From contig NC_017956.1 in assembly GCF_000264455.2 (NCBI RefSeq), forward strand, positions 2,339,501 through 2,403,500: 64,000 nucleotides of DNA, written 5' to 3'. A program made the translations under genes and the position numbers. Source of the DNA: Tistrella mobilis KA081020-065 (GTDB lineage Bacteria; Pseudomonadota; Alphaproteobacteria; Tistrellales; Tistrellaceae). Of this stretch, positions 1-64,000 are shown piece after piece. The first letter of the stretch is position 1. Each line of letters begins with the position of its first letter. The notes beneath the pieces were generated by a model that saw only the letters and a program-made list of their open reading frames with translations, ran no database searches and had not been told where the DNA came from.

Positions 1-464
1 ACATTATCGTAAATTCCAATCAATTGATCTTGGCGCAATGCAGCCTGAACGTGAGTGGCTCGATAATAATTTTCATTTAAATCAGTCTTCTTATCCTTAC
101 GATCAATCTCGATTGTTTGCTGTCCGGCCGGGCCACAAAACAATTCTTCCATTTTTTGAACAATTTGATTACAATCTTTTTCTTGATAAGCAGATACACG
201 AACTCCAGCAAGATCACTAATCGATGCGAATATCTCGTCTATAGACGTATAATTGCGGTCCTCGCGAGACGCGAAGCGGCGAAGTTTACCCTCAAATGAT
301 TTTTCCGTCTTGATACGAAAAGTTACGTGAGCACGAATCGCATTCTGCTCGCACACATCCTCTCTGCAGATTTCCGCCACACGATCAGCAAGTTTGACGT
401 AGCGATCACGTTCACGACGATAGCGGGCAACCGCCTCAGTAATAAGTTCATCAGAGAATGGCAT
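1..464 (-). CDS. RelA/SpoT-domain protein (5' part, runs off the window)
   Basis: Reading the minus strand from an ATG at 464 gives 154 codons without a stop up to base 1, so the 3' part is missing. The translation has the layout of a (p)ppGpp synthetase domain: an R-I-K basic patch at residues 50-52 with a Ser and Lys following, then DLAGVRV at 84-90, whose Asp is the usual Mg ligand, and YYRATHVQ at 133-140 in place of the usual G-Y-x-x-x-H loop. The catalytic Glu motif would lie outside the window. About 45 residues precede the domain, with no HD hydrolase domain, so this is a synthetase-only type. Such proteins are alarmone synthetases, or toxins of the toxSAS/CapRel kind; which applies cannot be decided here. 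Codon use is much AT-richer than the neighbours, suggesting transfer. The Shine-Dalgarno is weak, and an in-frame CTG at 482 is an alternative start. Confidence 0.8.
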   Translation of the reverse strand, partial: MPFSDELITEAVARYRRERDRYVKLADRVAEICREDVCEQNAIRAHVTFRIKTEKSFEGKLRRFASREDRNYTSIDEIFASISDLAGVRVSAYQEKDCNQIVQKMEELFCGPAGQQTIEIDRKDKKTDLNENYYRATHVQAALRQDQLIGIYDN

Positions 465-668
465 GACCGACAGCGCCCCCAGGATATCCGCTCAGCAGGC
501 TTTCGACGCCCTGCTGCGATAGCCAAATACAACAAAGTTGTGACCTATTAACATACTTAACCGAAATTCGGGCTCGGACGCAAGCAATCAGGCGTTGATG
601 GCTGTCCGCACAGCACTTACGAACTGATCCGGTTCACATCGGATTGGGTGGCGCTCCGTTGCAAATCC

Positions 669-685
669 TTTCCGCATTGCGGAAA
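669..685. promoter_or_regulatory. Perfect 8-bp palindrome upstream of parDE
   Basis: TTTCCGCA and TGCGGAAA flank one central base. The site lies in the otherwise empty 465-771 spacer between the RelA/SpoT gene and parD. It could be a protein-binding site for either gene. No other gene is visible in this spacer. Confidence 0.35.
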
Positions 686-721
686 CAGCACAGGAGCGGC
701 CTGCTGCGGTCCGGCTCCCGT

Positions 722-757
722 TTGCCCATATGCTCGAATCTGATATGATTGAGCATA
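722..757 (+). promoter_or_regulatory. parDE promoter with palindromic operator
   Basis: TTGCCC (722-727, 4/6 to the -35 consensus) and TATGAT (744-749, 5/6 to the -10) are separated by 16 bp. A perfect 7-bp inverted repeat, TATGCTC at 729-735 and GAGCATA at 751-757, brackets the -10 element. ParD-type antitoxins usually repress their own promoter through such palindromes. The parD ribosome site (AGGAGG, 759-764) follows at once. Confidence 0.55.
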
Positions 758-771
758 CAGGAGGTGCGATC

Positions 772-1014
772 ATGCCGAATGTCCATCTGACGGAACCGAT
801 GCGGGACTATGTCGACGGCCTGATCAGGTCGGGGGCCTATGCCAATCTCAGTGAAGTTGTACGCGCAGGGATCCGCCTGCTGATGGAGAAGGACGGCGCC
901 CGGCAGTTTTATGCGTTGAAAGCCGAGCTTGAGACCGCCGCTGCCGCGGCGGAGGGTGGGGCTTTCATCGAATTCGACCCGCGAGGGTTCGAGCCTGATG
1001 CCTTCAAGAGCTGA
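772..1014 (+). CDS. parD: ParD-like antitoxin (type II, ribbon-helix-helix)
   Basis: 80 residues. The N-terminal half fits the CopG/ParD ribbon-helix-helix fold: a short beta strand (NVHLTEPM), then helices around YVDGLIRSGAYANLSEVVRAG, the S-E-V-V-R-A-G turn being the usual ParD signature. The C-terminal half is Ala/Glu rich, as expected for the flexible toxin-binding tail. The ATG at 772 follows AGGAGG with ideal spacing. ParD neutralises ParE by direct binding and represses the operon. The parE start is 8 bp past the stop, so the two are translated from one message. Confidence 0.88.
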   Translation: MPNVHLTEPMRDYVDGLIRSGAYANLSEVVRAGIRLLMEKDGARQFYALKAELETAAAAAEGGAFIEFDPRGFEPDAFKS

Positions 1015-1022
1015 TCTTCTGA

Positions 1023-1337
1023 ATGTCGATCAAGCTCTCTGATCTCGCCCTGCGGGATCTGGACGAAATCCGGCAGTACACCATCCGGCAGTGGGGCAGA
1101 GAGCAGTGGCTGCGCTATTATCGCGGCCTGGTGTCCGTCTTCGAGCAGATTGAACACGCGCCCGAGGCCGGACGGCCACGAGATCTTTTCCTGCCGGGCA
1201 TGCGATCGGTCGGCTTCGGCCGGCACATTATATTTTATGCACCGATCCGCTCCGCGGGCGGCCGCACAGTCATACTGCGCATTCTGCATCAGAAGCGCCA
1301 TCTGCCGGCGTTGATCTATTATGAGGACATCGAGTGA
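1023..1337 (+). CDS. parE: ParE-like toxin (RelE/ParE superfamily)
   Basis: 104 residues, the usual ParE length. It starts with the typical LSDLALRDLDEI segment, has the central amphipathic stretch with GR and P residues (EAGRPRDLFLPGMRSVGFG), then HIIFYAPI and the closing strand VILRILHQKRH. ParE toxins generally inhibit DNA gyrase, while RelE relatives cut mRNA. The family resemblance here is to ParE, but the target cannot be read from sequence. It is partnered with the antitoxin 8 bp upstream. No sign of truncation. Confidence 0.87.
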   Translation: MSIKLSDLALRDLDEIRQYTIRQWGREQWLRYYRGLVSVFEQIEHAPEAGRPRDLFLPGMRSVGFGRHIIFYAPIRSAGGRTVILRILHQKRHLPALIYYEDIE

Positions 1338-1591
1338 AGGCGTTGCCTTCCTTCACGGTCCGCCCGCGTCCGAGCCGGGCGTTATCGAACCGCTGCGTCG
1401 CTCATGCCATCGACGGCCCACCTCACCGCCGCCGCCTTTTTCACCCCTCCGGCTTTTTCGCTCGCATCGGCGGATGATCGGGCTAGGATGGGGCGCGTCA
1501 GCGGTGAACCCGGTTGCGGGCGGTGCCGTGTGGCTTTTTGACGATCCTGCATCCACATCCTTCCGACCACCCGTTACGGAGCCCTCCGCTC
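1338..1591. other. Spacer without recognisable gene
   Basis: 254 bp between the toxin gene and the cyclophilin gene. Reading frames here have no family resemblance and lack ribosome sites. Only a short GAAGGC/GCCTTC hairpin just after the parE stop is visible; it lacks a T-tract. Confidence 0.5.
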
Positions 1592-2071
1592 ATGACCGAC
1601 ACCGCGCTCGACCCCGAGAACACGCTGGTGATGACCCTGGACCACGGGACGGTGGTGATCCGCCTGCGTCCCGACCTCGCGCCCGGCCATGTCGCCCGCA
1701 TGAAGGAACTTGCGCGCGAAGGCTTCTATGACGGCATCGTCTTCCATCGCGTGATCGAGGGCTTCATGGCCCAGACCGGCGACCCCACCGGCACCGGCCG
1801 GGGCGGTTCGGGCAAGAAGCTCAAGGCCGAGTTCACCAAGACCGCGTTCGAGCGCGGCGTGATCGGTGCGGCCCGCACCCCCGATCCGGACAGCGCCGAC
1901 AGCCAGTTCTTCATCTGCTTCGCCCCGGCCCGCTTCCTCGACGGCCAGTACACCGTCTGGGGTGAGGTGGTCGAGGGCATGGAGGCGATCGACAAGATCG
2001 CCCGCGGCGAGCCGCCGCGGAAGCCGGATGCGATCAAGAGCCTGAAGGTCAAGGCCGACATCCAGGGCTGA
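1592..2071 (+). CDS. Peptidyl-prolyl cis-trans isomerase (cyclophilin)
   Basis: 159 residues covering one cyclophilin domain. Landmarks in order: FHRVIEGFMAQTGDPTGTG (the FHR active-site Arg and the QxGD motif), then SQFFICFA, then the FLDGQYTVWGEVVEGM segment that closes the proline pocket. No signal peptide or membrane segment is seen, so it should act in the cytoplasm as a folding helper of the PpiB type. The ATG at 1592 is preceded by ACGGAG; longer in-frame starts add only low-complexity sequence. recQ follows after 9 bp, so the two may share a transcript. Confidence 0.92.
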   Translation: MTDTALDPENTLVMTLDHGTVVIRLRPDLAPGHVARMKELAREGFYDGIVFHRVIEGFMAQTGDPTGTGRGGSGKKLKAEFTKTAFERGVIGAARTPDPDSADSQFFICFAPARFLDGQYTVWGEVVEGMEAIDKIARGEPPRKPDAIKSLKVKADIQG

Positions 2072-2080
2072 CACGCAACC

Positions 2081-3989
<1,909 letters not shown>

Positions 3990-4023
3990 CCCTCCAGGGC
4001 CAATCGGGCGATGACGTCCAGTT

Positions 4024-5595
4024 TCATATGGTGAAATCTCGGGCCGGCACCGGCCGGCCGAAGAACCAGCCCTGCCCCAGCGCATCGGGATGTTCCACCG
4101 CCAGATGGCAGGCCTGGGCCTCGGTCTCGATACCCTCGACGATCACCTCGGCCCCCAGAAGGCCCGCAAGCGCGAAGATCTGCGGCACGATCGAGGCGCT
4201 GATCGCGCCGGTGCCGATCGCCCGGGTAAACAGCCGGTCGATCTTGATCGCATCTACCGGCAGTTCGCCCAGATGGGCCAGGCTGGAATAGCCGGTACCG
4301 AAATCGTCAATATGAATGCGATAGCCGCGGTGGCGATACCGGGCCACCGCCGGCGCCAGCTGCTGATATTCGGCGGTCGACCGCTCGGTGATCTCCAGGG
4401 CGATCCGCTCGGGCGCGATGCCGAGCCGGCGGGTTTCCGTCTCCAGAAGATCGAAGATGTCCGGATCGAGCAGATCCATGGTGGTGACGTTGAGTGCCAG
4501 GCGGAAATCGCCCGGCCCGGTCAGATGCGGCGCCATTTCGTCCAGCGCGCGGATCAGGACATAACGGGCAAGTTCGCCACTCAACCCCGTCCGTTCGGCA
4601 ACCGGTACGAAAAGGTCGGGCGGGATCTCGCCGCCATCGGGCCGGTCCCAGCGGATCAGACCTTCCGCCCCCACGACCACCCCGTCGCGGACCCGCACCA
4701 CCGGCTGATAGACCAGTCGCAGACGACCGGCAGCCAGCGCCCGGCGAAGATCGTGTTCGATCGACCCGCCCGGCCGGCGCCACTGGGTCATGGCCAGGGC
4801 CGAGGCGGCGCCGGCCAGCGCCCCCAGCAGGCCCACGCCTGCGACCACCGGCATCGGCTGGCCCAGCATGCCCCGATCACCCGAGGCAACGGCGATGCAG
4901 ATATCGAACCGTCGCGAGCAGGCGGCGGGATAGACGCGGCCCTCCAGCAAGACCCCACCCGCCGTCGGGCGCACGTTCAGGCTGCGGGTCGGCGTGCCGT
5001 CGCCGGTGCGGAAAACCCGGCCGGTGCTGCGCGCATAGCTGAAAACCAGCCGGCCTTCGTTGCGCATGAAATCGTAGGCGGCGTCCGAGATGAACACGAT
5101 CGTCCGGCCGAGGCTCACCATGTCGGTGGTGATGCGCCGGGCCGCCGGATTGCGGGAGGCGGTCCAGACCCGCGCGCCGCTCGGTGCTTCGTAATCCGGC
5201 GGATCCAGCGGGGTCGGCAGGTCCAGCTGCCCCCAGGCGGCCGTGCACAGGATCCGGTCCCCGTCCAGCCGGCCGACATCGCGGATGAAGCGCGAAACGA
5301 AGATCCGCTCGCGCAGCAGGGCCAGATCCAGCTCGGAACAGGTGGCCGCCATATCCGTGTTGGCGGCCACAAGCATCCGCGCCGCCTCGTCGGCGATCTC
5401 GTCCGATCGGGCCACCATCTCGGTCAGATGTGTCTCAAGCGTCGCATCCGACATTCGCCGGGCGACGAATTCTCCACCAGCGAGCGCAAGCGCCGCTCCC
5501 GCCAGGGCCGCGGCGAACAGGAGCGGCATCAACCAGCTGCGGCGAACCCCCGTCCGATCGATCCATCCATAAAGACCCCGCGACAGCAGTGACAC
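4024..5595 (-). CDS. CSS-motif sensor / EAL-domain cyclic-di-GMP phosphodiesterase
   Basis: 523 residues. Membrane segment 1 is near residues 20-40. A periplasmic CSS-type domain follows with its cysteines in TCSELDLALL and RILCTAAW. Membrane segment 2 is near 250-270, and a cytoplasmic EAL domain fills the rest. The EAL signature reads AEGLIRW (EGL variant). The catalytic set is otherwise intact: a LEITERS metal-binding Glu, DDFGTGYSSL and DAIKIDRLF. CSS-EAL proteins are known to be controlled by periplasmic redox (disulfide) state and degrade c-di-GMP to pGpG. GTG at 5595 has GAGGGG just upstream; the in-frame ATG further up has none. No GGDEF domain. It stands alone, convergent with recQ. 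Confidence 0.88.
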   Translation of the reverse strand: MSLLSRGLYGWIDRTGVRRSWLMPLLFAAALAGAALALAGGEFVARRMSDATLETHLTEMVARSDEIADEAARMLVAANTDMAATCSELDLALLRERIFVSRFIRDVGRLDGDRILCTAAWGQLDLPTPLDPPDYEAPSGARVWTASRNPAARRITTDMVSLGRTIVFISDAAYDFMRNEGRLVFSYARSTGRVFRTGDGTPTRSLNVRPTAGGVLLEGRVYPAACSRRFDICIAVASGDRGMLGQPMPVVAGVGLLGALAGAASALAMTQWRRPGGSIEHDLRRALAAGRLRLVYQPVVRVRDGVVVGAEGLIRWDRPDGGEIPPDLFVPVAERTGLSGELARYVLIRALDEMAPHLTGPGDFRLALNVTTMDLLDPDIFDLLETETRRLGIAPERIALEITERSTAEYQQLAPAVARYRHRGYRIHIDDFGTGYSSLAHLGELPVDAIKIDRLFTRAIGTGAISASIVPQIFALAGLLGAEVIVEGIETEAQACHLAVEHPDALGQGWFFGRPVPARDFTI

Positions 5596-5746
5596 CTTAA
5601 ACCCCTCGCCCCCGGATCGAGCACCGTTGCATCCTGCAACCCGGTTGCTCGCGATTGGGAGTGTATAGGTATTGATGCCGGAACGTACAGAGGCAGGCAA
5701 TAGAATTTATGGAGAATTTTCTTAAAAACCAATCGAAATCCATTGT

Positions 5747-6679
5747 TCATCCGCGCCGTGCAAGGCGAACACCTGTAATGACCACAGCTGCACCCCAAAG
5801 ACGGGCGAGCGTCAGTTCTTCCCCCAGCAGCAGAACCGCAACCGCAACCGCGATCACCGGGGTCAGATAGGTGAAGACCATCGCCCGGGCGACACCCAGC
5901 CGGGCGATCCCTTCGTACCACCAGACGAAGGCAAGGGCAGAGGCGAAGACGACGCTGAACCCCCAGGCGGCCCAGTCGGCGGCCCCGAGCGCCGCCCAGG
6001 GCTGATCGGCCAGCCCCGGCAGCGCCAGCAGACAGAGCGCCAGGGCGCCGAACAGCATGGTCCAGGCCGTCACCGCCAGGGCGCCCAGCCGCGCCAGCAG
6101 GTGGCGCGACAGCGCAGAATACAGCGCCCAGGCCGCCGCGGCGCCCAGCATCACCAGATCGCCGGCCAGATCACCGGTCTCGAGATGGAGTCCCGTCAGG
6201 CTGTTGTTGACCACCAGCGCCACACCGGCGAAGGCCACCAGAATGCCCGCCCAGGCCCGCGGCCCCGCCTTCTGGCCGGTCAGATGGCCGAAGATCGCCC
6301 CGAAGATCGGCGCGGCCGACATCACGATCGCAGCACTCGACGCGCTGGTCATGTGCAGGCCGGTGGCCCAGAAGCCCTGAAACGCGGTGATGCCCACCAG
6401 CCCCAGCCCGATCAGCGGCAGAATGTCGCGCCGCTGGAGATGCAGACGCACGCCGCGCAGCCGCAGCAGGATCAGCAGCAGCACCGCGCCCGTAATATAA
6501 CGCGTCGCCGAGAAGGCGAGCGGGGACATCTGATCCAGCACCGATTTCGCGATCGGAAAATTGACCCCCCAGATCGCCGCGACCGTCAGAACCTGCAGGA
6601 CCCCACTCTGATACGGCCCGCGCGTATCGCTGCCCGGCGTGCCGCTGGCTCCTGCCCGCATCGCCCCTTTGCCTTCCAT
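5747..6679 (-). CDS. EamA/DMT-family transporter
   Basis: 310 residues with about ten hydrophobic segments arranged as two EamA repeats, the second beginning around LVMLGAAAAWALYSALSRH. The family (drug/metabolite transporters, RhaT/YdcZ relatives) exports metabolites or amino acids, but substrates are not predictable. Start chosen at 6679 because GGGAGGAG lies at the right distance; the frame stays open upstream but the added sequence is not hydrophobic or conserved. A 16-bp tandem repeat lies 113 bp upstream of the start. Confidence 0.87.
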   Translation of the reverse strand: MEGKGAMRAGASGTPGSDTRGPYQSGVLQVLTVAAIWGVNFPIAKSVLDQMSPLAFSATRYITGAVLLLILLRLRGVRLHLQRRDILPLIGLGLVGITAFQGFWATGLHMTSASSAAIVMSAAPIFGAIFGHLTGQKAGPRAWAGILVAFAGVALVVNNSLTGLHLETGDLAGDLVMLGAAAAWALYSALSRHLLARLGALAVTAWTMLFGALALCLLALPGLADQPWAALGAADWAAWGFSVVFASALAFVWWYEGIARLGVARAMVFTYLTPVIAVAVAVLLLGEELTLARLWGAAVVITGVRLARRG

Positions 6680-6791
6680 GGGTCTCTCCTCCCGATCCTG
6701 TTGGCCGCCTGCTTGTTGGTCGCCTGCATGGCCATCATCCGCCGCCGCGAGGGGTGATCCTGGGCCGCGCCCGACCGGAGCGTCAAGCAAA

Positions 6792-6823
6792 CGTATGATC
6801 GGTGGATCGTATGATCGGTGGAT
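6792..6823. repeat. Two tandem copies of a 16-bp unit
   Basis: CGTATGATCGGTGGAT is repeated twice without a gap (6792-6807, 6808-6823). It places four GATC tetramers exactly 8 bp apart (6797, 6805, 6813, 6821), upstream of the EamA gene. It may be a slippage duplication or a regulator site. Confidence 0.75.
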
Positions 6824-6882
6824 CGGCCCGGATCCGGCCCGCGGCTGGTGGATGTCTCTTCAAGGTCACAGCCGGCGGGGTT

Positions 6883-7067
6883 TTGACACGCCCAGGGCAC
6901 GGTCTGCCGGGGCATGATCAATCCCGATGGTGAGCGGTCGATATGCCTCGCCCGGCAATCGACCCTGACCGCGACGCCCAACCAGGCCGAGTGGACGCAC
7001 GCTCTCCAGCAAGCCTCAACCCTGTCGCCTCTCGCGGCGGCCGCATTGCGCGGCCGCCGTTTTTTTT
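6883..7067 (+). ncRNA. Candidate small RNA or leader ending in a strong terminator
   Basis: A perfect intrinsic terminator on the plus strand at 7035-7067 has no plus-strand gene in front of it; the gene on its left runs the other way. A TTGACA hexamer is at 6883-6888, but no good -10 is seen at the right distance, so the 5' end is uncertain. A 54-codon frame (ATG at 6914, near MINPDGERSICLAR) crosses the terminator stem and has no family resemblance. It could be an independent small RNA, or an attenuator for the patatin gene 187 bp downstream. Confidence 0.35.
7035..7067 (+). terminator. Rho-independent terminator, plus strand
   Basis: CGGCGGCCGC pairs perfectly with GCGGCCGCCG across a 5-base loop (ATTGC), followed by eight T. 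On the minus strand it would not be followed by T residues, so its direction is clear. Confidence 0.85.
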
Positions 7068-7253
7068 GGGGGAAATGACGGGGCGGCGATGGTTGCGGCA
7101 CAGCCACAACCCGTGGCATTCCGGGCGCGGGCTCACCAGCAGACTTTGCAGGACCCCCGGTCTGCGCCTATATCGCTTGGGTCAGCTTTCGTGCCGCAAT
7201 GCGGCACCCGTGTTCCGGCGGTTTCCGGGACGATGAGGGGCAGGAACGACCGC

Positions 7254-8393
7254 ATGACCGACCGCGCGCCCGACCGCCGGGTCAGGGACCATGTCGACGA
7301 CCCGGTGGGTGACACTGCGCAGGTGACGGATGCCCGGCACCGCCCGCAGACCCATGCCGAGCGCGAGGCGCGCTCTCCCGCGAAGACCCGACCGATCACA
7401 CTGGCGCTGCAGGGTGGCGGCTCGCATGGCGCCTATACCTGGGGCGTGCTCGACCGGCTGCTGGAAGACGACCGTTTCGGCGTCGAAGCCGTCAGCGGCA
7501 CCAGCGCCGGCGCGCTGAACGGGGCGGCCCTGGTCGCAGGCTTTGCGACCGGCGGCCGCCAGGGCGCCCGCGACGCGCTGAACCGGTTGTGGGAAGCAGT
7601 GATGGAGGCCGGACGCTACAGCCCGCTCCGCCGCACCCTGCTCGACCGGCTGATGGGCGGCTGGAACATGGATATGAGCCCGGCGCGGATGCTGTTCGAT
7701 CTGACCAGCCGGGTGCTGTCGCCCTACCAGCTGAACCCGCTCAACATCAACCCGTTGCGCGATGTGGTCTCGGAGGCGATCGACCTTGATGCCGTGCGCA
7801 AATGCGGGGCGATGAAGCTGTTCGTGTCCGCCACCAATGTCCGCACCGGCAAGATCAAGGTGTTCGAGAACGAGGCTATCACCGCCGAAGCCCTGCTCGC
7901 CTCCGCCTGCCTGCCCTATGTCTTCCAGGCGGTCGAAATGGACGGCGATGCCTATTGGGACGGCGGCTATATGGGCAATCCCGCGATCTTTCCGCTGATC
8001 TACGGCGCCCGCAGCGCCGATGTGGTGATCGTGCAGGTGACCCCGATCAATCGCGACGAGATCCCGAAGACCGCGACCGAGATCTGGGAACGCGTCAACG
8101 AGATCAGCTTCAATTCGTCGCTGATGCGGGAAATGCGTGCGATCGGCTTCGTCGCCCGCCTGCTCGACGAGAACCGCCTGGATCCGCAGCGCTACAAGCG
8201 CATGCGGGTTCACTGGATCGACGGCGAACAGGAGATGGTGCCGCTCGGCAGTTTCTCTAAAATGAACGCCGATCGGGATTTCATCCTGCATCTTCGCGAC
8301 ATCGGCCGCGCCTCTGCCGACACGTGGCTGACCGCCAATGCCGATCTGGTCGGCAAGCGGTCGAGCATCGACCTTGTGGAGAAATTCCTGTGA
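7254..8393 (+). CDS. Patatin-like phospholipase family protein
   Basis: 379 residues. The patatin catalytic set is complete: the oxyanion Gly-rich motif GGGSHGAYTWGVL near residue 53, nucleophile Ser84 in GTSAG, and Asp236 in DGGYMGNP. These Ser-Asp dyad enzymes cleave acyl esters of lipids. No signal peptide or membrane segment is seen. ATG 7254 is favoured by AGGAA seven bases upstream; an ATG at 7233 is in frame. The stop overlaps the start of the L,D-transpeptidase gene (GTGA), so the two are translationally coupled and may both serve envelope maintenance. Confidence 0.88.
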   Translation: MTDRAPDRRVRDHVDDPVGDTAQVTDARHRPQTHAEREARSPAKTRPITLALQGGGSHGAYTWGVLDRLLEDDRFGVEAVSGTSAGALNGAALVAGFATGGRQGARDALNRLWEAVMEAGRYSPLRRTLLDRLMGGWNMDMSPARMLFDLTSRVLSPYQLNPLNINPLRDVVSEAIDLDAVRKCGAMKLFVSATNVRTGKIKVFENEAITAEALLASACLPYVFQAVEMDGDAYWDGGYMGNPAIFPLIYGARSADVVIVQVTPINRDEIPKTATEIWERVNEISFNSSLMREMRAIGFVARLLDENRLDPQRYKRMRVHWIDGEQEMVPLGSFSKMNADRDFILHLRDIGRASADTWLTANADLVGKRSSIDLVEKFL

Positions 8394-9865
8394 CCACGGT
8401 CCCTGCCGCTCTCCGACATCTGACCACCGCCGCCCTGATCGCCGCCGCGGTGGGCGCCGCCCTGCCCGCCCAGGCGCAGGGCGTTGCCGCAGGCGCCACA
8501 GGGGCCGCCGCGCAAAAGGCGGCTGCGGCCAAACCCGTACCCCAGGGACCGCGCGGCATCATCGGCCGGATCGAGACGCTGACCGCGAAGCATGAAGACA
8601 CGCTGGTCGATCTGGCCCGCACGCTGGGCATCGGCTATGTCGAACTGCTGGCGGCCAATCCGGGCGTCGAGCCCTGGCTGCCGGGCGAAGGCACGAAGAT
8701 CACCGTGCCCGCCGCCCATCTGCTGCCCGACGTGCCACGCGAAGGCATCGTGGTCAATATGGGCGACCTCCGGCTCTATTACTTCCCGAAGAGCGGCGGA
8801 GCGCCGCTCAGCTTCCCGATCGGCATCGGGCGCGAAGGCTTCGCCACGCCCTATGGCGTGACCCGGGTCACCATGAAGCGCGACGGGCCGACCTGGACAC
8901 CGACGCCCTCGATGCGCGCCCGCAACCCCAACCTGCCCGCCTTCGTCGGCCCCGGCCCGAACAATCCGCTGGGCACGCATGCGATGAATCTGGGCTGGCA
9001 GAACTATGTGATCCACGGCACCAACCGCCCCTATGGCGTGGGCCGCCGGGTCAGCCAGGGCTGCGTGCGGCTTTATCCGGAAGACATCATCAAGCTGTTC
9101 GGCATGACCGAAAGCGGCACCAAGGTGACGGTGATCGACCAGCCGGCCAAGGTGCAGGTGATCGACGGTCAGTTGTATCTGGAGGTCCACCCCACCCAGC
9201 TGCAGGTCGACCAGATCGAGGAAGTCGGCCGCTTCACCCCCGAAGCCATGCCCGAGGTGGAGCCCAAGGTGGCAGCCGCCGCGACCAAGGCCGGTATCAA
9301 GGTCGACTGGGAAGCGGTGACCCGCGCCGTGATCGAGCGCACCGGCCTGCCGGTGAAGGTGAGCCTGGGCGGCGGCACCATCCCCGAACTGGCGGCGCTG
9401 CCGATCAACCCCACGCGCACCCCGGTGGAAAAGACCCTGCCCGGCCAGCAGTCGGTGCCGGCGGAAGACGGCGGGCCGGCGCGGATGACACCGGTTTCGG
9501 CGACCGCAGCCCCCCAGGCGGCGGCGGACAGCCTGCCGAAACCCGCGGTCGATCCGCGCAAGGATCCGCTGACCGCCCATACCTTCCCGGCCGAGCTGAA
9601 GCCTGCCCAGCCGATCGCCCGGCCGGCGGAGCCCGCCAATGTGGTGACGCTGAGCGTCTCACCGGCCGCCCGCGCCGCCGCCGAAGCCCGGGCGGTGCAG
9701 CCGGTGGCGACGCCTGCCCCTGCGGCCCTTCCGACGGCCACCGCCGCCATCCCGCCCGTCACCGCCAATGCCGCACCGATCAACCAGCCGGCGCCGCCGG
9801 CAGCCGTGGACACGCGCATCCCGCGCGGCGCCCCGGTGCAGTTGATCCAGCCGGTCGCGGACTGA
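8390..9865 (+). CDS. L,D-transpeptidase (YkuD domain) with LysM-like segment
   Basis: 491 residues. An N-terminal export signal (about 30 residues, ending near AQAQG) is followed by a LysM-like stretch around residues 60-110 with LLAANPGVEPWLPGEG. The YkuD catalytic domain comes next, with HGTNRPYGVGRRVSQGCVRL, in which Cys225 is the nucleophile. The last ~230 residues are Ala/Pro rich and low in complexity, perhaps a wall-spanning tether. Enzymes of the ErfK/YbiS type make 3-3 crosslinks or join a lipoprotein Lys to peptidoglycan. The GTG at 8390 overlaps the patatin stop. The convergent neighbour encodes a small lipoprotein ending in Arg-Lys, a plausible substrate. Confidence 0.9.
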   Translation: MTTVPAALRHLTTAALIAAAVGAALPAQAQGVAAGATGAAAQKAAAAKPVPQGPRGIIGRIETLTAKHEDTLVDLARTLGIGYVELLAANPGVEPWLPGEGTKITVPAAHLLPDVPREGIVVNMGDLRLYYFPKSGGAPLSFPIGIGREGFATPYGVTRVTMKRDGPTWTPTPSMRARNPNLPAFVGPGPNNPLGTHAMNLGWQNYVIHGTNRPYGVGRRVSQGCVRLYPEDIIKLFGMTESGTKVTVIDQPAKVQVIDGQLYLEVHPTQLQVDQIEEVGRFTPEAMPEVEPKVAAAATKAGIKVDWEAVTRAVIERTGLPVKVSLGGGTIPELAALPINPTRTPVEKTLPGQQSVPAEDGGPARMTPVSATAAPQAAADSLPKPAVDPRKDPLTAHTFPAELKPAQPIARPAEPANVVTLSVSPAARAAAEARAVQPVATPAPAALPTATAAIPPVTANAAPINQPAPPAAVDTRIPRGAPVQLIQPVAD

Positions 9866-9920
9866 CGCGCCGCGCTCCGATTGCAGCTTTGCAACGCTGA
9901 CCGGATCAGCACAGAGAAAC

Positions 9921-9959
9921 GAGAAGGGCCGGCGGAGATGCTCCGCCGGCCCTTCTTTT
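9921..9959 (+). terminator. Terminator of the L,D-transpeptidase gene
   Basis: A 17-bp perfect stem (from 9921; core GAAGGGCCGGCGGAG) with a 3-base ATG loop, closed by T residues to 9959, 55 bp after the stop codon. Confidence 0.85.
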
Positions 9960-10026
9960 CGTCGACGTCCGGTGATGCCCGGCTCCGGTGGACGTCCTCC
10001 GCCGCAGCGGAAACCGAAGCCAAGCG

Positions 10027-10060
10027 AAACCCCCGGCAGGCCAGGCCCGACCGGGGGTTT
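10027..10060 (-). terminator. Probable terminator of the lipoprotein gene
   Basis: AAACCCCCGG at 10027-10036 pairs with CCGGGGGTTT at 10051-10060 over a 14-base loop. It lies 30 bp past the lipoprotein stop on the minus strand. The T-tract is short (three), so termination may be partial. Confidence 0.55.
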
Positions 10061-10089
10061 CCGTCGCGCCGGTCACCCGGCGCGAGCGA

Positions 10090-10365
10090 TCACTTGCGCT
10101 GGCCGGCGCTGAAGGCGCGCTCGGCGCGCTCGGCGGCCCGCTCGGCACGGTCGGCCGAAGCGGCAGCGGCCTGGGCGCTGCGGGCGCTCTCGGCGGCCGA
10201 AGCGCGCGAGGCGTCGGCGCTCTGCTTCGCCGAGGTGGCGGCAGCCTTCGCCTCGTTGAGGAGCATACGATCCTCGTCCGAGAGGTTCGCGCAGCCGGCG
10301 ACCGCGATCAGGGCGGTGGCGCCGAAGAGGGGCAGCGCAACGCGCTTGATACGGTTCATGGTCAT
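10090..10365 (-). CDS. Alanine-zipper outer-membrane lipoprotein (Lpp/OprI type)
   Basis: 91 residues. It starts with a lipoprotein signal ending in the lipobox AVAGC (Cys near residue 25). The body is a single Ala-rich heptad coiled coil (repeats of SA-x-x-SA-x-x-AR), and the protein ends in GQRK. This is the layout of Lpp of enterobacteria and OprI of Pseudomonas: trimeric coiled coil, acylated at one end, with a C-terminal Lys that can be linked to peptidoglycan. The ATG at 10365 has GGAG seven bases upstream. The gene is convergent with an L,D-transpeptidase gene, the enzyme class that makes this linkage. The covalent attachment is an inference. Confidence 0.82.
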   Translation of the reverse strand: MTMNRIKRVALPLFGATALIAVAGCANLSDEDRMLLNEAKAAATSAKQSADASRASAAESARSAQAAAASADRAERAAERAERAFSAGQRK

Positions 10366-10580
10366 GGCACATCTCCAGTTGTCTGGGCAGCATGTGGCGC
10401 ACCCACATGCGTACCGAGGCGACCGTAGCACAACACCCGTCACGTTTCACCGGTCTGCGGAGGGCGGACCGCACGGCGCCGCATCGCATCGGGCCTCTGT
10501 TGCACAAAAACAACAGGACTGCGGCATCTGTAGCAAATGTCCGTTTATACTGTGGACGTATGGTGTCTGAGACCACACCC

Positions 10581-11513
10581 TCATATGCCGCTGATCAGTC
10601 TGCCGCTGCTCATGATCACAGCGCTGCCCGCCAGGCGCACCGCGGAAATCCCGGTGTGATCCAGGTCGAGTTCCAGATCCAGCCGGCTGGGGCGGCCCAT
10701 CGCTTCTCCCTGAAGAATGGTCCAGGCGACCGTCCGTGGCACCAGCACCGGCTCTATCCCCGCCAGCCAGGCCGCCAGGGCCATCGCGGCCGAACCGGTT
10801 GCCGGATCCTCGCCGATGCCGGCTGCCGCCCCGAACATCCGCGACCGCACCTGCCGCGCCGCCCGGTCCACAACCATCGGATACACCAGACGCGATGGCG
10901 CGCCTTCCGGCAGCAGCCGGGCCGCCACGGCAGCATCCGGCCGGCAGCGGTCCAGATCGGCATCCTGCGCCAGCGGCACGAACAGGAAGGGCATGCCGGC
11001 GGACGCGACCAGCGCCCCATCGGCAATCGCACGCTCCGGCAGCGACAGAAGTGCAGCCAGATCCGCACGTGCCGGGGCATCGGCCACCGGCTCGGGCCGG
11101 CGCGGTGCCCCCATCACCGCCCGCGGCAGTCTGCCCGCGCCATCGGCCAGGATGTCGACCGGCACCGGGCCCGCCGCTTCCTCGATCACCACCCGGACAG
11201 GGCTGCCGTCGCAGGCGGGGCTGATCCGCCCCAGATGGGCCAGCGCCAGCACGCCGCCGATCGTCGGGTGGCCCGCGAAGGGCAGCTCGATCTCAGGCGT
11301 GAAGATCCGGAAGCGCAGATCGCAATCCGGCCGGGTCGGCGGCAGGACGAAGGTCGTCTCCGACAGGTTGAATTCGCGCGCAATCCGCTGCATCGCTCCC
11401 TCGTCCAGCCCGTCCGCATCGGGCAGCACCGCCAGCGGATTGCCGCCGAAGGGCTGATCGGTGAAGACGTCGGCCGTCAGAAAGGCGCGCCCCGGGACGT
11501 CGGCAGCGGACAT
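10581..11513 (-). CDS. PhzF-family isomerase/epimerase
   Basis: 310 residues, the normal length for the two-lobed PhzF fold. Landmarks: FTDQPFGGNPLAV near the start, the catalytic Glu in EFNLSETTF, FAGHPTIG, and GEDPATGSA in the second lobe. PhzF of phenazine synthesis isomerises trans-2,3-dihydro-3-hydroxyanthranilate, but most family members act on unknown substrates and no phenazine genes are here. The ATG at 11513 follows AAGGGGAG. Its upstream region, shared with the divergent osmC-like gene, carries the insertion sequence. Confidence 0.87.
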   Translation of the reverse strand: MSAADVPGRAFLTADVFTDQPFGGNPLAVLPDADGLDEGAMQRIAREFNLSETTFVLPPTRPDCDLRFRIFTPEIELPFAGHPTIGGVLALAHLGRISPACDGSPVRVVIEEAAGPVPVDILADGAGRLPRAVMGAPRRPEPVADAPARADLAALLSLPERAIADGALVASAGMPFLFVPLAQDADLDRCRPDAAVAARLLPEGAPSRLVYPMVVDRAARQVRSRMFGAAAGIGEDPATGSAAMALAAWLAGIEPVLVPRTVAWTILQGEAMGRPSRLDLELDLDHTGISAVRLAGSAVIMSSGRLISGI

Positions 11514-11592
11514 GGGCTTCTCCCCTTATGGTGGATGGCGAGGCAGGACGAACGCGCCGATCTTGCACCGGCCGCGCGATCCGCGCCACCCC

Positions 11593-11602
11593 GTCCCGTC
11601 AG
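11593..11602. repeat. Target-site duplication, left copy
   Basis: GTCCCGTCAG directly abuts the left inverted repeat of the IS; the identical 10 bases abut the right end at 12844-12853. Confidence 0.9.
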
Positions 11603-11620
11603 CAGGGGAATCGGGTGAAA
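11603..11620. repeat. IS terminal inverted repeat, left
   Basis: 18 bp, 17/18 identical to the complement of the right repeat (the sixth base differs). Confidence 0.88.
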
Positions 11621-11624
11621 GTTT

Positions 11625-12758
11625 TTAAACTGCGATGAGGCTTGCGAGGAAGTCGTCGTCCCAGGCGGCGACCTTGCGTCGGAGGCGTAGGGAGTCCTTT
11701 CCCGGTGCTTGTCGCAGCAGGTTATGTGCCATGTGCTTCAGGGTTGTGAAGTTGGCTGGGGCGTTTTGGGTACGCACCCGGCATTCGTCATCACGGAAGA
11801 CCATATCCATGACCCAGTGGAGACTATTCTCGATGGCCCAATGACTTCTGATGATCGGCCCGACGAGAGCGGCGATGAGCGCCAATGATGTGATGTAGAG
11901 CCGGGTTTCGCTGTCGATTTTGTCGCCGATCCGTCGCGTGCTTTCCACGACGACGATGCTTTTGAGGCCGGGCCAGTCATGTCGCGCCCGGAGCCAGGCG
12001 ACATCATGGATGACGGTGGTCTTGCGGGTTTCGATCCGGCCATGATCGCCGTCGACGGTCTCGTGCTGGCTGATGGTCGTATCCTGGAAGCCCTTGGCCT
12101 GCTGTTCGGCGACGAACAGGGCGACGTCCTCGCGCAGCGATCCTTGATTGCCTTTGAGGGCCAACACGTAATCGGCCTTCTTGTCGGTGATCCTGGCCGC
12201 AATGTCGCGCTGGCATCCCATGGCGTCGATGGTCACGATGGCCCCTTCGATCGCCAGCAGGTCCAATAGCTTGGGAATGGCCACGATCTCGTTCGACTTC
12301 TCGTCCACCTTGACCTGACCCAGCACCAGACGCTGCCGGGCGGCGAAGGCCGAGACCATGTGGATGGGCGCCTTCGCGTCCTTCTTCCCGCCCGAACGCC
12401 GCACGGTCTTGCCATCAATGGCGATCACGCCCTCAGGCGTCCCGGTAACCGACGCCACCCACGACACGAAGCACCGCTGAAAGCTCTCCGCGTCCAGCGA
12501 CGCGAAGATGTCACCCAGCGTGTCGTGCGGCGGCGTGCCATCCGCGAATGGCCGGAAGCGCCGCAGCAGATCGAGCTTCTTTTGGCCAAAGCGCGCGATG
12601 TCCGTGAAGGTCTCCGCTCCCGCCAGCACCGCCAGAAGGCTCAGGAGCAGCACCTCATCAAGCGGATACACAATCTTGCCAGCTTGCCGCCCGTCCGGAA
12701 GCTCCTCAAAATGCTCAAGAAACCCAATCGCTTCGCCCAAGGCCCCACACGGTTCCAT
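11625..12758 (-). CDS. ISAs1-family transposase
   Basis: 377 residues, full length for the family. N-terminal DUF4277/H-repeat-like part (LEHFEELPDGRQAGK, PLDEVLLLSLLAVLAGAE), then the DDE catalytic core: AIDGKTVRRSGG (first Asp), VTIDAMGCQ (second Asp) and SHWAIENSLHWVMDMVF (Glu in the H-W-x-x-E region). The ATG at 12758 has GGGAGG five bases upstream; an in-frame TTG at 12788 would add ten residues. No frameshift or internal stop, so it is likely active. Confidence 0.93.
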   Translation of the reverse strand: MEPCGALGEAIGFLEHFEELPDGRQAGKIVYPLDEVLLLSLLAVLAGAETFTDIARFGQKKLDLLRRFRPFADGTPPHDTLGDIFASLDAESFQRCFVSWVASVTGTPEGVIAIDGKTVRRSGGKKDAKAPIHMVSAFAARQRLVLGQVKVDEKSNEIVAIPKLLDLLAIEGAIVTIDAMGCQRDIAARITDKKADYVLALKGNQGSLREDVALFVAEQQAKGFQDTTISQHETVDGDHGRIETRKTTVIHDVAWLRARHDWPGLKSIVVVESTRRIGDKIDSETRLYITSLALIAALVGPIIRSHWAIENSLHWVMDMVFRDDECRVRTQNAPANFTTLKHMAHNLLRQAPGKDSLRLRRKVAAWDDDFLASLIAV

Positions 12759-12825
12759 CCATCCCTCCCAAGCCAGCAACGTCGACAACGAGAGATTCAG
12801 ACTTTTTCCGTCCTGTCACGCACTG

Positions 12826-12843
12826 TTTCACCCGATTGCCCTG
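12826..12843. repeat. IS terminal inverted repeat, right
   Basis: TTTCACCCGATTGCCCTG, complement of the left repeat with one mismatch. Confidence 0.88.
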
Positions 12844-12853
12844 GTCCCGTCAG
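12844..12853. repeat. Target-site duplication, right copy
   Basis: GTCCCGTCAG, identical to 11593-11602. Confidence 0.9.
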
Positions 12854-12960
12854 CTTCCGCGCTGGCCGCGCCACCGGGAGCGTGGTTTACTCGACGGCCG
12901 CCCGAAAATGCGGGTGACGGGATGAATGGTCCGCCATACGGACCCGGTGTGATTGGACGG

Positions 12961-13416
12961 ATGACGATGACGACGATGACCGCGCGCGTGTCCTGGCTGG
13001 ACGGCATGATGTTCGTGGGCGAAAGCGGCTCGGGACATACGGTGGTGATGGACGGGGCCGCCCAGCATGGCGGCCGCGATCACGGCATCCGGCCGATGGA
13101 GATGCTGCTGCTCGGCATGGGCGGCTGCAGCGCCTTCGATGTCGTCCAGATCCTGAAGAAGGGTCGCCAGCCGATCCAGGGCTGCCGGCTGGAGATCGAA
13201 GGCGACCGCGCCGAGACCGACCCCAAGGTCTATACGAAGATCACCGTGCGCTATGTGGTCTATGGCGACGGACTGGACCCGGCCAAGGTCGACCGGGCGA
13301 TCAAGCTGTCGGCCGAGAAATACTGCTCGGCCTCGATCATGATGGGCAAGACCGCCGACATCGAGCACGTCTTCGAGATACGGCCGGCAGCGGCAGCCCG
13401 CGATGCCGAGGTCTGA
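12961..13416 (+). CDS. OsmC-family protein (YhfA-like)
   Basis: 151 residues. OsmC/Ohr proteins are cytoplasmic Cys-based peroxidases or related redox proteins. Both cysteines are present, one in GMGGCSAFDVV on the central helix and one in EKYCSASIMMGK near the end. The opening TARVSWLDGMMFVGESGSGH matches the YhfA branch, whose biological role is not firmly known. Several in-frame ATG codons occur (12922, 12961, 12967, 12976); 12961 is chosen by family length, without a clear ribosome site. It overlaps the downstream exporter gene by 14 bp. The IS lies upstream, so its native promoter may have been separated. Confidence 0.85.
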   Translation: MTMTTMTARVSWLDGMMFVGESGSGHTVVMDGAAQHGGRDHGIRPMEMLLLGMGGCSAFDVVQILKKGRQPIQGCRLEIEGDRAETDPKVYTKITVRYVVYGDGLDPAKVDRAIKLSAEKYCSASIMMGKTADIEHVFEIRPAAAARDAEV

Positions 13417-14653
13417 CACACCGCCTGAACTGCGTGCAGCGACCGTCGGCAGCCCGGCGGACGGCAGGCCGGGTCGCGACGCGCCGCTCTGGATCCTGGT
13501 GGTCATCACCGCGATCGGGCCGGTGGCGCTCAACCTGTTCGTGCCGTCGATGCCGGCGGCGCAGCGCGGGCTGGGCCTCAGCGATGCCGCGATCCAGCTG
13601 ACCCTCACCCTTTATCTGGTGGCGCTGGCCGGGGCCCAGCTGATCTATGGCCCGGTTTCCGACCGCTTCGGCCGCAAGCCGCCGCTGATCTTCGGCATGC
13701 TGTGCCTGGCGCTGGGCAGTGTCGTCGCGGGTTTTGCCGAAGATGCCGTGCAGCTGGTCAGCGGCCGGGTGCTGCAGGCGATCGGCGGCTGTTCCGGCCT
13801 GGTGCTGGGCCGGGCGATGATCCGCGACCGCCATGATCCGTCCGAGGCGGCGTCGCGGATCGCCACCGTCACGCTCGCCATGATGCTGGCGCCGATGCTG
13901 ACCCCCGCGGTCGGCGGCTATGCCGATCAATGGCTGGGCTGGCGGGCCGGGTTCTGGGTCATCACCTCGATCGCCGCCGCGATCTTCGTGGCGGTGACCC
14001 TGCGCCTGCCCGAAACCCATCACGACCGCCGGCCGATGCCGGGCCTGGCGCCCATGCTGCGCGCCTATCGCGGCCTGCTGGCCGATCGCGGCTTCCTGGG
14101 CCATGCCGGCGCCGCCGGTTTCGGCACCGCCGCCTTCTTCGCCTTCGTCGCCGGCGCGCCCTATGTGATCATCGAACTGATGGGCCGCACCCCGGCGGAA
14201 TTCGGGCTCTGGTATATCGTCGCCTCGGGCGGCTACATGATCGGCAACATCATCACCGCGCGCCTCGCCTCGCGCGTCGGGCCGATGCGCATGCTGGCCG
14301 CGGGCGCGATTGCGGCGGTTGCCGGCTACGGCTCGCTGATCCTGGCGGCCGGCCTGCTGCCGATGGCGCCGATGACCATCTTCCTGCCGATGACCGGCAT
14401 CGCGCTCGCCAACGGCATCATCCTGCCCAATGCCACCGCCCGCGCCCTGGTGGCGGGCGGCACCGGCAATGTCGGTGCGGCGGCCGGGCTGGCCGGGTTT
14501 CTTCAGATGGGCGGCGGCGCCGTCGCCTCTCAGGTGATCGGCTGGACCCGCGCCGACGATGCCTGGCCGCTGGTCTTCGTGCTGGTCGGCTGCGGGGTCG
14601 GCACGCTTCTCTGCACCCGGATCGCCTGGGGCGCAGAGCGCCGCCCCGGATAG
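13403..14653 (+). CDS. MFS drug-resistance transporter, Bcr/CflA type
   Basis: 416 residues with twelve predicted membrane segments. The A-motif between segments 2 and 3 reads GPVSDRFGRKP, and the segment-5 antiporter motif region reads LAPMLTPAVGGY. The cytoplasmic loop DRHDPSEAASRIA is typical of Bcr/CflA (bicyclomycin/chloramphenicol/sulfonamide exporters, DHA1 group). The actual substrate is unknown. The start lies inside the end of the OsmC gene, so the pair is coupled. No plus-strand terminator follows; the hairpin after it faces the other way. Confidence 0.88.
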   Translation: MPRSDTPPELRAATVGSPADGRPGRDAPLWILVVITAIGPVALNLFVPSMPAAQRGLGLSDAAIQLTLTLYLVALAGAQLIYGPVSDRFGRKPPLIFGMLCLALGSVVAGFAEDAVQLVSGRVLQAIGGCSGLVLGRAMIRDRHDPSEAASRIATVTLAMMLAPMLTPAVGGYADQWLGWRAGFWVITSIAAAIFVAVTLRLPETHHDRRPMPGLAPMLRAYRGLLADRGFLGHAGAAGFGTAAFFAFVAGAPYVIIELMGRTPAEFGLWYIVASGGYMIGNIITARLASRVGPMRMLAAGAIAAVAGYGSLILAAGLLPMAPMTIFLPMTGIALANGIILPNATARALVAGGTGNVGAAAGLAGFLQMGGGAVASQVIGWTRADDAWPLVFVLVGCGVGTLLCTRIAWGAERRPG

Positions 14654-14684
14654 GTCCCGCCCCGCACAAAAACCCGATCCACAT

Positions 14685-14722
14685 AAAAAAAGGGACCGCA
14701 CCGAGCCAGAAGGTGCGGTCCC
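14685..14722 (-). terminator. Rho-independent terminator, minus strand
   Basis: GGGACCGCACC (14692-14702) pairs with GGTGCGGTCCC (14712-14722). Read on the minus strand the stem is followed by seven T (14691-14685). No T-tract exists on the plus strand, although the genes on both sides are plus-strand. Confidence 0.85.
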
Positions 14723-14782
14723 CGAAGTGTCGGCCGCGCCGGTGGTCCGGTAGACCGGCGGCGACCGGAGACGTGGGTCACG
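14685..14782 (-). ncRNA. Candidate FNR/FixK-dependent small RNA
   Basis: About 100 nt on the minus strand between an FNR-type box (14817-14830) and an orphan minus-strand terminator. If the box acts at the usual -41.5 position, transcription would begin near 14782. The RNA would start with an unpaired C/U-rich stretch, then a GC stem around ACCGG/CCGGT (14748-14760 region), then the terminator hairpin. That is the layout of oxygen-responsive small RNAs such as FnrS in enterics. No open frame with a ribosome site exists here. The -10 element is not obvious, so the 5' end is a guess. Confidence 0.45.
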
Positions 14783-14816
14783 AGAGACAAGATGCCGTCT
14801 GGCGCGGGTGCCGGCT

Positions 14817-14830
14817 TTGACCTGTATCAA
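14817..14830. promoter_or_regulatory. FNR/FixK-type box
   Basis: TTGACctgtATCAA: thirteen of the fourteen bases fit TTGAT-N4-ATCAA, and it fits the FixK form TTGAC/T-N4-A/GTCAA exactly. It is 143 bp before the patatin-related gene on the plus strand and about 35-40 bp before the proposed small RNA start on the minus strand. Confidence 0.6.
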
Positions 14831-14972
14831 GAACCCGGGACATTCCTGAAAAATTCCGGTCATCCCGCCCCGGGCCGGTCACCGCCGGGCTTGCCGCCCC
14901 TTTCGCACTGCGCGACGATGCAGGCCAGAACAAAGCGCCGCGGCAGAACGGCGCCGGAAGGACCCTGGGGAA

Positions 14973-17297
14973 ATGCGCGAGATCGAACTCAGGCTGGCGG
15001 TCGTCTGCTTCGGCGGCATCTCGCTCGCCGTCTATATTCATGGCGTCACACGCGAACTGGCCGGGCTGGTCAGGGCGTCGGAACGTGTCGGCGCGGCCCG
15101 CCACGGCCGGCCTGAGGGGCGTCTCGACCCGGTCGAACAGGTCTATGCCGGTCTGCTGGCGGATATCGGCCGCGACCGGCCGATCCGGGTGGTGATCGAC
15201 ATCCTGTCCGGCGCCTCGGCCGGCGGCGTCAATGCCGTCACCCTTGCCCGCGCACTCGCCCATGACCTGACGCTGGAGCCCCTGCGCGCGCTCTGGCTGG
15301 ACGGGGCGGATGTCGATGCGCTGACGGCCGAGCGCAACCGCGCCGGCCCGTTTTCCAAGCTGGTGCTGCGGCCTCTGCTACCGATCGCCCGCCGGCTGGC
15401 GCTCGGCCCCTCGGCCGCGGCGGAAGCCGATTTCGCCGAAAAGCTCTCGCGCTTCCTGCGGGCCCGCTGGTTCGAACCGCCTTTCGACGGACCGGGCCTC
15501 GCCGGCCGGTTCTTCGATGCCCTGACCGCCCAGACCCCGGCCGATCCGCATCTGGTCGCCGCCGGTGCGGCGCCATCGCTGATGCCACGGGGCGTGCCGC
15601 TCGATCTGGTCGTCACCGCGACCGATTTCCACGGCCATCCCCGCCGGGTGGCGGTGGGGGACCCGCCCTGGGTGACCGAGCGCGACCACCGCCACCGGCT
15701 AAGTTTCGCCTATCTGCAGGACGGCAGCGGCGTGCGCCGCGACGATTTCGGCCCGGGCAGCCTGCCGGCGCTCGCCTTCGCCATGCGCGCGACATCATCC
15801 TTCCCAGGTGCCTTTCCGCCCGCCCATCTGGCCGAGATCGACGAGGCGCTCGCCGCCCGCGGGCTCGGCTGGCCCGACCGGCAGCGCTTCGTCGCCGGCT
15901 GCTTCGCGGCCCAGGCGCGCGGCGGGGTGGATCCTGAAAAGATCTGGCTGATCGACGGCGCCGTGCTCGACAACAAGCCTTTCGGTGCGGCGATCGAGCG
16001 GATCCCGATCCATCCCGCAAGCCGGCCGGTGGACCGGCGGCTGGTCTATGTCGACCCGCATCCCCGCGACCATCTGGCGCTGGAGAACGGCCATCTGCGC
16101 GCACCGGGCTTCCTGGGGGCGATGAAGGCGGCAATGACCGACATCCCCCGCCACGAGCCGATCCGCGACGAGCTGGAGCACATCGCCGAAGGCAACCGCC
16201 GCGCCATCGAGATTCAGGATGCGCTGAGCCGGACCTGGCGGCGGATCGAGGCCCGGGTCCATGACGTCGCAGGGCCGGCGCTGGACGCCGGATCGGACGC
16301 CGAGGCGGTGGCGATCGCCCGCGAGGCCGGCCACGAGGCCGCGCGTGCCGATGCCGGTTTTACTTATGACGCCTATCTGCGCCTCAAGACCGGCCGCGAG
16401 ATCGAGGCGCTGGCCCTGCTGATCGCCCGCATTTCGGGGCTGGCGGGCGATGATGCCGCACCGCTTGCCGGCACGGCACGGGCCGAGCTGGTCCCCGCGG
16501 TGCGCGCCCTGGCCGAGCGCGACGGGCCGGTCGCCTTCCTTCGCCGCTTCGATGCGGCCTTCGCGGGGCGGCGGCTGCGCTTCCTGCTGCGGGTGGTGAA
16601 CATGATCGCCGATGGCGACAACCCGCCGCCGCCCGACGCCCTCGCCGGCCTGAAAGCCGATCTTTATGCCCTGCTCGCCCGGATCGAGCGCAGCGCCAGC
16701 GGCGGCGGCGAGGCGGCCGCCGGGGTTGCGAGCCTGGCGCCGGAAGAGGCGGCGGGCGAGGTGGCCAAAATGCTGGCGCTGATCGACGCCACCCGGGCAC
16801 TGGACGCGCGGCTGGCGGCGCTGGATGCCGGCAAGGGCTTCGGCCTGATCCACCGCCGCCGGCTGATTGCCGCCCATGTCGGTTTCGCCTGGCTGGACGT
16901 GCTGCTGCTGCCGCTTCTGGACGGCGCCGAACAGGACCCCTCGCAGACCGTGGGCGTGATGCGGATCAGCCCCGACGATGCCCGGCTGCTGGAGCCGGGC
17001 GGCGCCGCCGCCACGCTGAAGGGCATCGGCATGCAGCATTTCGGCGCCTTTTTCAGCCGGGCCTGGCGCGAGAACGACTATCTGTGGGGCCGGCTGCATG
17101 GGGCGGAGCGCATGGTCGACCTGCTGGTCGATGCCGCAACCAGGGCCGGTGTCGCAACGCCCCCCGATCCGGTGCCGGCGAAATGCCGGCTGTTTCGTGC
17201 AATCCTGGAGATGGAAGCCCCCCATCTGCCGCAGGCGGCCGATCTGATCCGCGACCTGCGTATCCGCATCGATCAGATCGAGGACAGCCGCACATGA
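14973..17297 (+). CDS. Large patatin-related protein (patatin domain plus DUF3376-type C-terminus)
   Basis: 774 residues. The N-terminal ~360 form a patatin domain with an atypical oxyanion motif (CFGGISLAVYIHGV near residue 12), nucleophile Ser82 in GASAGG, and Asp in DGAVLDNKPF near 330. The C-terminal ~400 are Ala/Arg-rich helices, as in the bacterial patatin-related proteins of the TIGR03607/DUF3376 class, whose function is not established. No signal peptide. ATG 14973 is preceded by GGGGAA. The stop overlaps the next start (ATGA), so it is co-translated with a methyltransferase gene. Confidence 0.83.
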   Translation: MREIELRLAVVCFGGISLAVYIHGVTRELAGLVRASERVGAARHGRPEGRLDPVEQVYAGLLADIGRDRPIRVVIDILSGASAGGVNAVTLARALAHDLTLEPLRALWLDGADVDALTAERNRAGPFSKLVLRPLLPIARRLALGPSAAAEADFAEKLSRFLRARWFEPPFDGPGLAGRFFDALTAQTPADPHLVAAGAAPSLMPRGVPLDLVVTATDFHGHPRRVAVGDPPWVTERDHRHRLSFAYLQDGSGVRRDDFGPGSLPALAFAMRATSSFPGAFPPAHLAEIDEALAARGLGWPDRQRFVAGCFAAQARGGVDPEKIWLIDGAVLDNKPFGAAIERIPIHPASRPVDRRLVYVDPHPRDHLALENGHLRAPGFLGAMKAAMTDIPRHEPIRDELEHIAEGNRRAIEIQDALSRTWRRIEARVHDVAGPALDAGSDAEAVAIAREAGHEAARADAGFTYDAYLRLKTGREIEALALLIARISGLAGDDAAPLAGTARAELVPAVRALAERDGPVAFLRRFDAAFAGRRLRFLLRVVNMIADGDNPPPPDALAGLKADLYALLARIERSASGGGEAAAGVASLAPEEAAGEVAKMLALIDATRALDARLAALDAGKGFGLIHRRRLIAAHVGFAWLDVLLLPLLDGAEQDPSQTVGVMRISPDDARLLEPGGAAATLKGIGMQHFGAFFSRAWRENDYLWGRLHGAERMVDLLVDAATRAGVATPPDPVPAKCRLFRAILEMEAPHLPQAADLIRDLRIRIDQIEDSRT

Positions 17298-17992
17298 CCG
17301 ACGACCGCCACCGATCAGGCCTTTCTGCCGCCGATGCCGAAGCCTTCGTAGCTGGCGCCACCCTGCCCTCTGCACCGCCCCTGCTGCCCGAAATCCGACT
17401 GCATCTTGCAAGCGAGGTGACGCCGCTCTGGGAGGCGACCGAAACCCGGCTGGCCGAGGCCGGCCTGCCGCCGCCCTTCTGGGCCTTCGCCTGGGCCGGC
17501 GGCCAGGCCGTGGCCCGGCTGGTGCTGGACCGGCCCGAACTGGTGCGGGGCCGGCGGGTGATGGATTTCGCGACCGGCGGCGGGGTCGCCGCGATCGCGG
17601 CCGCCCTTGCCGGCGCGGCACGGGTGGATGCGGTCGACATCGACCCCTTCGCCACGGCGGCGGCGCGGCTGAATGCCCGCATCAACGGTGCCGAGATCAC
17701 CACCCTGACGGAAGATCTGGTCGGGCAGCTGCCGCCGCCGGGCAGGCCCGAAATCGTGATGGCGGGCGATGTCTGCTACGAAAAACCGATGGCGGAACGG
17801 GTTTTCGCCTGGCTGCGGGCGCTGGCCGGCGATGGCGTTCTGGTGCTGCTGGGCGACCCCGCCCGCGCCTATGCCCCCCGCGACGGGGTGGAGGCGCTGG
17901 CCGTGATCGACGTGCCGACGGTGATCGAAATCGAAGACAAGCCCCAGCGCCGGACCACGGTCTGGCGGGTTCTGCCCGCCCCCCTGGCCTGA
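17294..17992 (+). CDS. SAM-dependent methyltransferase, ETF-beta lysine methyltransferase-like
   Basis: 232 residues. Class I Rossmann methyltransferase: motif I is VMDFATGGGVAAIAAA, and motif II acidic DAVDIDPFA follows. The preceding PPFWAFAWAGGQAVAR is characteristic of homologues of the mitochondrial enzyme that methylates Lys residues of electron-transfer flavoprotein beta, also found in alphaproteobacteria. The expected effect is tuning electron transfer from ETF to dehydrogenases. No ETF genes are in the window. Starts within the stop of the patatin-related gene. Confidence 0.75.
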   Translation: MTDDRHRSGLSAADAEAFVAGATLPSAPPLLPEIRLHLASEVTPLWEATETRLAEAGLPPPFWAFAWAGGQAVARLVLDRPELVRGRRVMDFATGGGVAAIAAALAGAARVDAVDIDPFATAAARLNARINGAEITTLTEDLVGQLPPPGRPEIVMAGDVCYEKPMAERVFAWLRALAGDGVLVLLGDPARAYAPRDGVEALAVIDVPTVIEIEDKPQRRTTVWRVLPAPLA

Positions 17993-18009
17993 CCGCCCCC
18001 CTGGCCTGA
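17976..18009. repeat. 17-bp tandem duplication across a stop codon
   Basis: CCGCCCCCCTGGCCTGA occurs twice without a gap (17976-17992, 17993-18009). The first copy contains the last codons and stop of the methyltransferase gene; the second lies just outside it. It looks like a slippage event that left the protein unchanged. The rest of the spacer up to the J-protein gene shows nothing clear. Confidence 0.8.
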
Positions 18010-18251
18010 CGACGTCGCAAACATTCCCGCGGCACCAGATTGCGCAGCGGGACCCGAATGCCTAAATATCAGGCGACAGCTCGCGCCGGCAGGCGACGCG
18101 CGCCATACCGTGCGGACAGATCCGTCCGGCGGCTGGCTGCGCGGCACCGCCCGTTCACCGGGAGGCCCCGCCAGGGGCACCCGGCAGGGGATGCGGCCCG
18201 CCGGCACGCACGCATGGCTTTGACACGAGAGAGCATGAGGAGCATCGAGCG

Positions 18252-19250
18252 GTGAGCCGGATCCTGTACGACCGTCTGGGCGTCGCGTCGACCGCGAGTG
18301 ATGCCGAGATCAAATCCGCCTATCGCAAACTGGCCAAGAAATATCACCCGGACAGCCGCCCGGGTGACAAGGCGGCCGAAGAGAAATTCAAGCAGATCAG
18401 CGCCGCCTGGCACATCCTGGGCGACCCGGCGCAGCGCAAGCGCTATGACGCGGGCGAGATCGACGAGGAAGGCCGCGAGCGCGTTGCCGCCGGTTTCGGT
18501 GGCGGCGGGTTCGGAGCCGGCGGCTTCGGCGGTGGGCGCAATGCCGGGTTCAGCGGCTTCGAGACCCATTTCGACGGCCGCAATGGCGGCTTCGGCGGCG
18601 GGTTCGCCGACCTGTTCGAGGAAATCCTGGGCGGCCGCGGGCCGCGCGCCGGTGGATTTTCGGACATGGGAGGTGCCGGCATGGGTGGTGCCGGAGGGGG
18701 TGGGCCCGGAAGGGGTGGTCCCGGTATGGGCGGTAGCGTGCCCGACACGGAAGCGCGGATCACCGTCAGCTTCACAGAGGCGGCGCTGGGCGCCACCCGG
18801 CGGATTTCGCTGAGCGGCGCCGGTGAGCTGGACCTGAAGATCCCCGCTGGCGCCACCGACGGCACCAAGCTGCGCCTCCGCGGCAAGGGCCAGGGCGGCG
18901 GCGACCTGATCGTGCGCCTGGAGGTGGCCCCGCACCCGACCTTCCGACGCGAGGGCAACGACATCCATCTGGACCTGCCGGTGACGCTCGCCGAAGCGGT
19001 GCTGGGGGCCAAGGTCGACGTGCCCACCCTGGACGGCCAGGCCCGGATCACCGTGCCGGCCGGCAGCAGCAGCGGCCGCAAGCTACGGTTGAAGGGCAAG
19101 GGCGTGCCGGCCCGCAGCGGCGTGGGCGATCTGTATGTGCATCTGAAGATCGTGCTGCCCGACCAGCCCGACCCGGCGCTTCAGGCAGCGGTCAAGGACT
19201 GGGCCGAGGCCCATCCCCAGCTCGACCCGCGGCGCAACCTCAAGGGCTGA
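18252..19250 (+). CDS. CbpA/DnaJ-type II co-chaperone
   Basis: 332 residues. J-domain at residues 1-70 with the HPD tripeptide (KYHPDSRPGD) that stimulates DnaK. A long Gly/Phe-rich linker (about 75-160) contains many GGGF and MGG repeats. Two beta-sandwich substrate-binding domains follow (LDLKIPAGATDGTKLRLRGKG and ARITVPAGSSSGRKLRLKGKG mark them). The C-x-x-C-x-G-x-G zinc repeats of true DnaJ are missing, which makes it CbpA-like. GTG at 18252 is preceded by GAGGAG about ten bases upstream. It stands alone; no DnaK gene is near. Confidence 0.9.
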   Translation: MSRILYDRLGVASTASDAEIKSAYRKLAKKYHPDSRPGDKAAEEKFKQISAAWHILGDPAQRKRYDAGEIDEEGRERVAAGFGGGGFGAGGFGGGRNAGFSGFETHFDGRNGGFGGGFADLFEEILGGRGPRAGGFSDMGGAGMGGAGGGGPGRGGPGMGGSVPDTEARITVSFTEAALGATRRISLSGAGELDLKIPAGATDGTKLRLRGKGQGGGDLIVRLEVAPHPTFRREGNDIHLDLPVTLAEAVLGAKVDVPTLDGQARITVPAGSSSGRKLRLKGKGVPARSGVGDLYVHLKIVLPDQPDPALQAAVKDWAEAHPQLDPRRNLKG

Positions 19251-19260
19251 CCACCGGCGG

Positions 19261-19962
19261 TCACGCCCCCTGCCCTTCACGCCCCTCGTGATCCACGATC
19301 ACGGGGGGCCGTTTCGTTGCAGCCAGCGCCAGAACGATCCGCGGCTTTGCATAGGCACGGTCGGCAAAGGCGCCGAGCGCCGGCCGCGAGCCCAGGCCCA
19401 GCCCGACCCAGTCGGCCCGGTGCAGCCAGGCCATCAGCCGCATGTCAGCGACGGACCAGCGCCCGGCGAGCGTCGGCCCGTCTTCGAGCGCCGCCTCGAC
19501 CCGGGCCACCCGGTCCTTCAGCACCTGGCGGGCCTGCTCGATCGCCTCGGGCAGATGGCGGGGCGCCAGGCGACGGAGCGCGATCGACGCCATCATCGGC
19601 GGCACCAGATCGGTCTCGATCCAGGCCGACCAGTGTTCGGCCACCGCCCGCTCGGCCGGGCGCCGCGGCAGCAGCTTCGACGGCTCCGCCGCGGCCAGGG
19701 CCGCCAGGATCGCCGCCGCACCGACGATCGGCGCGCCGCCTGCGATCGCCACCACCGGCGGCCGGAAGGCCATGGGGCAGTCGCCCATGAAGACCGCGAC
19801 CGCCGGGTCGATCACCGGATCGACCGGCGCCAGATCGACCACCGGCCGGCGCAGTTCGGCAAGCGCGAGCGAGACCGCCCCGCCATCGGGCGTGTCGCCC
19901 GGATGAAAGGCGATCGCGCGTGCAGGATTGGCACGGGCGGCGTCGGCAGGCTTGCGGGTCAT
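19261..19962 (-). CDS. Glutathione S-transferase-like protein
   Basis: 233 residues. The N-terminal ~90 could be a divergent thioredoxin-like fold lacking a clear catalytic Ser/Cys motif. The rest is helical and carries the GST C-domain capping motif (LAGRWSVADMRLMAWL). Similarity is weak enough that catalysis is uncertain. Start chosen at ATG 19962, because the next upstream in-frame starts fall inside the SLC13 gene. It lies 16 bp after the SLC13 permease stop on the same strand and so is probably in its operon. Confidence 0.65.
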   Translation of the reverse strand: MTRKPADAARANPARAIAFHPGDTPDGGAVSLALAELRRPVVDLAPVDPVIDPAVAVFMGDCPMAFRPPVVAIAGGAPIVGAAAILAALAAAEPSKLLPRRPAERAVAEHWSAWIETDLVPPMMASIALRRLAPRHLPEAIEQARQVLKDRVARVEAALEDGPTLAGRWSVADMRLMAWLHRADWVGLGLGSRPALGAFADRAYAKPRIVLALAATKRPPVIVDHEGREGQGA

Positions 19963-19978
19963 GACGGGAAAGCGGTCC

Positions 19979-21760
19979 TCAGAGCGGCCAGAACAGAAGC
20001 AGCAGCGGCACGGAGACCGCCGCGACAACGATCTCCAGCGGCAGGCCGACCCGCCAGTAATCGCCGAAATGATAGCCGCCCGGGCCCATGACCAGGGCGT
20101 TGTTCTGGTGCCCGATGGGGGTGAGGAAAGACGAAGACGCGCCGATCGCCACCGCCATCAGGAAGGGATCGGGCGAGACGCCGATGCCCTGGGCGACCGC
20201 GATGGAAATCGGCGCCATGATCACCGCGGTCGCGGCATTGTTCAGGATGTCGGACAGCGTCATGGTCACGACCAGCAGGGCGGCCAGCAGAACCCAGACC
20301 GGCACATCGCCGCCGAGGCCGACAATGCCGTCGGCGATCAGCCCGGTCACACCCGTGCTTTCCAGCGCTGCGCCGAGCGGGATCATCGCGCCCAGCAGCA
20401 CGATCACCGGCCATTCGATGCCGGTATAGAGTTCGCGCACCGGCAGGGCGTTGGTGACCACCAGCCCGAGCACGACCATGGCGAAGGCGACCGCCGCCGG
20501 CAGCAGGCCGGATGCCGCAAGCGCGATGCCGGCGCCGAACAGACCGAGCGCAATCCGGCCGCGGCGCTGATCGTGCTTGATGATGTCGCGCTCCACCAGC
20601 GGCAGGCAGCGCAGATCGGCCATCACCGCCTGAAGCCGGCGGGAATCGCCCTGCAGCAGCAGCACGTCGCCGATCTGCATCCGCACCCGTCCGAGACGGG
20701 AGCGGATGGCGGCGCCTTCACGCGACAGCGCCAGCAGGTTGATGCCATAGGTCTCGCGCAGGCCCAGCTCGCCCGCATGGCGGCCGATCAGCGGCGAGCC
20801 GACACCCACCACCACCTCGGCCATCACGACATCCTGGGACTGAAGATGTTCGGCCGAGGGACGTTCGGACGCCGCGAAATCCAGCCCCGCCGCCCGGGCG
20901 CGGCGGGTGATCGCCTCGCTTTCGCCGCGCACCAGCAACACGTCGCCCTCGGTGATCTTCTGCCGGGCCATGGCCCCGAAGATGCGCCGGTCGTCGCGGA
21001 TCAGCCCCACCACCGTCAGATCGCTGTCGGTCCAGGACGCTTCCGCCTCGCCCACCGTGCGGTCGATCAGCGGGGAGCCGGGCTTGACGGTCAGCTCGGT
21101 CATATAGGCGCCGACATCCATCAGATCGGCGACGGCCCCCTTGCCCAGCCGGTCGCCCGGGATCAGCCGCCAGCCGAGCACCGCCATATAGACCAGCCCG
21201 GCGAGTGCCGCCGGCAGGCCGACCCAGGCGAAATCGAGCAGGTGATAGGGCTCCCCCATCGCCTGGGCGCGAAAGCCCGAGACGATGACGTTGGGGGGCG
21301 TGCCGATCAGGGTGACCATGCCGCCCAGCACCGTGGAGAAGGCGAGCGGCATCAGCACGCCGGCAGGCGACCGTCCGGCCTTGGTGGTGCTCTGGATGGC
21401 GATCGGCATCAGCAGGGCCAAAGCGCCGACATTGTTCATGAAGGCCGAGATCACCGCGCCGATGCCGCAGAGAACGAGGATATGGGTCACGGTGTTGGCC
21501 GAGGCCTTGCGCACCAGGCCGGTCAGCGGTTCCAGCGCCCCGGTCAGGGCCAGCGCCCTGCTGATCGCCAGCACGGCGGCGACGGTGATCACCGCATCAT
21601 GGCCGAAGCCCGAGAAGGCGTCCTTCGCCGGGACCAGCCCCAGCACCACGCCTGTCAGCAGCGTGCCCAGGGCTACGAGGTCGTAGCGCGGCCGCCCGAG
21701 CACGAACAGGACCAGCGCGATGACGAGCAGCGCACTGATCAGGATCTGGTCCAGGGTCAT
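19979..21760 (-). CDS. SLC13-family permease with two TrkA-C/RCK-C domains
   Basis: 593 residues. N-terminal membrane half (about 1-190) and C-terminal membrane half (about 400-593) have the DASS-type signatures AFSTVLGGMVTLIGTPPN and NNAATAVIMAPI. Between them lie two cytoplasmic TrkA-C domains (around 210-300 and 300-385), recognisable by VGSPLIGR and GDVLLLQGDS. This is the YfbS-like branch of Na+-coupled anion transporters (dicarboxylate, sulfate or similar); the substrate is not readable. A GST-like gene follows and a second GST gene is divergent. Confidence 0.88.
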   Translation of the reverse strand: MTLDQILISALLVIALVLFVLGRPRYDLVALGTLLTGVVLGLVPAKDAFSGFGHDAVITVAAVLAISRALALTGALEPLTGLVRKASANTVTHILVLCGIGAVISAFMNNVGALALLMPIAIQSTTKAGRSPAGVLMPLAFSTVLGGMVTLIGTPPNVIVSGFRAQAMGEPYHLLDFAWVGLPAALAGLVYMAVLGWRLIPGDRLGKGAVADLMDVGAYMTELTVKPGSPLIDRTVGEAEASWTDSDLTVVGLIRDDRRIFGAMARQKITEGDVLLVRGESEAITRRARAAGLDFAASERPSAEHLQSQDVVMAEVVVGVGSPLIGRHAGELGLRETYGINLLALSREGAAIRSRLGRVRMQIGDVLLLQGDSRRLQAVMADLRCLPLVERDIIKHDQRRGRIALGLFGAGIALAASGLLPAAVAFAMVVLGLVVTNALPVRELYTGIEWPVIVLLGAMIPLGAALESTGVTGLIADGIVGLGGDVPVWVLLAALLVVTMTLSDILNNAATAVIMAPISIAVAQGIGVSPDPFLMAVAIGASSSFLTPIGHQNNALVMGPGGYHFGDYWRVGLPLEIVVAAVSVPLLLLFWPL

Positions 21761-21909
21761 TCAGGTGTCTTTCCGGGCGGCCATGCTTGGGTTCGAGGGT
21801 TGCCGATGCGCCGTCTTCGGTCAACGCTGTTGTGCCGGAGGGCTGCTTGTCGCAGGCTTGGCGCACCTCATCTCCCCCTGCAGCTCCATCGAATTCTCGC
21901 GAGGATCGC

Positions 21910-22614
21910 ATGACCAGCCCGATCGACCTGTTCTACTGGCCGACCCCCAATGGATGGAAGATCTCCATTGCGCTTGAGGAACTGGGCCTGCCCTATACGG
22001 TCAGGCCGGTCAACATCGGTGCCGGCGACCAGTTCCAGCCCGACTTCCTGAAATTCAGCCCGAACAACAAGATGCCGGCGATCATCGATCCCGAGGGTCC
22101 GGAAGGTCGGCCGATCTCGATCTTCGAATCCGGGGCGATCCTGATCTATCTGGCCGAGAAGACCGGCCGGTTGATGCCGGCCGACCCCCGCGGCCGCTAT
22201 GCGGTGCTGGAGTGGCTGATGTTCCAGATGGGCGGTATCGGGCCGATGCTGGGCCAGGCGCATCATTTCCGCCAGTACGCGCCCGAGAAGATCCAGTACG
22301 CCATCGACCGCTACACCAACGAAGCGGGCCGGCTTTACAACGTGCTGGACAAGCGGCTCTCGGAAACCGACTGGGTTGCGGGCGACGATTATTCCATCGC
22401 CGACATCGCGATCTTCCCCTGGATCGTGCCGCATGAGCGCCAGGGCCAGTCTTTCGATGAACGCCCGCATCTGAAACGCTGGTACGAGACCATGAAGGCA
22501 CGGCCCGCGGTCTCGAAGGGGCTGGATGTCGGCAAGGAGCTGCGCAGCGGCAGCGCCACCGACCCCAAGGCCTTCCAGACCCTGTTCGGCGCCGCCCAGT
22601 ATCAGAAGCGTTGA
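21910..22614 (+). CDS. Glutathione S-transferase (YfcG/Nu-class type)
   Basis: 234 residues. The thioredoxin-fold domain starts DLFYWPTPNGWKISIALEEL, where T-P-N-G-x-K is the Nu/YfcG-class glutathione contact. cis-Pro in NKMPAIIDP and the ESGAILIYLAEK glutathione-site Glu-Ser follow, then the helical C-domain with DYSIADIAIFPW capping box. YfcG-type enzymes act mainly as disulfide-bond reductases on GSSG. ATG 21910 has GAGGA six bases upstream. Divergent from the SLC13 gene. Confidence 0.88.
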   Translation: MTSPIDLFYWPTPNGWKISIALEELGLPYTVRPVNIGAGDQFQPDFLKFSPNNKMPAIIDPEGPEGRPISIFESGAILIYLAEKTGRLMPADPRGRYAVLEWLMFQMGGIGPMLGQAHHFRQYAPEKIQYAIDRYTNEAGRLYNVLDKRLSETDWVAGDDYSIADIAIFPWIVPHERQGQSFDERPHLKRWYETMKARPAVSKGLDVGKELRSGSATDPKAFQTLFGAAQYQKR

Positions 22615-22789
22615 TATCGATGGCCGGCGCGCTGATCCGGGCCTCCGGTGACGGCGTAAGTTGAGTGAGACGGTTCGGGGTGTGCCGATCGTCACCATCC
22701 TGCCTCATCTCCTGGTGCAGGATGGACAGGCCCGCCCCACCTCTCTCGTCCATCATCCCGTCGCTGTCCGACCAGGCCGGAGTCCGCGC

Positions 22790-25147
22790 ATGACCGATCG
22801 ATCGACCGCCACTGCCAGCCGCCGCCGGCCGTTCCGCCGGCCCGCCGGCAGGCGTGCCCGCACCTTCGCGGCCCTGGCGGCCCTGATCTTGCCGGGCTGC
22901 GCGGCGCTCGACCCCAAGCCGGTCACGGTCGATCAACGCATTGCCGCCTTCCCGACCACCGGGCTCGACCTGGAACGGCCGGTCACGCTGCGCTGGTCGG
23001 ACGAACAGGTGCCGTTCATCGAGGCGGAAACCGATCGCGACCTGGCCTATACGCTGGGTCTGGTCCATGCCCATCTGCGCCTGGCGCAGATCAGCCTGAT
23101 GAAGCGGGTATCGCAGGGCCGGCTGTCGGAAATGGGCGGGCCGGTCGCCAACGACATCGATCATGCGCTGCGCATCCTGGGCTTCGGTCGCGGCTCGGCC
23201 GCGACAGCGCAGGCGCTCGCGCCCGATACCCGCATCTGGGTCGAGGCCTTCGTGAAGGGGCTGAACGACTATCAGGACCGCCTGGCCCGGGCCGGTGGCC
23301 CCTGGCCGCCGGAATTCGGCCTGCTGGGCATCCGGGCCGAACCCTGGACGGTGGAAGACGTCCTGACCATCGGCCGGCTGGCCGGCACCGACATCAACTG
23401 GCTGGCCTGGGCCGGGCTGCTGCGCGAGCGTGCGCGCAACGGCCCGCAGGATCCGCGCTGGCGCGAAACCTGGGCCCGCGCCACCGATGCCGGCCATGGC
23501 AGCGTGGTCAGCTTTCCCGCCAACGAGACCCATGCGCGGCTGGAACGTCTGCTGACCGAACTCGCCGGGCTGTCGCGCACCGGATCGAATTCGGTGGCGG
23601 TCTCGGGGCAGATGACCGAAAGCGGATCGGCGATCATCGCCAACGACCCGCATCTGGGCATGAGCCTGCCGAATTTCTGGCTGTTGGCGGGCATGCGCTC
23701 CCCCTCCTATCAGGCGGTGGGCATGATGCCGCCGGGGCTGCCCTTCGTCGCCGTCGGCCGCAGCCCGCATCTCGCCTGGGGCGGCACCAATATGCGGGCG
23801 CTGTCGAGCGAGCTGTACGACGTGTCAGCCCTGCCCGCCGATGCCTTCCGGACCGAGACCCACACCATCCGCACCCGCTTCTGGTTCGATAAGACCGTGA
23901 CCGTCCGCGTCTCGCCCTATGGCCCGGTCGTGTCCGACAGCGAGATGATCCCGTCGCGCCCCGGCGAGGCGATCGCGCTGCGCTGGCTGGGCCATGACGT
24001 CTCCGACGAGATCGGCGCCCTGCTCGGCGCCATGCGCGCCCGCACCGGCGAGGAATTCCGCGCCGCCTTTGCCGGCCGCTATGCGGTTTCGGCGCAGAAC
24101 ATGCTGTGGGTGGACACCGACGGCCATGTCGGCCAGGTGCTGGCGGCCCGGCTGCCGGTCCGGCCCGACGGCATCCCGCAGGATCTGGTGGCGCGCGCCG
24201 GCGACCCGGATCGCGACTGGGCGCGCTTCGTCGATGCCGGCGAACTGCCGGCGGCCCGCGACCCCGCGGCCGGCTTCCTGGCCAGCGCCAACAACCGGCC
24301 GACCGATACCGACCGGCTGGTGCCGATCGGGTTGTTCTTCTCGGCCGATGAACGGGTGCGGCACCTGCAGAGCGTGGTGCGCGACACCGCGCCGGTGTCG
24401 GTCGACGATCTGAAACGGCTGCAGCAGGATGTGACCTCGGATTTCGCCGAGGCGCTGGCGGCGATGCTGGCCGCAGCCGCGCGGGATGCCGGCGTCGCCG
24501 GAAATCACCGCAGTCTGGAGCTGATCACCGGCTGGGACGGCGCCTATGCCGCCGATGCCGCGGCACCGGTCGCCTTCGAAGTGCTGCTCTCACGCGTGGC
24601 GGCGGGGGTCTATGGCGGGGCCGAAGCGACCGACGGCCGCTTTGCCTTCGCCTCCAGCTGGACCCAGCTCAACCGCTATCTGGCGGCCGACCTGGCGGCT
24701 CTGCCCGAAGCCGAACGCCGCCGGATCCTGGAGGACGGCCTCGCCGCCGCCGATGCGGCGCTCGCCGACTATCCCGCCTGGGGCGACATGCACCGGTTGC
24801 GCCTGTCGCATCTGCTGGGCCAGGCCCCGGTGATCGGCAGCTTCTTCACCTATGGCGACTGGCCGGTCGGCGGATCGCGCGAGACGCCGATGAAGACCGC
24901 CCACGATCTGGTGGAAGAGCTGCACGCCGCCCGCTATGGCGCCCAGTCGCGCCATGTCTCTGACATGGGCGACCCGGATGCCAACTGGTTCGTGCTTCTG
25001 GGCGGCCAGGACGGCTGGCTCGGCTCCAGCACCTTCGCCGATCAGGTGCCGCTCTGGCGCGGGGGCGACTATCTGAAACTGCCGCTGACCCCGCCCGCCG
25101 TGGCCGAACGCTTCCCGCGGCGGCTGGACCTCACCCCAGAGGGGTGA
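22790..25147 (+). CDS. Penicillin acylase family N-terminal nucleophile hydrolase, lipoprotein
   Basis: 785 residues. An Arg-rich N-terminus leads into a hydrophobic segment ending LILPGCAAL, a lipobox, so the protein is probably anchored on the periplasmic side. The family is made as a precursor cut before a Ser that becomes the nucleophile; here that is Gly265-Ser266 in RTGSNSVAVSG. The following NDPHLGMSLPNFW is typical of the beta chain, and the beta-chain Asn region is around ASANNRPTDTD. Members hydrolyse amide bonds of beta-lactam side chains or acyl-homoserine lactones; the substrate here is unknown. ATG 22790 is preceded by GGAG. Confidence 0.85.
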   Translation: MTDRSTATASRRRPFRRPAGRRARTFAALAALILPGCAALDPKPVTVDQRIAAFPTTGLDLERPVTLRWSDEQVPFIEAETDRDLAYTLGLVHAHLRLAQISLMKRVSQGRLSEMGGPVANDIDHALRILGFGRGSAATAQALAPDTRIWVEAFVKGLNDYQDRLARAGGPWPPEFGLLGIRAEPWTVEDVLTIGRLAGTDINWLAWAGLLRERARNGPQDPRWRETWARATDAGHGSVVSFPANETHARLERLLTELAGLSRTGSNSVAVSGQMTESGSAIIANDPHLGMSLPNFWLLAGMRSPSYQAVGMMPPGLPFVAVGRSPHLAWGGTNMRALSSELYDVSALPADAFRTETHTIRTRFWFDKTVTVRVSPYGPVVSDSEMIPSRPGEAIALRWLGHDVSDEIGALLGAMRARTGEEFRAAFAGRYAVSAQNMLWVDTDGHVGQVLAARLPVRPDGIPQDLVARAGDPDRDWARFVDAGELPAARDPAAGFLASANNRPTDTDRLVPIGLFFSADERVRHLQSVVRDTAPVSVDDLKRLQQDVTSDFAEALAAMLAAAARDAGVAGNHRSLELITGWDGAYAADAAAPVAFEVLLSRVAAGVYGGAEATDGRFAFASSWTQLNRYLAADLAALPEAERRRILEDGLAAADAALADYPAWGDMHRLRLSHLLGQAPVIGSFFTYGDWPVGGSRETPMKTAHDLVEELHAARYGAQSRHVSDMGDPDANWFVLLGGQDGWLGSSTFADQVPLWRGGDYLKLPLTPPAVAERFPRRLDLTPEG

Positions 25148-25152
25148 GGTCC
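25126..25152. other. 12-bp hairpin spanning the acylase stop codon
   Basis: GGACCTCACCCC and GGGGTGAGGTCC flank a 3-base loop. The TGA stop of the acylase gene lies in the right arm. There is no T-tract on either strand. It separates two convergent genes and may slow polymerase or protect 3' ends. Confidence 0.5.
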
Positions 25153-25172
25153 GCACTGCCGGTCGTGTGGCA

Positions 25173-26495
25173 TCACCACCCGACCGGCGCGATCGCGATT
25201 GCCGGCATCAGGCTGATCAGCAGGATCACCAGCAGCATCAGCATGGCGAAGGGCAAGGCGCCGGCGAAGACGTCGCCCAGCGTGATGCGAGGGTCGTCGA
25301 GCGTCGAGCGGATGACGAAGACCGAGAGGCCGAGAGGCGGGGTCAGCAGCCCCACCTCGACCGCGATCACCGTCACCACGCCGAACCAGACCAGGTTCAT
25401 GCCGAAGCCGTCGACCACCGGCAGGGCCAGCGGCACCAGGATCAGCAGGATGGAGCTGGAATCGAGGATGGTGCCGAGCAGGACGGCGATGGCGACATAG
25501 ACCACCAGGAAGCCCACCGGGCCGAGCCCGGCATCGGCGAAGAGCGCGCCCATCGCCTCGGGCACGCCGGTCAGCGCCAGCATGCGGCTGTAGAGCGAGG
25601 CCGCGATGATCAGCAGCGAGATCGACGCCGTGACATGGCCGGTCTCCACCAGCACCTTCCAGAAGCCCCGGGCATCCATCCGCTTGCGGGCGACCGCGAC
25701 CAGCAACGCGCCGGCAGCGCCCACCGCACCGGCCTCGGTGGGGGTGAAGAGCCCGCCATAGATCCCGCCCAGCACCAGGGCGATCAGCCCGACCAGGGGC
25801 GCGCCTTCGGCGAAGACATTGCCGGGACGGTCGCGGCGGGCGGCGGCTGCGGCCTGGGCCGCCGCCAGCGGCTGCACCCGGTCGGGGCGGAAGCGGGCGA
25901 GAAGCACGATATAGATACCGAAGACCAGCGCCATCAGCAGCCCCGGGCCGATGCCGGCCAGGAACATATCGCCCACCGACTGTTCGGCGACGACGGCATA
26001 GAGGATCAGCAGCAGGCTGGGCGGGATAAGCATACCGAGCACCGAGGAGCCTGCGACCACGCCCACCGCAAAGCGCGGCAGATAGCCGAGGCGCATCATC
26101 TCGGGCACCGCCACCTTGGTGAAGACCGCGGCCGAGGCGATCGAGATGCCGGTGACCGCGGCGAAGGCGGCATTGGCGCCGACGGTCGCCACCCCCATGC
26201 CGCCGCGCAGCCGCCCGACCACCCGATCGGCCAGACGGAAGGCATCGCGCCCCAGATCCGAGACGCCGACCAGATAGCCCATCAGCACGAAAAGCGGCAC
26301 CACGCCGAAGACATAGCTGTCGATCGAATCCAGCGCCGCCTGGGCGATGGCGGCGGCGGCGACCGACCAGCGGCCGCGCACTTCCCAGATCGCCAGCAGC
26401 GACACCAGGCCGAGGGCGACCGAGACATGCATGCCCGCCCAGATCAACAGCAGCAGCGCCAGGATCGACAGCAGGCCGATTTCAAGACCGGTCAT
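25173..26495 (-). CDS. dctM: TRAP transporter large permease (DctM type)
   Basis: 440 residues with about twelve membrane segments. Typical motifs: VPLFVLMGYL, the GGMGVATVGANAAFAAVTGISIASAA region, MLIPPSLLLILYA, FTPTEAGAVGA, and NLVWFGVVTVIAVEVGLLTPP near the end. This is the Na+-driven channel subunit that takes substrate from the periplasmic DctP. ATG 26495 overlaps the DctQ stop (ATGA). Last gene of the operon. Confidence 0.92.
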   Translation of the reverse strand: MTGLEIGLLSILALLLLIWAGMHVSVALGLVSLLAIWEVRGRWSVAAAAIAQAALDSIDSYVFGVVPLFVLMGYLVGVSDLGRDAFRLADRVVGRLRGGMGVATVGANAAFAAVTGISIASAAVFTKVAVPEMMRLGYLPRFAVGVVAGSSVLGMLIPPSLLLILYAVVAEQSVGDMFLAGIGPGLLMALVFGIYIVLLARFRPDRVQPLAAAQAAAAARRDRPGNVFAEGAPLVGLIALVLGGIYGGLFTPTEAGAVGAAGALLVAVARKRMDARGFWKVLVETGHVTASISLLIIAASLYSRMLALTGVPEAMGALFADAGLGPVGFLVVYVAIAVLLGTILDSSSILLILVPLALPVVDGFGMNLVWFGVVTVIAVEVGLLTPPLGLSVFVIRSTLDDPRITLGDVFAGALPFAMLMLLVILLISLMPAIAIAPVGW

Positions 26496-27052
26496 GACCG
26501 CCCCCCTGCGGCACGGCGTGCGGCCGCGGCCGCGAGGATCAGATAAAGGCCGATGACCAGCACGGAGCCCGCGATCATCAGCGCCCGGATCGGCCAGACC
26601 GGCAGGGTGAAATCCCCCGCAGCACCGACATAGTCGCCGGCTTCGATCGCCCGCAACAGCCGGGGCCAGAGCGCCCAGGCGAGGATGGCGAAGAAGGCGG
26701 CGCCCGCCAGATGATGAACGACATCCAGCGCCGCCGCCGCCCGCGGCCGGGCCGCCGCCAGCCGGTCGAGCAGGGCATCGGACCGGGTGAAGCGCCCCGA
26801 GGCGAGCGCGTGGCCCGCCTGGAGGAAGACGATGCCGACGATGGAGAGCCCGACGAATTCGGGCACGCCCCTGAGCGGTGCGGCAAAGGCCGCACGGCCC
26901 AGAACATCGGCATTGACCAGCACCATCATCACCAGGATCCAGGCGGTGCCGACGGCGCTGGCGAGGGCCGCGACCCGGCCGAGCGGCCCGGTGCGCGGCG
27001 CCGTGGCGGGCGTCTCCACCCGCCCCGGCCCGCTCATGCCGGGTCCTGCCAT
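26492..27052 (-). CDS. dctQ: TRAP transporter small permease (DctQ type)
   Basis: 186 residues with four membrane segments. The NADVLGRAAF stretch after segment 1 and PEFVGLSIVGIVFLQAGHAL in segment 2 are typical of DctQ. It pairs with the large permease. The ATG at 27052 overlaps the DctP stop (TGATG); an ATG at 27037 with AGGA upstream is an alternative start. Confidence 0.87.
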   Translation of the reverse strand: MAGPGMSGPGRVETPATAPRTGPLGRVAALASAVGTAWILVMMVLVNADVLGRAAFAAPLRGVPEFVGLSIVGIVFLQAGHALASGRFTRSDALLDRLAAARPRAAAALDVVHHLAGAAFFAILAWALWPRLLRAIEAGDYVGAAGDFTLPVWPIRALMIAGSVLVIGLYLILAAAAARRAAGGRS

Positions 27053-28155
27053 CACTCGCGGTCCCAGTTGCGCGGCAGCTGAACGCCAGCCGCACGCAGA
27101 CCATCCAGATAGCCCTGGACCACCGCCTTTGCCGGAACGCCCTTGGCTTCAAGCTCGTCGGCCCATTCCTTCGAGACATTGGGCAGGGCATCCGCCCAGC
27201 GCTTGCGCTCAGCCGGCGAGAGTTCGGTGATGGTGGCACCACCATCCTGCATGGTCTTGAACGAGGCGTTCACCCGCGCGACCTGGGCCTTGGCGAAGGT
27301 GTCGGCATAGATCGCCGCCTCGGCGGTCATGGCATCCTTCACCGGCTGAGGCAGATCGGCCCAGACATCGGCATTGACGCTGATCGCACCGGCGAACTGG
27401 GCGCCGATATTGACCTTGGTGATATAGGGTGCCACCTCGTGCAGCTTGGCCGCCGCGGCGGCGGTCGCGAAGGTCAGCGTGCCCTCGTACACCCCGGTCT
27501 TGATGTCGTTGTAATAGGTCTGCAGATTGCCGGCGACGGCGACCGCGCCGGTGCCCTTCAGCCAGTTCGCCGCCGGGCCGGGGGCGGCGATCTTGCGGCC
27601 CTTCAGATCGTCGATCGACTTGACCGGGAAGTTGGTGAACAGGTGATAGCTGTCGAGCGAGGCGCCGGCGAGCGGGATCTGGCCGTAGCGGCTCCATTCC
27701 TGGTCCATCTCGGGCACGCGCTTCGACACGGCCGTGACGGTCTGGGTCACCAGGAACAGGTTGTCGGTGGTGAACGGCACCATATAGGTGACGTTGTGCA
27801 GGGGCATCTTGGCCGCTTCGAACAGCGTGCCGACGAAGCCCATATCCGAGATGCCTTCCTCGATCGCCTCAAGTTCGCTGCCGATCTTCGCGACCGTGCC
27901 GCCATAGGCTTCGGTCCACTCGATGCGATACTGGTCGCCGCCATCCTTCAGCCGCTTGTTCACGCCAGGGATGAAGGTCTCGCTCAGGGTCTTGACCCAG
28001 AGGAAGGCCGGCGGGTGGCCGGCCGTCACCGTGATCGGGATGGTTTCGGCGGCGCTGGCCGGTGCCACCGGCAGCACCAGGGCGCCGAGCCCCATGACAG
28101 CCAGCGCTGCCGTCAGGCCACGGCGAAGGCCGCAGGCCGGAGCGGTATTGGTCAT
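27052..28155 (-). CDS. dctP: TRAP transporter substrate-binding protein (DctP type)
   Basis: 367 residues. A Sec signal peptide of about 35 residues ends near ASAAET, then the two-lobed DctP fold. Family landmarks: EYG-like EAYGGTVAKIGSELEAIEEG, then DLKGRKIAAPGPAANWLKGTGA, where the carboxylate-binding Arg usually sits in the K-G-R-K-I-x-x-x-G region. The ligand is probably an organic anion; which one is unknown. The good ribosome site (GGGAGGAAA) and first position in the operon fit high expression of the binding protein. Confidence 0.9.
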   Translation of the reverse strand: MTNTAPACGLRRGLTAALAVMGLGALVLPVAPASAAETIPITVTAGHPPAFLWVKTLSETFIPGVNKRLKDGGDQYRIEWTEAYGGTVAKIGSELEAIEEGISDMGFVGTLFEAAKMPLHNVTYMVPFTTDNLFLVTQTVTAVSKRVPEMDQEWSRYGQIPLAGASLDSYHLFTNFPVKSIDDLKGRKIAAPGPAANWLKGTGAVAVAGNLQTYYNDIKTGVYEGTLTFATAAAAAKLHEVAPYITKVNIGAQFAGAISVNADVWADLPQPVKDAMTAEAAIYADTFAKAQVARVNASFKTMQDGGATITELSPAERKRWADALPNVSKEWADELEAKGVPAKAVVQGYLDGLRAAGVQLPRNWDRE

Positions 28156-28275
28156 CTGTCGTTTCCTCCCAGGAGGAGCCCGTCATTGCAGAAACCGCCG
28201 TCTCCGGTGGGCTCGGTCGCCACGACATCTTGAAGGCCGTGATCGGTGCCGGTGCCGGCGGGTGGTGGAACAGCA

Positions 28276-29007
28276 TCAGCCGCCCGATGCCTCCATGCGC
28301 ACGAGTTCAGCGTCGAGCAGGTCGGCGGTGATGGCGATGTGCTCTTCCAGCACCCCCACCGCGCGGTCGGGGTCGCGGGCGAGCACCGCATCCCTCAACA
28401 GGTCGTGTTCGGCCGACACCTCTTCCGCCCGGAAGGGACCCGCCAGCATCAGCCGCCGGTAGCGTTCGGCCTTGTCGTAAAGAAGCGCCCGGAAGCTCTT
28501 GAGGGCATTGAGCGGACAGGCGGAGACGAGGGCCGCATGGAAGGCGCGATGCCGCTCTTCCCAGGCGGCCCAGCCGGCATCGTCGCCCGCCCCCAGATGG
28601 CGCTCGGTCGCCCGGCGCAGCAAATGGTGGCTGGTGACGATCTCCGCCTCCCAGTCATCACCGCCGCAGGCGATGGCAAGGCGCAGTGCCGCCCCCTCGA
28701 TGATCTGCCGCGAGCGGGTGATGTCGACGAGATCCGCCCGGCTGACCGGCGCCACCCGAAAGCCGCGCTGACCCGAGAACGAGACCAGCCCGTCGGCCGC
28801 CAGCCGCGAGAGCGCCTCGCGCAGCGGGCTCAACCCCACGCCATAGCGGGCACGCATACTGCCCAGGTGCAGCTTGGTGTCGGGCTTCAGCGCCCCCGCC
28901 ACGATGTCCTGACGAATGCGCTCCAGCGCTTCCAGCGACAGGGTCGCGGCACGCGCGCCATCGGGCAACAGGGCATCCTCCGGCAGGTCGGGCAGGGTAT
29001 CGGCCAT
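28276..29007 (-). CDS. GntR-family regulator with FCD ligand-binding domain
   Basis: 243 residues. Winged-helix DNA-binding domain at about 25-90 (LERIRQDIVAGALKPDTKL, LSPLREALSRLAADGLV), then an all-helical FCD domain with the metal/ligand residues of ERHRAFHAALV and EHDLLRDAV. FCD regulators usually repress nearby transport and catabolic genes until they bind an organic acid. It lies upstream of the TRAP genes on the same strand and faces the cyclase/FAH genes, so it likely controls both sides. Confidence 0.9.
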   Translation of the reverse strand: MADTLPDLPEDALLPDGARAATLSLEALERIRQDIVAGALKPDTKLHLGSMRARYGVGLSPLREALSRLAADGLVSFSGQRGFRVAPVSRADLVDITRSRQIIEGAALRLAIACGGDDWEAEIVTSHHLLRRATERHLGAGDDAGWAAWEERHRAFHAALVSACPLNALKSFRALLYDKAERYRRLMLAGPFRAEEVSAEHDLLRDAVLARDPDRAVGVLEEHIAITADLLDAELVRMEASGG

Positions 29008-29080
29008 GGGCGGCCTCCGGCTGAGTGGCGAGGGGGTATATTCGGGGGATCGGGTGGCGGGAGCGTGTTCTTAGCCGATG

Positions 29081-29111
29081 TTTTGCTGCGACACGATATT
29101 GCGCTGCAAAA
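29081..29111. promoter_or_regulatory. Imperfect inverted repeat, candidate GntR operator
   Basis: TTTTGCTGCG (29081-29090) and CGCTGCAAAA (29102-29111) match as a palindrome in 9 of 10 positions over an 11-bp spacer. The site is in the AT-richer divergent region between the GntR gene and the cyclase gene. Confidence 0.45.
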
Positions 29112-29142
29112 TCGATCTGAGACCATCATACATCGTTCTGAC

Positions 29143-29154
29143 TCGAAATTTCGA
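29143..29154. promoter_or_regulatory. Palindrome TCGAAATTTCGA, candidate operator
   Basis: A perfect 12-bp palindrome in the same divergent region, 99 bp before the cyclase start. It is followed by a run of T. Either this or the repeat at 29081-29111 could bind the GntR regulator. Confidence 0.4.
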
Positions 29155-29253
29155 TTTTTTTATGCAGGATCGATGAAGCGCCGCGCTATGATGCCGGCAA
29201 CCGGAGGTTCGCCGCATAAGCGGACCCCACGATCCCTGAGGAGGATGACGTCC

Positions 29254-30030
29254 ATGGCCCGCCGCTTCGTCGATCTGTCGATCATGCTGGAGAACGGTGT
29301 CCGCTCGGATCCGCCCGGCTTCGAGCCCAAGATCACCTATATGAACCACGAGCAGACGCCCGCGCAGATCACCGCCTTCTTCCCCGGGCTGAAGCCCGAG
29401 GATCTGCCCGACGGCGAGGGCTGGGCGGTGGAGCAGGTGAACCTGATCACCCATAACGGCACGCATCTGGATGCGCCCTATCACTTCGCCTCGACCATGA
29501 ACAAGGGCGAGCGGGCGATCACGATCGACGAGGTGCCGCTGGACTGGTGCTTCCGCCCGGGCGTGAAGCTGGATTTCCGCCATCTGCCCGACGGCCATGT
29601 CGTCACCGCCGCCGAGGTCGAGGCCGAACTGGCCCGCATCGGCCACACGCTTCAGCCCTTCGACATCGTGATGGTCAACACCCGCGCCGGCAGCCGCTAC
29701 GGCCAGGACGATTATGTCGATGCCGGTTGCGGCATGGGCCGCGAGGCGACGCTCTACCTGCTGGAGCGCGGCGTGCGGGTCACCGGCACCGATGCCTGGA
29801 GCTGGGACGCGCCCTTCACCCATACCCGCGAGAAATATCTGGAAACCGGTGATGCCGGGCTGATCTGGGAAGGCCATCGCGCCGGCCGCGACATCGGCTA
29901 CTGCCATCTGGAGAAGCTGCACAACCTGGAAGCCGTGCCGGCCACCGGCTTCACCGTCGCCTGTTTCCCCGTGAAGATCCGCGGCGCCTCGGCAGGCTGG
30001 ACCCGGGCGGTGGCGATCTTCGAGGACTGA
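29254..30030 (+). CDS. Cyclase-family metal-dependent hydrolase (KynB/isatin hydrolase-like)
   Basis: 258 residues. It carries the H-x-G-T-H-x-D-x-P-x-H metal site of the family (HNGTHLDAPYHF), followed by a late EKLHNLEAVP segment. Relatives open an amide or lactam ring: arylformamidase KynB, isatin hydrolase. This one is longer before the metal site than KynB, and the substrate cannot be assigned. ATG 29254 has GAGGAGG nine bases upstream; an ATG at 29245 lies within that site. The FAH-family gene follows after 50 bp. Confidence 0.85.
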   Translation: MARRFVDLSIMLENGVRSDPPGFEPKITYMNHEQTPAQITAFFPGLKPEDLPDGEGWAVEQVNLITHNGTHLDAPYHFASTMNKGERAITIDEVPLDWCFRPGVKLDFRHLPDGHVVTAAEVEAELARIGHTLQPFDIVMVNTRAGSRYGQDDYVDAGCGMGREATLYLLERGVRVTGTDAWSWDAPFTHTREKYLETGDAGLIWEGHRAGRDIGYCHLEKLHNLEAVPATGFTVACFPVKIRGASAGWTRAVAIFED

Positions 30031-30080
30031 TCCCGCCGCCCCGCCCACGCCCCTCCTCCCCTTCTTCACGGATCCTGCCG

Positions 30081-31100
30081 ATGAAACTGCTCACCTTCGT
30101 GCCCGGCGCCGGCGCCTTTGAAACCGCGCCGGGCGAGGCCCGCCGCATCGGCGCGCTGATGGCCGATGGCGGCCGCGTGCTCGACCTCACCACCGCAGCC
30201 GCCGCCCGCATGGGCGCCGAGGCCGGCTTTGCCGCCTCGATGCTCGCGCTGATCGATGCCGGCGCCGACGGGCTCGGCCGCGCGGCCGAGCTGCTTGCCG
30301 AAGCCGAACGCGGCGGCGCGGCGGCGGATGCGGTGGTCGCGCTCGACGCGATCTCGTTCCGCAGCCCCCTGCCCCGGCCGCGCCAGATGCGCGACTGCCT
30401 GGTCTTCGAAACCCATCTGATCCAGGCTATGGAGGGCGGCCGCCGCCTGCTGGCCGGGCTGAAGGGCACCACGCCCGAGGCACTCGGCCTGCCGCCGGTG
30501 ACCGTGCCCCAGGTGTGGTACGAGCAGCCGATCTATTACAAGGCGAACCGGTTCAGCGTCATCGGCCATGAACAGCCGGTGCGCTGGCCAAGCCATTCGA
30601 AGCTGATGGATTACGAACTCGAACTGGGGATCGTACTCGCCAAAGGCGGCCGCGACATCCCGGCCACGACCGCGCATGACCACATCTTCGGCTATACGAT
30701 CTTCAACGACATGACCGCCCGCGACACCCAGTTCACCGAAATGCAGGGCAGTCTGGGGCCGGCGAAGGGCAAGGATTTCGACACCGGCAACATCATCGGT
30801 CCCTGGATCGTGACGGCCGACGAGATGACCGATCCCTACGCCCTCGGCATGCGGGTGCGCGTCAATGGCGAGCTGCGGGGCGAGGGCTCCAGCGCCTCCA
30901 TGCAGCACCGGTTCGACCGGATTCTCGCCCATATTTCGCGGGATGAGACCCTGCATGCCGGTGAATTCATCGGCTCGGGCACGGTCGGCAATGGCTGCGG
31001 CATCGAAACCGGCCAACTCCTTGATCCGGGTGACGTCGTCGAACTGGAAATCGACGGCATCGGGCGGCTCCGGAACCGCATCACACCACCTCGGGTTTGA
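30081..31100 (+). CDS. Fumarylacetoacetate hydrolase family protein
   Basis: 339 residues. A short N-terminal domain, then the FAH fold with its acidic metal ligands: E109-type FETHL region, DYELELGIVLAKGG (Glu-x-Glu), and FGYTIFNDMTARD with the metal Asp. Family members cleave C-C bonds in, or decarboxylate, diketo acids of aromatic breakdown. Placed after the ring-opening type hydrolase, it may act on a later intermediate of the same route; this is inference. The ribosome site is weak (CGGA). Confidence 0.85.
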   Translation: MKLLTFVPGAGAFETAPGEARRIGALMADGGRVLDLTTAAAARMGAEAGFAASMLALIDAGADGLGRAAELLAEAERGGAAADAVVALDAISFRSPLPRPRQMRDCLVFETHLIQAMEGGRRLLAGLKGTTPEALGLPPVTVPQVWYEQPIYYKANRFSVIGHEQPVRWPSHSKLMDYELELGIVLAKGGRDIPATTAHDHIFGYTIFNDMTARDTQFTEMQGSLGPAKGKDFDTGNIIGPWIVTADEMTDPYALGMRVRVNGELRGEGSSASMQHRFDRILAHISRDETLHAGEFIGSGTVGNGCGIETGQLLDPGDVVELEIDGIGRLRNRITPPRV

Positions 31101-31105
31101 TGCGC

Positions 31106-31171
31106 GGCGTCCGCGTTCACGCAGGAGGCGCCAACCTCCCCCGGGGGCGCAAATCGTGGAACGCGGACGCC
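31106..31171. other. 13-bp inverted repeat after the FAH gene
   Basis: GGCGTCCGCGTTC (31106-31118) and GAACGCGGACGCC (31159-31171) are perfect complements over a 40-bp loop that itself can pair (GCGCC/GGCGC). It begins 5 bp past the stop codon but has no T-tract. It may stabilise the mRNA 3' end or be a binding site. Confidence 0.55.
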
Positions 31172-31213
31172 TTGACCGCCTTGCGGAATTCCGATAAGAC
31201 TTGCGACATAAAA

Positions 31214-31219
31214 TATAAT
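31214..31219 (+). promoter_or_regulatory. Candidate -10 element of the liv operon
   Basis: TATAAT, a perfect -10 hexamer in a short AT-rich island (31205-31230) that stands out from the 70% G+C background. No good -35 is present at 16-18 bp, so an activator may be needed. It lies 193 bp before livG. Confidence 0.45.
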
Positions 31220-31319
31220 TACAAAAAGAACACAGGGACCCGATCCTCGCTGCGACCGGACGCTGTCTCCCGAAACACCCGGTCAACGCGCGCTCATCTA
31301 GGGGAGGAGTGAGCCGTCC

Positions 31320-31448
31320 GTGAACACACGGGGTCGTGCACGCACACGCAGGCCGAAGGTCTGCGCGATTGCGTTGCCGTGCCGCATGTGGGCGTGGACG
31401 CTTACAGATGCATGGCTCAGGACATCATCATTGAGACGAAGGGACTGA
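31320..31448 (+). CDS. Possible 42-codon leader ORF overlapping livG
   Basis: A GTG at 31320 follows the strongest ribosome site in this stretch (GGGGAGGAG, 31301-31309). It opens a 42-residue Arg-rich frame (VNTRGRARTRRP and on) that ends inside livG in another frame. livG itself has no good ribosome site, so its translation may depend on ribosomes ending this leader. The peptide resembles nothing known, and the spacing to GTG (11) is slightly long. Confidence 0.25.
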   Translation: MNTRGRARTRRPKVCAIALPCRMWAWTLTDAWLRTSSLRRRD

Positions 31449-32167
31449 CCAAGGAGTTCAAGGGCTTCACGGCGGTCAGCAATGTCGACCTTCAGGTGCG
31501 GCGCGGAACCATCCACGCCCTGATCGGTCCGAACGGGGCGGGCAAGACCACCTGCTTCAACCTGATCACCAAGTTCCTGATCCCCACCTCGGGTCAGATT
31601 CTCTATGACGGCCAGGATATCACCAGCGAGCAGCCGGCCGCGATCGCGCGTCGGGGCATGGTGCGGTCGTTCCAGATTTCCGCCGTCTTCCCGCATCTGA
31701 CGGTGCGCGAGAACGTGCGGATCGCCCTGCAGCACAAACTCGGCAACTCCTTCCATTTCTGGCGCTCCGACCGGGTGCTGAACGGCCTGCACGATCGTGC
31801 GGACGAGCTGCTGTCGGATGTCGGCCTGGAAGGCTATGGCGAGGCCATCACCGCCGAGCTGCCCTATGGCCGCAAACGTGCGCTCGAAATCGCGACCACG
31901 CTGGCGCTGGAGCCCAAGGTTCTGCTGCTGGACGAACCGATGGCGGGCATGGCGCACGAAGACGTGGGCCGCATCGCCGAGCTGATCAAGCGCGTGGCCA
32001 AGGGCCGGACGGTGCTGATGGTCGAGCACAACCTCAAGGTCGTGGCGAACCTCTCGGACAAGATCACCGTGCTTCAGCGCGGTGCGATCCTGGCCCAGGG
32101 CACCTATGCCGAGGTGTCCGAGAACCCCGAAGTCGTCCAGGCCTATATGGGAACCGGTCATGGCTGA
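31412..32167 (+). CDS. livG: Branched-chain-type amino acid ABC transporter ATPase (LivG-like)
   Basis: 251 residues. Walker A GPNGAGKT near residue 38, Q-loop FQIS, Walker B VLLLDEP and switch His in MVEHN. The signature loop reads LPYGRKRALEI instead of LSGGQ, as is normal for LivG, and the C-terminal segment AYMGTG is usual for it. It energises uptake with LivF on the LivHM pore. ATG 31412 is chosen by family alignment; a GTG at 31379 is in frame. Overlaps livF by 8 bp. Confidence 0.9.
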   Translation: MAQDIIIETKGLTKEFKGFTAVSNVDLQVRRGTIHALIGPNGAGKTTCFNLITKFLIPTSGQILYDGQDITSEQPAAIARRGMVRSFQISAVFPHLTVRENVRIALQHKLGNSFHFWRSDRVLNGLHDRADELLSDVGLEGYGEAITAELPYGRKRALEIATTLALEPKVLLLDEPMAGMAHEDVGRIAELIKRVAKGRTVLMVEHNLKVVANLSDKITVLQRGAILAQGTYAEVSENPEVVQAYMGTGHG

Positions 32168-32897
32168 GCCCGCCCGCAAGATGGCCGCCACGTCGGCCGC
32201 CCCCCTCCTCACCGTCCGCGATCTCAACGCCTGGTACGGCGAGAGCCACGTGCTGCACGGCATCAATGTCGACGTCAATCCGGGCGAGGTGGTCACCCTG
32301 CTCGGCCGCAACGGCGCCGGCAAGACCACGACGCTCAAATGCATCATGGGCATCGTGCGCAGCCGCAAGGGCAGCATCACCTTCGAGGGCCGCGAGACCA
32401 TCGGCATGTCCTCGAACCAGATCGCCCGCGCCGGCATCGCTTTCTGCCCGGAAGAGCGCGCGATCTTCTCCAGCCTCGACGTGATCGAGAACCTGATGCT
32501 GCCGCCGGTGATCAAACAGGGCGGCATGTCGGTGGAGGAGGTCTTCGGCCTGTTCCCGCGCCTGAAAGAGCGCGGCAGCAGCCAGGGCACCAAGCTTTCG
32601 GGTGGTGAGCAGCAGATGCTCGCCATCGCCCGCATCCTGCGCACCGGCGCCAATCTGCTGCTGCTCGACGAGCCGACCGAAGGTCTGGCACCGGTCATCG
32701 TGCAGCAGATCGGCGAGATCATCCGCGCCCTGAAGGCGAAAGGCTTCACCATCGTTCTGGTGGAGCAGAACTTTCATTTCGCCTCGACGGTTGCGGACCG
32801 GCATTATGTGGTCGAGGAAGGTCATGTGGTGGACATGCTCACCGCTGACGACATCGCGACCAGCCAGGACAAGCTCAAGCAGTATCTCGGCGTCTGA
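32160..32897 (+). CDS. livF: Branched-chain-type amino acid ABC transporter ATPase (LivF-like)
   Basis: 245 residues. Walker A GRNGAGKT, signature LSGGEQQMLAIARIL, Walker B LLLDEPTEGLAP and switch region LVEQN are intact. The CPEERAIFSSLDVIENL stretch is typical of LivF. About 12 extra residues (Ala/Lys rich) precede the fold. Works with LivG as the second nucleotide-binding subunit. Confidence 0.92.
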   Translation: MAEPARKMAATSAAPLLTVRDLNAWYGESHVLHGINVDVNPGEVVTLLGRNGAGKTTTLKCIMGIVRSRKGSITFEGRETIGMSSNQIARAGIAFCPEERAIFSSLDVIENLMLPPVIKQGGMSVEEVFGLFPRLKERGSSQGTKLSGGEQQMLAIARILRTGANLLLLDEPTEGLAPVIVQQIGEIIRALKAKGFTIVLVEQNFHFASTVADRHYVVEEGHVVDMLTADDIATSQDKLKQYLGV

Positions 32898-33197
32898 CCG
32901 GCGCCGGGGCCGGGCCTGTCCCGGCACGACTCTCGGCGTCACGCTCGTGGCGTCGGGCCAGAGAAGGTCGCGGCGGCGCGCCTCCGGAACGTGACGGACC
33001 CATCCAGAAGGTCTGCCGGTCCGATCGAGGCCCTGTCTCCCGCCAAGAGTCCGCACGCGGCGTTCGCGCCCGCGCCCGGCCGGTTCCAGGACCGATGCCG
33101 GCCGGGCCGGACCGGTTGCACGTGACCCGACCTCAACTGTCCCGCGAACGTAATCACCGCCTCAGGCAGAAGACCTCAGGGGAGGAGTTTTCAAGCC
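32898..33197. other. 300-bp spacer between livF and the binding-protein gene
   Basis: No gene, terminator or clear promoter is seen. The last bases hold the ribosome site (AGGGGAGG) of the binding-protein gene. The length leaves room for a separate promoter or an mRNA processing site that would raise expression of the binding protein. Confidence 0.5.
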
Positions 33198-34418
33198 ATG
33201 ACGTTCAAGTTGACCCTCGCAGCCGTCACCGCCGCCGTCGTCGCCGCCTTCTCGGCCGGCGCGGCGCAGGCCCAGATCACCGACAATGTGGTGCGCATCG
33301 GCGTGCTGAACGACCAGTCGGGCATCTATACCGACCTGTCGGGCCCCGGCGGCGTGGATGCGGCCCGGATGGCGATCGAGGATTTCGGCGGCTCCGTCGC
33401 CGGTGCCAAGATCGAGCTGGTCTCGGCCGATCACCAGAACAAGCCCGATATCGGCTCCAACATCGCGAACCAGTGGTATGACCGCGATGGCGTCGATGCG
33501 ATCTTCGACGTGCCCACCTCGTCCGTGGCCCTGGCGGTGCAGAACATCGCCAAGGAAAAGGGCAAGGTGATGATCGACCACGGCGCGGCCACCTCCGACC
33601 TCACCGGCAAGGCCTGCTCGCCCACCGGCATCCACTGGACCTACGACACCTATGCGCTCGCCAACGGCACCGGCCGCGCGCTGGTCGAACAGGGCGCCAA
33701 GAAGTGGTACTTCATCACCGCCGACTATGCCTTCGGCCACGCGCTGGAGCGTGACACCTCCAACGCCGTCACCGCCGCGGGCGGCGAAGTCGTGGGCACC
33801 GTGCGCTCGCCCTTCCCGTCGACCGACTTTTCGTCCTTCCTGCTCCAGGCTCAGGGCTCGGGCGCGGACGTGATCGGCCTGGCCAATGCCGGCGGCGACA
33901 CCGTCAACTCGATCAAGCAGGCGGCCGAATTCGGCATCACCCAGGGCGGCCAGAAGCTGGCCTCGCTGCTGGTCTTCCTGTCCGACGTGCACTCGCTCGG
34001 CCTTGAAGTCTCGCAGGGCCTGGTGCTCACCACCGGCTTCTACTGGGATCTGAACGACGAGACCCGCGCCTTCGCCAAGCGGTTCGGCGAGCGCAATGGC
34101 GGCAAGATGCCGACCATGGTCCAGGCCGGCATCTATTCCTCGGTCACGCACTATCTGAAGGCGGTCGAGGCGACCAAGTCGGATGACGGCAAGACCGTGG
34201 TCGATCAGATGAAGAAGACCCCGGTCAACGACTTCTTCGCCAAGGGCGGCACCATCCGCGAGGACGGCCGCATGGTCCACGACATGTATCTGATGCAGAT
34301 CAAGTCGCCGGCGGAGTCGAAGGGCCCCTACGACTATTACAAGCTGCTCGCCACCATCCCTGGCGACCAGGCCTTCCGTCCGATGGACAAGGGCGAATGC
34401 CCGCTGGTCACGAAGTGA
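33198..34418 (+). CDS. Liv-type ABC transporter substrate-binding protein 1
   Basis: 406 residues. Sec signal of about 25 residues (ends GAAQAQI), then a type I periplasmic binding fold: VRIGVLNDQSGIY at the start, DHQNKPDIGSNIANQWYDRDGV, and ITADYAFGHALE in the second lobe. Members of this branch often bind amides, urea-like compounds or aromatic acids rather than leucine, so the ligand is open. It lies between livF and livH, and a second very similar protein is encoded 4.1 kb downstream. Confidence 0.9.
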   Translation: MTFKLTLAAVTAAVVAAFSAGAAQAQITDNVVRIGVLNDQSGIYTDLSGPGGVDAARMAIEDFGGSVAGAKIELVSADHQNKPDIGSNIANQWYDRDGVDAIFDVPTSSVALAVQNIAKEKGKVMIDHGAATSDLTGKACSPTGIHWTYDTYALANGTGRALVEQGAKKWYFITADYAFGHALERDTSNAVTAAGGEVVGTVRSPFPSTDFSSFLLQAQGSGADVIGLANAGGDTVNSIKQAAEFGITQGGQKLASLLVFLSDVHSLGLEVSQGLVLTTGFYWDLNDETRAFAKRFGERNGGKMPTMVQAGIYSSVTHYLKAVEATKSDDGKTVVDQMKKTPVNDFFAKGGTIREDGRMVHDMYLMQIKSPAESKGPYDYYKLLATIPGDQAFRPMDKGECPLVTK

Positions 34419-34478
34419 TCAGCCTTTGAACAACCGTCACCCATCACATCCGACGCCGACACGAGGGGCACATCCTTC

Positions 34479-35366
34479 ATGATGGAATTGATCGGCATTC
34501 CGCCGCAGGTCCTCTTCGGCCAGCTGCTTCTCGGGCTGATCAACGGCGCCTTCTACGCCATGCTCAGCCTGGGCCTGGCCCTTATCTTCGGCCTGCTCAA
34601 CATCATCAACTTCTCCCACGGTGCCCAGTACATGATGGGCGCATTCGTGGCGTGGCTGGTGCTGCAGTACGCCGGGATCGGGTACTGGGCCGCCCTGATC
34701 ATCTCCCCCATCATCGTCGGTTTGTTCGGCGTGGTGCTTGAACGGTTGTTGATCCGCCGGCTCTACAACCTCGATCATCTTTACGGGCTATTGCTCACCT
34801 TCGGCCTCGCATTGATGATCGAGGGCTTCTTCCGCCAGCTCTACGGCATCTCGGGTCAGCCCTATGCCATCCCGGCGGCGCTGCAGGGCGGCACCAATCT
34901 GGGCTTCATGTTCCTGCCCACCTATCGGGCCTGGATCCTGATCGCCTCGCTTGCCGTCTGCATCGCGACCTGGGCGATCATCGAGAAGACCCGGCTCGGC
35001 GCCTATCTGCGCGCCGCGACCGAGAACCCGACCATGGTGCAGGCCTTCGGCATCAATGTGCCGCTGCTCATCACCCTCACCTACGGCTTCGGCGTGGCGC
35101 TGGCCGCCTTCGCCGGTGTCATGGCCGCCCCTGCCTACCAGGTCAGCCCGCTGATGGGCTCCAACCTCATCATCATCGTGTTCGCGGTGGTGGTCATCGG
35201 CGGCATGGGCTCGATCATGGGTGCGGTGGTCACCGGCTTCGGCCTGGGCCTGCTCGAAGGCCTGACCAAGGTCTTCTACCCCGAAGCCTCCAGCACCGTG
35301 ATCTTCGTGGTCATGGCCATCGTGCTCCTCATCAAGCCTGCGGGCCTGTTCGGAAAGGCGGCGTGA
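34479..35366 (+). CDS. livH: Liv-type ABC transporter permease (LivH-like)
   Basis: 295 residues with eight or nine membrane segments. Typical LivH features: LLLGLINGAFYAMLSLGLALIFG at the start, INFSHGAQYMMGAF, then the loop LGAYLRAATENPTMVQAFGIN, which contacts the ATPase, and VIGGMGSIMGAVVTGFGLGL. Two ATG codons (34479, 34482) follow GAGGGG. livM starts 4 bp after the stop. Confidence 0.92.
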   Translation: MMELIGIPPQVLFGQLLLGLINGAFYAMLSLGLALIFGLLNIINFSHGAQYMMGAFVAWLVLQYAGIGYWAALIISPIIVGLFGVVLERLLIRRLYNLDHLYGLLLTFGLALMIEGFFRQLYGISGQPYAIPAALQGGTNLGFMFLPTYRAWILIASLAVCIATWAIIEKTRLGAYLRAATENPTMVQAFGINVPLLITLTYGFGVALAAFAGVMAAPAYQVSPLMGSNLIIIVFAVVVIGGMGSIMGAVVTGFGLGLLEGLTKVFYPEASSTVIFVVMAIVLLIKPAGLFGKAA

Positions 35367-35370
35367 TCCC

Positions 35371-36354
35371 ATGAGCGTCAATACCGTTCCCGCTGCCCGC
35401 AGCACCCGCGGCCAGAAGGCCGCCGGCCTCACCATGATCGGCGTCGCGATCGCGATCCTGGTCGGCCTCGCGGCACCACACGTCGTCTACCCCGTCTTCC
35501 TGATGAAGGCGTTGTGCTTCGCGCTCTTCGCCTCGGGCTTCAACCTGCTGCTGGGCTATGTCGGCCTGCTCAGCTTCGGCCATGCCGCATATTTCGGCTT
35601 CGCCGCCTATATCTGCGGTCATGTGGTCAAAGTCTGGGGGTTGTCGCCGGAAATCGGCATCCTGCTCGGCACCCTCACCGGCGCCGGGCTCGGCCTGATC
35701 ATCGGCGGGCTCGCCATCCGGCGCCAGGGCATCTACTTCGCCATGGTGACGCTGGCCTTCGCGCAGATGGTCTTCTTCCTGGCCCTTCAGGCACCGTTCA
35801 CCGGCGGTGAGGACGGCATCCAGGGCATCCCGCGCGGCATGCTGTTCGGCCTGATCAGCCTGCATGACGACATGACCATGTATTATGTCGTCTTCGCCAT
35901 TTTCCTGATCGGCCTGCTGTTCATCCACCGGGTCATCCACTCGCCTTTCGGCCAGACGCTCAAGGCGATCCGCGAAAACGAGCAGCGCGCCATCTCGCTC
36001 GGCTACGACGTCAACCGCTACAAGCTGCTGGCCTTCGTGCTGTCCTCGGGCATCGCCGGGCTCGCCGGCTCGACCAAGGCGCTGGTCTTTCAGATCGCCA
36101 CGCTCACCGATGTGCACTGGCACGCCTCGGGCGAGGTGGTGCTGATGACCCTGCTCGGCGGCGTCGGCACCGTGCTCGGCCCGACTGTCGGCGCGTTCCT
36201 GGTCACCGGCATCCAGAACTATTTCGCGCAGGTCGGCGCCTGGGTGACCATCATCCAGGGCGGGATCTTCGTGGCCTGCGTGCTGCTGTTCCGTCGCGGC
36301 ATCGTCGGCGAATACCTGGCCTTCATGGAGCGGCGGCGCAGCCGCAAATCCTGA
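35371..36354 (+). CDS. livM: Liv-type ABC transporter permease (LivM-like)
   Basis: 327 residues, about nine membrane segments. LivM markers: LLLGYVGLLSFGHAAYFG, GLAIRRQGIYFAMVTLAFAQ, the ATPase-contact loop SPFGQTLKAIRENEQRAISLGYD and LLGGVGTVLGPTVGAF. It forms the pore with LivH. An intrinsic terminator 30 bp past the stop ends this transcript. Confidence 0.92.
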   Translation: MSVNTVPAARSTRGQKAAGLTMIGVAIAILVGLAAPHVVYPVFLMKALCFALFASGFNLLLGYVGLLSFGHAAYFGFAAYICGHVVKVWGLSPEIGILLGTLTGAGLGLIIGGLAIRRQGIYFAMVTLAFAQMVFFLALQAPFTGGEDGIQGIPRGMLFGLISLHDDMTMYYVVFAIFLIGLLFIHRVIHSPFGQTLKAIRENEQRAISLGYDVNRYKLLAFVLSSGIAGLAGSTKALVFQIATLTDVHWHASGEVVLMTLLGGVGTVLGPTVGAFLVTGIQNYFAQVGAWVTIIQGGIFVACVLLFRRGIVGEYLAFMERRRSRKS

Positions 36355-36384
36355 TCGACACAGCCATCATCGGTGGCCGTTACG

Positions 36385-36419
36385 AAAGCCGCCATACCTC
36401 AGGGGTATGGCGGCTTTTT
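36385..36419 (+). terminator. Terminator of the liv operon
   Basis: AAAGCCGCCATACC and GGTATGGCGGCTTT form a 14-bp perfect stem over a 5-base loop, followed by T residues. Confidence 0.9.
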
Positions 36420-36457
36420 CGCGTGATATTAACCATACAGCGCGCCTGACTCACATT

Positions 36458-36486
36458 TTGGCAATAAATTTCAACCATTGATTAAT
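36458..36486 (+). promoter_or_regulatory. Promoter of the chemoreceptor gene
   Basis: TTGGCA (5/6 to the -35 consensus) and ATTAAT (4/6 to the -10) are separated by exactly 17 bp in an AT-rich patch, 68 bp before the start codon. Confidence 0.55.
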
Positions 36487-36554
36487 GGGGCCGGTTTAGA
36501 CTCCCCCGATCCGGCGCCCTTCCCGGGCCCCGAGGTTTCCCGGAGTTCCGGACG

Positions 36555-38237
36555 ATGCAGAACCTCTCGACCGGTGCCAAACTTGGCATCCTGCTGTTCG
36601 CCGCGCTGCTCGGCGTGACGGCAACCATTTATCTCTCCCTCACCACCCTGCGCGAGACCCTCTACGCCGACCGCCAGGATAAGCTGCAGGCTCTGGTCGA
36701 AATGGGCGTATCCATCGTCTCGGCCGAGATCACGCGCGCTGAGGCCACCGGCGGCGATCGGGCGGCAGCGATCCGGACGGGGCTCGCGCTCCTGGAGCCC
36801 GTGCGCTATGACGATGCCGAGGAATATCTGTCGGCCATCGACATGACCGGCGTCATGCTCATGAATGGCAAATTCCCGTCCGTCGTCGGCCGCAACATGA
36901 TCGGCGCAAAGGACAGCAATGGCGTCGCCTATGTGGCGGATGCCGTCAAGATCGCCACCACCACCGGACGGGGCGCCTTCGCCTATCTCTGGCCCCGCCA
37001 GCAGGGCGGTGAACCGGAGCCTAAACTCTCCTTCATCCAGCGCGTGCCCGGGACCGATATCGGTGTGATCACGGGTGTCTATACCGATGATATCGAGGCT
37101 GCCTTCCAGGCCCAGGCCCTGCGCCTGGGTGGCATCGCCGCGGCGGCGGCGCTGGTGCTGGGGCTGCTGGCCGTGCTGGTGATCCGCTCGACCGTACCGC
37201 CGCTGAAGGCCGTCACCCGCGGGCTGGAGCGTCTGGCCCAGGGCGAACGGAGCATCAATTTGAAGGGAGCGGAGCGGCGCGACGAGATCGGTGCGATCGT
37301 CCGCGCCTTCGGCGTGGTCCGCGAGGGGCTGGCCGCCGCCGACGAACTGACCCGCCAGCGCGAGGCCGAACAGGCGGCCCGGCTGGAGCGGAGCCACCGG
37401 GTCGACGAGCTGACCGGCCGTTTCGACGACGATGCCCGCCAGTCCCTGTCGGTGGTGCTGGACGCAGCCCGCGCCATGGAACGGGCGGCCGCCGAGCTGA
37501 CCGAGGCCGCGGATCAGGCGGGCCGCCAGGCCGATACCATGGTCGGCGCCGCCAACCAGGCCGATGCCAACGTCCAGACCATCGCCGCAGCGGCGGAAGA
37601 GCTGTCGACCTCCACCGAAGACATCGCCCGCCGGGTGACCCAGGCCGCCGACATCGCCGCACGGGCCACCGAAGAGGCGCGGCGCACCACCGAAATCGTG
37701 CGCGGCCTGTCGGATACCGGCGACCGGATCGGCGAGGTGGTGGTGCTGATCGATGCCATTGCCGACCAGACCAATCTTCTGGCGCTGAACGCCACCATCG
37801 AAGCGGCGCGGGCGGGCGATGCCGGCAAGGGCTTCGCGGTCGTCGCCTCGGAAGTGAAGAACCTGGCAAGCCAGACCGGCCGCGCCACCGAAGACATCTC
37901 GCGCCAGATCGGCGCCGTGCAGGAAGAAACCCGCCGGGCGGTCACCGCCATCGACGGCATTGCGAAGATCATCAGCTCGATCAGCGAGATTGCGGGCGAC
38001 ATCGCCGCCGCGGTGCAGGAACAAGGCGCCGGAACCCTGTCCATCGCCCGCAGCACCCAGGCCGCCGCCCAGGCGACGGAAGCCGTGACCGGCAGCATCG
38101 CCGCGGTCGGCACCGCCGCGAACCAGACCGGTGCCACCGCCGGCACGGTGCGGGACGCCGCCGGACGGCTCAATCGTCAGGCCGATGACCTGAAGCAGGT
38201 GGTCGATCGCTTCCTCGGCGATATCCGCGCCGCGTGA
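36555..38237 (+). CDS. Methyl-accepting chemotaxis protein with single Cache sensor
   Basis: 560 residues. Membrane segment 1 at about 8-30. A periplasmic sCache_2-type sensor at about 35-190 has typical elements ([51 protein letters not shown]). Membrane segment 2 is near 193-213, then HAMP, then a long signalling coiled coil with the hairpin tip [29 protein letters not shown]. No CheR-binding tail at the C-terminus. sCache_2 receptors usually sense small organic acids. It lies between the liv genes and the second binding protein, both flanked by terminators, so it may report on the imported compound. Confidence 0.9.
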
Positions 38238-38261
38238 AACCCGCCCTTGGTTGAAGCCACG

Positions 38262-38299
38262 AACGCCGTTACCGCTTTTGGGCGGTGACGGCGTTTTTT
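38262..38299 (+). terminator. Terminator of the chemoreceptor gene
   Basis: AACGCCGTTACCGC pairs with GCGGTGACGGCGTT (one G-U pair), followed by six T, 25 bp after the stop. Confidence 0.88.
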
Positions 38300-38357
38300 C
38301 CTTTCATGCAGCCCCTCGAATACAGCATCATCTTTCCCTAGACGGCCCGGGAGTGAG

Positions 38358-38376
38358 GTTTCATGTTCCATGAAAC
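38358..38376. promoter_or_regulatory. Palindrome upstream of the second binding-protein gene
   Basis: GTTTCATG and CATGAAAC flank a 3-base TTC centre, 190 bp before the start codon. No such site is seen before the first binding-protein gene. It could be an operator giving this copy separate control. Confidence 0.45.
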
Positions 38377-38565
38377 ATCTCCCGATCAGATCAAAGGATG
38401 CGGATCATTCCGGATCGTGACATGCCTGACCGACGCGCTGGGGAGCGGGTTGCGACGGGCATGTCGGGCGGCGGCGTTCCTGCAGGGAGAGCAGGCCGTC
38501 GCAGACCCGCCGGGACCACGCGGGGACCATGGCCGTCGGCCCCGATCCGCCCAGGGAGGATACAG

Positions 38566-39783
38566 ATGAACACCAGGAACGCGATCGCTGCCGCGGTTCT
38601 TGCGACCATGACCGGCCTCGCCGCGGGGGCGGCTCAGGCCGAGATCTCGGACAATGTCGTGCGCATCGGCGTGCTCAACGACCAGTCGGGCATCTATGCC
38701 GACGTCACCGGCCAGGCCTCGGTCATCGCCGCCCGCATGGCGGTGGAGGATTACGGCGGCAAGGTCAAGGGCGTGCCGGTCGAGGTCGTCTTCGCCGACC
38801 ACCAGAACAAGCCGGATATCGGGTCCAACATCGCCAACCAGTGGTACGACCGCGACGGCGTCGACGTGATCGTCGACGTGCCGACCTCGTCGGTGGGTCT
38901 GGCGGTTCAGAACATCGCCAAGGAAAAGGGCAAGCTGCACCTGAACGCCGGTGCCGGCACCTCGGACCTGACCAGCAAGGCCTGCTCGCCCACCGGCATC
39001 CACTACGTCTACGACACCTACGCGCTGGCGACCGGCACCGGTTCGGCGCTGGTCGGCCAGGGCGCGAAGAAGTGGTTCTTCATCACCGCCGACTATGCCT
39101 TCGGCCATGCGCTGGAGCGTGACACCACCAACGCGGTGAATGCCGCGGGCGGCGAGGTGGTGGGCGGCGTGCGTGCGCCCTTCCCGACCACCGACTTCTC
39201 GTCCTTCCTGCTCCAGGCTCAAGGCTCGGGCGCGGACGTGATCGGCCTGGCCAATGCCGGCGGCGATACCGTCAACTCCATCAAGCAGGCGTCGGAATTC
39301 GGCATCACCCAGGGTGGGCAGAAGCTGGCCGGCCTGCTGGTGTTCATCAACGACATCAATGCGCTCGGCCTGCAGGTCGCGCAGGGTCTGGTGGTCACCA
39401 CCGGCTATTACTGGGACATGAACGACGAGACCCGCGCCTTCGCCAAGCGGTTCGAGGAGAAGGCCGGCAAGATGCCCAACATGCTCCAGGCGGGCATCTA
39501 TTCGGGCGTCACCCAGTATCTGAAGGCGATCGAGGCCACCGGCTCGGATGACGGCAAGACCGTGGCCGACCAGATGAAGGCGACCCCGATCAACGACTTC
39601 TTCGCCAAGAACGGCCATATCCGTCCCGATGGCCGCATGGTGCACGACATGTATCTGGTCGAGGTGAAGAAGCCCGAGGAGTCGAAGGGCCCCTGGGACT
39701 ATTACAAGGTGCTGGCCACCATCCCGGGCGATCAGGCCTTCCGCCCCATGGACAAGGGTGAGTGCCCGCTGGTCAAGAAGTAA
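38566..39783 (+). CDS. Liv-type ABC transporter substrate-binding protein 2 (paralogue)
   Basis: 405 residues with a Sec signal ending GAAQAE. By eye about four of five residues match the protein at 33198-34418, with colinear alignment and no large gaps. Differences cluster where type I binding proteins contact ligand: SGIYADVTGQASVI against SGIYTDLSGPGGVD, NAGAGTSDL against DHGAATSDL, and the INDINALGLQV segment. This suggests duplication followed by a shift in specificity or affinity. It has its own terminator before and after, so it is a single-gene unit. GGGAGGA precedes the ATG. Confidence 0.9.
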   Translation: MNTRNAIAAAVLATMTGLAAGAAQAEISDNVVRIGVLNDQSGIYADVTGQASVIAARMAVEDYGGKVKGVPVEVVFADHQNKPDIGSNIANQWYDRDGVDVIVDVPTSSVGLAVQNIAKEKGKLHLNAGAGTSDLTSKACSPTGIHYVYDTYALATGTGSALVGQGAKKWFFITADYAFGHALERDTTNAVNAAGGEVVGGVRAPFPTTDFSSFLLQAQGSGADVIGLANAGGDTVNSIKQASEFGITQGGQKLAGLLVFINDINALGLQVAQGLVVTTGYYWDMNDETRAFAKRFEEKAGKMPNMLQAGIYSGVTQYLKAIEATGSDDGKTVADQMKATPINDFFAKNGHIRPDGRMVHDMYLVEVKKPEESKGPWDYYKVLATIPGDQAFRPMDKGECPLVKK

Positions 39784-39818
39784 AACAGCCCGGCCCCTGC
39801 CGGACTGTCCTCTGAATA

Positions 39819-39856
39819 CGAAACGCCGCCATCCGGTTTCGGATGGCGGCGTTTCG
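39819..39856. terminator. Bidirectional hairpin terminator between convergent genes
   Basis: CGAAACGCCGCCATCC and GGATGGCGGCGTTTCG form a 16-bp perfect stem over a 6-base loop. It is shared by the binding-protein gene (plus) and the encapsulin gene (minus). T-tracts are only three long on either side. Confidence 0.75.
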
Positions 39857-39889
39857 GTGTTCCGGCCCGGTCGTCGGGCCGGAACCGGA

Positions 39890-40717
39890 TCACTTGCCGG
39901 CGGGCACCTTGCCGACATCGGCACCGATGGTGCAGATCGCCTTGGGATCGTCGATGCGCAGCACCAGGCTCTCCGACAGGTAGAGGTGATGGTGAATGCC
40001 GTCATGCGAGCCATAGCCGGCGCGCAGATCCTGGCCGATCACCAGCACGCCGACACGAGGGTCGACCAGCACACCGCCTCCAATCGGCGCCTTGAAGATG
40101 CCGACGGTGCAGACGCGGGAGATATGCTCCAGCTGCAGCACGTCGCTGCCGTCATAGCGGCGGAACAGCGAGTTGTAGAGTCGGGGCGACAGGGCGAGCG
40201 CATAGGGGCCGCGCAAACCGCTTTCATCCAGCTTGTTCACCGCGGCGAGCACGTCCTGCAGTGCCTGATCGATATTGGCCCAGTCGCCGCCCTCGATCTC
40301 GTGGCGGCCGCGGGCGCTCAACAGGCCTTCGAGGCCGAAATCGGGGTTGCCGTAATAGATCATCTCCTCTTCGCGCGCGGCCACGGCCTCGGCTGCATCC
40401 TCGACCGGGTCGAGGTTCAGCGGCTGGCCCTGATCGGTGGACGAGGCGATGCGCCGCACGCTCAGCCGGAAGCCCTTGCGCAGCATCGGCACCGAAATCG
40501 CGCGGCTCATCACAGCCCCCGCCTCGTCGGGGCCGGGGTCGCGGCAATAGTCGTCATTGCCGATCTCGATCGAGGTCAGGCCGACACCATAGGGGCCGTC
40601 GACCTCCAGAAAGCGGCGACCGGTCAGCGCGTCGCGGGCGGCATCGATCGCCGCCTCGTCGATCCGGCGCCAGAGATCGGTGCCGAAGGGGGCCTGGGAA
40701 CGGTTCAGGTAATCCAT
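39890..40717 (-). CDS. Encapsulin nanocompartment shell protein (family 1)
   Basis: 275 residues, normal for an HK97-fold family 1 encapsulin. The N-terminus MDYLNRSQAPFGTDLWRRID and the GRRFLEVDGPYGVG strand match the shell proteins of Thermotoga and Rhodospirillum. REEEMIYYGNPDFGLEGLL (E-loop and P-domain region), LRGPYALALSPRLYNSLF and LVIGQDLRAGYGSHDG follow in order. Such subunits assemble into a closed shell in the cytoplasm and load cargo through a short C-terminal peptide. The gene 47 bp upstream encodes exactly such a cargo. Inside the shell, iron is oxidised and stored. Confidence 0.95.
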   Translation of the reverse strand: MDYLNRSQAPFGTDLWRRIDEAAIDAARDALTGRRFLEVDGPYGVGLTSIEIGNDDYCRDPGPDEAGAVMSRAISVPMLRKGFRLSVRRIASSTDQGQPLNLDPVEDAAEAVAAREEEMIYYGNPDFGLEGLLSARGRHEIEGGDWANIDQALQDVLAAVNKLDESGLRGPYALALSPRLYNSLFRRYDGSDVLQLEHISRVCTVGIFKAPIGGGVLVDPRVGVLVIGQDLRAGYGSHDGIHHHLYLSESLVLRIDDPKAICTIGADVGKVPAGK

Positions 40718-40764
40718 CTCGTGAAACTCCTGGCAATAGACGGCAAGGGACAGACGAGGCCGGA

Positions 40765-41148
40765 TCAGCGGCGCTTCTTCATGCGGCCGATGGTCAGGCC
40801 GTCACCGCCGCCACCCTCTCCGTTGCCGCCCTTGTCGTCACCGCTGCCGGTGGCGCTTTCCTCCACCTCGGTGATCGGACCTTCGGTGAACAGATAAGTC
40901 TTGATCTGCTCGGCAAAGTCGCCGTCGTTCCGGCGCAGCCATTCCAGCGTCATCATGGCATGCTCGATTTCCTCGCGCATATTGTGCAGCAGGATTTCGC
41001 GCAGCTCGTCGTCCTCGCAGTCATCGGCCCGCTGGCGGTACCAGTCCACCGCCTCCAGCTCTTCCATCAGCGACGAGATCGCATGATGAAGCGCCAGGGT
41101 GTGGCGGCTCAGCTTCTCGCGCGGGGCATGCAGGACCTCTCCGGCCAT
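40765..41148 (-). CDS. Encapsulated ferritin-like protein (EncFtn) cargo
   Basis: 127 residues. The core has the EncFtn pattern: HHAISSLMEELEAVDWY, then REEIEHAMMTLEWLRRND and TYLFTEGPI. By position the ferroxidase ligands should be E30, E60 and H63 (an E-x-x-H), contributed from two subunits of a decameric ring. A Gly-rich linker then leads to the C-terminal GDGLTIGRMKKR, matching the encapsulin targeting peptide (LTIG-type). Ferroxidase activity supplies Fe(III) for storage in the shell. ATG 41148 follows AAGGAG. The gene is first of the pair, with encapsulin 47 bp downstream. Confidence 0.94.
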   Translation of the reverse strand: MAGEVLHAPREKLSRHTLALHHAISSLMEELEAVDWYRQRADDCEDDELREILLHNMREEIEHAMMTLEWLRRNDGDFAEQIKTYLFTEGPITEVEESATGSGDDKGGNGEGGGGDGLTIGRMKKRR

Positions 41149-41268
41149 CTGCTCGTCTCCTTCTTCGTTTCGTCGCGCCGGTCGGCCGGCGCCATCTCGT
41201 CCAGGGCAGCGGTCCAGAGGGCCGCCGCTTCGTGTTTTCATGGTCCCGGTTGTCCCGCCGCCACAGCT

Positions 41269-41298
41269 CTCAACCGAAGCCGACCTCAACCGAAGCCG
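41269..41298. repeat. Near-tandem 14-bp repeat across the ZIP stop codon
   Basis: CTCAACCGAAGCCG occurs at 41269-41282 and 41285-41298, a 16-bp period. On the minus strand the second copy contains the last codons and stop of the ZIP gene and the other lies just past it. Confidence 0.7.
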
Positions 41299-42194
41299 GC
41301 GGCGATTGCGGTCATAACGGCAAAGCCGGCAATCAGTGCCCAGCTCGCCCCCATCTCCTGGCCATGGCGATGGGTTTCGGGGATCATCTCATGGCTGACG
41401 ACGAAGATCATCGCGCCAGCCGCGAACGCCATGGTCCAGGGCAGCACACCGGCACCGAGCCCGGCAAGCGCCACACCCAGGCCGCCGCCGATGATTTCCA
41501 GCGCGCCGGTGCCGAAGGCGACCAGAAGTGCCGTCATGCGGCTGGCCCCGGTCATCATCATGCCCACCGCCGCGACGAAGCCTTCGGGCAGGTTCTGGAT
41601 CATGATGCCGATCGCCAGTGCCACGCCCTGGCCCAGATCGCCGCCGCCCTCGGCCCCCGAGCCGCCGAGCCCGACGCCGACCGCCAGACCTTCGGGCAGA
41701 TTGTGGAGCGCGATCGCCAGCACCATCAGCAGGGCCGGTGCCATCCGCCGGGCGTCGATCGCCGCCATTCCACCGCCATCGACCACCAGAAGCGCATCGC
41801 CGCCCGCCGCGACCATGGCCGGGCTGCCGGGCCCATGGGGGCTGCGCAGGGTGTGTTCGACCGCCTCGTCATCCTGCTGGACATGCAGATGCGGCACCAC
41901 GGCGTGCAGGGCCGCGATCGCCGCGGCCCCCAGCCCGATGGCGACCCCGATGCCGAGGGCCCCCCAGAGCGCGCCATAGCGGGCGACCGCGCTTCCAAGC
42001 GCCGGCACCAGCAGCGACAGCAGGGCGGCGGCCAGCATCACGCCCGCGGCGCCGCCCAGCAGCAGGTTTTCCCGCCGGATGCCCGGCCGTCGGATCACCA
42101 GCACGGGCAGCGCGCCGAGACCGGTCGCAAGGCCTGCAAGCAGGCTGCCGCCCAGGCCCAGCCAGACCGGATCTATGGATGCGAGATCAGGTAT
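41286..42194 (-). CDS. ZIP-family divalent metal transporter
   Basis: About 302 residues with eight membrane segments. Segment 4 has HNLPEGLAVGVG and segment 5 has QNLPEGF, the metal-binding pair of ZIP proteins; a His-containing loop (HAVVPHLHVQ) precedes them. Homology and a complete first membrane helix (SLLAGLATGLGALPVLVI) extend upstream of the first GTG (42104). The only initiation site there is an ATA at 42194 with GGAGG five bases before it. Other choices are CTG codons or the truncated GTG start. ZIP proteins import Zn, Fe or Mn. It precedes the ferritin/encapsulin genes on the same strand by 137 bp, so iron supply to the compartment is a reasonable inference. Confidence 0.82.
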   Translation of the reverse strand: MPDLASIDPVWLGLGGSLLAGLATGLGALPVLVIRRPGIRRENLLLGGAAGVMLAAALLSLLVPALGSAVARYGALWGALGIGVAIGLGAAAIAALHAVVPHLHVQQDDEAVEHTLRSPHGPGSPAMVAAGGDALLVVDGGGMAAIDARRMAPALLMVLAIALHNLPEGLAVGVGLGGSGAEGGGDLGQGVALAIGIMIQNLPEGFVAAVGMMMTGASRMTALLVAFGTGALEIIGGGLGVALAGLGAGVLPWTMAFAAGAMIFVVSHEMIPETHRHGQEMGASWALIAGFAVMTAIAAGFG

Positions 42195-42265
42195 GGCGCC
42201 CTCCGATCATCGGTCCTGTGTCTGCCCGAATCATGGCCCAGGATATGGGGCACGTGCATGACGGA

Positions 42266-43558
42266 TCAACCGTTGCCACCGTCGCCCCTCGAAATCGTCA
42301 CAGTGGGTGGCGGACCGCCGCCGCCGATCCGACGGAAGGCAGCCAGGCCGGCCAATCCGCCCAGGGCCAGCACCGCGAAACCCGCCGCCCAGCCCAGCGG
42401 GTCGCCGTCGCCCCCTGCCCCGTCGAGCGCCAGACCGAAGGTGATCGGCGACAGGATCGCGCCGCCGAACCCCAGCAGCGCATGCATGGCCATCGCCGCC
42501 CCACGCACCGACGGGTCACTTTCGGCGACCGCGCCCGCGGTCAGCGAGGCACTGTCGGCCATGACCATCAGGTTGTAGGCGGCCACCACCACCAGCACGA
42601 GGGCGAGCGGCGCGCCGGCGACCGCCGCGGTCACGCCGGCAAGCACCGCCGTCACCGACATCGCGACCGTGATCCAGCGCCGCCGGCCGAGCCGCATCGC
42701 CATCTCGTTGCCGAAGAAACTGGTGAGGATGCCCGAGGCGATGATCGCGCCGCCCAGGCTGCTGGCCCAGGCGGCCGCGGCGCCGGCATGGACCAGAAAG
42801 GCCACCAGCCAGCTGCGCAGGCCGAACATCTCCCAGCAATGGCCGGCATAGGCGAGCGTATAGGCGATGGCCCGGCGGTTGCGCAGCACCGGCCGGAAAT
42901 CCGGTGGCATCCACCAGGGGCGATGGCGGATGCCGGCGGCCGGCGCGGGCGGCGGTGTTGCCGGCACCGCGACCAGCGCCAGAACCAGGGCAGCCGCCGC
43001 CGATGCCCCGGCCGTCCAGAACCCGGCCTGCCAGCCACCAGCGGCGGCCACCAGCCCCGCCAGCCAGACCGACAGCCCGGCCCCCAACGAGAAGCAGGCG
43101 GTATAGCTGGCGACCGCCCGGCTGGCCTTGGGGCCGCGGACATGGTCGCTCAAAATCTTGAGGCCGGGCATGTAGGACCCGGCGAAACCGGCACCGGCCA
43201 GCGCCTGGAACAGCCCGGCCGACAGCGGCCCGGTGGCAAAACTGCCGAAGCCGAGTGTGGCCAGCGCGATCAGCGTCAGCGAGCCGATATAGACCCGCCG
43301 GGCATCGACCCGGTCGGTGGCACCGGTCAGCACCGGCACCGCCGCGACATAGCCCACGAAGAAGGCCGAGGAAATCCAGCCCGCGGTGCCGTTGCTGAGC
43401 GCCCAGTCGTCGCGCAGCAGCGGCAACAGGGCCGGATAGCACCCATAGGCCGCCATGGACAGCACTTCGCACAGGCACATCACGGCGATCATGCGGAGGG
43501 TTCGGGGCGGGGGCGCGCCGGAACCGGGCTCAGGGGGACGGGACAGTTCTGCTGACAC
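42266..43558 (-). CDS. Major facilitator superfamily transporter
   Basis: 430 residues with twelve membrane segments. Visible features: RMIAVMCLCEVLSMAAYGCYPALLP in segment 1, ATDRVDARRVYIG as a modified A-motif, and GFAGSYMPGLKILSDHVRGPKASR in the segment 4 loop. The nearest general type is the nitrate/cyanate-like or organic-anion MFS group, but no substrate can be named. GTG 43558 is chosen; a TTG at 43594 is in frame. Confidence 0.82.
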   Translation of the reverse strand: MSAELSRPPEPGSGAPPPRTLRMIAVMCLCEVLSMAAYGCYPALLPLLRDDWALSNGTAGWISSAFFVGYVAAVPVLTGATDRVDARRVYIGSLTLIALATLGFGSFATGPLSAGLFQALAGAGFAGSYMPGLKILSDHVRGPKASRAVASYTACFSLGAGLSVWLAGLVAAAGGWQAGFWTAGASAAAALVLALVAVPATPPPAPAAGIRHRPWWMPPDFRPVLRNRRAIAYTLAYAGHCWEMFGLRSWLVAFLVHAGAAAAWASSLGGAIIASGILTSFFGNEMAMRLGRRRWITVAMSVTAVLAGVTAAVAGAPLALVLVVVAAYNLMVMADSASLTAGAVAESDPSVRGAAMAMHALLGFGGAILSPITFGLALDGAGGDGDPLGWAAGFAVLALGGLAGLAAFRRIGGGGPPPTVTISRGDGGNG

Positions 43559-43653
43559 GGCGTTCCGGCTCTCCGCTGACGGATGACGCCGCAAACCTTA
43601 GCGCGTGGCGACGGTGCGCACACGCGCCCATGCTGCAACCCTGACGGCCCCGG

Positions 43654-44868
43654 TCATGCGGAACCGCGCACCACACCGCGCCGCCGGGCCAGCAGGCGCC
43701 GGGCCGCCAGCACCAGGAAGCCGGTCACCAGCCCCCAGAAGGCCGAACCGATGCCGAACAGGGTGACACCCGAGGCCGTGGCGGCGAAGGTCATCACCGC
43801 CACCTCGCGGTCGTCGGGGTTCGACAGCATGCCCGCGATCGACCCGGTGAGCGGGCCGAGCAGGGCCACGCCGGTGATGATCTGGATGGTGTCGCGCGGC
43901 AGCCCCATGAAGAGATCGACCAGCGGTGCCGAGAACAGGGCCAGCAGGACGTAGAAACCCGCATAGGCGATGCCGGTGACCCAGCGCCGGCGCGGGTCGG
44001 GATGGGCATCGGGGCCGGTGCAGATCGCGGCGGTGATCGCCGCCAGATTGACCGCATGAGCTCCCATCGGCGCCAGCAGCAGAGAGGCGAGGCCGGTGAG
44101 CGTCAGCACCGGCCGGGTGGGCGCGGTATAGCCGGCCTGGGCCAGCACCACGAAACCGGGCAGGTTCTGCGAAACCAGCGTCACCAGAAACAGCGGCAGG
44201 CCCAGGCTGATGATCACCGCCGGATCGAAGACCGGCATCACCGGCACCAGGCTGCCGAACAGGTCGCCGTCATGCGGCGCGGTGAAATTGCCACCCAGCA
44301 CCACCGCCGCGACCGCCACCACCAGCACGATCAGCAGGGCGAAAGTGGGCGCGCGCTGCCGGGCGACCACGAAGACGATCAGCACCAGCCCCGCGAGCAG
44401 GGCGTCGCTCTGGAAGGCGCGGAACAGCGACATGCAGAAGGGCAGCAGCACGCCCGCGAGCATGGCGGCGGCGACGGCTGCGGGGATTCTCGCGGCCAGC
44501 CGGCCCAGCGCCGGCACCAGCCCCAGGATGATCATCATCAGCGCAGCCGCCATGAAGGCGCCGGTCGCTTCGGCCCAGCCGGCATGAAGGGTCGAGGCGG
44601 CGAGCAGGGCCGCCCCCGGTGTCGACCAGGCCAGCACCACCGGCATGCGCAGCCGGAAGCTGAGCAGCGCACCGGGCAGCGCAATGCCGAGACAGAGGGC
44701 CGTGACCGCCGAGGTGATCTGATCGGGTGTGCCGCCCAGGGCCTGGCCGGCCTGGACGATCAGGGCGACGGTGCCGCCGAAGCCGACCAGGGCGGCGATG
44801 AGGGCAGCGGAGAGCGAAGAGAGCGGCAAGGGATGGGGTCCCGGAGACGGCTGGGGAGAGGACCGCAC
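43654..44868 (-). CDS. BenE-family benzoate/H+ symporter-like permease
   Basis: 404 residues, about twelve membrane segments. BenE markers: LVGFGGTVALIVQAGQALGG, PVVLAWSTPGAALLAAS, QNLPGFVVLAQAGYTAPTRP, MGAHAVNLAAITAAICTGPDAHPDP. Family members import benzoate or related aromatics; no benzoate degradation genes are in this window. The start is unclear: GTG 44868 with GGCGGA upstream, or TTG 44829. The frame remains open further upstream through an overlapping, unrelated gene, so that longer version is rejected. Confidence 0.85.
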   Translation of the reverse strand: MRSSPQPSPGPHPLPLSSLSAALIAALVGFGGTVALIVQAGQALGGTPDQITSAVTALCLGIALPGALLSFRLRMPVVLAWSTPGAALLAASTLHAGWAEATGAFMAAALMMIILGLVPALGRLAARIPAAVAAAMLAGVLLPFCMSLFRAFQSDALLAGLVLIVFVVARQRAPTFALLIVLVVAVAAVVLGGNFTAPHDGDLFGSLVPVMPVFDPAVIISLGLPLFLVTLVSQNLPGFVVLAQAGYTAPTRPVLTLTGLASLLLAPMGAHAVNLAAITAAICTGPDAHPDPRRRWVTGIAYAGFYVLLALFSAPLVDLFMGLPRDTIQIITGVALLGPLTGSIAGMLSNPDDREVAVMTFAATASGVTLFGIGSAFWGLVTGFLVLAARRLLARRRGVVRGSA

Positions 44869-44945
44869 TTTCCGCCATACGGGCCGCGGGCGCAAGCGCT
44901 CCACGCGAATGTCATGACGTTTCCATCGACTAAACCGATGGTTTA

Positions 44946-45512
44946 TCAGGACCAGCGGGGCCACGCCTCCGACATCACGAAGCCTGCCACGGCATGCAGG
45001 TCGTCGCGGCCGAAGATCGGCCGCCCACCCAGCATGTCGCGGTCGAGGGCCGCGCAGGTCAGGGCTGCCGGGTCGGGCACGATCACGCCCAGGATCCGGT
45101 CGTCGCGCGGATAGAGCGGCCAGCGCGCATCGCGTCGGCCGGGGGCCAGCACCTCCAGCCGCGGATGGCCGGCGCCGGCGAAGCCTTCCACGATGGCGAT
45201 ATCCGCCGGCCCGGCAAGGGTGAGCCAGCGGCGCAGCTGGTCCGCCGGATCGGGTTCCGAAACGCCGTCCGGCGCGGTTGCCGGCTCTTCCCGCAACACA
45301 CCGACCAGGCCGCCGCCGCCCACCACGACCGCGGCCGCCCCGGCCCGGCGATGACGGTCGCTGTCCTTGCCCGGCCGATCCAGATCCGGACGGTGATGGC
45401 TGCGCTTCACGGTGACCACCCGCCGGCCGCCGGCCGCAAGCAGCGGGATCAGCCCCTCGATCAGCGTGGTCTTGCCGCTGTTGCCGGGCCCCACCAGGCC
45501 GATGATCCGCAT
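44946..45512 (-). CDS. mobB: Molybdopterin-guanine dinucleotide biosynthesis protein MobB
   Basis: 188 residues. P-loop GLVGPGNSGKTTLIEGL at the start, then VVTVKRSHHRPDLDRPGKDS (the K-x-S/D-S-H motif that follows the P-loop in MobB), a DSDRHRRAGAAAVV segment, and IVEGFAG with the Walker B-like acidic residue. MobB is a GTP-binding helper of MobA in making the bis-MGD cofactor. It is divergent from the nitrate operon, whose NasA needs that cofactor. Good ribosome site (GGGGAGGGG). Confidence 0.9.
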   Translation of the reverse strand: MRIIGLVGPGNSGKTTLIEGLIPLLAAGGRRVVTVKRSHHRPDLDRPGKDSDRHRRAGAAAVVVGGGGLVGVLREEPATAPDGVSEPDPADQLRRWLTLAGPADIAIVEGFAGAGHPRLEVLAPGRRDARWPLYPRDDRILGVIVPDPAALTCAALDRDMLGGRPIFGRDDLHAVAGFVMSEAWPRWS

Positions 45513-45762
45513 GTCCCCTCCCCGATCCGGCTGATCCGTTCCGCATACCCGTCGCGCCGCCGGTTGGCAAGTCGGGGTCGATCCATAGACCCGATATAGA
45601 CCCGAAAGCTCCTATGAGAGACTCGGATGTGATTATTTAATAGGCACATAAGACACATAGCCCACAAATTAGGCATATCTTCGCGTCACGCCGCTCAATC
45701 TCGCCCCGCACGCGCCGCTCCAAAAGCGTTGTGCAGCGCAGGATACAGCCGGAATGCAGGGC

Positions 45763-45779
45763 TTGGCATGGATCTTGTA
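45763..45779 (+). promoter_or_regulatory. Candidate sigma-54 promoter of the nitrate operon
   Basis: TTGGCATGgatcTTGTA compares with TTGGCACG-N4-TTGCA. The -24 GG and the spacing to -12 are exact; the -12 GC is GT here. It lies 65 bp before nrtA in a 331-bp divergent spacer. Sigma-54 with NtrC is a known way to drive nitrate assimilation in proteobacteria. Confidence 0.55.
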
Positions 45780-45784
45780 GATAC

Positions 45785-45802
45785 CTTGGTGTCGATACCA
45801 AG
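45785..45802. promoter_or_regulatory. Inverted repeat CTTGGT-N6-ACCAAG near the expected transcription start
   Basis: 6-bp arms around GTCGAT, six bases after the sigma-54-like element. As RNA it would be a stem with a six-base loop, similar in outline to ANTAR/NasT targets, but the first loop base is G rather than A and no second hairpin is seen. It may instead be an operator. Confidence 0.35.
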
Positions 45803-45843
45803 AGACCCCCGCCTGCTGCCGCCATCTGCGAGAGCCTGAGCCC

Positions 45844-47298
45844 ATGACCGACAAGATCATTCCGCCCGCCTCTCCCGACGCCTCCGCCGCCGCGGATGCG
45901 CGCCGCTTCCGGATCAGCCGGCGGGGGCTGCTGGGGGCCGCCGCGACGCTCGCCGCCGCAAGGCTGCTGCTGCCGGGCGGCGCCTTTGCCGCCGCGACCG
46001 GTGTGGCGCCCGAGAAGACCGACCTTGCCATCGGCTTCATTCCGCTGACCGATTGCGCCCCCCTGGTCATCGCCCATGAGAAGGGTTTCTTCAAGCGCGA
46101 AGGCCTGAAGGTCACCCTGTCGAAAGAGGCGTCCTGGGCCAATATCCGCGACAAGATGACCATCGGCGCGCTGGATGCCGCCCATATGCTGGCCGGCATG
46201 CCGATCGCCGCGACCCTGGGCCTCGGCGCCATTCCCCAGGCGCAGGTGACCGCGCTGTCGCTGGACCTGAACGGCAATGCGATCACGCTGTCCAACGCGC
46301 TCCATGACCGGATGGTTGCGGCCGACCCGGCGGCGATGGCCGAACGGCCGATGACCGCCCGGGCGCTGAAGGCGGTGATCGATGCCGACAAGGCCGCCGG
46401 CAAGGCGCCGCTCACCTTCGCCGCGGTCTTCCCCGTCTCGTCGCATATGTACGAGCTGCGCTACTGGCTGGCCTCGGCCGGGATCGATCCGGATGCCGAC
46501 CTGCGGATCATCGTCATCCCGCCGCCGCAGATGGTCGCCAATCTGCGTGCCGGCAATTGCGACGGCTATTGCGTGGGCGAGCCCTGGAACGAACGCGCGG
46601 TCGAGGCCGGCATCGGCAAGGTCGCGATCACCAGCGTCGAGCTTTGGGCCAATCAGCCCGAAAAGGTGCTGGGTGTGGCCGCCGACTGGGCGGAGAAGAA
46701 CCCCGCGACCCACGAGGCGATGCTGCGCGCGGTGATCGCCGCCGGCCAGTGGCTCGACGATCCGGCGAACCGGGCGGAGGCCGCCGACATCATCGCCGGC
46801 CGCGCCTATGTGAATGCACCGGCCGAGGTGGTGCGGATGTCGATGACCGGCACCTTCCGCTATGCCGCCGACGAGGCACCGCGCCCGCTGCCTGATTTCA
46901 ACGTCTTCAGCCGCTATGCCGCCAACTTCCCCTGGATCAGCCATGCCGAATGGACGCTGACCCAGATGATCCGCTGGGGCCAGATCGACCGGCCGGTCGA
47001 CATCGCCGCCACCGCGGCCGCGGTCTACAAGCCCGACCTCTACCGCAAGGTCGCGGCCCAGATGGACATCGCCGCACCGACCATCGATCGCAAGCCCGAA
47101 GGTGTCAACACCTCCGCCTGGACCCTGACCGAGGCCACGCGGCCGATCGCCATGGGTCCGGATGTGTTCTTCGACGGCACCCGCTTCGATCCGGCCGACC
47201 CGGTCGGCTATATCCGCCAGTTCGCGATCAAGGCCCCGGCCGTTGACCTGACCGCACTGGCCGCCGCCCAGACCACCCCGCGCGCCAGCGCCGCCTGA
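45844..47298 (+). CDS. nrtA: Nitrate ABC transporter substrate-binding protein (NrtA/CmpA family)
   Basis: 484 residues. The N-terminus carries a twin-arginine export signal (SRRGLLGAA followed by a hydrophobic stretch ending FAAATG), so it is exported folded. The body has NrtA features: LAIGFIPLTDCAPLVIAHEKGFF, WANIRDKMTIGALDAAHML, FPVSSHMYELRYWLA and GNCDGYCVGEPWNE. It binds nitrate or nitrite outside the membrane for the permease next to it. First gene of the assimilation operon. Confidence 0.92.
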   Translation: MTDKIIPPASPDASAAADARRFRISRRGLLGAAATLAAARLLLPGGAFAAATGVAPEKTDLAIGFIPLTDCAPLVIAHEKGFFKREGLKVTLSKEASWANIRDKMTIGALDAAHMLAGMPIAATLGLGAIPQAQVTALSLDLNGNAITLSNALHDRMVAADPAAMAERPMTARALKAVIDADKAAGKAPLTFAAVFPVSSHMYELRYWLASAGIDPDADLRIIVIPPPQMVANLRAGNCDGYCVGEPWNERAVEAGIGKVAITSVELWANQPEKVLGVAADWAEKNPATHEAMLRAVIAAGQWLDDPANRAEAADIIAGRAYVNAPAEVVRMSMTGTFRYAADEAPRPLPDFNVFSRYAANFPWISHAEWTLTQMIRWGQIDRPVDIAATAAAVYKPDLYRKVAAQMDIAAPTIDRKPEGVNTSAWTLTEATRPIAMGPDVFFDGTRFDPADPVGYIRQFAIKAPAVDLTALAAAQTTPRASAA

Positions 47299-47315
47299 GC
47301 CAGGAGCCCGTTCCC

Positions 47316-48137
47316 ATGGCCGACATCTCCCTCGACGGTGCCGCAAAGACCGGCACCGGCATCGGACGGCGCCTCGGCCTTGTGGCCGAGCGCATCGTCT
47401 GGCCGCTTCTGACCCTCGCCGTCGCCCTCGGCGGCTGGACGCTGATCCAGCAGACGGTGGCGACCGATCTGCCGGGCGTCGGTGAAACCCTCGCCCGCGG
47501 TATCGAGCTGTTTTCCGACCCGTTCTACATCGCCGGGCCCAACGACCAGGGCATCTTCTGGCAGCTGCTCTATTCGCTGGGCCGGGTGCTGGCGGGCTTC
47601 GGTCTCGCCTGCCTGATCGGCCTGCCGATGGGCCTGCTGATCGGCACCAGCCAGGCGGCTTCCCGCGCCTTCACCCCGTTCATCGAGGTGATGCGCCCGG
47701 TCAGCCCGCTCGCCTGGCTGCCGATCGGCCTGCTGCTGTTCCGGGCAGTCGACCCCTCCGCGATCTTCGTGATCCTGATCACCAGCATCTGGCCGGTGAT
47801 CCTGAACACCGCCGCCGGCGTGCGCGCCGTGCCGGCCGATTACGTCCAGGTCGGCCGCGTGCTGCGCCTGGGCCGGCTTGCCATGTTCCGCCGCATCCTG
47901 CTGCCCGCCGCCCTGCCCTATGTGCTGGCCGGCATGCGGCTGTCGCTCGGCACCGCCTGGATGGTGATCGTGGCCGCCGAAATGCTCACCGGCGGGGTCG
48001 GCATCGGCTTCTTCATCTGGGACGAGTGGAACAACCTCTCGGTCCCCAGCATCCTGGTGGCGATCGTCCTGATCGGGCTGGTGGGCATCGCCCTCGACGC
48101 CGCCATGGCCGCCGTTCAGCGCCGCCTTTCCCACTGA
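47316..48137 (+). CDS. nrtB: Nitrate ABC transporter permease (NrtB-like)
   Basis: 273 residues with six membrane segments. The EAA-type loop that contacts the ATPase reads QVGRVLRLGRLAMFRRILLPAALPYVLAGMR. FIEVMRPVSPLAWLPIGLLLF and the closing SLGTAWMVIVAAEMLTGG are typical of the nitrate/taurine/aliphatic sulfonate class; context fixes nitrate. Starts 17 bp after nrtA. Confidence 0.92.
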   Translation: MADISLDGAAKTGTGIGRRLGLVAERIVWPLLTLAVALGGWTLIQQTVATDLPGVGETLARGIELFSDPFYIAGPNDQGIFWQLLYSLGRVLAGFGLACLIGLPMGLLIGTSQAASRAFTPFIEVMRPVSPLAWLPIGLLLFRAVDPSAIFVILITSIWPVILNTAAGVRAVPADYVQVGRVLRLGRLAMFRRILLPAALPYVLAGMRLSLGTAWMVIVAAEMLTGGVGIGFFIWDEWNNLSVPSILVAIVLIGLVGIALDAAMAAVQRRLSH

Positions 48138-48164
48138 GACGGCCCACTGAGAGGGACGATCCCG

Positions 48165-48992
48165 ATGACCAACCGACCGCATCTCTCGATCGAAGGCGTC
48201 GATCTCGACTTTCGCACCCGCGAAGGTGTCCGCCCCATCCTGCGCGGTATCGATCTGAAGATCGCCCGTGGTGAATTCGTGGCGGTGATCGGCCATTCCG
48301 GTTGCGGCAAATCCACCCTGCTCAACATCGTGGCCGGGCTGATCACGCCCGAGCGGGGGGCGATCCTGCTCGACGACAAACTGGTCGATGCCCCCGGCCC
48401 CGACCGGGCGATGGTCTTTCAGTCCCATGCCCTGCTGCCCTGGCTGACGGTGCGCGAGAATGTGGCGCTGGCTGTGGATCAGGTGCATCGCCGGACCATG
48501 GATGCCGCCGCCCGCGCACAGCTGATCGACGAGCATCTGGCGATGGTGCGCATGGACCATGCCGCCGCGCGCCGGCCGCACGAACTGTCGGGCGGCATGC
48601 GCCAGCGGGTCGGCATCGCCCGGGCCCTGGCCATGCGCCCGGCCGTGTTGCTGATGGACGAGCCCTTCGGCGCGCTCGACGCGCTGACCCGCGCCCGGCT
48701 TCAGGACGAGTTGATGGCCATCCAGGCCGATCTGTCGATGACGGTCATGATGGTGACCCACGATGTCGACGAGGCTGCCCTGCTCGCCGACCGGGTGGTG
48801 ATGATGACCGAGGGCCCGGCCGCGCGGATCGGCCGGATCGTCGACATCCCCCTCGCCCGCCCGCGCCGCCGCGCCCAGGTGCTCCGCGATCCCGCCTTCA
48901 TCGAGGCGCGGGTCCAGATGCTGTCCTTCCTGCACGGCGATGCCGTGGAGGATGCCGATGCGGCGGCGATGCTCGCCGTCGCCGCGGAATGA
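48165..48992 (+). CDS. Nitrate ABC transporter ATPase (NrtD-type, single domain)
   Basis: 275 residues. Walker A GHSGCGKST, Q-loop VFQSHALLPWLTVREN, signature LSGGMRQRVGIARAL, Walker B LLMDEPFGALD and switch His in VTHDVDEA. It lacks the fused NrtA-like domain of cyanobacterial NrtC, so it must act as a homodimer, and regulation by a fused nitrate-binding domain is absent. Confidence 0.92.
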   Translation: MTNRPHLSIEGVDLDFRTREGVRPILRGIDLKIARGEFVAVIGHSGCGKSTLLNIVAGLITPERGAILLDDKLVDAPGPDRAMVFQSHALLPWLTVRENVALAVDQVHRRTMDAAARAQLIDEHLAMVRMDHAAARRPHELSGGMRQRVGIARALAMRPAVLLMDEPFGALDALTRARLQDELMAIQADLSMTVMMVTHDVDEAALLADRVVMMTEGPAARIGRIVDIPLARPRRRAQVLRDPAFIEARVQMLSFLHGDAVEDADAAAMLAVAAE

Positions 48993-49006
48993 GCGGAGGC
49001 CGCCCG

Positions 49007-51484
49007 ATGAACACGCCCCGAGACCGCATCCTCGTCATCGGCGCCGGCATGGCCGGCACCCGTCTGGTTCAGGACCTGGTCGCGCTCGCACCCGGCGCCT
49101 GCGACATCACCCTGATCGGCGCCGAACCCCATGCGCCCTATGACCGGATCATGCTCTCGCCCGTGCTGGCGGGAGAGAAGACCGCAGCCGCCATCCGTCT
49201 GCTGGACGACGACTTCCTCGATCGCCATGGCGTGAGCTTCCTGGCCGGCGACGCCGTAACCGGCATCGATCGCGCCGCGCGGCGCGTCACCACCGCCGCC
49301 GGCCGGCAGCTGGAGTATGACCGGCTGGTGCTGGCTACCGGTTCCCAGCCGATCCGCCTGCCCCTGCCCGGGGCGGCGCTCAAGGGCGTTGTCACCTTCC
49401 GCGACCTCGGCGATGTCGACACCATGCTGGCCCAGGGCCGGCCCGGCGCACCGGCCGTTGTGATCGGCGGCGGGCTGCTCGGCCTTGAAGCCGCGGCGGG
49501 GCTTGCCGGGCGGGGCATGAAGGTGACGGTGGTCCACCTGGCCGGCCATGTGATGGAACGCCAGCTGGATGCCGAGGCCGGCGGCATGCTGGCGGATGCC
49601 CTCGCCGCCCGCGGCATCACCACGGTCACCACCGCGAACAGCCGGGCGATCCTGGACGACGGCACCGGCCGGGTTGCGGGGCTGGAACTCGCCGACGGCC
49701 GGGTGCTGCCGGCGGAACTGCTGGTGATGGCGGTCGGCATCCGGCCCGAGACCGGTCTCGCCCGCGCGGCGGGGCTGGAGGTCGGCCGCGGCATCCTGGT
49801 CGACGACCGGCTCGGCACCTCGGATCCGGCGATCGCCGCACTCGGCGAATGCGTCGAATTCGACGGTCAGTGCTTCGGTCTGGTGGCGCCCCTCTACGAT
49901 CAGGCGAAGGTGCTGGCGCGCGCATTGGCCGGCCGGCCCGGCGACGGCTTCGCCGTCCGCCCCACCGCCACCCGGCTCAAGGTCTCGGGCGTCGACGTGT
50001 TCTCGGCCGGCAGTCTGGGCGGCGCGGATGCCGAAGAGATCACACTGCGCGATGCCGCCCGCGGCAGCTATCGCAAGCTGGTGATCCGCGACGACCGGCT
50101 GGACGGCGTGGTCATGTATGGCGATGTCGCCGACGGCCCCTGGTTCTTCGAAACCATGCGCAAGGCGGAGCCGCTGGGCGCCCTGCGCGACCGGCTGATC
50201 TTCGGCCCGGCCTTCGCCGCCGGCCCCTCGGCCACGGGTGCCGATGCCGCGACCGCCGCCGTGGCCGCTCTTGCCGACGATGCCGAAATCTGCGGCTGCA
50301 ACGGCGTGTGCAAGGGCACGATCACCGCGGCGATCGCGGGCCAGGGCCTCACCAGCCTCGACGAGGTGCGCGCCCATACCAAGGCCTCCGCCTCCTGCGG
50401 GTCGTGCAGCGGCCAGGTGAAGGCGCTGCTCGGCCTGTGCCTGGGCGGGGCGGCACCGGCGGAGGCAGAGGATGCCGATCCGGCGATCTGCACCTGCACC
50501 GACCTCGGCCATGATGCGGTTCGTGCACGGCTCGGCGATCTGCCGGCCATGACCGCGATCCAGGCCATGGCGGTGCTGGGCTGGAAAACGCCCGAAGGCT
50601 GTTCGAAATGCCGGCCGGCGCTCAACTACTACCTGCTTTGCACCCATCCGGGTGCCGGTGTCGACGACCCGGCCTCGCGCTTCGTGAACGAACGCGTGCA
50701 CGCCAATATCCAGAAGGACGGCACCTTCTCGGTCGTGCCGCGAATGTGGGGCGGGTTGACCTCGGCCACGGAGCTGCGCGCCATCGCCGATATCGTCGAC
50801 CGCTACGACATCCCGACCGTGAAGGTGACCGGCGGCCAGCGCATCGACCTGCTGGGCGTGCGCAAGCAGGATCTGCCGGCGGTCTGGCGCGATCTCAACG
50901 CCGCCGGCATGGTCTCGGGCCATGCCTATGCCAAGGGCCTGCGCACGGTGAAGACCTGCGTCGGCTCGGAATGGTGCCGCTTCGGCACGCAGGATTCGAC
51001 CGGGCTCGGCGTCAAGCTCGAACGGATCACCTGGGGCGCCTGGATGCCGCACAAGTTCAAGATGGCGGTCTCGGGCTGCCCGCGGAACTGTGCCGAGGCA
51101 ACGATCAAGGATTTCGGCGTCATCTGCGTCGACAGCGGCTACGAGCTGGTGGTGGGCGGCAATGGCGGCATCCATCTGCGCGGCACCGACCCGCTCGCCA
51201 AGGTCTCGACCGAAGCCGAGGTGATCGAGATGTGCCTCGCCTTCATCCAGTTCTATCGCGAGGACGCCCGCTATCTGGAGCGCACCGCACCCTGGATCGA
51301 GCGCATCGGCCTGGACCGGGTCAAGGCCGTGGTGGTGGCGGATGCCGCCGGACGCCAGGCCCTCGCCGCCCGGTTCCTGGCCTCCCAGACCCATGCCCAG
51401 ATCGACCCCTGGGCAACCATCGCCGCGGCACCCGGCGCCGAGTTCGCCGCGATCGACGTCCCCGCCCGCCGGGCGGCCGAGTGA
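49007..51484 (+). CDS. nirB: Assimilatory nitrite reductase NAD(P)H large subunit
   Basis: 825 residues. FAD/NAD domain with two Rossmann motifs (LVIGAGMAGTR near residue 10, VVIGGGLLGLEAAAGLAGRG near 155). Two BFD-type [2Fe-2S] segments follow (EICGCNGVCKGTI with CGSCSGQ, and ICTCTDLG with GCSKCRP), then the ferredoxin-like and siroheme/4Fe-4S half with TCVGSEWCRFGTQDST and SGCPRNCAEA. It reduces nitrite to ammonium with six electrons. GCGGAGG precedes the ATG at 49007; an in-frame ATG at 48989 overlaps the ATPase stop. The small subunit follows. Confidence 0.95.
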   Translation: MNTPRDRILVIGAGMAGTRLVQDLVALAPGACDITLIGAEPHAPYDRIMLSPVLAGEKTAAAIRLLDDDFLDRHGVSFLAGDAVTGIDRAARRVTTAAGRQLEYDRLVLATGSQPIRLPLPGAALKGVVTFRDLGDVDTMLAQGRPGAPAVVIGGGLLGLEAAAGLAGRGMKVTVVHLAGHVMERQLDAEAGGMLADALAARGITTVTTANSRAILDDGTGRVAGLELADGRVLPAELLVMAVGIRPETGLARAAGLEVGRGILVDDRLGTSDPAIAALGECVEFDGQCFGLVAPLYDQAKVLARALAGRPGDGFAVRPTATRLKVSGVDVFSAGSLGGADAEEITLRDAARGSYRKLVIRDDRLDGVVMYGDVADGPWFFETMRKAEPLGALRDRLIFGPAFAAGPSATGADAATAAVAALADDAEICGCNGVCKGTITAAIAGQGLTSLDEVRAHTKASASCGSCSGQVKALLGLCLGGAAPAEAEDADPAICTCTDLGHDAVRARLGDLPAMTAIQAMAVLGWKTPEGCSKCRPALNYYLLCTHPGAGVDDPASRFVNERVHANIQKDGTFSVVPRMWGGLTSATELRAIADIVDRYDIPTVKVTGGQRIDLLGVRKQDLPAVWRDLNAAGMVSGHAYAKGLRTVKTCVGSEWCRFGTQDSTGLGVKLERITWGAWMPHKFKMAVSGCPRNCAEATIKDFGVICVDSGYELVVGGNGGIHLRGTDPLAKVSTEAEVIEMCLAFIQFYREDARYLERTAPWIERIGLDRVKAVVVADAAGRQALAARFLASQTHAQIDPWATIAAAPGAEFAAIDVPARRAAE

Positions 51485-51498
51485 GGAGGAGCGAGCCC

Positions 51499-51906
51499 AT
51501 GACCATCCTCGCCGACATGACCGCGGTCCTTGCCGACAGCGCCGACTGGATCGATTGCGGCACGCTCGACGACCTGCCGCTGCGCGGTGCCCGGGTGATC
51601 CGCCACCAGGGCGGCAGCATCGCCCTGTTCCGGCCGGCAGAGGGCCCCCCCGCCGCCATCGCCAATGCCTGTCCGCATAAGGGCGGGCCGCTCGCGGACG
51701 GGCTGGTCCATGGCCGCGCGGTCAGCTGCCCCCTGCATGGCCGGGTCTTCAGCCTGGATGACGGCCGGGCGGCAGCCCCCGATCGCGACTGCGTTGCCCG
51801 CTACCCGGTCACGGTCTCCGCAGAGGGCCGGGTGCTGGTGCGGTTGCGGCCGCTGAGCCCTGCGGCGCCTGCGGGTGCCGGGCTGATCGCCGAGGCGGCG
51901 GAATGA
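51499..51906 (+). CDS. nirD: Assimilatory nitrite reductase small subunit (Rieske type)
   Basis: 135 residues. Rieske-like fold with CPHKGGPL and CPLHGRVF, giving both Cys-x-His pairs of a [2Fe-2S] centre. Many NirD proteins lack these ligands, so a real cluster here is noteworthy. It is the partner of NirB. The stop overlaps the nasA start (ATGA). Confidence 0.92.
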   Translation: MTILADMTAVLADSADWIDCGTLDDLPLRGARVIRHQGGSIALFRPAEGPPAAIANACPHKGGPLADGLVHGRAVSCPLHGRVFSLDDGRAAAPDRDCVARYPVTVSAEGRVLVRLRPLSPAAPAGAGLIAEAAE

Positions 51907-54425
51907 CCGCCCTGCCGCCACCGGCCGCCATCCGCACCACCTGCGCCTATTGCGGGGTCGGCTGCGGCGTGCTGGCACGGCCGGATGGGCAGGGCGGGCT
52001 GCTGCCGGTGACCGGCGACCCGGCCCATCCCGCCAATCGCGGCCGGCTCTGCGGCAAGGGCGCCAGCCTCGCCGACACGCTGGGCGGTGCCGGGCGGCTG
52101 ACCCGGGCGCGGATCGACGGCCGGCCGGTACCACTCGATGCCGCCCTCGACCATGTGGCGGACGGCTTCCGCCGGGCGCGGGCCGAACGCGGCCCGGGCG
52201 GCATCGCCTTCTATCTCTCGGGTCAGATGCTGACCGAGGACTATTACGCCGCCAACAAGCTGGCCAAGGGCTTCCTGGGCAGCGCCAATGTCGACACCAA
52301 TTCGCGGCTGTGCATGTCGTCGACCGTCGCAGGCCAGGTCCGCGGCTTCGGCGAGGATCTGGTGCCGGGGGCTTACGAGGATCTGGATCTCTGCGATCTG
52401 GCGGTGCTGGTCGGCTCCAACGCCGCCTGGTGCCATCCGGTGCTGTTCGGCCGGCTGATGGAGGCCCGCGCGGCCCGGGGCACGCGGCTGGTGGTCATCG
52501 ATCCCCGCGCCACCGATACCAGCCGCGCCGCCGATCTGCATCTCGCCATCCGCCCCGGCGGCGATGTCGCCCTCTGGCAGTTCCTGCTGGTGGAGGCCGA
52601 GCGCCGCGGCCTGGCCGATCGCGCGGCCGAGGGCTTCCCCGCCGCGATCGAGGCCGCCCGCACCGACTGCCCCGACATCGCCGCCTGCGCGGCGCTGACC
52701 GATCTGGCCCCCGCCGACCTTGCCCGCCTTGCCGACATGGTGCTGACGACGCCGCGCTGCCTGACCCTGTTCAGCCAGGGCGTCAACCAGTCGAGCGCCG
52801 GCACCGACAAGGTGAATGCGATCCTGAACCTGGAGATCGCGCTCGGCCGTGTCGGCCGGCCGGGCGCCGGGCCGTTCTCGCTGACCGGGCAGCCCAATGC
52901 CATGGGTGGGCGCGAGGTCGGCGGGCTGGCCAATCAGCTGGCGGCACATCTGGGTTTCTCCGACGCCGAACGCCGGCTGGTCGGCGAATTCTGGCAGGCC
53001 ACCGACATGGCCACCGGCCCGGGGCTGAAGGCAGTGGAGCTGATCGATGCGCTGGAGGCGGGAAAGATCGGCGCGCTCTGGATCATCGGCACCAACCCCG
53101 CCGTCAGCCTGCCCGATGCCGGCCGCTTCCGCCGGGCGCTGGCCCGCTGCCCGCTGGTGGTGGTATCGGATTGCGTGACCGGCACCGACACCCAGGCGCT
53201 GGCCCATGTGCTGTTGCCGGCGGCCGGCTGGTCGGAAAAGGACGGCACCGTCACCAATTCCGAGCGTCGGATCAGCCGGCAACGCGCGGTGCTGCCGCCG
53301 CCGGGCGATGCCCGGCCCGACTGGTGGCTGATCGCAGAGGTGGCACGGCGGCTGGGCTTCAGCCGTGCCTTCGCCTGGCGCCACCCGGCAGAGATTTTCG
53401 ATGAACACGCCCGGCTTTCGGGCGCCGCCGCCGCCCGCTTCGGCCGGCATTTCGACATCGCCGGCCTCGCCGGCCTCTCCCGCCAGCAATATGACGCGCT
53501 GGAGCCGGTGCAATGGCCGGTGCCGGCCGGCAGCCGGGACGGAACCGCGCGGGTGGTGCCGTCCCAGCGCCTGGTGGCTCTCCGCCACCGACCGCCCATG
53601 GAACGCCCCGAACGGACCGGCGAACTGGTGCTCAACACCGGCCGGCTGCGCGATCAGTGGCACACCATGACCCGCACCGGCCGCACCGCCCGGCTTGCCG
53701 GCCATGCGCCCGAGCCGCTGCTGGCGGTCAACCCGTCCGATGCACGGGATGCCGGACTCGACCAGGGCGGTTTTGCCCGGATCACCGGCCGGCGCGGCAC
53801 GGCGCTGCTGAAGGTGACGATCGATCCGGGGCAGCGCCGGGGCGAGGTCTTTGCCCCCCTGCACTGGTCCGACGCCTTCGCCGCCGAGGCCGCCATCGGC
53901 CACCTCGCCTCCCCCGCCACCGACCCGCTCTCGGGCCAGCCGGAGCTGAAGCATGCGGTCGTCCGCCTCGCCCCCTGGCGGCCGGGCTGGTCGGGGGTGA
54001 TGGTCGATCGCGCGACCCGCGGGCCGCTGCGCCGCGGCGTGCGCCTGCCCGCCTATTGGGTCCGCCATGCGGTCGAAGCCGGCCGGGCGGTGATCATGGC
54101 CGGGGACGAAACGCCAGCCGGGGCGGAAGACTGGCGCCAGCTTGCCACCCGCCTTGCCCGCGGCTTCGGCGCCGCCATCGATGCGGGGCCGGCGATCGAA
54201 CTGATCGATGCCGCCCGCGGCCGGCTGCGGCTCGCCTGGACCGGCGCCGACGGGCGGATCGTGGCGGTGATCGCGCTTGCCCGGCACCCCCCATGCCCTG
54301 CCCGACACCACCGCACTCGCCCGTCTGCTCGACCCCGCAACCGATCGCGGTGCCGCCGCCCCCGCCGCCCTGCGCCTGGCGCTGCTGGCCGATCACGATC
54401 CCGATGGCGGAGATGCCCGGCGTGA
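51903..54425 (+). CDS. nasA: Assimilatory nitrate reductase catalytic subunit, C-terminus frameshifted
   Basis: Molybdenum enzyme that reduces nitrate to nitrite in the cytoplasm. The [4Fe-4S] ligands are C14, C17, C21 and C50; the Mo ligand is the Cys in TNSRLCMSST. FYLSGQMLTEDYYAANK, GTNPAVSLPD, SEKDGTVTNSERRISRQR and the molybdopterin-dinucleotide domain (LNTGRLRDQWHTMTRTG) follow in order. Homology stays in frame to about base 54285 (IVAVIALAR). After a run of six C (54287-54292) the native C-terminus continues one base later, up to 54612. So the last ~47 residues of this frame are probably not native. With one C removed the protein is about 900 residues. Confidence 0.9.
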   Translation: MTALPPPAAIRTTCAYCGVGCGVLARPDGQGGLLPVTGDPAHPANRGRLCGKGASLADTLGGAGRLTRARIDGRPVPLDAALDHVADGFRRARAERGPGGIAFYLSGQMLTEDYYAANKLAKGFLGSANVDTNSRLCMSSTVAGQVRGFGEDLVPGAYEDLDLCDLAVLVGSNAAWCHPVLFGRLMEARAARGTRLVVIDPRATDTSRAADLHLAIRPGGDVALWQFLLVEAERRGLADRAAEGFPAAIEAARTDCPDIAACAALTDLAPADLARLADMVLTTPRCLTLFSQGVNQSSAGTDKVNAILNLEIALGRVGRPGAGPFSLTGQPNAMGGREVGGLANQLAAHLGFSDAERRLVGEFWQATDMATGPGLKAVELIDALEAGKIGALWIIGTNPAVSLPDAGRFRRALARCPLVVVSDCVTGTDTQALAHVLLPAAGWSEKDGTVTNSERRISRQRAVLPPPGDARPDWWLIAEVARRLGFSRAFAWRHPAEIFDEHARLSGAAAARFGRHFDIAGLAGLSRQQYDALEPVQWPVPAGSRDGTARVVPSQRLVALRHRPPMERPERTGELVLNTGRLRDQWHTMTRTGRTARLAGHAPEPLLAVNPSDARDAGLDQGGFARITGRRGTALLKVTIDPGQRRGEVFAPLHWSDAFAAEAAIGHLASPATDPLSGQPELKHAVVRLAPWRPGWSGVMVDRATRGPLRRGVRLPAYWVRHAVEAGRAVIMAGDETPAGAEDWRQLATRLARGFGAAIDAGPAIELIDAARGRLRLAWTGADGRIVAVIALARHPPCPARHHRTRPSARPRNRSRCRRPRRPAPGAAGRSRSRWRRCPA

Positions 54426-54612
54426 CCCCGCGATCTGCGCCTGCGCGGGCGTGGGCCGAAGCGCCATCCTCGCCGCGGCCGGCACCGGCCCCCTCGACCG
54501 GAGACTGGCCCGGGTGACCGAGACCACCGGCGCGGGCGGTGGCTGCGGATCCTGCCGCCACCAGATCAGATCCATCCTCAGCGAGGCCACGCCCCATGTC
54601 GAACCAGTCTGA
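54277..54612 (+). other. Displaced C-terminal BFD-like [2Fe-2S] domain of NasA
   Basis: In the frame entered after the C6 run the translation runs HALPDTTALARLLDP and on to ICACAGVGRSAILAAAG and GGGCGSCRHQIRSIL. That is a bacterioferritin-associated-ferredoxin-type domain with C-x-C and C-x-x-C ligands, commonly found at the NasA C-terminus for electron entry. The ATG at 54293 is unlikely to be a real start, as no ribosome site is present. The stop overlaps the siroheme synthase start. Confidence 0.8.
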
Positions 54613-55975
54613 CACCGCTGACGGCCTTCCCCTCGCTCTCCGTCTCACCGGCAGGCGGGTAATGGTCTTCGGCGCCGGGCCGGGGGCGGCGGCAAAGCTC
54701 GCCCTGCTCGACGGCACCGGTGCCGAGATCAGGATCCATGACGATGCGCCCGCCTGCGCAGAACTGGCGGGCCGCCTGATCCGGCCGCTCCATCCCCTGC
54801 CCGATCTTGCCGGCACCCGGCTGGTGGTGATCGCGCCCGAGATCGATGATGCGACCACAGCCCTGATCGCCGAGGCCGCGGCCGCAGCCGGCGCCCTGGT
54901 TCACGCGGTCGACCGGCCGGCACTGTCCGACGTCACCCTGCCCGCCCTGGTGCGACGTGGGCCGCTGCAGATCGCGATCCACACCGGCGGCCGGTTTCCG
55001 GCGCTGGCCTCGGTGCTGCGCCAGCGGCTGGAAGCGCTGCTGCCGCCCGGCCTTGGTGCCGCCGTCACCGCGGCCGGCAGCCGGCGCGGCGAGATCGCCC
55101 GGCGTTTGACCGACCCGGCCGCCCGGCGCCGCTTCTGGCGCGATCTGGCCGCCCGGCTGCTGGACCATCCCGAGATCCCGATCGATGACCTGCCGGCCGA
55201 CGCCATCCCGGTCCAGGCGGGCCGGGTGGATCTGGTCGGCGCCGGCCCCGGCGGCCCCGGTCTGCTCACCCGCGATGCCGCCCGTGCGATCGAGGCGGCG
55301 GATGTCGTGCTCTACGATGCCCTGATCGATCCCGCGATCCTGGAACTGGCGCGGCGCGAGGCGCGGCGGATCCCGGTCGGCAAGCGCTGCGGCGCCCATG
55401 CCGTGCGCCAGGCGGCGATATCGGCGCTGATGGTGCGGCTGGCCGGAGAGGGGCTGCATGTGGTGCGACTGAAGGGCGGTGATCCGGCGATCTTCGGCCG
55501 GCTCGACGAAGAACTGGGGGCGCTCGACGCGGCCGGCATCCCGGCCCGGATCATTCCGGGCGTGACCGCCGCAGCCGCGGCCGCCGCCCATCTCCGCCGG
55601 CCGCTGACCCTGCGGGGGGCCGCACGATCGGTCTCGCTGGTGGCGGGCCATGATCTGGCGGGCGACCTGCCCGGGGCGATCGAGGCGCTTGCCGCGGCCG
55701 ACGGCACGCTTGCGATCTATATGGGCCGCGACCGGGCGCCGGCGATCGTGGCGGCGCTGATCGCCGCGGGGCGCGACCCGGCGGAACCCGCCGCCGCGGT
55801 CGAATGGGCCGGGCGCCCGCAGGCCCGATCGGTCAGCGTGCCGCTCGCCATGCTGTCCGATGCGTTGGTAGGGCTCGACGCCGACGGTCCGGTGACGATA
55901 CTGGTGGGAGAGGCGATCGCCGCTTCCGCCACCGCCGCCCGCCCGGCAGATGCGGAAGGGCGCGACGCCGCCTGA
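54596..55975 (+). CDS. cysG: Siroheme synthase (CysG, precorrin-2 dehydrogenase/SUMT fusion)
   Basis: 459 residues. N-terminal NAD-binding precorrin-2 dehydrogenase/ferrochelatase part (RRVMVFGAGPGAAAKLALL, about 1-205) is fused to uroporphyrinogen-III C-methyltransferase (about 215-459) with VDLVGAGPGGPGLLT, LYDALIDP, VRLKGGDPAIFGR and PGVTAAAAAAA. It makes the siroheme that NirB needs. ATG 54596 follows GCGAGG. Within the operon. Confidence 0.92.
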   Translation: MSNQSDTADGLPLALRLTGRRVMVFGAGPGAAAKLALLDGTGAEIRIHDDAPACAELAGRLIRPLHPLPDLAGTRLVVIAPEIDDATTALIAEAAAAAGALVHAVDRPALSDVTLPALVRRGPLQIAIHTGGRFPALASVLRQRLEALLPPGLGAAVTAAGSRRGEIARRLTDPAARRRFWRDLAARLLDHPEIPIDDLPADAIPVQAGRVDLVGAGPGGPGLLTRDAARAIEAADVVLYDALIDPAILELARREARRIPVGKRCGAHAVRQAAISALMVRLAGEGLHVVRLKGGDPAIFGRLDEELGALDAAGIPARIIPGVTAAAAAAAHLRRPLTLRGAARSVSLVAGHDLAGDLPGAIEALAAADGTLAIYMGRDRAPAIVAALIAAGRDPAEPAAAVEWAGRPQARSVSVPLAMLSDALVGLDADGPVTILVGEAIAASATAARPADAEGRDAA

Positions 55976-55995
55976 CCTTCCGCAGCGGAATGCCG

Positions 55996-56997
55996 ATGAC
56001 CGACACCAGATCCGACGCCGTCGCCACCCTTGCCCAGGCCCTCGGCATCATCGGCCGCGGCCCCGGCCGGTCGCGACCGCTGACCCGCAGCGAGGCACGC
56101 GATGCCTTCGCGCCCCTGCTTGCGGGCACGGCACTCGATGTCCAGGCAGGGGCCTTCCTCCTGCTGATGCGCTATCGCGGCGAAACGGCCGAGGAACTGG
56201 CCGGGCTGGTCGATGCCGCCCGCGCCCATATCGGTCCGGCGCCGGAAGGCGCCCGCCGGCCGGCGCTCGACTGGCCGAGCTATGCCGCGGGCCGCACCCG
56301 CGGCCTGCCCTGGTATCTGCTCGCCGCCCGGCTGCTGGGCGAGGCCGGCGTGCCGGTGCTGATGCATGGCGACAACGATCTTCAGACCGGCGGTGTCGGT
56401 GCCCTGCAGGGGCTTTCGGCCCTGGGGCTGTCCCCGGCGGCGGATCTGTCCGAGGCCGCCGACCGGCTGGGGCGCGAGGGTTTCGTCTATCTGCCGCTGG
56501 CCGGGCTCTCGCCCGATCTCAAGCGGCTGCTCGATCTGCGCAGCGTGCTGGGGCTGCGCTCGCCGGTGAACACGCTGGTCCGCCATCTGAACCCGCTGGA
56601 TGCGCCCGCGACCCTGATCGGGGTCTTTCATCCCAACTATCTCGACAGCCATGCCGAGGCCTCGCTGCTGCTGGATGCCGGGCGCTGGCTTGGTGTCGTC
56701 AAGGGGGCGGGTGGCGAGGGGGAGCGCCGGCCGCATAAGCCGGTGGATCTGCGCCTGGTCGAACAGGGTACCTCAAAGGTCGAGCACTGGCCGGCCCTGC
56801 TGGCGGCGGCACCGGCCGACAGCCCCGACGACCCCGGCCGCCTCGCCGCCCTCTGGCGGGGCGAGGGCGAGGATGCCGAAGGCGAGGCAACGGTGATCGG
56901 CACGGCGGCCGTGGCGCTGCGCATCGCCGGCCGTGCGGCGACACCATCGGATGCCGATGCCCTTGCCCGCAGCCTCTGGAGCGACCGGCGGCGATGA
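55996..56997 (+). CDS. YbiB-like, anthranilate phosphoribosyltransferase-fold protein (TrpD2 type)
   Basis: 333 residues. The layout follows anthranilate phosphoribosyltransferase: N-terminal helical domain with LTRSEARDAFAPLLAG and a core with VLMHGDNDLQTGG and GFVYLPLAGLSPDLKRL. The pyrophosphate-binding Gly-rich loop of true TrpD is not preserved. YbiB/TrpD2 proteins bind nucleic acid rather than making tryptophan, and their role is unclear. The position between cysG and the kinase gene ties it to nitrate assimilation. The start may also be ATG 55990. Confidence 0.75.
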   Translation: MTDTRSDAVATLAQALGIIGRGPGRSRPLTRSEARDAFAPLLAGTALDVQAGAFLLLMRYRGETAEELAGLVDAARAHIGPAPEGARRPALDWPSYAAGRTRGLPWYLLAARLLGEAGVPVLMHGDNDLQTGGVGALQGLSALGLSPAADLSEAADRLGREGFVYLPLAGLSPDLKRLLDLRSVLGLRSPVNTLVRHLNPLDAPATLIGVFHPNYLDSHAEASLLLDAGRWLGVVKGAGGEGERRPHKPVDLRLVEQGTSKVEHWPALLAAAPADSPDDPGRLAALWRGEGEDAEGEATVIGTAAVALRIAGRAATPSDADALARSLWSDRRR

Positions 56998-58514
56998 GGA
57001 TCGACGGCGGCGACCCGACACGGATGGCTTGGCGCTATCGGCTGGCCCTGGGGCTGGTCGCAGCGCTTGCGATCGGCTCCTTCCTGGTGCTGACGCAGGT
57101 GATCAGCCGTGAACGGGCCACCGCCGGCATCATCAATGTCAGCGGCCAGCAACGCTTCCTGTCGCAACGCGGCGCCCTGTTCGTCGGCCGGTTGACCTAT
57201 CCGGTCTCGGCCCAGGACCACCAGGATGCCCGCCAGCATCTGGCCGAGGTGATCGCCCAGATGCGCAGCAATCACGAGGCGCTGCTGAAGGGTGGATCGG
57301 GCATGGGCGACGCGATCGGCCTCTCGCCCGCAATGGCGCGGCTGTTCCACGACGAGCCCTCGGCGATCGACCGGCGGGTGCGGGAATATCTGGCGGCGAT
57401 GGAAGCGGTCCTCACCGACCCGCGCGCGCCGATCCCGCGCGATGCGCCGGCCGTGGCGCTGGTGCTGCGCGAAGGGCCGGGCCCCCTGCTCGACGTGCTC
57501 GACCATGCCGTCGCCCGCTTCCAGGCCGAAGGCGAGGCCGCCGTCGACCGGCTGCACGACCTGCATATCGCCCTGCTGATCGCCACCCTGCTGACCCTGG
57601 CGCTGGAAGCCCTGCTGATCTTCCAGCCGATGGCCACGGCGGCCCGGCGCCGTATCCGCGAGCTTGAGAACGCCTCCCTGGCGCTCAAGGCCGCAGCCGA
57701 GCGGCTGGAGGGAGAGGTCGCTGCCCGCACCGTGGAACTGCAAAAGGCCAAAGAGCACGCCGAACGGGCCAATGTCGCCAAGGCCCGCTTCCTCGCCACC
57801 GCCGGCCACGACCTGCTGCAACCGATCGAATCGCTGCGCCTGCTCGCCGGATCGATCACCCGCCGCAATCGCGACCCGGCCCTGTCTTCGCCGCTCGACG
57901 ACATGCGCAAGGCGCTCTCGGGTATGCGCGGCCTGCTCGGCAATCTACTCGACACCGCCCGGCTCGATACCGGATCGGTCACGCCGCAGCTTCAGGATGT
58001 CGATCCGGCTGCCCTGGTGGATGATCTCGCCCGCGAATTCGAGCCGGTAGCCGACGACAAGGGGCTGGGCTTCGGCGTCGGGATTTCGCTGCCGGAGGGC
58101 CTGCGGATCCGCACCGATCCGGTGATCACCGGCCGGATCCTGCGCAATTTCCTGTCGAACGCCGTGCGCTACACCCCTGCCGGATCGGTGACCCTGACCG
58201 CGGGCCCGGCCGATCTCGACGGCCGGCCGGCGGTGCGCTTCACCGTGGCCGATACCGGCCCCGGGATCGATCCGGCCGATCAGGAGCGGATCTTCGCCGA
58301 GTTCACCCAGATCGACGATGCCCGCCGCGACCGCTCGGCCGGGGTCGGTCTCGGCCTGTCGATCGCGCGGCGGATGGCCCAGATCCTGGAACACGAGCTG
58401 ACGCTGGACAGCCGCCCCGGAGAGGGGGCGCGTTTCGCCCTGACTGTGCCGCTCGCCCCCGCCGCCCGGCGTCCGCTCCGGTCATCAGAAAAGCCGATAC
58501 CCGCGGACGATTAA
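56994..58514 (+). CDS. Sensor histidine kinase with NarX/PilJ-type periplasmic domain
   Basis: 506 residues. Membrane segments near 15-37 and 193-212 enclose a helical periplasmic domain. Right after the first segment comes INVSGQQRFLSQR, which resembles the P-box of NarX/PilJ sensors whose Arg binds nitrate. A coiled coil follows, then the phosphorylated His272 in GHDLLQPIESLR, the N-box in RNFLSNAVRYT, and the G-boxes DTGPGID and GVGLGLSI. The kinase core is complete, but no response regulator is encoded nearby. ATG overlaps the stop of the YbiB-like gene (ATGA), so it is made with the nitrate operon. Nitrate as its ligand is inference. Confidence 0.85.
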   Translation: MRIDGGDPTRMAWRYRLALGLVAALAIGSFLVLTQVISRERATAGIINVSGQQRFLSQRGALFVGRLTYPVSAQDHQDARQHLAEVIAQMRSNHEALLKGGSGMGDAIGLSPAMARLFHDEPSAIDRRVREYLAAMEAVLTDPRAPIPRDAPAVALVLREGPGPLLDVLDHAVARFQAEGEAAVDRLHDLHIALLIATLLTLALEALLIFQPMATAARRRIRELENASLALKAAAERLEGEVAARTVELQKAKEHAERANVAKARFLATAGHDLLQPIESLRLLAGSITRRNRDPALSSPLDDMRKALSGMRGLLGNLLDTARLDTGSVTPQLQDVDPAALVDDLAREFEPVADDKGLGFGVGISLPEGLRIRTDPVITGRILRNFLSNAVRYTPAGSVTLTAGPADLDGRPAVRFTVADTGPGIDPADQERIFAEFTQIDDARRDRSAGVGLGLSIARRMAQILEHELTLDSRPGEGARFALTVPLAPAARRPLRSSEKPIPADD

Positions 58515-58524
58515 TTCTATTTTA

Positions 58525-58544
58525 CACCCGGCCGTCGCCGGGTG
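58525..58544. other. Hairpin after the kinase gene
   Basis: CACCCGGC and GCCGGGTG flank a 4-base loop, 10 bp past the stop. There is no T-tract downstream on the plus strand, so it is a weak terminator at best. Confidence 0.4.
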
Positions 58545-58694
58545 AGCCTGATTGACGGCAGAACGCCTGCATAGCCCGATATGACCCGAGAATACGGCCT
58601 CCGGAGACCGCCTGCGCGATGTCCGGCAAGGGGAGATGTGCGCCGTGACCGGCCATCGGGCAGGGAGAGATCAATCAGGGAGGTCCGGACGCCC

Positions 58695-61067
58695 ATGGGA
58701 CAGATCGGTCGACCGCTTCGCCGGAAGGAAGATGCCCGCTTTCTGACCGGGGCCGGTCAGTATGTCGCCGACGCGGCGGCGCAGCTTGGTGCCGCGCATA
58801 TGCGCATTCTGCGCTCGCCCCATGGCGCGGCCCTGATCCGGTCGATCGATACCGGCGCCGCCCGCGCCCTGCCCGGCGTGCTCGACGTGATCACCGGGGC
58901 GGATCTGGAAAAGATGGGCATCGGCGGCCTGCCCTGCGCCTGGCCGGTCACCAGCCGTGACGGCTCGGCGATGATCCACCCGCCCCATCCCGTGCTGGCG
59001 GTGGACCGGGTGCTGCATGTCGGCGACCCGCTGGCGGCGGTGGTGGCCGAAACCGAGGCCCAGGCCGATGCGGCGGTGGAAGCGATCGAGGTCGACTACG
59101 ACCCCCTGCCCTGCCAGACCGATCTCGCCACCGCTCTCGACCCCGAAGCCGCCCGGGTCCGGTCGGATATCCCGACCAATCGCTGTTTCGACTGGGATCT
59201 GGGCGACGAGGCCGCAGTCGATGCCGCCCTGGCCGCCAGTCCGCGGGTGGTGACGCTGGACCTGATCCAGAACCGGGTGAATGCCAGCCCGATGGAAACC
59301 CGCGGCACGCTCGGCATCTATGACCGCGGCCATGGCGACTATACGCTCTGGACCTCCAGCCAGAACCCGCATTCGATCCGCGTGACGCTCTCGGCCGCGA
59401 CGCTCAAGGTGCCCGAGGAAAAGCTCCGCGTGATCTCGCCCGATGTCGGCGGCGGCTTCGGCATGAAGATCTACCACTATTCCGAAGAGGTGCTGGTGCT
59501 GGTGGCGGCAAAACGCACCGGCCGGCCGGTGCGTTGGATCGCAAGCCGGCTGGAGGCCTTCCAGGCCGACACCTATGCCCGCGACCATGTGACGACGGTA
59601 TCGCTCGGCCTGGAGGAGGACGGCCGGTTCCGGGCGATGAAGGTGCACACGCTGGCCAATATGGGCGCCTATCTCTCCACCTTCGCACCCTCGATCCCGA
59701 CCTTCTTCTATGCCAACCCCTTCCCCGGCCCCTATGCCCTGCGCGACGTCTATGTCCATGTCGAGGGCGTGTTCACCAACACCACGCCCGTCGATGCCTA
59801 TCGCGGTGCCGGCCGGCCCGAGGCGACCTATGTGATGGAGCGGATCGTCGAGACGGCCGCGCGGGAGCTGGGCATGGATCCGTTCGAGATCCGCCGGATG
59901 AACGCCATCCCGCCCGAGGCCATCCCCTACCGCACGCCGTTTTTGTGGACCTATGATTCGGGCGATCTGCCTGCGCTGATGGATCTGGCCCGTCAGGCCG
60001 CCGATCTGGATGGCTATGACGCCCGTCGGGCAGCGTCGGCCGCGAAGGGCCTGCGCCGCGGTATGGGTGTCGCCTTCTACATGGAGGCCTGCGGCATGGG
60101 GCCGTCGAAGCTGCTGATCGAGGCCGGGCTCGGCGGCGGGCAGTTCGAGGTGGCGACCGTCCGGGTCGGGCCCACCGGCGGCATCATGGTGCTGACCGGC
60201 AGCCATTCCCACGGCCAGGGGCACGAGACCGCCTTCGCCCAGATCGTAGCGGACAAGACCGGCATCGACCCTGCCCTGATCGAGATCGTCCATGGCGACA
60301 CCGCGAAGGTGCCTTATGGCGTCGGCACCTATGGCTCGCGCTCGCTGTCGGTCGGCGGCTCGGCGCTGGCGGTGACCACCGAAAAGGTGGTCGCCAAGAT
60401 GACCCGCATCGCCGCCCATATGCTGGGCACCACGCCCGACGAGGTCGATCTGGCCGACGGCATCTTCCGCATGCGGTCGACCAATCGCAGCCTGACCTTC
60501 GCCGAGGTCGCCGGCCGCGCCTATGCCCCGGTCGACTACCCGCCGGGGATGGAGCCCGGCATCGACGAGACGACCTATTACGACCCGGAAGCCTTCACCT
60601 TCCCCTATGGCTGCCACATCGTCGAGGTCGAGATCGATGCCGAGACCGGCACCACGAAAGTCGACCGCTATCTGGCGGTGGATGATTTCGGCCGGATCGT
60701 GAATCCCTTGATCGTCGAAGGCCAGATCCATGGCGGTGCCGCCCAGGCGATCGGCCAGGCCTGCATGGAAGTGTGCCGCTACGACCCCGAGAGCGGCCAG
60801 CTGCTGACCGGATCGTTCATGGATTACGCCATGCCACGGGCGACCGACGTGCCGCCGGTGGAGCTGGTCGCGATGGAAACCCTCTGCACGACCAATCCGC
60901 TGGGTGCCAAGGGCTGCGGTGAGGCCTCGGCCATCGCCGGGCCGGCGGCGGTGATCAATGCGATCGCAGATGCCCTCCACGACCTGGGCGTGCGCCATGT
61001 CGACATGCCGGCCACGCCCGAGCGGGTCTGGCGGGCGATCGTCTCGGCCGGCCTCAACCGGCCATGA
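58695..61067 (+). CDS. Xanthine dehydrogenase-family molybdopterin-binding subunit (form II CoxL-like)
   Basis: 790 residues. N-terminal a/b-hammerhead domain (RRKEDARFLTGAGQYV, LPGVLDVITGADL), then the two molybdopterin domains with DVGGGFGMK, the active-site loop AYRGAGRPEAT, TGSHSHGQGHETAFAQ and the C-terminal catalytic Glu in GAKGCGEASAI. AYRGAGR is the form II loop, against AYxCSFR of true CO dehydrogenase, so it more likely hydroxylates an N-heterocycle or aldehyde. The FAD and [2Fe-2S] subunits are not adjacent. ATG 58695 follows GGGAGG. Its 3' end overlaps gltS by 14 bp. Confidence 0.87.
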   Translation: MGQIGRPLRRKEDARFLTGAGQYVADAAAQLGAAHMRILRSPHGAALIRSIDTGAARALPGVLDVITGADLEKMGIGGLPCAWPVTSRDGSAMIHPPHPVLAVDRVLHVGDPLAAVVAETEAQADAAVEAIEVDYDPLPCQTDLATALDPEAARVRSDIPTNRCFDWDLGDEAAVDAALAASPRVVTLDLIQNRVNASPMETRGTLGIYDRGHGDYTLWTSSQNPHSIRVTLSAATLKVPEEKLRVISPDVGGGFGMKIYHYSEEVLVLVAAKRTGRPVRWIASRLEAFQADTYARDHVTTVSLGLEEDGRFRAMKVHTLANMGAYLSTFAPSIPTFFYANPFPGPYALRDVYVHVEGVFTNTTPVDAYRGAGRPEATYVMERIVETAARELGMDPFEIRRMNAIPPEAIPYRTPFLWTYDSGDLPALMDLARQAADLDGYDARRAASAAKGLRRGMGVAFYMEACGMGPSKLLIEAGLGGGQFEVATVRVGPTGGIMVLTGSHSHGQGHETAFAQIVADKTGIDPALIEIVHGDTAKVPYGVGTYGSRSLSVGGSALAVTTEKVVAKMTRIAAHMLGTTPDEVDLADGIFRMRSTNRSLTFAEVAGRAYAPVDYPPGMEPGIDETTYYDPEAFTFPYGCHIVEVEIDAETGTTKVDRYLAVDDFGRIVNPLIVEGQIHGGAAQAIGQACMEVCRYDPESGQLLTGSFMDYAMPRATDVPPVELVAMETLCTTNPLGAKGCGEASAIAGPAAVINAIADALHDLGVRHVDMPATPERVWRAIVSAGLNRP

Positions 61068-62253
61068 CCGAGATCACCACGGCATTCACGATGTCGATGA
61101 AGAAGCCGCAGACCAGCGGCACGATGATGAAGGCCCGGTGCGCCGCGCCGTAACGCTGGGCGACCGCGGTCATGTTGGCGATTGCAGTCGCCGTCGAGCC
61201 CAGCGTGATGCCGCCGAAGCCGGCCGCGATCACCACCGCTTCGTAATCGCGGCCCATCGTCCGGAACACCACGAACAGGGTGAACAGGATGGTGAGTGCG
61301 ATCTGCACCGCCAGCACGACCACGATGAAGCCCAGTACGCCGCCGAGTTCCCAGAGCTGCAGTCCCATCAGCGCCATGGTCAGGAACAGGCCGAGCGCGA
61401 TGTCCGACACCAGCGCCAGCCCCTGACGCAGGGACGGCCACATGCCGAGAACGGCCCGGTTCAGCCCCATCGGTGCCAGGTTGCGGATCAGGATGCCGGC
61501 GATCAGGCAGGTAACGAAGGCCGGCAGATTGATGCCGGCCTCGACGATCGCCGCATGCAGGGCCGTGCCGAGCATGATCGTCACATTCAGCATGAAGATC
61601 GCCCAGAGCACGGCAAAGTAGTCGAGCCGCGGCTCGGGTCCGTCGCTGGCGGCGCCGATATCGAGCCGGGCATCACCTGATGGTGTCACACCATGGCGCG
61701 CCATCAACCAGGCGGCCATCGGACCGCCGATCACACAGGCCGCGATCAGGCCGACGGTGTTCGCGGCAATGCCCAGTTCCAGCGCGTTGAGGATGCCGAG
61801 ATCATCGACGAAATGCGGCGCCCAGGCGAGCGTGGTCCCCACCCCGCCGGTCAGGGAGATCGACCCGGCCATCAACCCCGCCCGAGGATCCAGGCCGAAA
61901 ATGCCGGCAATGCCCATGCCGGCCAGGTTCTGCAGCAGCATGAACAGGGTGGCGAGCACCAGCAGCACCACCAGCGGCCGGCCGCCCTTGAGAAGGGTGC
62001 GCAGGTCCGAACGCAGGCCGATGCCCGAGAAGAACAGCAGGAGCAGGAAATCGCGGGCATCCAGCGCGAACCCGATCCGGTGCCCGGTCGTGAAGAAGAC
62101 GAAGGCGACCACCGCCGCACAGAGAAAGCCGCCGGCCACCGGTTCAGGAATGGCATAGCGCGCGAGCAGCGGCACCTTCATGGTCAGGATCTTGCCGGTC
62201 ACCAGCAACAGGATGGCGATGGTGAAGGACAGGAAGCTGTCCACTTCGGTCAT
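61054..62253 (-). CDS. gltS: Sodium/glutamate symporter GltS
   Basis: 399 residues, about ten to twelve membrane segments in two inverted halves. GltS markers: PEPVAGGFLCA in the first half, SITGG-type loop SISLTGGVGTTLAWAP, and the matching second-half loop AAGFGGITLGSTATAIANM. Takes up glutamate with Na+. Overlaps the ABC-2 permease gene upstream by 4 bp (ATGA), which links it to that operon, an unusual neighbour. Confidence 0.9.
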   Translation of the reverse strand: MTEVDSFLSFTIAILLLVTGKILTMKVPLLARYAIPEPVAGGFLCAAVVAFVFFTTGHRIGFALDARDFLLLLFFSGIGLRSDLRTLLKGGRPLVVLLVLATLFMLLQNLAGMGIAGIFGLDPRAGLMAGSISLTGGVGTTLAWAPHFVDDLGILNALELGIAANTVGLIAACVIGGPMAAWLMARHGVTPSGDARLDIGAASDGPEPRLDYFAVLWAIFMLNVTIMLGTALHAAIVEAGINLPAFVTCLIAGILIRNLAPMGLNRAVLGMWPSLRQGLALVSDIALGLFLTMALMGLQLWELGGVLGFIVVVLAVQIALTILFTLFVVFRTMGRDYEAVVIAAGFGGITLGSTATAIANMTAVAQRYGAAHRAFIIVPLVCGFFIDIVNAVVISVMAG

Positions 62254-63362
62254 TGCAGCGATCTCCTGAACCGGCCGAGAGAGAAGACGAACAGGGCCGA
62301 GCCGATGGCAGCCAGTGCCAGGAATTGCGGCCAGACCGTCCCCGGCCCGGCTCCGCGGAACAGGATCGACTGAGCCAGTATGACGAAATGAGTGTTCGGC
62401 GCCGCCAGCATCACCGTCTGCACGAATTCCGGCATGCTCTCCCGCGGCGTGTTGCCGCCCGAAAGGATCTGGAGCGGCAGCAGCACCAGCATCAGCAGCA
62501 GGCCGAATTGCGGCATCGATCCGGCAAGGGTGGCAAGAAAGATGCCGAGCGCGGTGGTGGCGAAGAGATGCAGGGCGGCACCGGCCATGAACAGCGGCAG
62601 CGACCCTTCGATCGGCACGCCCAGCAGCCCCTGGACAACGAAGACCAGCGCCACGGCCGAGGCCGCCAGCACGACGAGGCCCATCGACCAGACCTTGCCG
62701 ATCATGATCTCGGCCGGCGTCACCGGCATCACCAGCAGATGCTCGATCGTGCCGTGCTCCCGCTCGCGGATCAGGGCAGTGCCGGTCAGTACGATCGACA
62801 GCATGGTGATGTTGTCGATCACGCTCATGATCGAGCCGAACCAGCTCTTGTTGAGTTCGGGATTGAAGCGGGCCCTGAGCGCCAGATCGACCGGCGGTGT
62901 GGCCGATGCGCGATAGCGCTGGAGGAATTCGGTGATCTCGGCAGTCAGGATGCTCTGGATATAGCCGGCACCGTTGAAGGCCTGGGTCATCCGGGTCGCA
63001 TCGACGTTCAGCTGAATCTCGGGCGAACGTCCCGCCAGCAGATCGGCCTGAAAATCCGGCGGCAGGTCGATCGCGAAGGTGTCGAGCCCGGCATCCATCC
63101 GCCGGTCCATCTCCTCGGGCGTGATGTGCTCGGGCGATGCGAAATACGGCGGTTGGAAGGCGCTGGCGATGCGTGTCGACAGCGGCGAGACATCTTCGTC
63201 GACGATCGCGATCGGTGCCCGGTTCAGGGTTTCGGGCAGGGCAGTGGCCGAACTGTAGATCGCGAGCGTGAACGCATAGACGATCAGCGCCAGCAGCATC
63301 GGATCGCGCAGCAGACCGCGCAGCTCCTTGACCCCCAGATGGAAGATGGTCGAGAGATGCAT
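62250..63362 (-). CDS. ABC-2 type transporter permease (YhhJ-like)
   Basis: 370 residues. One N-terminal membrane segment (MLLALIVYAFTLAIYSSATA), a large extracytoplasmic domain at about 50-170 (FNGAGYIQSIL), then five membrane segments with the ABC-2 motif ALIREREHGTIEHLLVMPVTPAEIMIGK. YhhJ/YbhR-type permeases pair with an ATPase and often a HlyD-like adaptor to export compounds. The ATPase-permease gene lies directly upstream, separated by 7 bp. Confidence 0.87.
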   Translation of the reverse strand: MHLSTIFHLGVKELRGLLRDPMLLALIVYAFTLAIYSSATALPETLNRAPIAIVDEDVSPLSTRIASAFQPPYFASPEHITPEEMDRRMDAGLDTFAIDLPPDFQADLLAGRSPEIQLNVDATRMTQAFNGAGYIQSILTAEITEFLQRYRASATPPVDLALRARFNPELNKSWFGSIMSVIDNITMLSIVLTGTALIREREHGTIEHLLVMPVTPAEIMIGKVWSMGLVVLAASAVALVFVVQGLLGVPIEGSLPLFMAGAALHLFATTALGIFLATLAGSMPQFGLLLMLVLLPLQILSGGNTPRESMPEFVQTVMLAAPNTHFVILAQSILFRGAGPGTVWPQFLALAAIGSALFVFSLGRFRRSLQ

Positions 63363-63369
63363 GGGGAAC

Positions 63370-64000
63370 CTACCTCGCCTGCTTTTTCAGCAGCATGGCC
63401 GATACCACGGTCAGCACCGGGATCGCGATCAGGAGCGGCAGGAACGAGGCCTGCAGATCCTGGAAGTCCAGCGCCTTGGAGAAAGTGCCACGCGCGATCA
63501 GGATGAAATGAGTGGTCGGATAAATTTGTCCGATCGCTGCTCCCATACCTTCCAGCGACGATACCGGATCGGTCAGCCCCGAGAACTGCACCGCCGGCAG
63601 GATGGTCAGCACCGTCGTACCGAAGATCGCCGCGATCTGGCTGCGCATGAAGGTCGAGATCAGCAGGCCGATACCAGTGGCAGCCGTGACATAAAGCAGC
63701 GCCGCCGCCGCCAGCGTCAGGAAACTGCCGGTCAGCGGCACGCCGAAGACGAAGACCGCCAGTGCCGTCAGCAGCAGGAAGTTCAGCATGGCGAGAGCCA
63801 CATAAGGCAGCTGCTTGCCGAGCAGGAATTCAAAGCGGGTAACCGGGGTCACGTACATGTTGACGATCGACCCCAGCTCCTTTTCCCGCACCACACTCAA
63901 GGCCATCAGCATGGCCGGGATCAGGATCAGCAGCAGCGGGATCACCGCCGGCACCATCGCAACCAGGCTCGCCACATCGGGGTTGTAGCGATAGCGGGTC
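63370..64000 (-). CDS. RbbA/YhiH-type ABC transporter, C-terminal membrane part (cut by window edge)
   Basis: The frame is open to the last base of the window; 210 residues of the C-terminus are visible. They contain [21 protein letters not shown], then [31 protein letters not shown], which is the characteristic membrane domain at the end of the fused ATPase-permease RbbA (YhiH). The ATP-binding halves would lie beyond base 64000. A GTG at 63975 is internal, not the start. It forms a unit with the YhhJ-like gene 7 bp downstream. Confidence 0.85.

Follow-up and report, generated by a model that had tools for sequence, protein, structure and literature searches.

A candidate FNR-activated small RNA gene of the Tistrella lineage

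Introduction

Small RNAs that are controlled by oxygen have been well worked out in the enterics, where FnrS is made from a stand-alone gene of ca. 100 nt that ends in an intrinsic terminator. In Escherichia coli and other enterics, FnrS is described as being activated by FNR and as repressing mRNAs for functions that are dispensable without oxygen (PMC8139620). In Rhodobacter sphaeroides, ChIP-seq placed FnrL at the putative promoters of two small RNAs, RSs0019 and RSs2461, which that report lists as uncharacterized at the time (PMC4263372). PcrZ of the same organism is presented as a small RNA that is induced at low oxygen in dependence on FnrL and PrrA (the FnrL control may be indirect) and that represses photosynthesis genes (PMC8139620). 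Another relevant group is the alphaR8 family (Rfam RF00519), which includes MmgR of Sinorhizobium meliloti and also SisA-D, described in Caulobacter (PMC12559287).

The locus considered here lies in a 64-kb stretch of DNA (the window; C1:2339501-2403500) from a Tistrella genome of 6.5 Mb in five contigs, of which C1 accounts for 3,919,492 bases. An earlier note on this DNA had proposed an oxygen-responsive small RNA, had likened it to FnrS, and had been aware of no RNA described at the locus. The last point agrees with what we found, in that no Rfam family of any kind matched at the gathering threshold anywhere in the window, and the literature that we searched contained no description of a small RNA in Tistrella. 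The same literature yielded no paper on FNR and small RNAs in anaerobic or microaerobic Rhodospirillales, and none of the matches listed was, from its title and the opening of its abstract, a Tistrella transcriptome study.

The likeness to FnrS stands as far as the arrangement goes, but not as a relationship in sequence, which was found neither by the Rfam search of the window nor in a low-threshold Rfam list for positions 14600-14950, from which the FnrS family is absent. The two RNAs also belong to different bacterial classes, and control by ArcA and CRP is a feature of FnrS that forms no part of the control proposed for the Tistrella RNA. RSs0019 and RSs2461 resemble the proposed RNA in being alphaproteobacterial small RNAs with an FNR-type regulator at the promoter; a covariance model of the Tistrella RNA gave no convincing homologue outside the genus among the genomes of the class that were sampled. 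In contrast to the possibly indirect FnrL control of PcrZ, the Tistrella RNA has a box in the predicted class II position. We think it likely that the locus encodes a stand-alone, minus-strand small RNA that is activated by FNR from that position at low oxygen, that probably depends on Hfq, and that acts in trans. Within the literature and Rfam searches made here, the RNA is new; FNR-activated small RNAs, as a functional kind, are already known.

Results

Direct reading of the sequence located both of the elements that the earlier note had reported on the minus strand, namely, an FNR/FixK box and a perfect stem followed by seven T residues (Table 1), and both of the flanking genes are, as had been said, on the opposite strand. 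When the patatin-like protein was used as a query, we obtained 26 loci at 36 to 53% identity in other genera and none in the genus Tistrella, in a search that may omit own or near records. A tRNA scan of the 64-kb window found no tRNA. Furthermore, the RNA contains no complete reading frame (a GTG frame from 14781 passes through the terminator without a stop), and a coding origin for the conservation described below was therefore ruled out. On the plus strand, an ATG frame that crosses the box is continuous with the patatin frame in a congener (G001), but not in the window.

Table 1. Features of the small RNA locus and its neighbors, in coordinates of the window
Feature	Position	Strand	Basis or remarks
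FNR/FixK box TTGATACAGGTCAA	14830-14817 (center, 14823.5)	minus (TTGACCTGTATCAA on plus)	Exact consensus match; identical in 3/3 genomes
Conserved promoter block: box plus AT-rich stretch upstream	14812-14857	minus	Unchanged over 46 nt in own genome, G058, and G001
Spacer between box and -10, variable in sequence, constant in length	14798-14811	minus	Substitutions without indel among three genomes
Putative -10 hexamer CATCTT	14789-14794	minus	First base 23 nt past box; conserved in 3 genomes
Candidate small RNA gene, ca. 98 nt; predicted start 14782 (±2), end in T run	14685-14782	minus	Conservation and fold
Hairpin 1: 13 pairs, loop CUACCGGACC at 14753-14744	14731-14767	minus	Predicted fold
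Intrinsic terminator: 11-bp perfect stem, exposed 9-nt loop UUCUGGCUC, T7	14685-14723	minus	Sequence and predicted fold
MFS efflux transporter, Bcr/CflA family; convergent neighbor	13403-14653	plus	ORF list and family searches
Patatin-like protein (TIGR03607, DUF3376); divergent neighbor	14973-17297	plus	ORF list and family searches

Read on the minus strand, the terminator consists of the arm GGGACCGCACC (14722-14712), the loop TTCTGGCTC (14711-14703), the arm GGTGCGGTCCC (14702-14692), and T7 (14691-14685). All 11 pairs of the stem are perfect, and there are 12 if the G-U pair 14723/14691 is counted. An automatic terminator scan had missed this stem because it was limited to loops of 3 to 8 nt and the loop here has 9. 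On the plus strand, A7 precedes the stem and no T run follows it; the intrinsic terminator thus serves the minus strand. From the predicted start and the T run, the RNA would be ca. 98 nt long (14782 to 14685), close to the 100 nt that had been estimated. Positions 14781-14685 fold with a predicted energy of -50.2 kcal/mol (z = -3.87; 1 of 200 shuffled sequences was equally stable), and the predicted fold is most open at the terminator loop UUCUGGCUC, at the linker ACACUUC, and at the hairpin 1 loop.

There are 19 occurrences of the pattern TTGAYNNNNRTCAA (consensus TTGAY-N4-RTCAA) in the genome, compared to 1 of the reversed control. Family searches showed that other boxes lie upstream of ccoN and of genes for an OmpW protein, a phasin, an alternate-type F1-ATPase beta subunit, and a NarK-like transporter, with the NarK and alternate-ATPase model matches lying below their curated cutoffs; hemN-, universal stress protein-, cytochrome c peroxidase-, cydA-, and dnr-like genes were recognized beside further boxes by eye only. 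Still other boxes lie within coding sequence and may be chance occurrences. In a set of 12 of the 36 sides of the 18 other boxes (9 boxes), which was chosen by eye after the sequences had been seen and which leaves aside boxes within coding sequence and any side that lacks a clear downstream gene, the A...T signature (-10 positions 2 and 6) was found at an offset of 23 nt on 6 sides, from 5 boxes, and on 2 sides at the next best offset, the 23-nt offset having itself been spotted by eye in these sequences before counting. The signature is missing at this offset from the ompW, phasin, cydA-, hemN-, usp-, and peroxidase-like sides, and the mean number of TATAAT matches, a blunter measure, is less sharp for the other boxes (2.33 at offset 23 and 2.17 at offset 21). 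On the small RNA side, the signature is seen at offset 23 only, within the tested range, a spacing that this box has in common with some of the others. The hexamer itself matches TATAAT at 3 of 6 positions, which is in keeping with an activator-dependent promoter. The class II position of FNR is -41.5, and an offset of 23 nt puts the center of the box at -41.5 for a predicted start at 14782. It is this geometry that gives a start 35 nt past the box, in line with the ca. 35 bp read by eye in the earlier note.

A box of this kind could look in either direction, being nearly palindromic, and there is a small chance that it works for the patatin-like gene on the plus strand, either exclusively or in addition, and that the minus-strand RNA is unregulated or incidental. 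Some boxes of the genome do lie between divergent genes (hemN-like/ompW and cydA-like/acyl-CoA ligase-like), and the conserved block reaches 27 nt to the patatin side (14831-14857), where AAAAAT is found 19 to 24 nt past the box. However, the A...T signature stands at the class II offset of 23 nt on the minus side, and at this offset the plus side has ATTCCG (AAAAAT being 4 nt nearer); the patatin gene begins 142 nt from the box, beyond an intergenic stretch that is less conserved (78 to 93% identity per 40-nt bin); and a box devoted to the patatin-like gene would leave unexplained 115 unchanged nucleotides that end in a terminator.

That run of 115 nucleotides emerged from the alignment of the window genome with another of the same species (G058) and with G001. 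It extends from the putative -10 to just beyond the terminator (14797-14683), is identical at 115 of 115 positions in 3/3 genomes, and encompasses the RNA (14782-14685), in which 98 of 98 positions are the same in all three. Beyond the terminator, the alignment is scrambled by indels, and above 14857, conservation is lower. Fourfold sites of the adjoining genes are less conserved than the RNA, differing between the window genome and G001 by 21 to 23% (62 of 293 sites in the MFS gene; 72 of 314 in the patatin gene, of which the first 1.5 kb was used); with a divergence of 22% per site, 98 sites would all stay unchanged with a probability of ca. 3e-11. The 115-nt run is only the 17th longest of the 281 identical runs of at least 40 nt between the window and G001. 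Of the 16 longer runs, a rough gene call puts 13 wholly within coding sequence; the coding share of the other three is 77%, 56% (18148-18385), and 10% (32948-33226). As for conserved structure in relatives, to which the earlier note had pointed, what we can report is that the sequence is kept in three genomes of the genus; covariation lends the structure no support because the sequence is invariant in all genomes compared.

The pattern of conservation also bears on the idea that the RNA is the processed 3′ end, or the antisense tail, of a longer minus-strand transcript from beyond 14860. Minus-strand transcription may occur further upstream, but we regard this origin of the RNA as improbable, given the lower intergenic conservation above 14857, the antisense orientation to the patatin gene that such a transcript would have from 14973 on, and the presence of a well-placed candidate activator promoter directly at the 5′ boundary of the conserved block.

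Three roles may be considered for the AT-rich stretch above the box (14831-14857), which is invariant in the three genomes: it may act as an UP element, bind a second regulator, or belong to a promoter of the patatin-like gene. In its upstream half, the conserved block could partly belong to that divergent gene. On the 3′ side of the terminator, G001 carries a short tandem repeat of TTATCCGGACAGGTG-like units (L003, about 1440 to 1500) that is absent from the window.

A BLAST search of 58 relatives gave matches in 6, two of which were the window genome and one congener. The other matches (6 hits in 4 genomes; a second hit in G001) were 24 to 41 nt long, with E values of 2e-4 to 9e-4, and were taken as chance. 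A covariance model (R1), made from two identical sequences, matched in 6 of 385 genomes of the class when these were scanned with filters that lose some weak matches; three of the 6 belong to the genus Tistrella and scored 128 bits. The three matches outside the genus (30 to 37 bits) were rejected. One of them (L105) ends in a terminator and has a weak first hairpin, and the other two (L106 and L107) fall within genes that are probably coding; no TTGA-N6-TCAA box was found near any of the three in the 2.5 to 3.1 kb examined. With filters of this sort, the 385 sampled genomes of the class contained no convincing homologue outside the genus, and the RNA appears to be restricted to the Tistrella lineage.

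The low-threshold Rfam search of 14600-14950 returned three weak matches, RF00519 at an E value of 0.061 and two others at E values of at least 3. The match to RF00519 is the best and runs over the full length (20.1 bits; 21.8 bits and E of 0.023 for G001), and the RNA and this family have in common a two-hairpin layout, a similar terminator stem, and a matching ACUU. Members of the alphaR8 family have a characteristic 10-mer, UUUCCUCCCU, which is present in the alphaR8 copies of the window genome but missing from the RNA, in which there is not even a CCTCC. The gathering score of RF00519 is 41, far above that of the RNA. Moreover, L105, an unrelated terminator-ended stretch from another genome, scores 24.3 bits with RF00519 and on the same strand also matches seven further RNA families at 16 to 22 bits, which means that scores near 20 bits carry little weight. 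True alphaR8 genes are also found elsewhere in the genome, as three tandem copies over the cutoff; one more candidate, at 40.6 bits, narrowly misses it. Membership of the RNA in RF00519 was rejected on account of its score and its lack of the 10-mer, and we consider it the least probable of the alternatives that the RNA is a diverged alphaR8 (MmgR/SisA-D) member that was placed under FNR control. The MmgR-type trio lies at G000:C1:743793-744391 (L078) and the fourth candidate at C4:125847; G001 likewise has three over the cutoff and one below.

Candidate regulators are plentiful in the genome, with 22 matches to PF13545, 12 of them over the cutoff. The best of these proteins (C1:2250607) has CX2CX7C near its N terminus, with another cysteine further on, and its recognition helix, judged by eye, is FNR-like. 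It is also the best against the FnrL model, at 178 bits, which is below the curated cutoff of 300. A second candidate (C1:1068769) carries CQSC, and a third adjoins two boxes, next to the NarK-like gene. The gene for Hfq is present in 2/2 genomes tested. An FNR box was also observed upstream of a phasin gene (L109; G000:C4:923114), which suggests that the low-oxygen response of this organism extends to carbon storage.

Two partial searches for targets, each in two genomes, gave no enrichment over the control. A 14-mer complementary to the 5′ tail of the RNA, with up to 2 mismatches, had 44 and 36 strand hits (the RNA gene itself being included in each), versus 55 and 40 for the reversed control, and none of the 7 of 80 hits that were read by eye lay at a translation start. 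The 10-mer complementary to the terminator loop had 14 and 13 hits, versus control counts of 60 and 63. Six of the 14 hits in the window genome (the RNA itself aside) had a conserved partner, and by eye none of these was at a translation start.

Discussion

On the side of the sequence, the proposal of an FNR/FixK-activated small RNA has held up well: the box, its spacing, the -10 offset, the terminator, the logic of the strands, the conservation of just these parts, the FNR-type regulon, and the FnrL-like regulator all agree. We envisage that, at low oxygen, an FNR-type iron-sulfur regulator, either the FnrL-like protein encoded at G000:C1:2250607 or a FixK-like paralogue, would bind directly to the box 41.5 bp upstream of the start and recruit RNA polymerase to a promoter that has a poor -10 and no recognizable -35 (class II activation). 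Transcription would then run from about 14782 to 14685, stopping at the strong hairpin and T7. The resulting RNA of ca. 98 nt would most likely act in trans with Hfq, to which it would presumably bind, and would pair with its targets through one of its open parts, such as the terminator loop UUCUGGCUC or the linker (ACACUUC). By analogy with FnrS, its effect may be to repress mRNAs for aerobic functions that are unwanted at low oxygen.

One speculative extension, which we would call a long shot, is that the RNA is a genus-specific, FNR-driven riboregulator that arose from the two-hairpin architecture of alphaR8 (MmgR), lost the 10-mer, pairs via the terminator loop and linker, and ties oxygen to carbon storage. 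The tie to carbon storage is suggested by the FNR box at the phasin gene of the same genome.

The locus is a clean and directly testable case, with a predicted class II FNR promoter in a little-studied lineage. It further suggests that the FNR regulons of this lineage include an RNA arm of independent sequence.

Two other places in the window caught our attention. At 11597-12852, a segment of ca. 1.26 kb with a 387-amino-acid transposase-like ORF (11625-12788, minus strand), which we take to be of an ISAs1-like family, is absent from G001, where the flanks are contiguous; this segment is probably a recent insertion. At 32948-33197, ca. 250 nt without an Rfam match are identical in G001 and form the 5′ leader of the gene at 33198, which we named by eye as encoding a substrate-binding protein of a branched-chain amino-acid-type ABC system.
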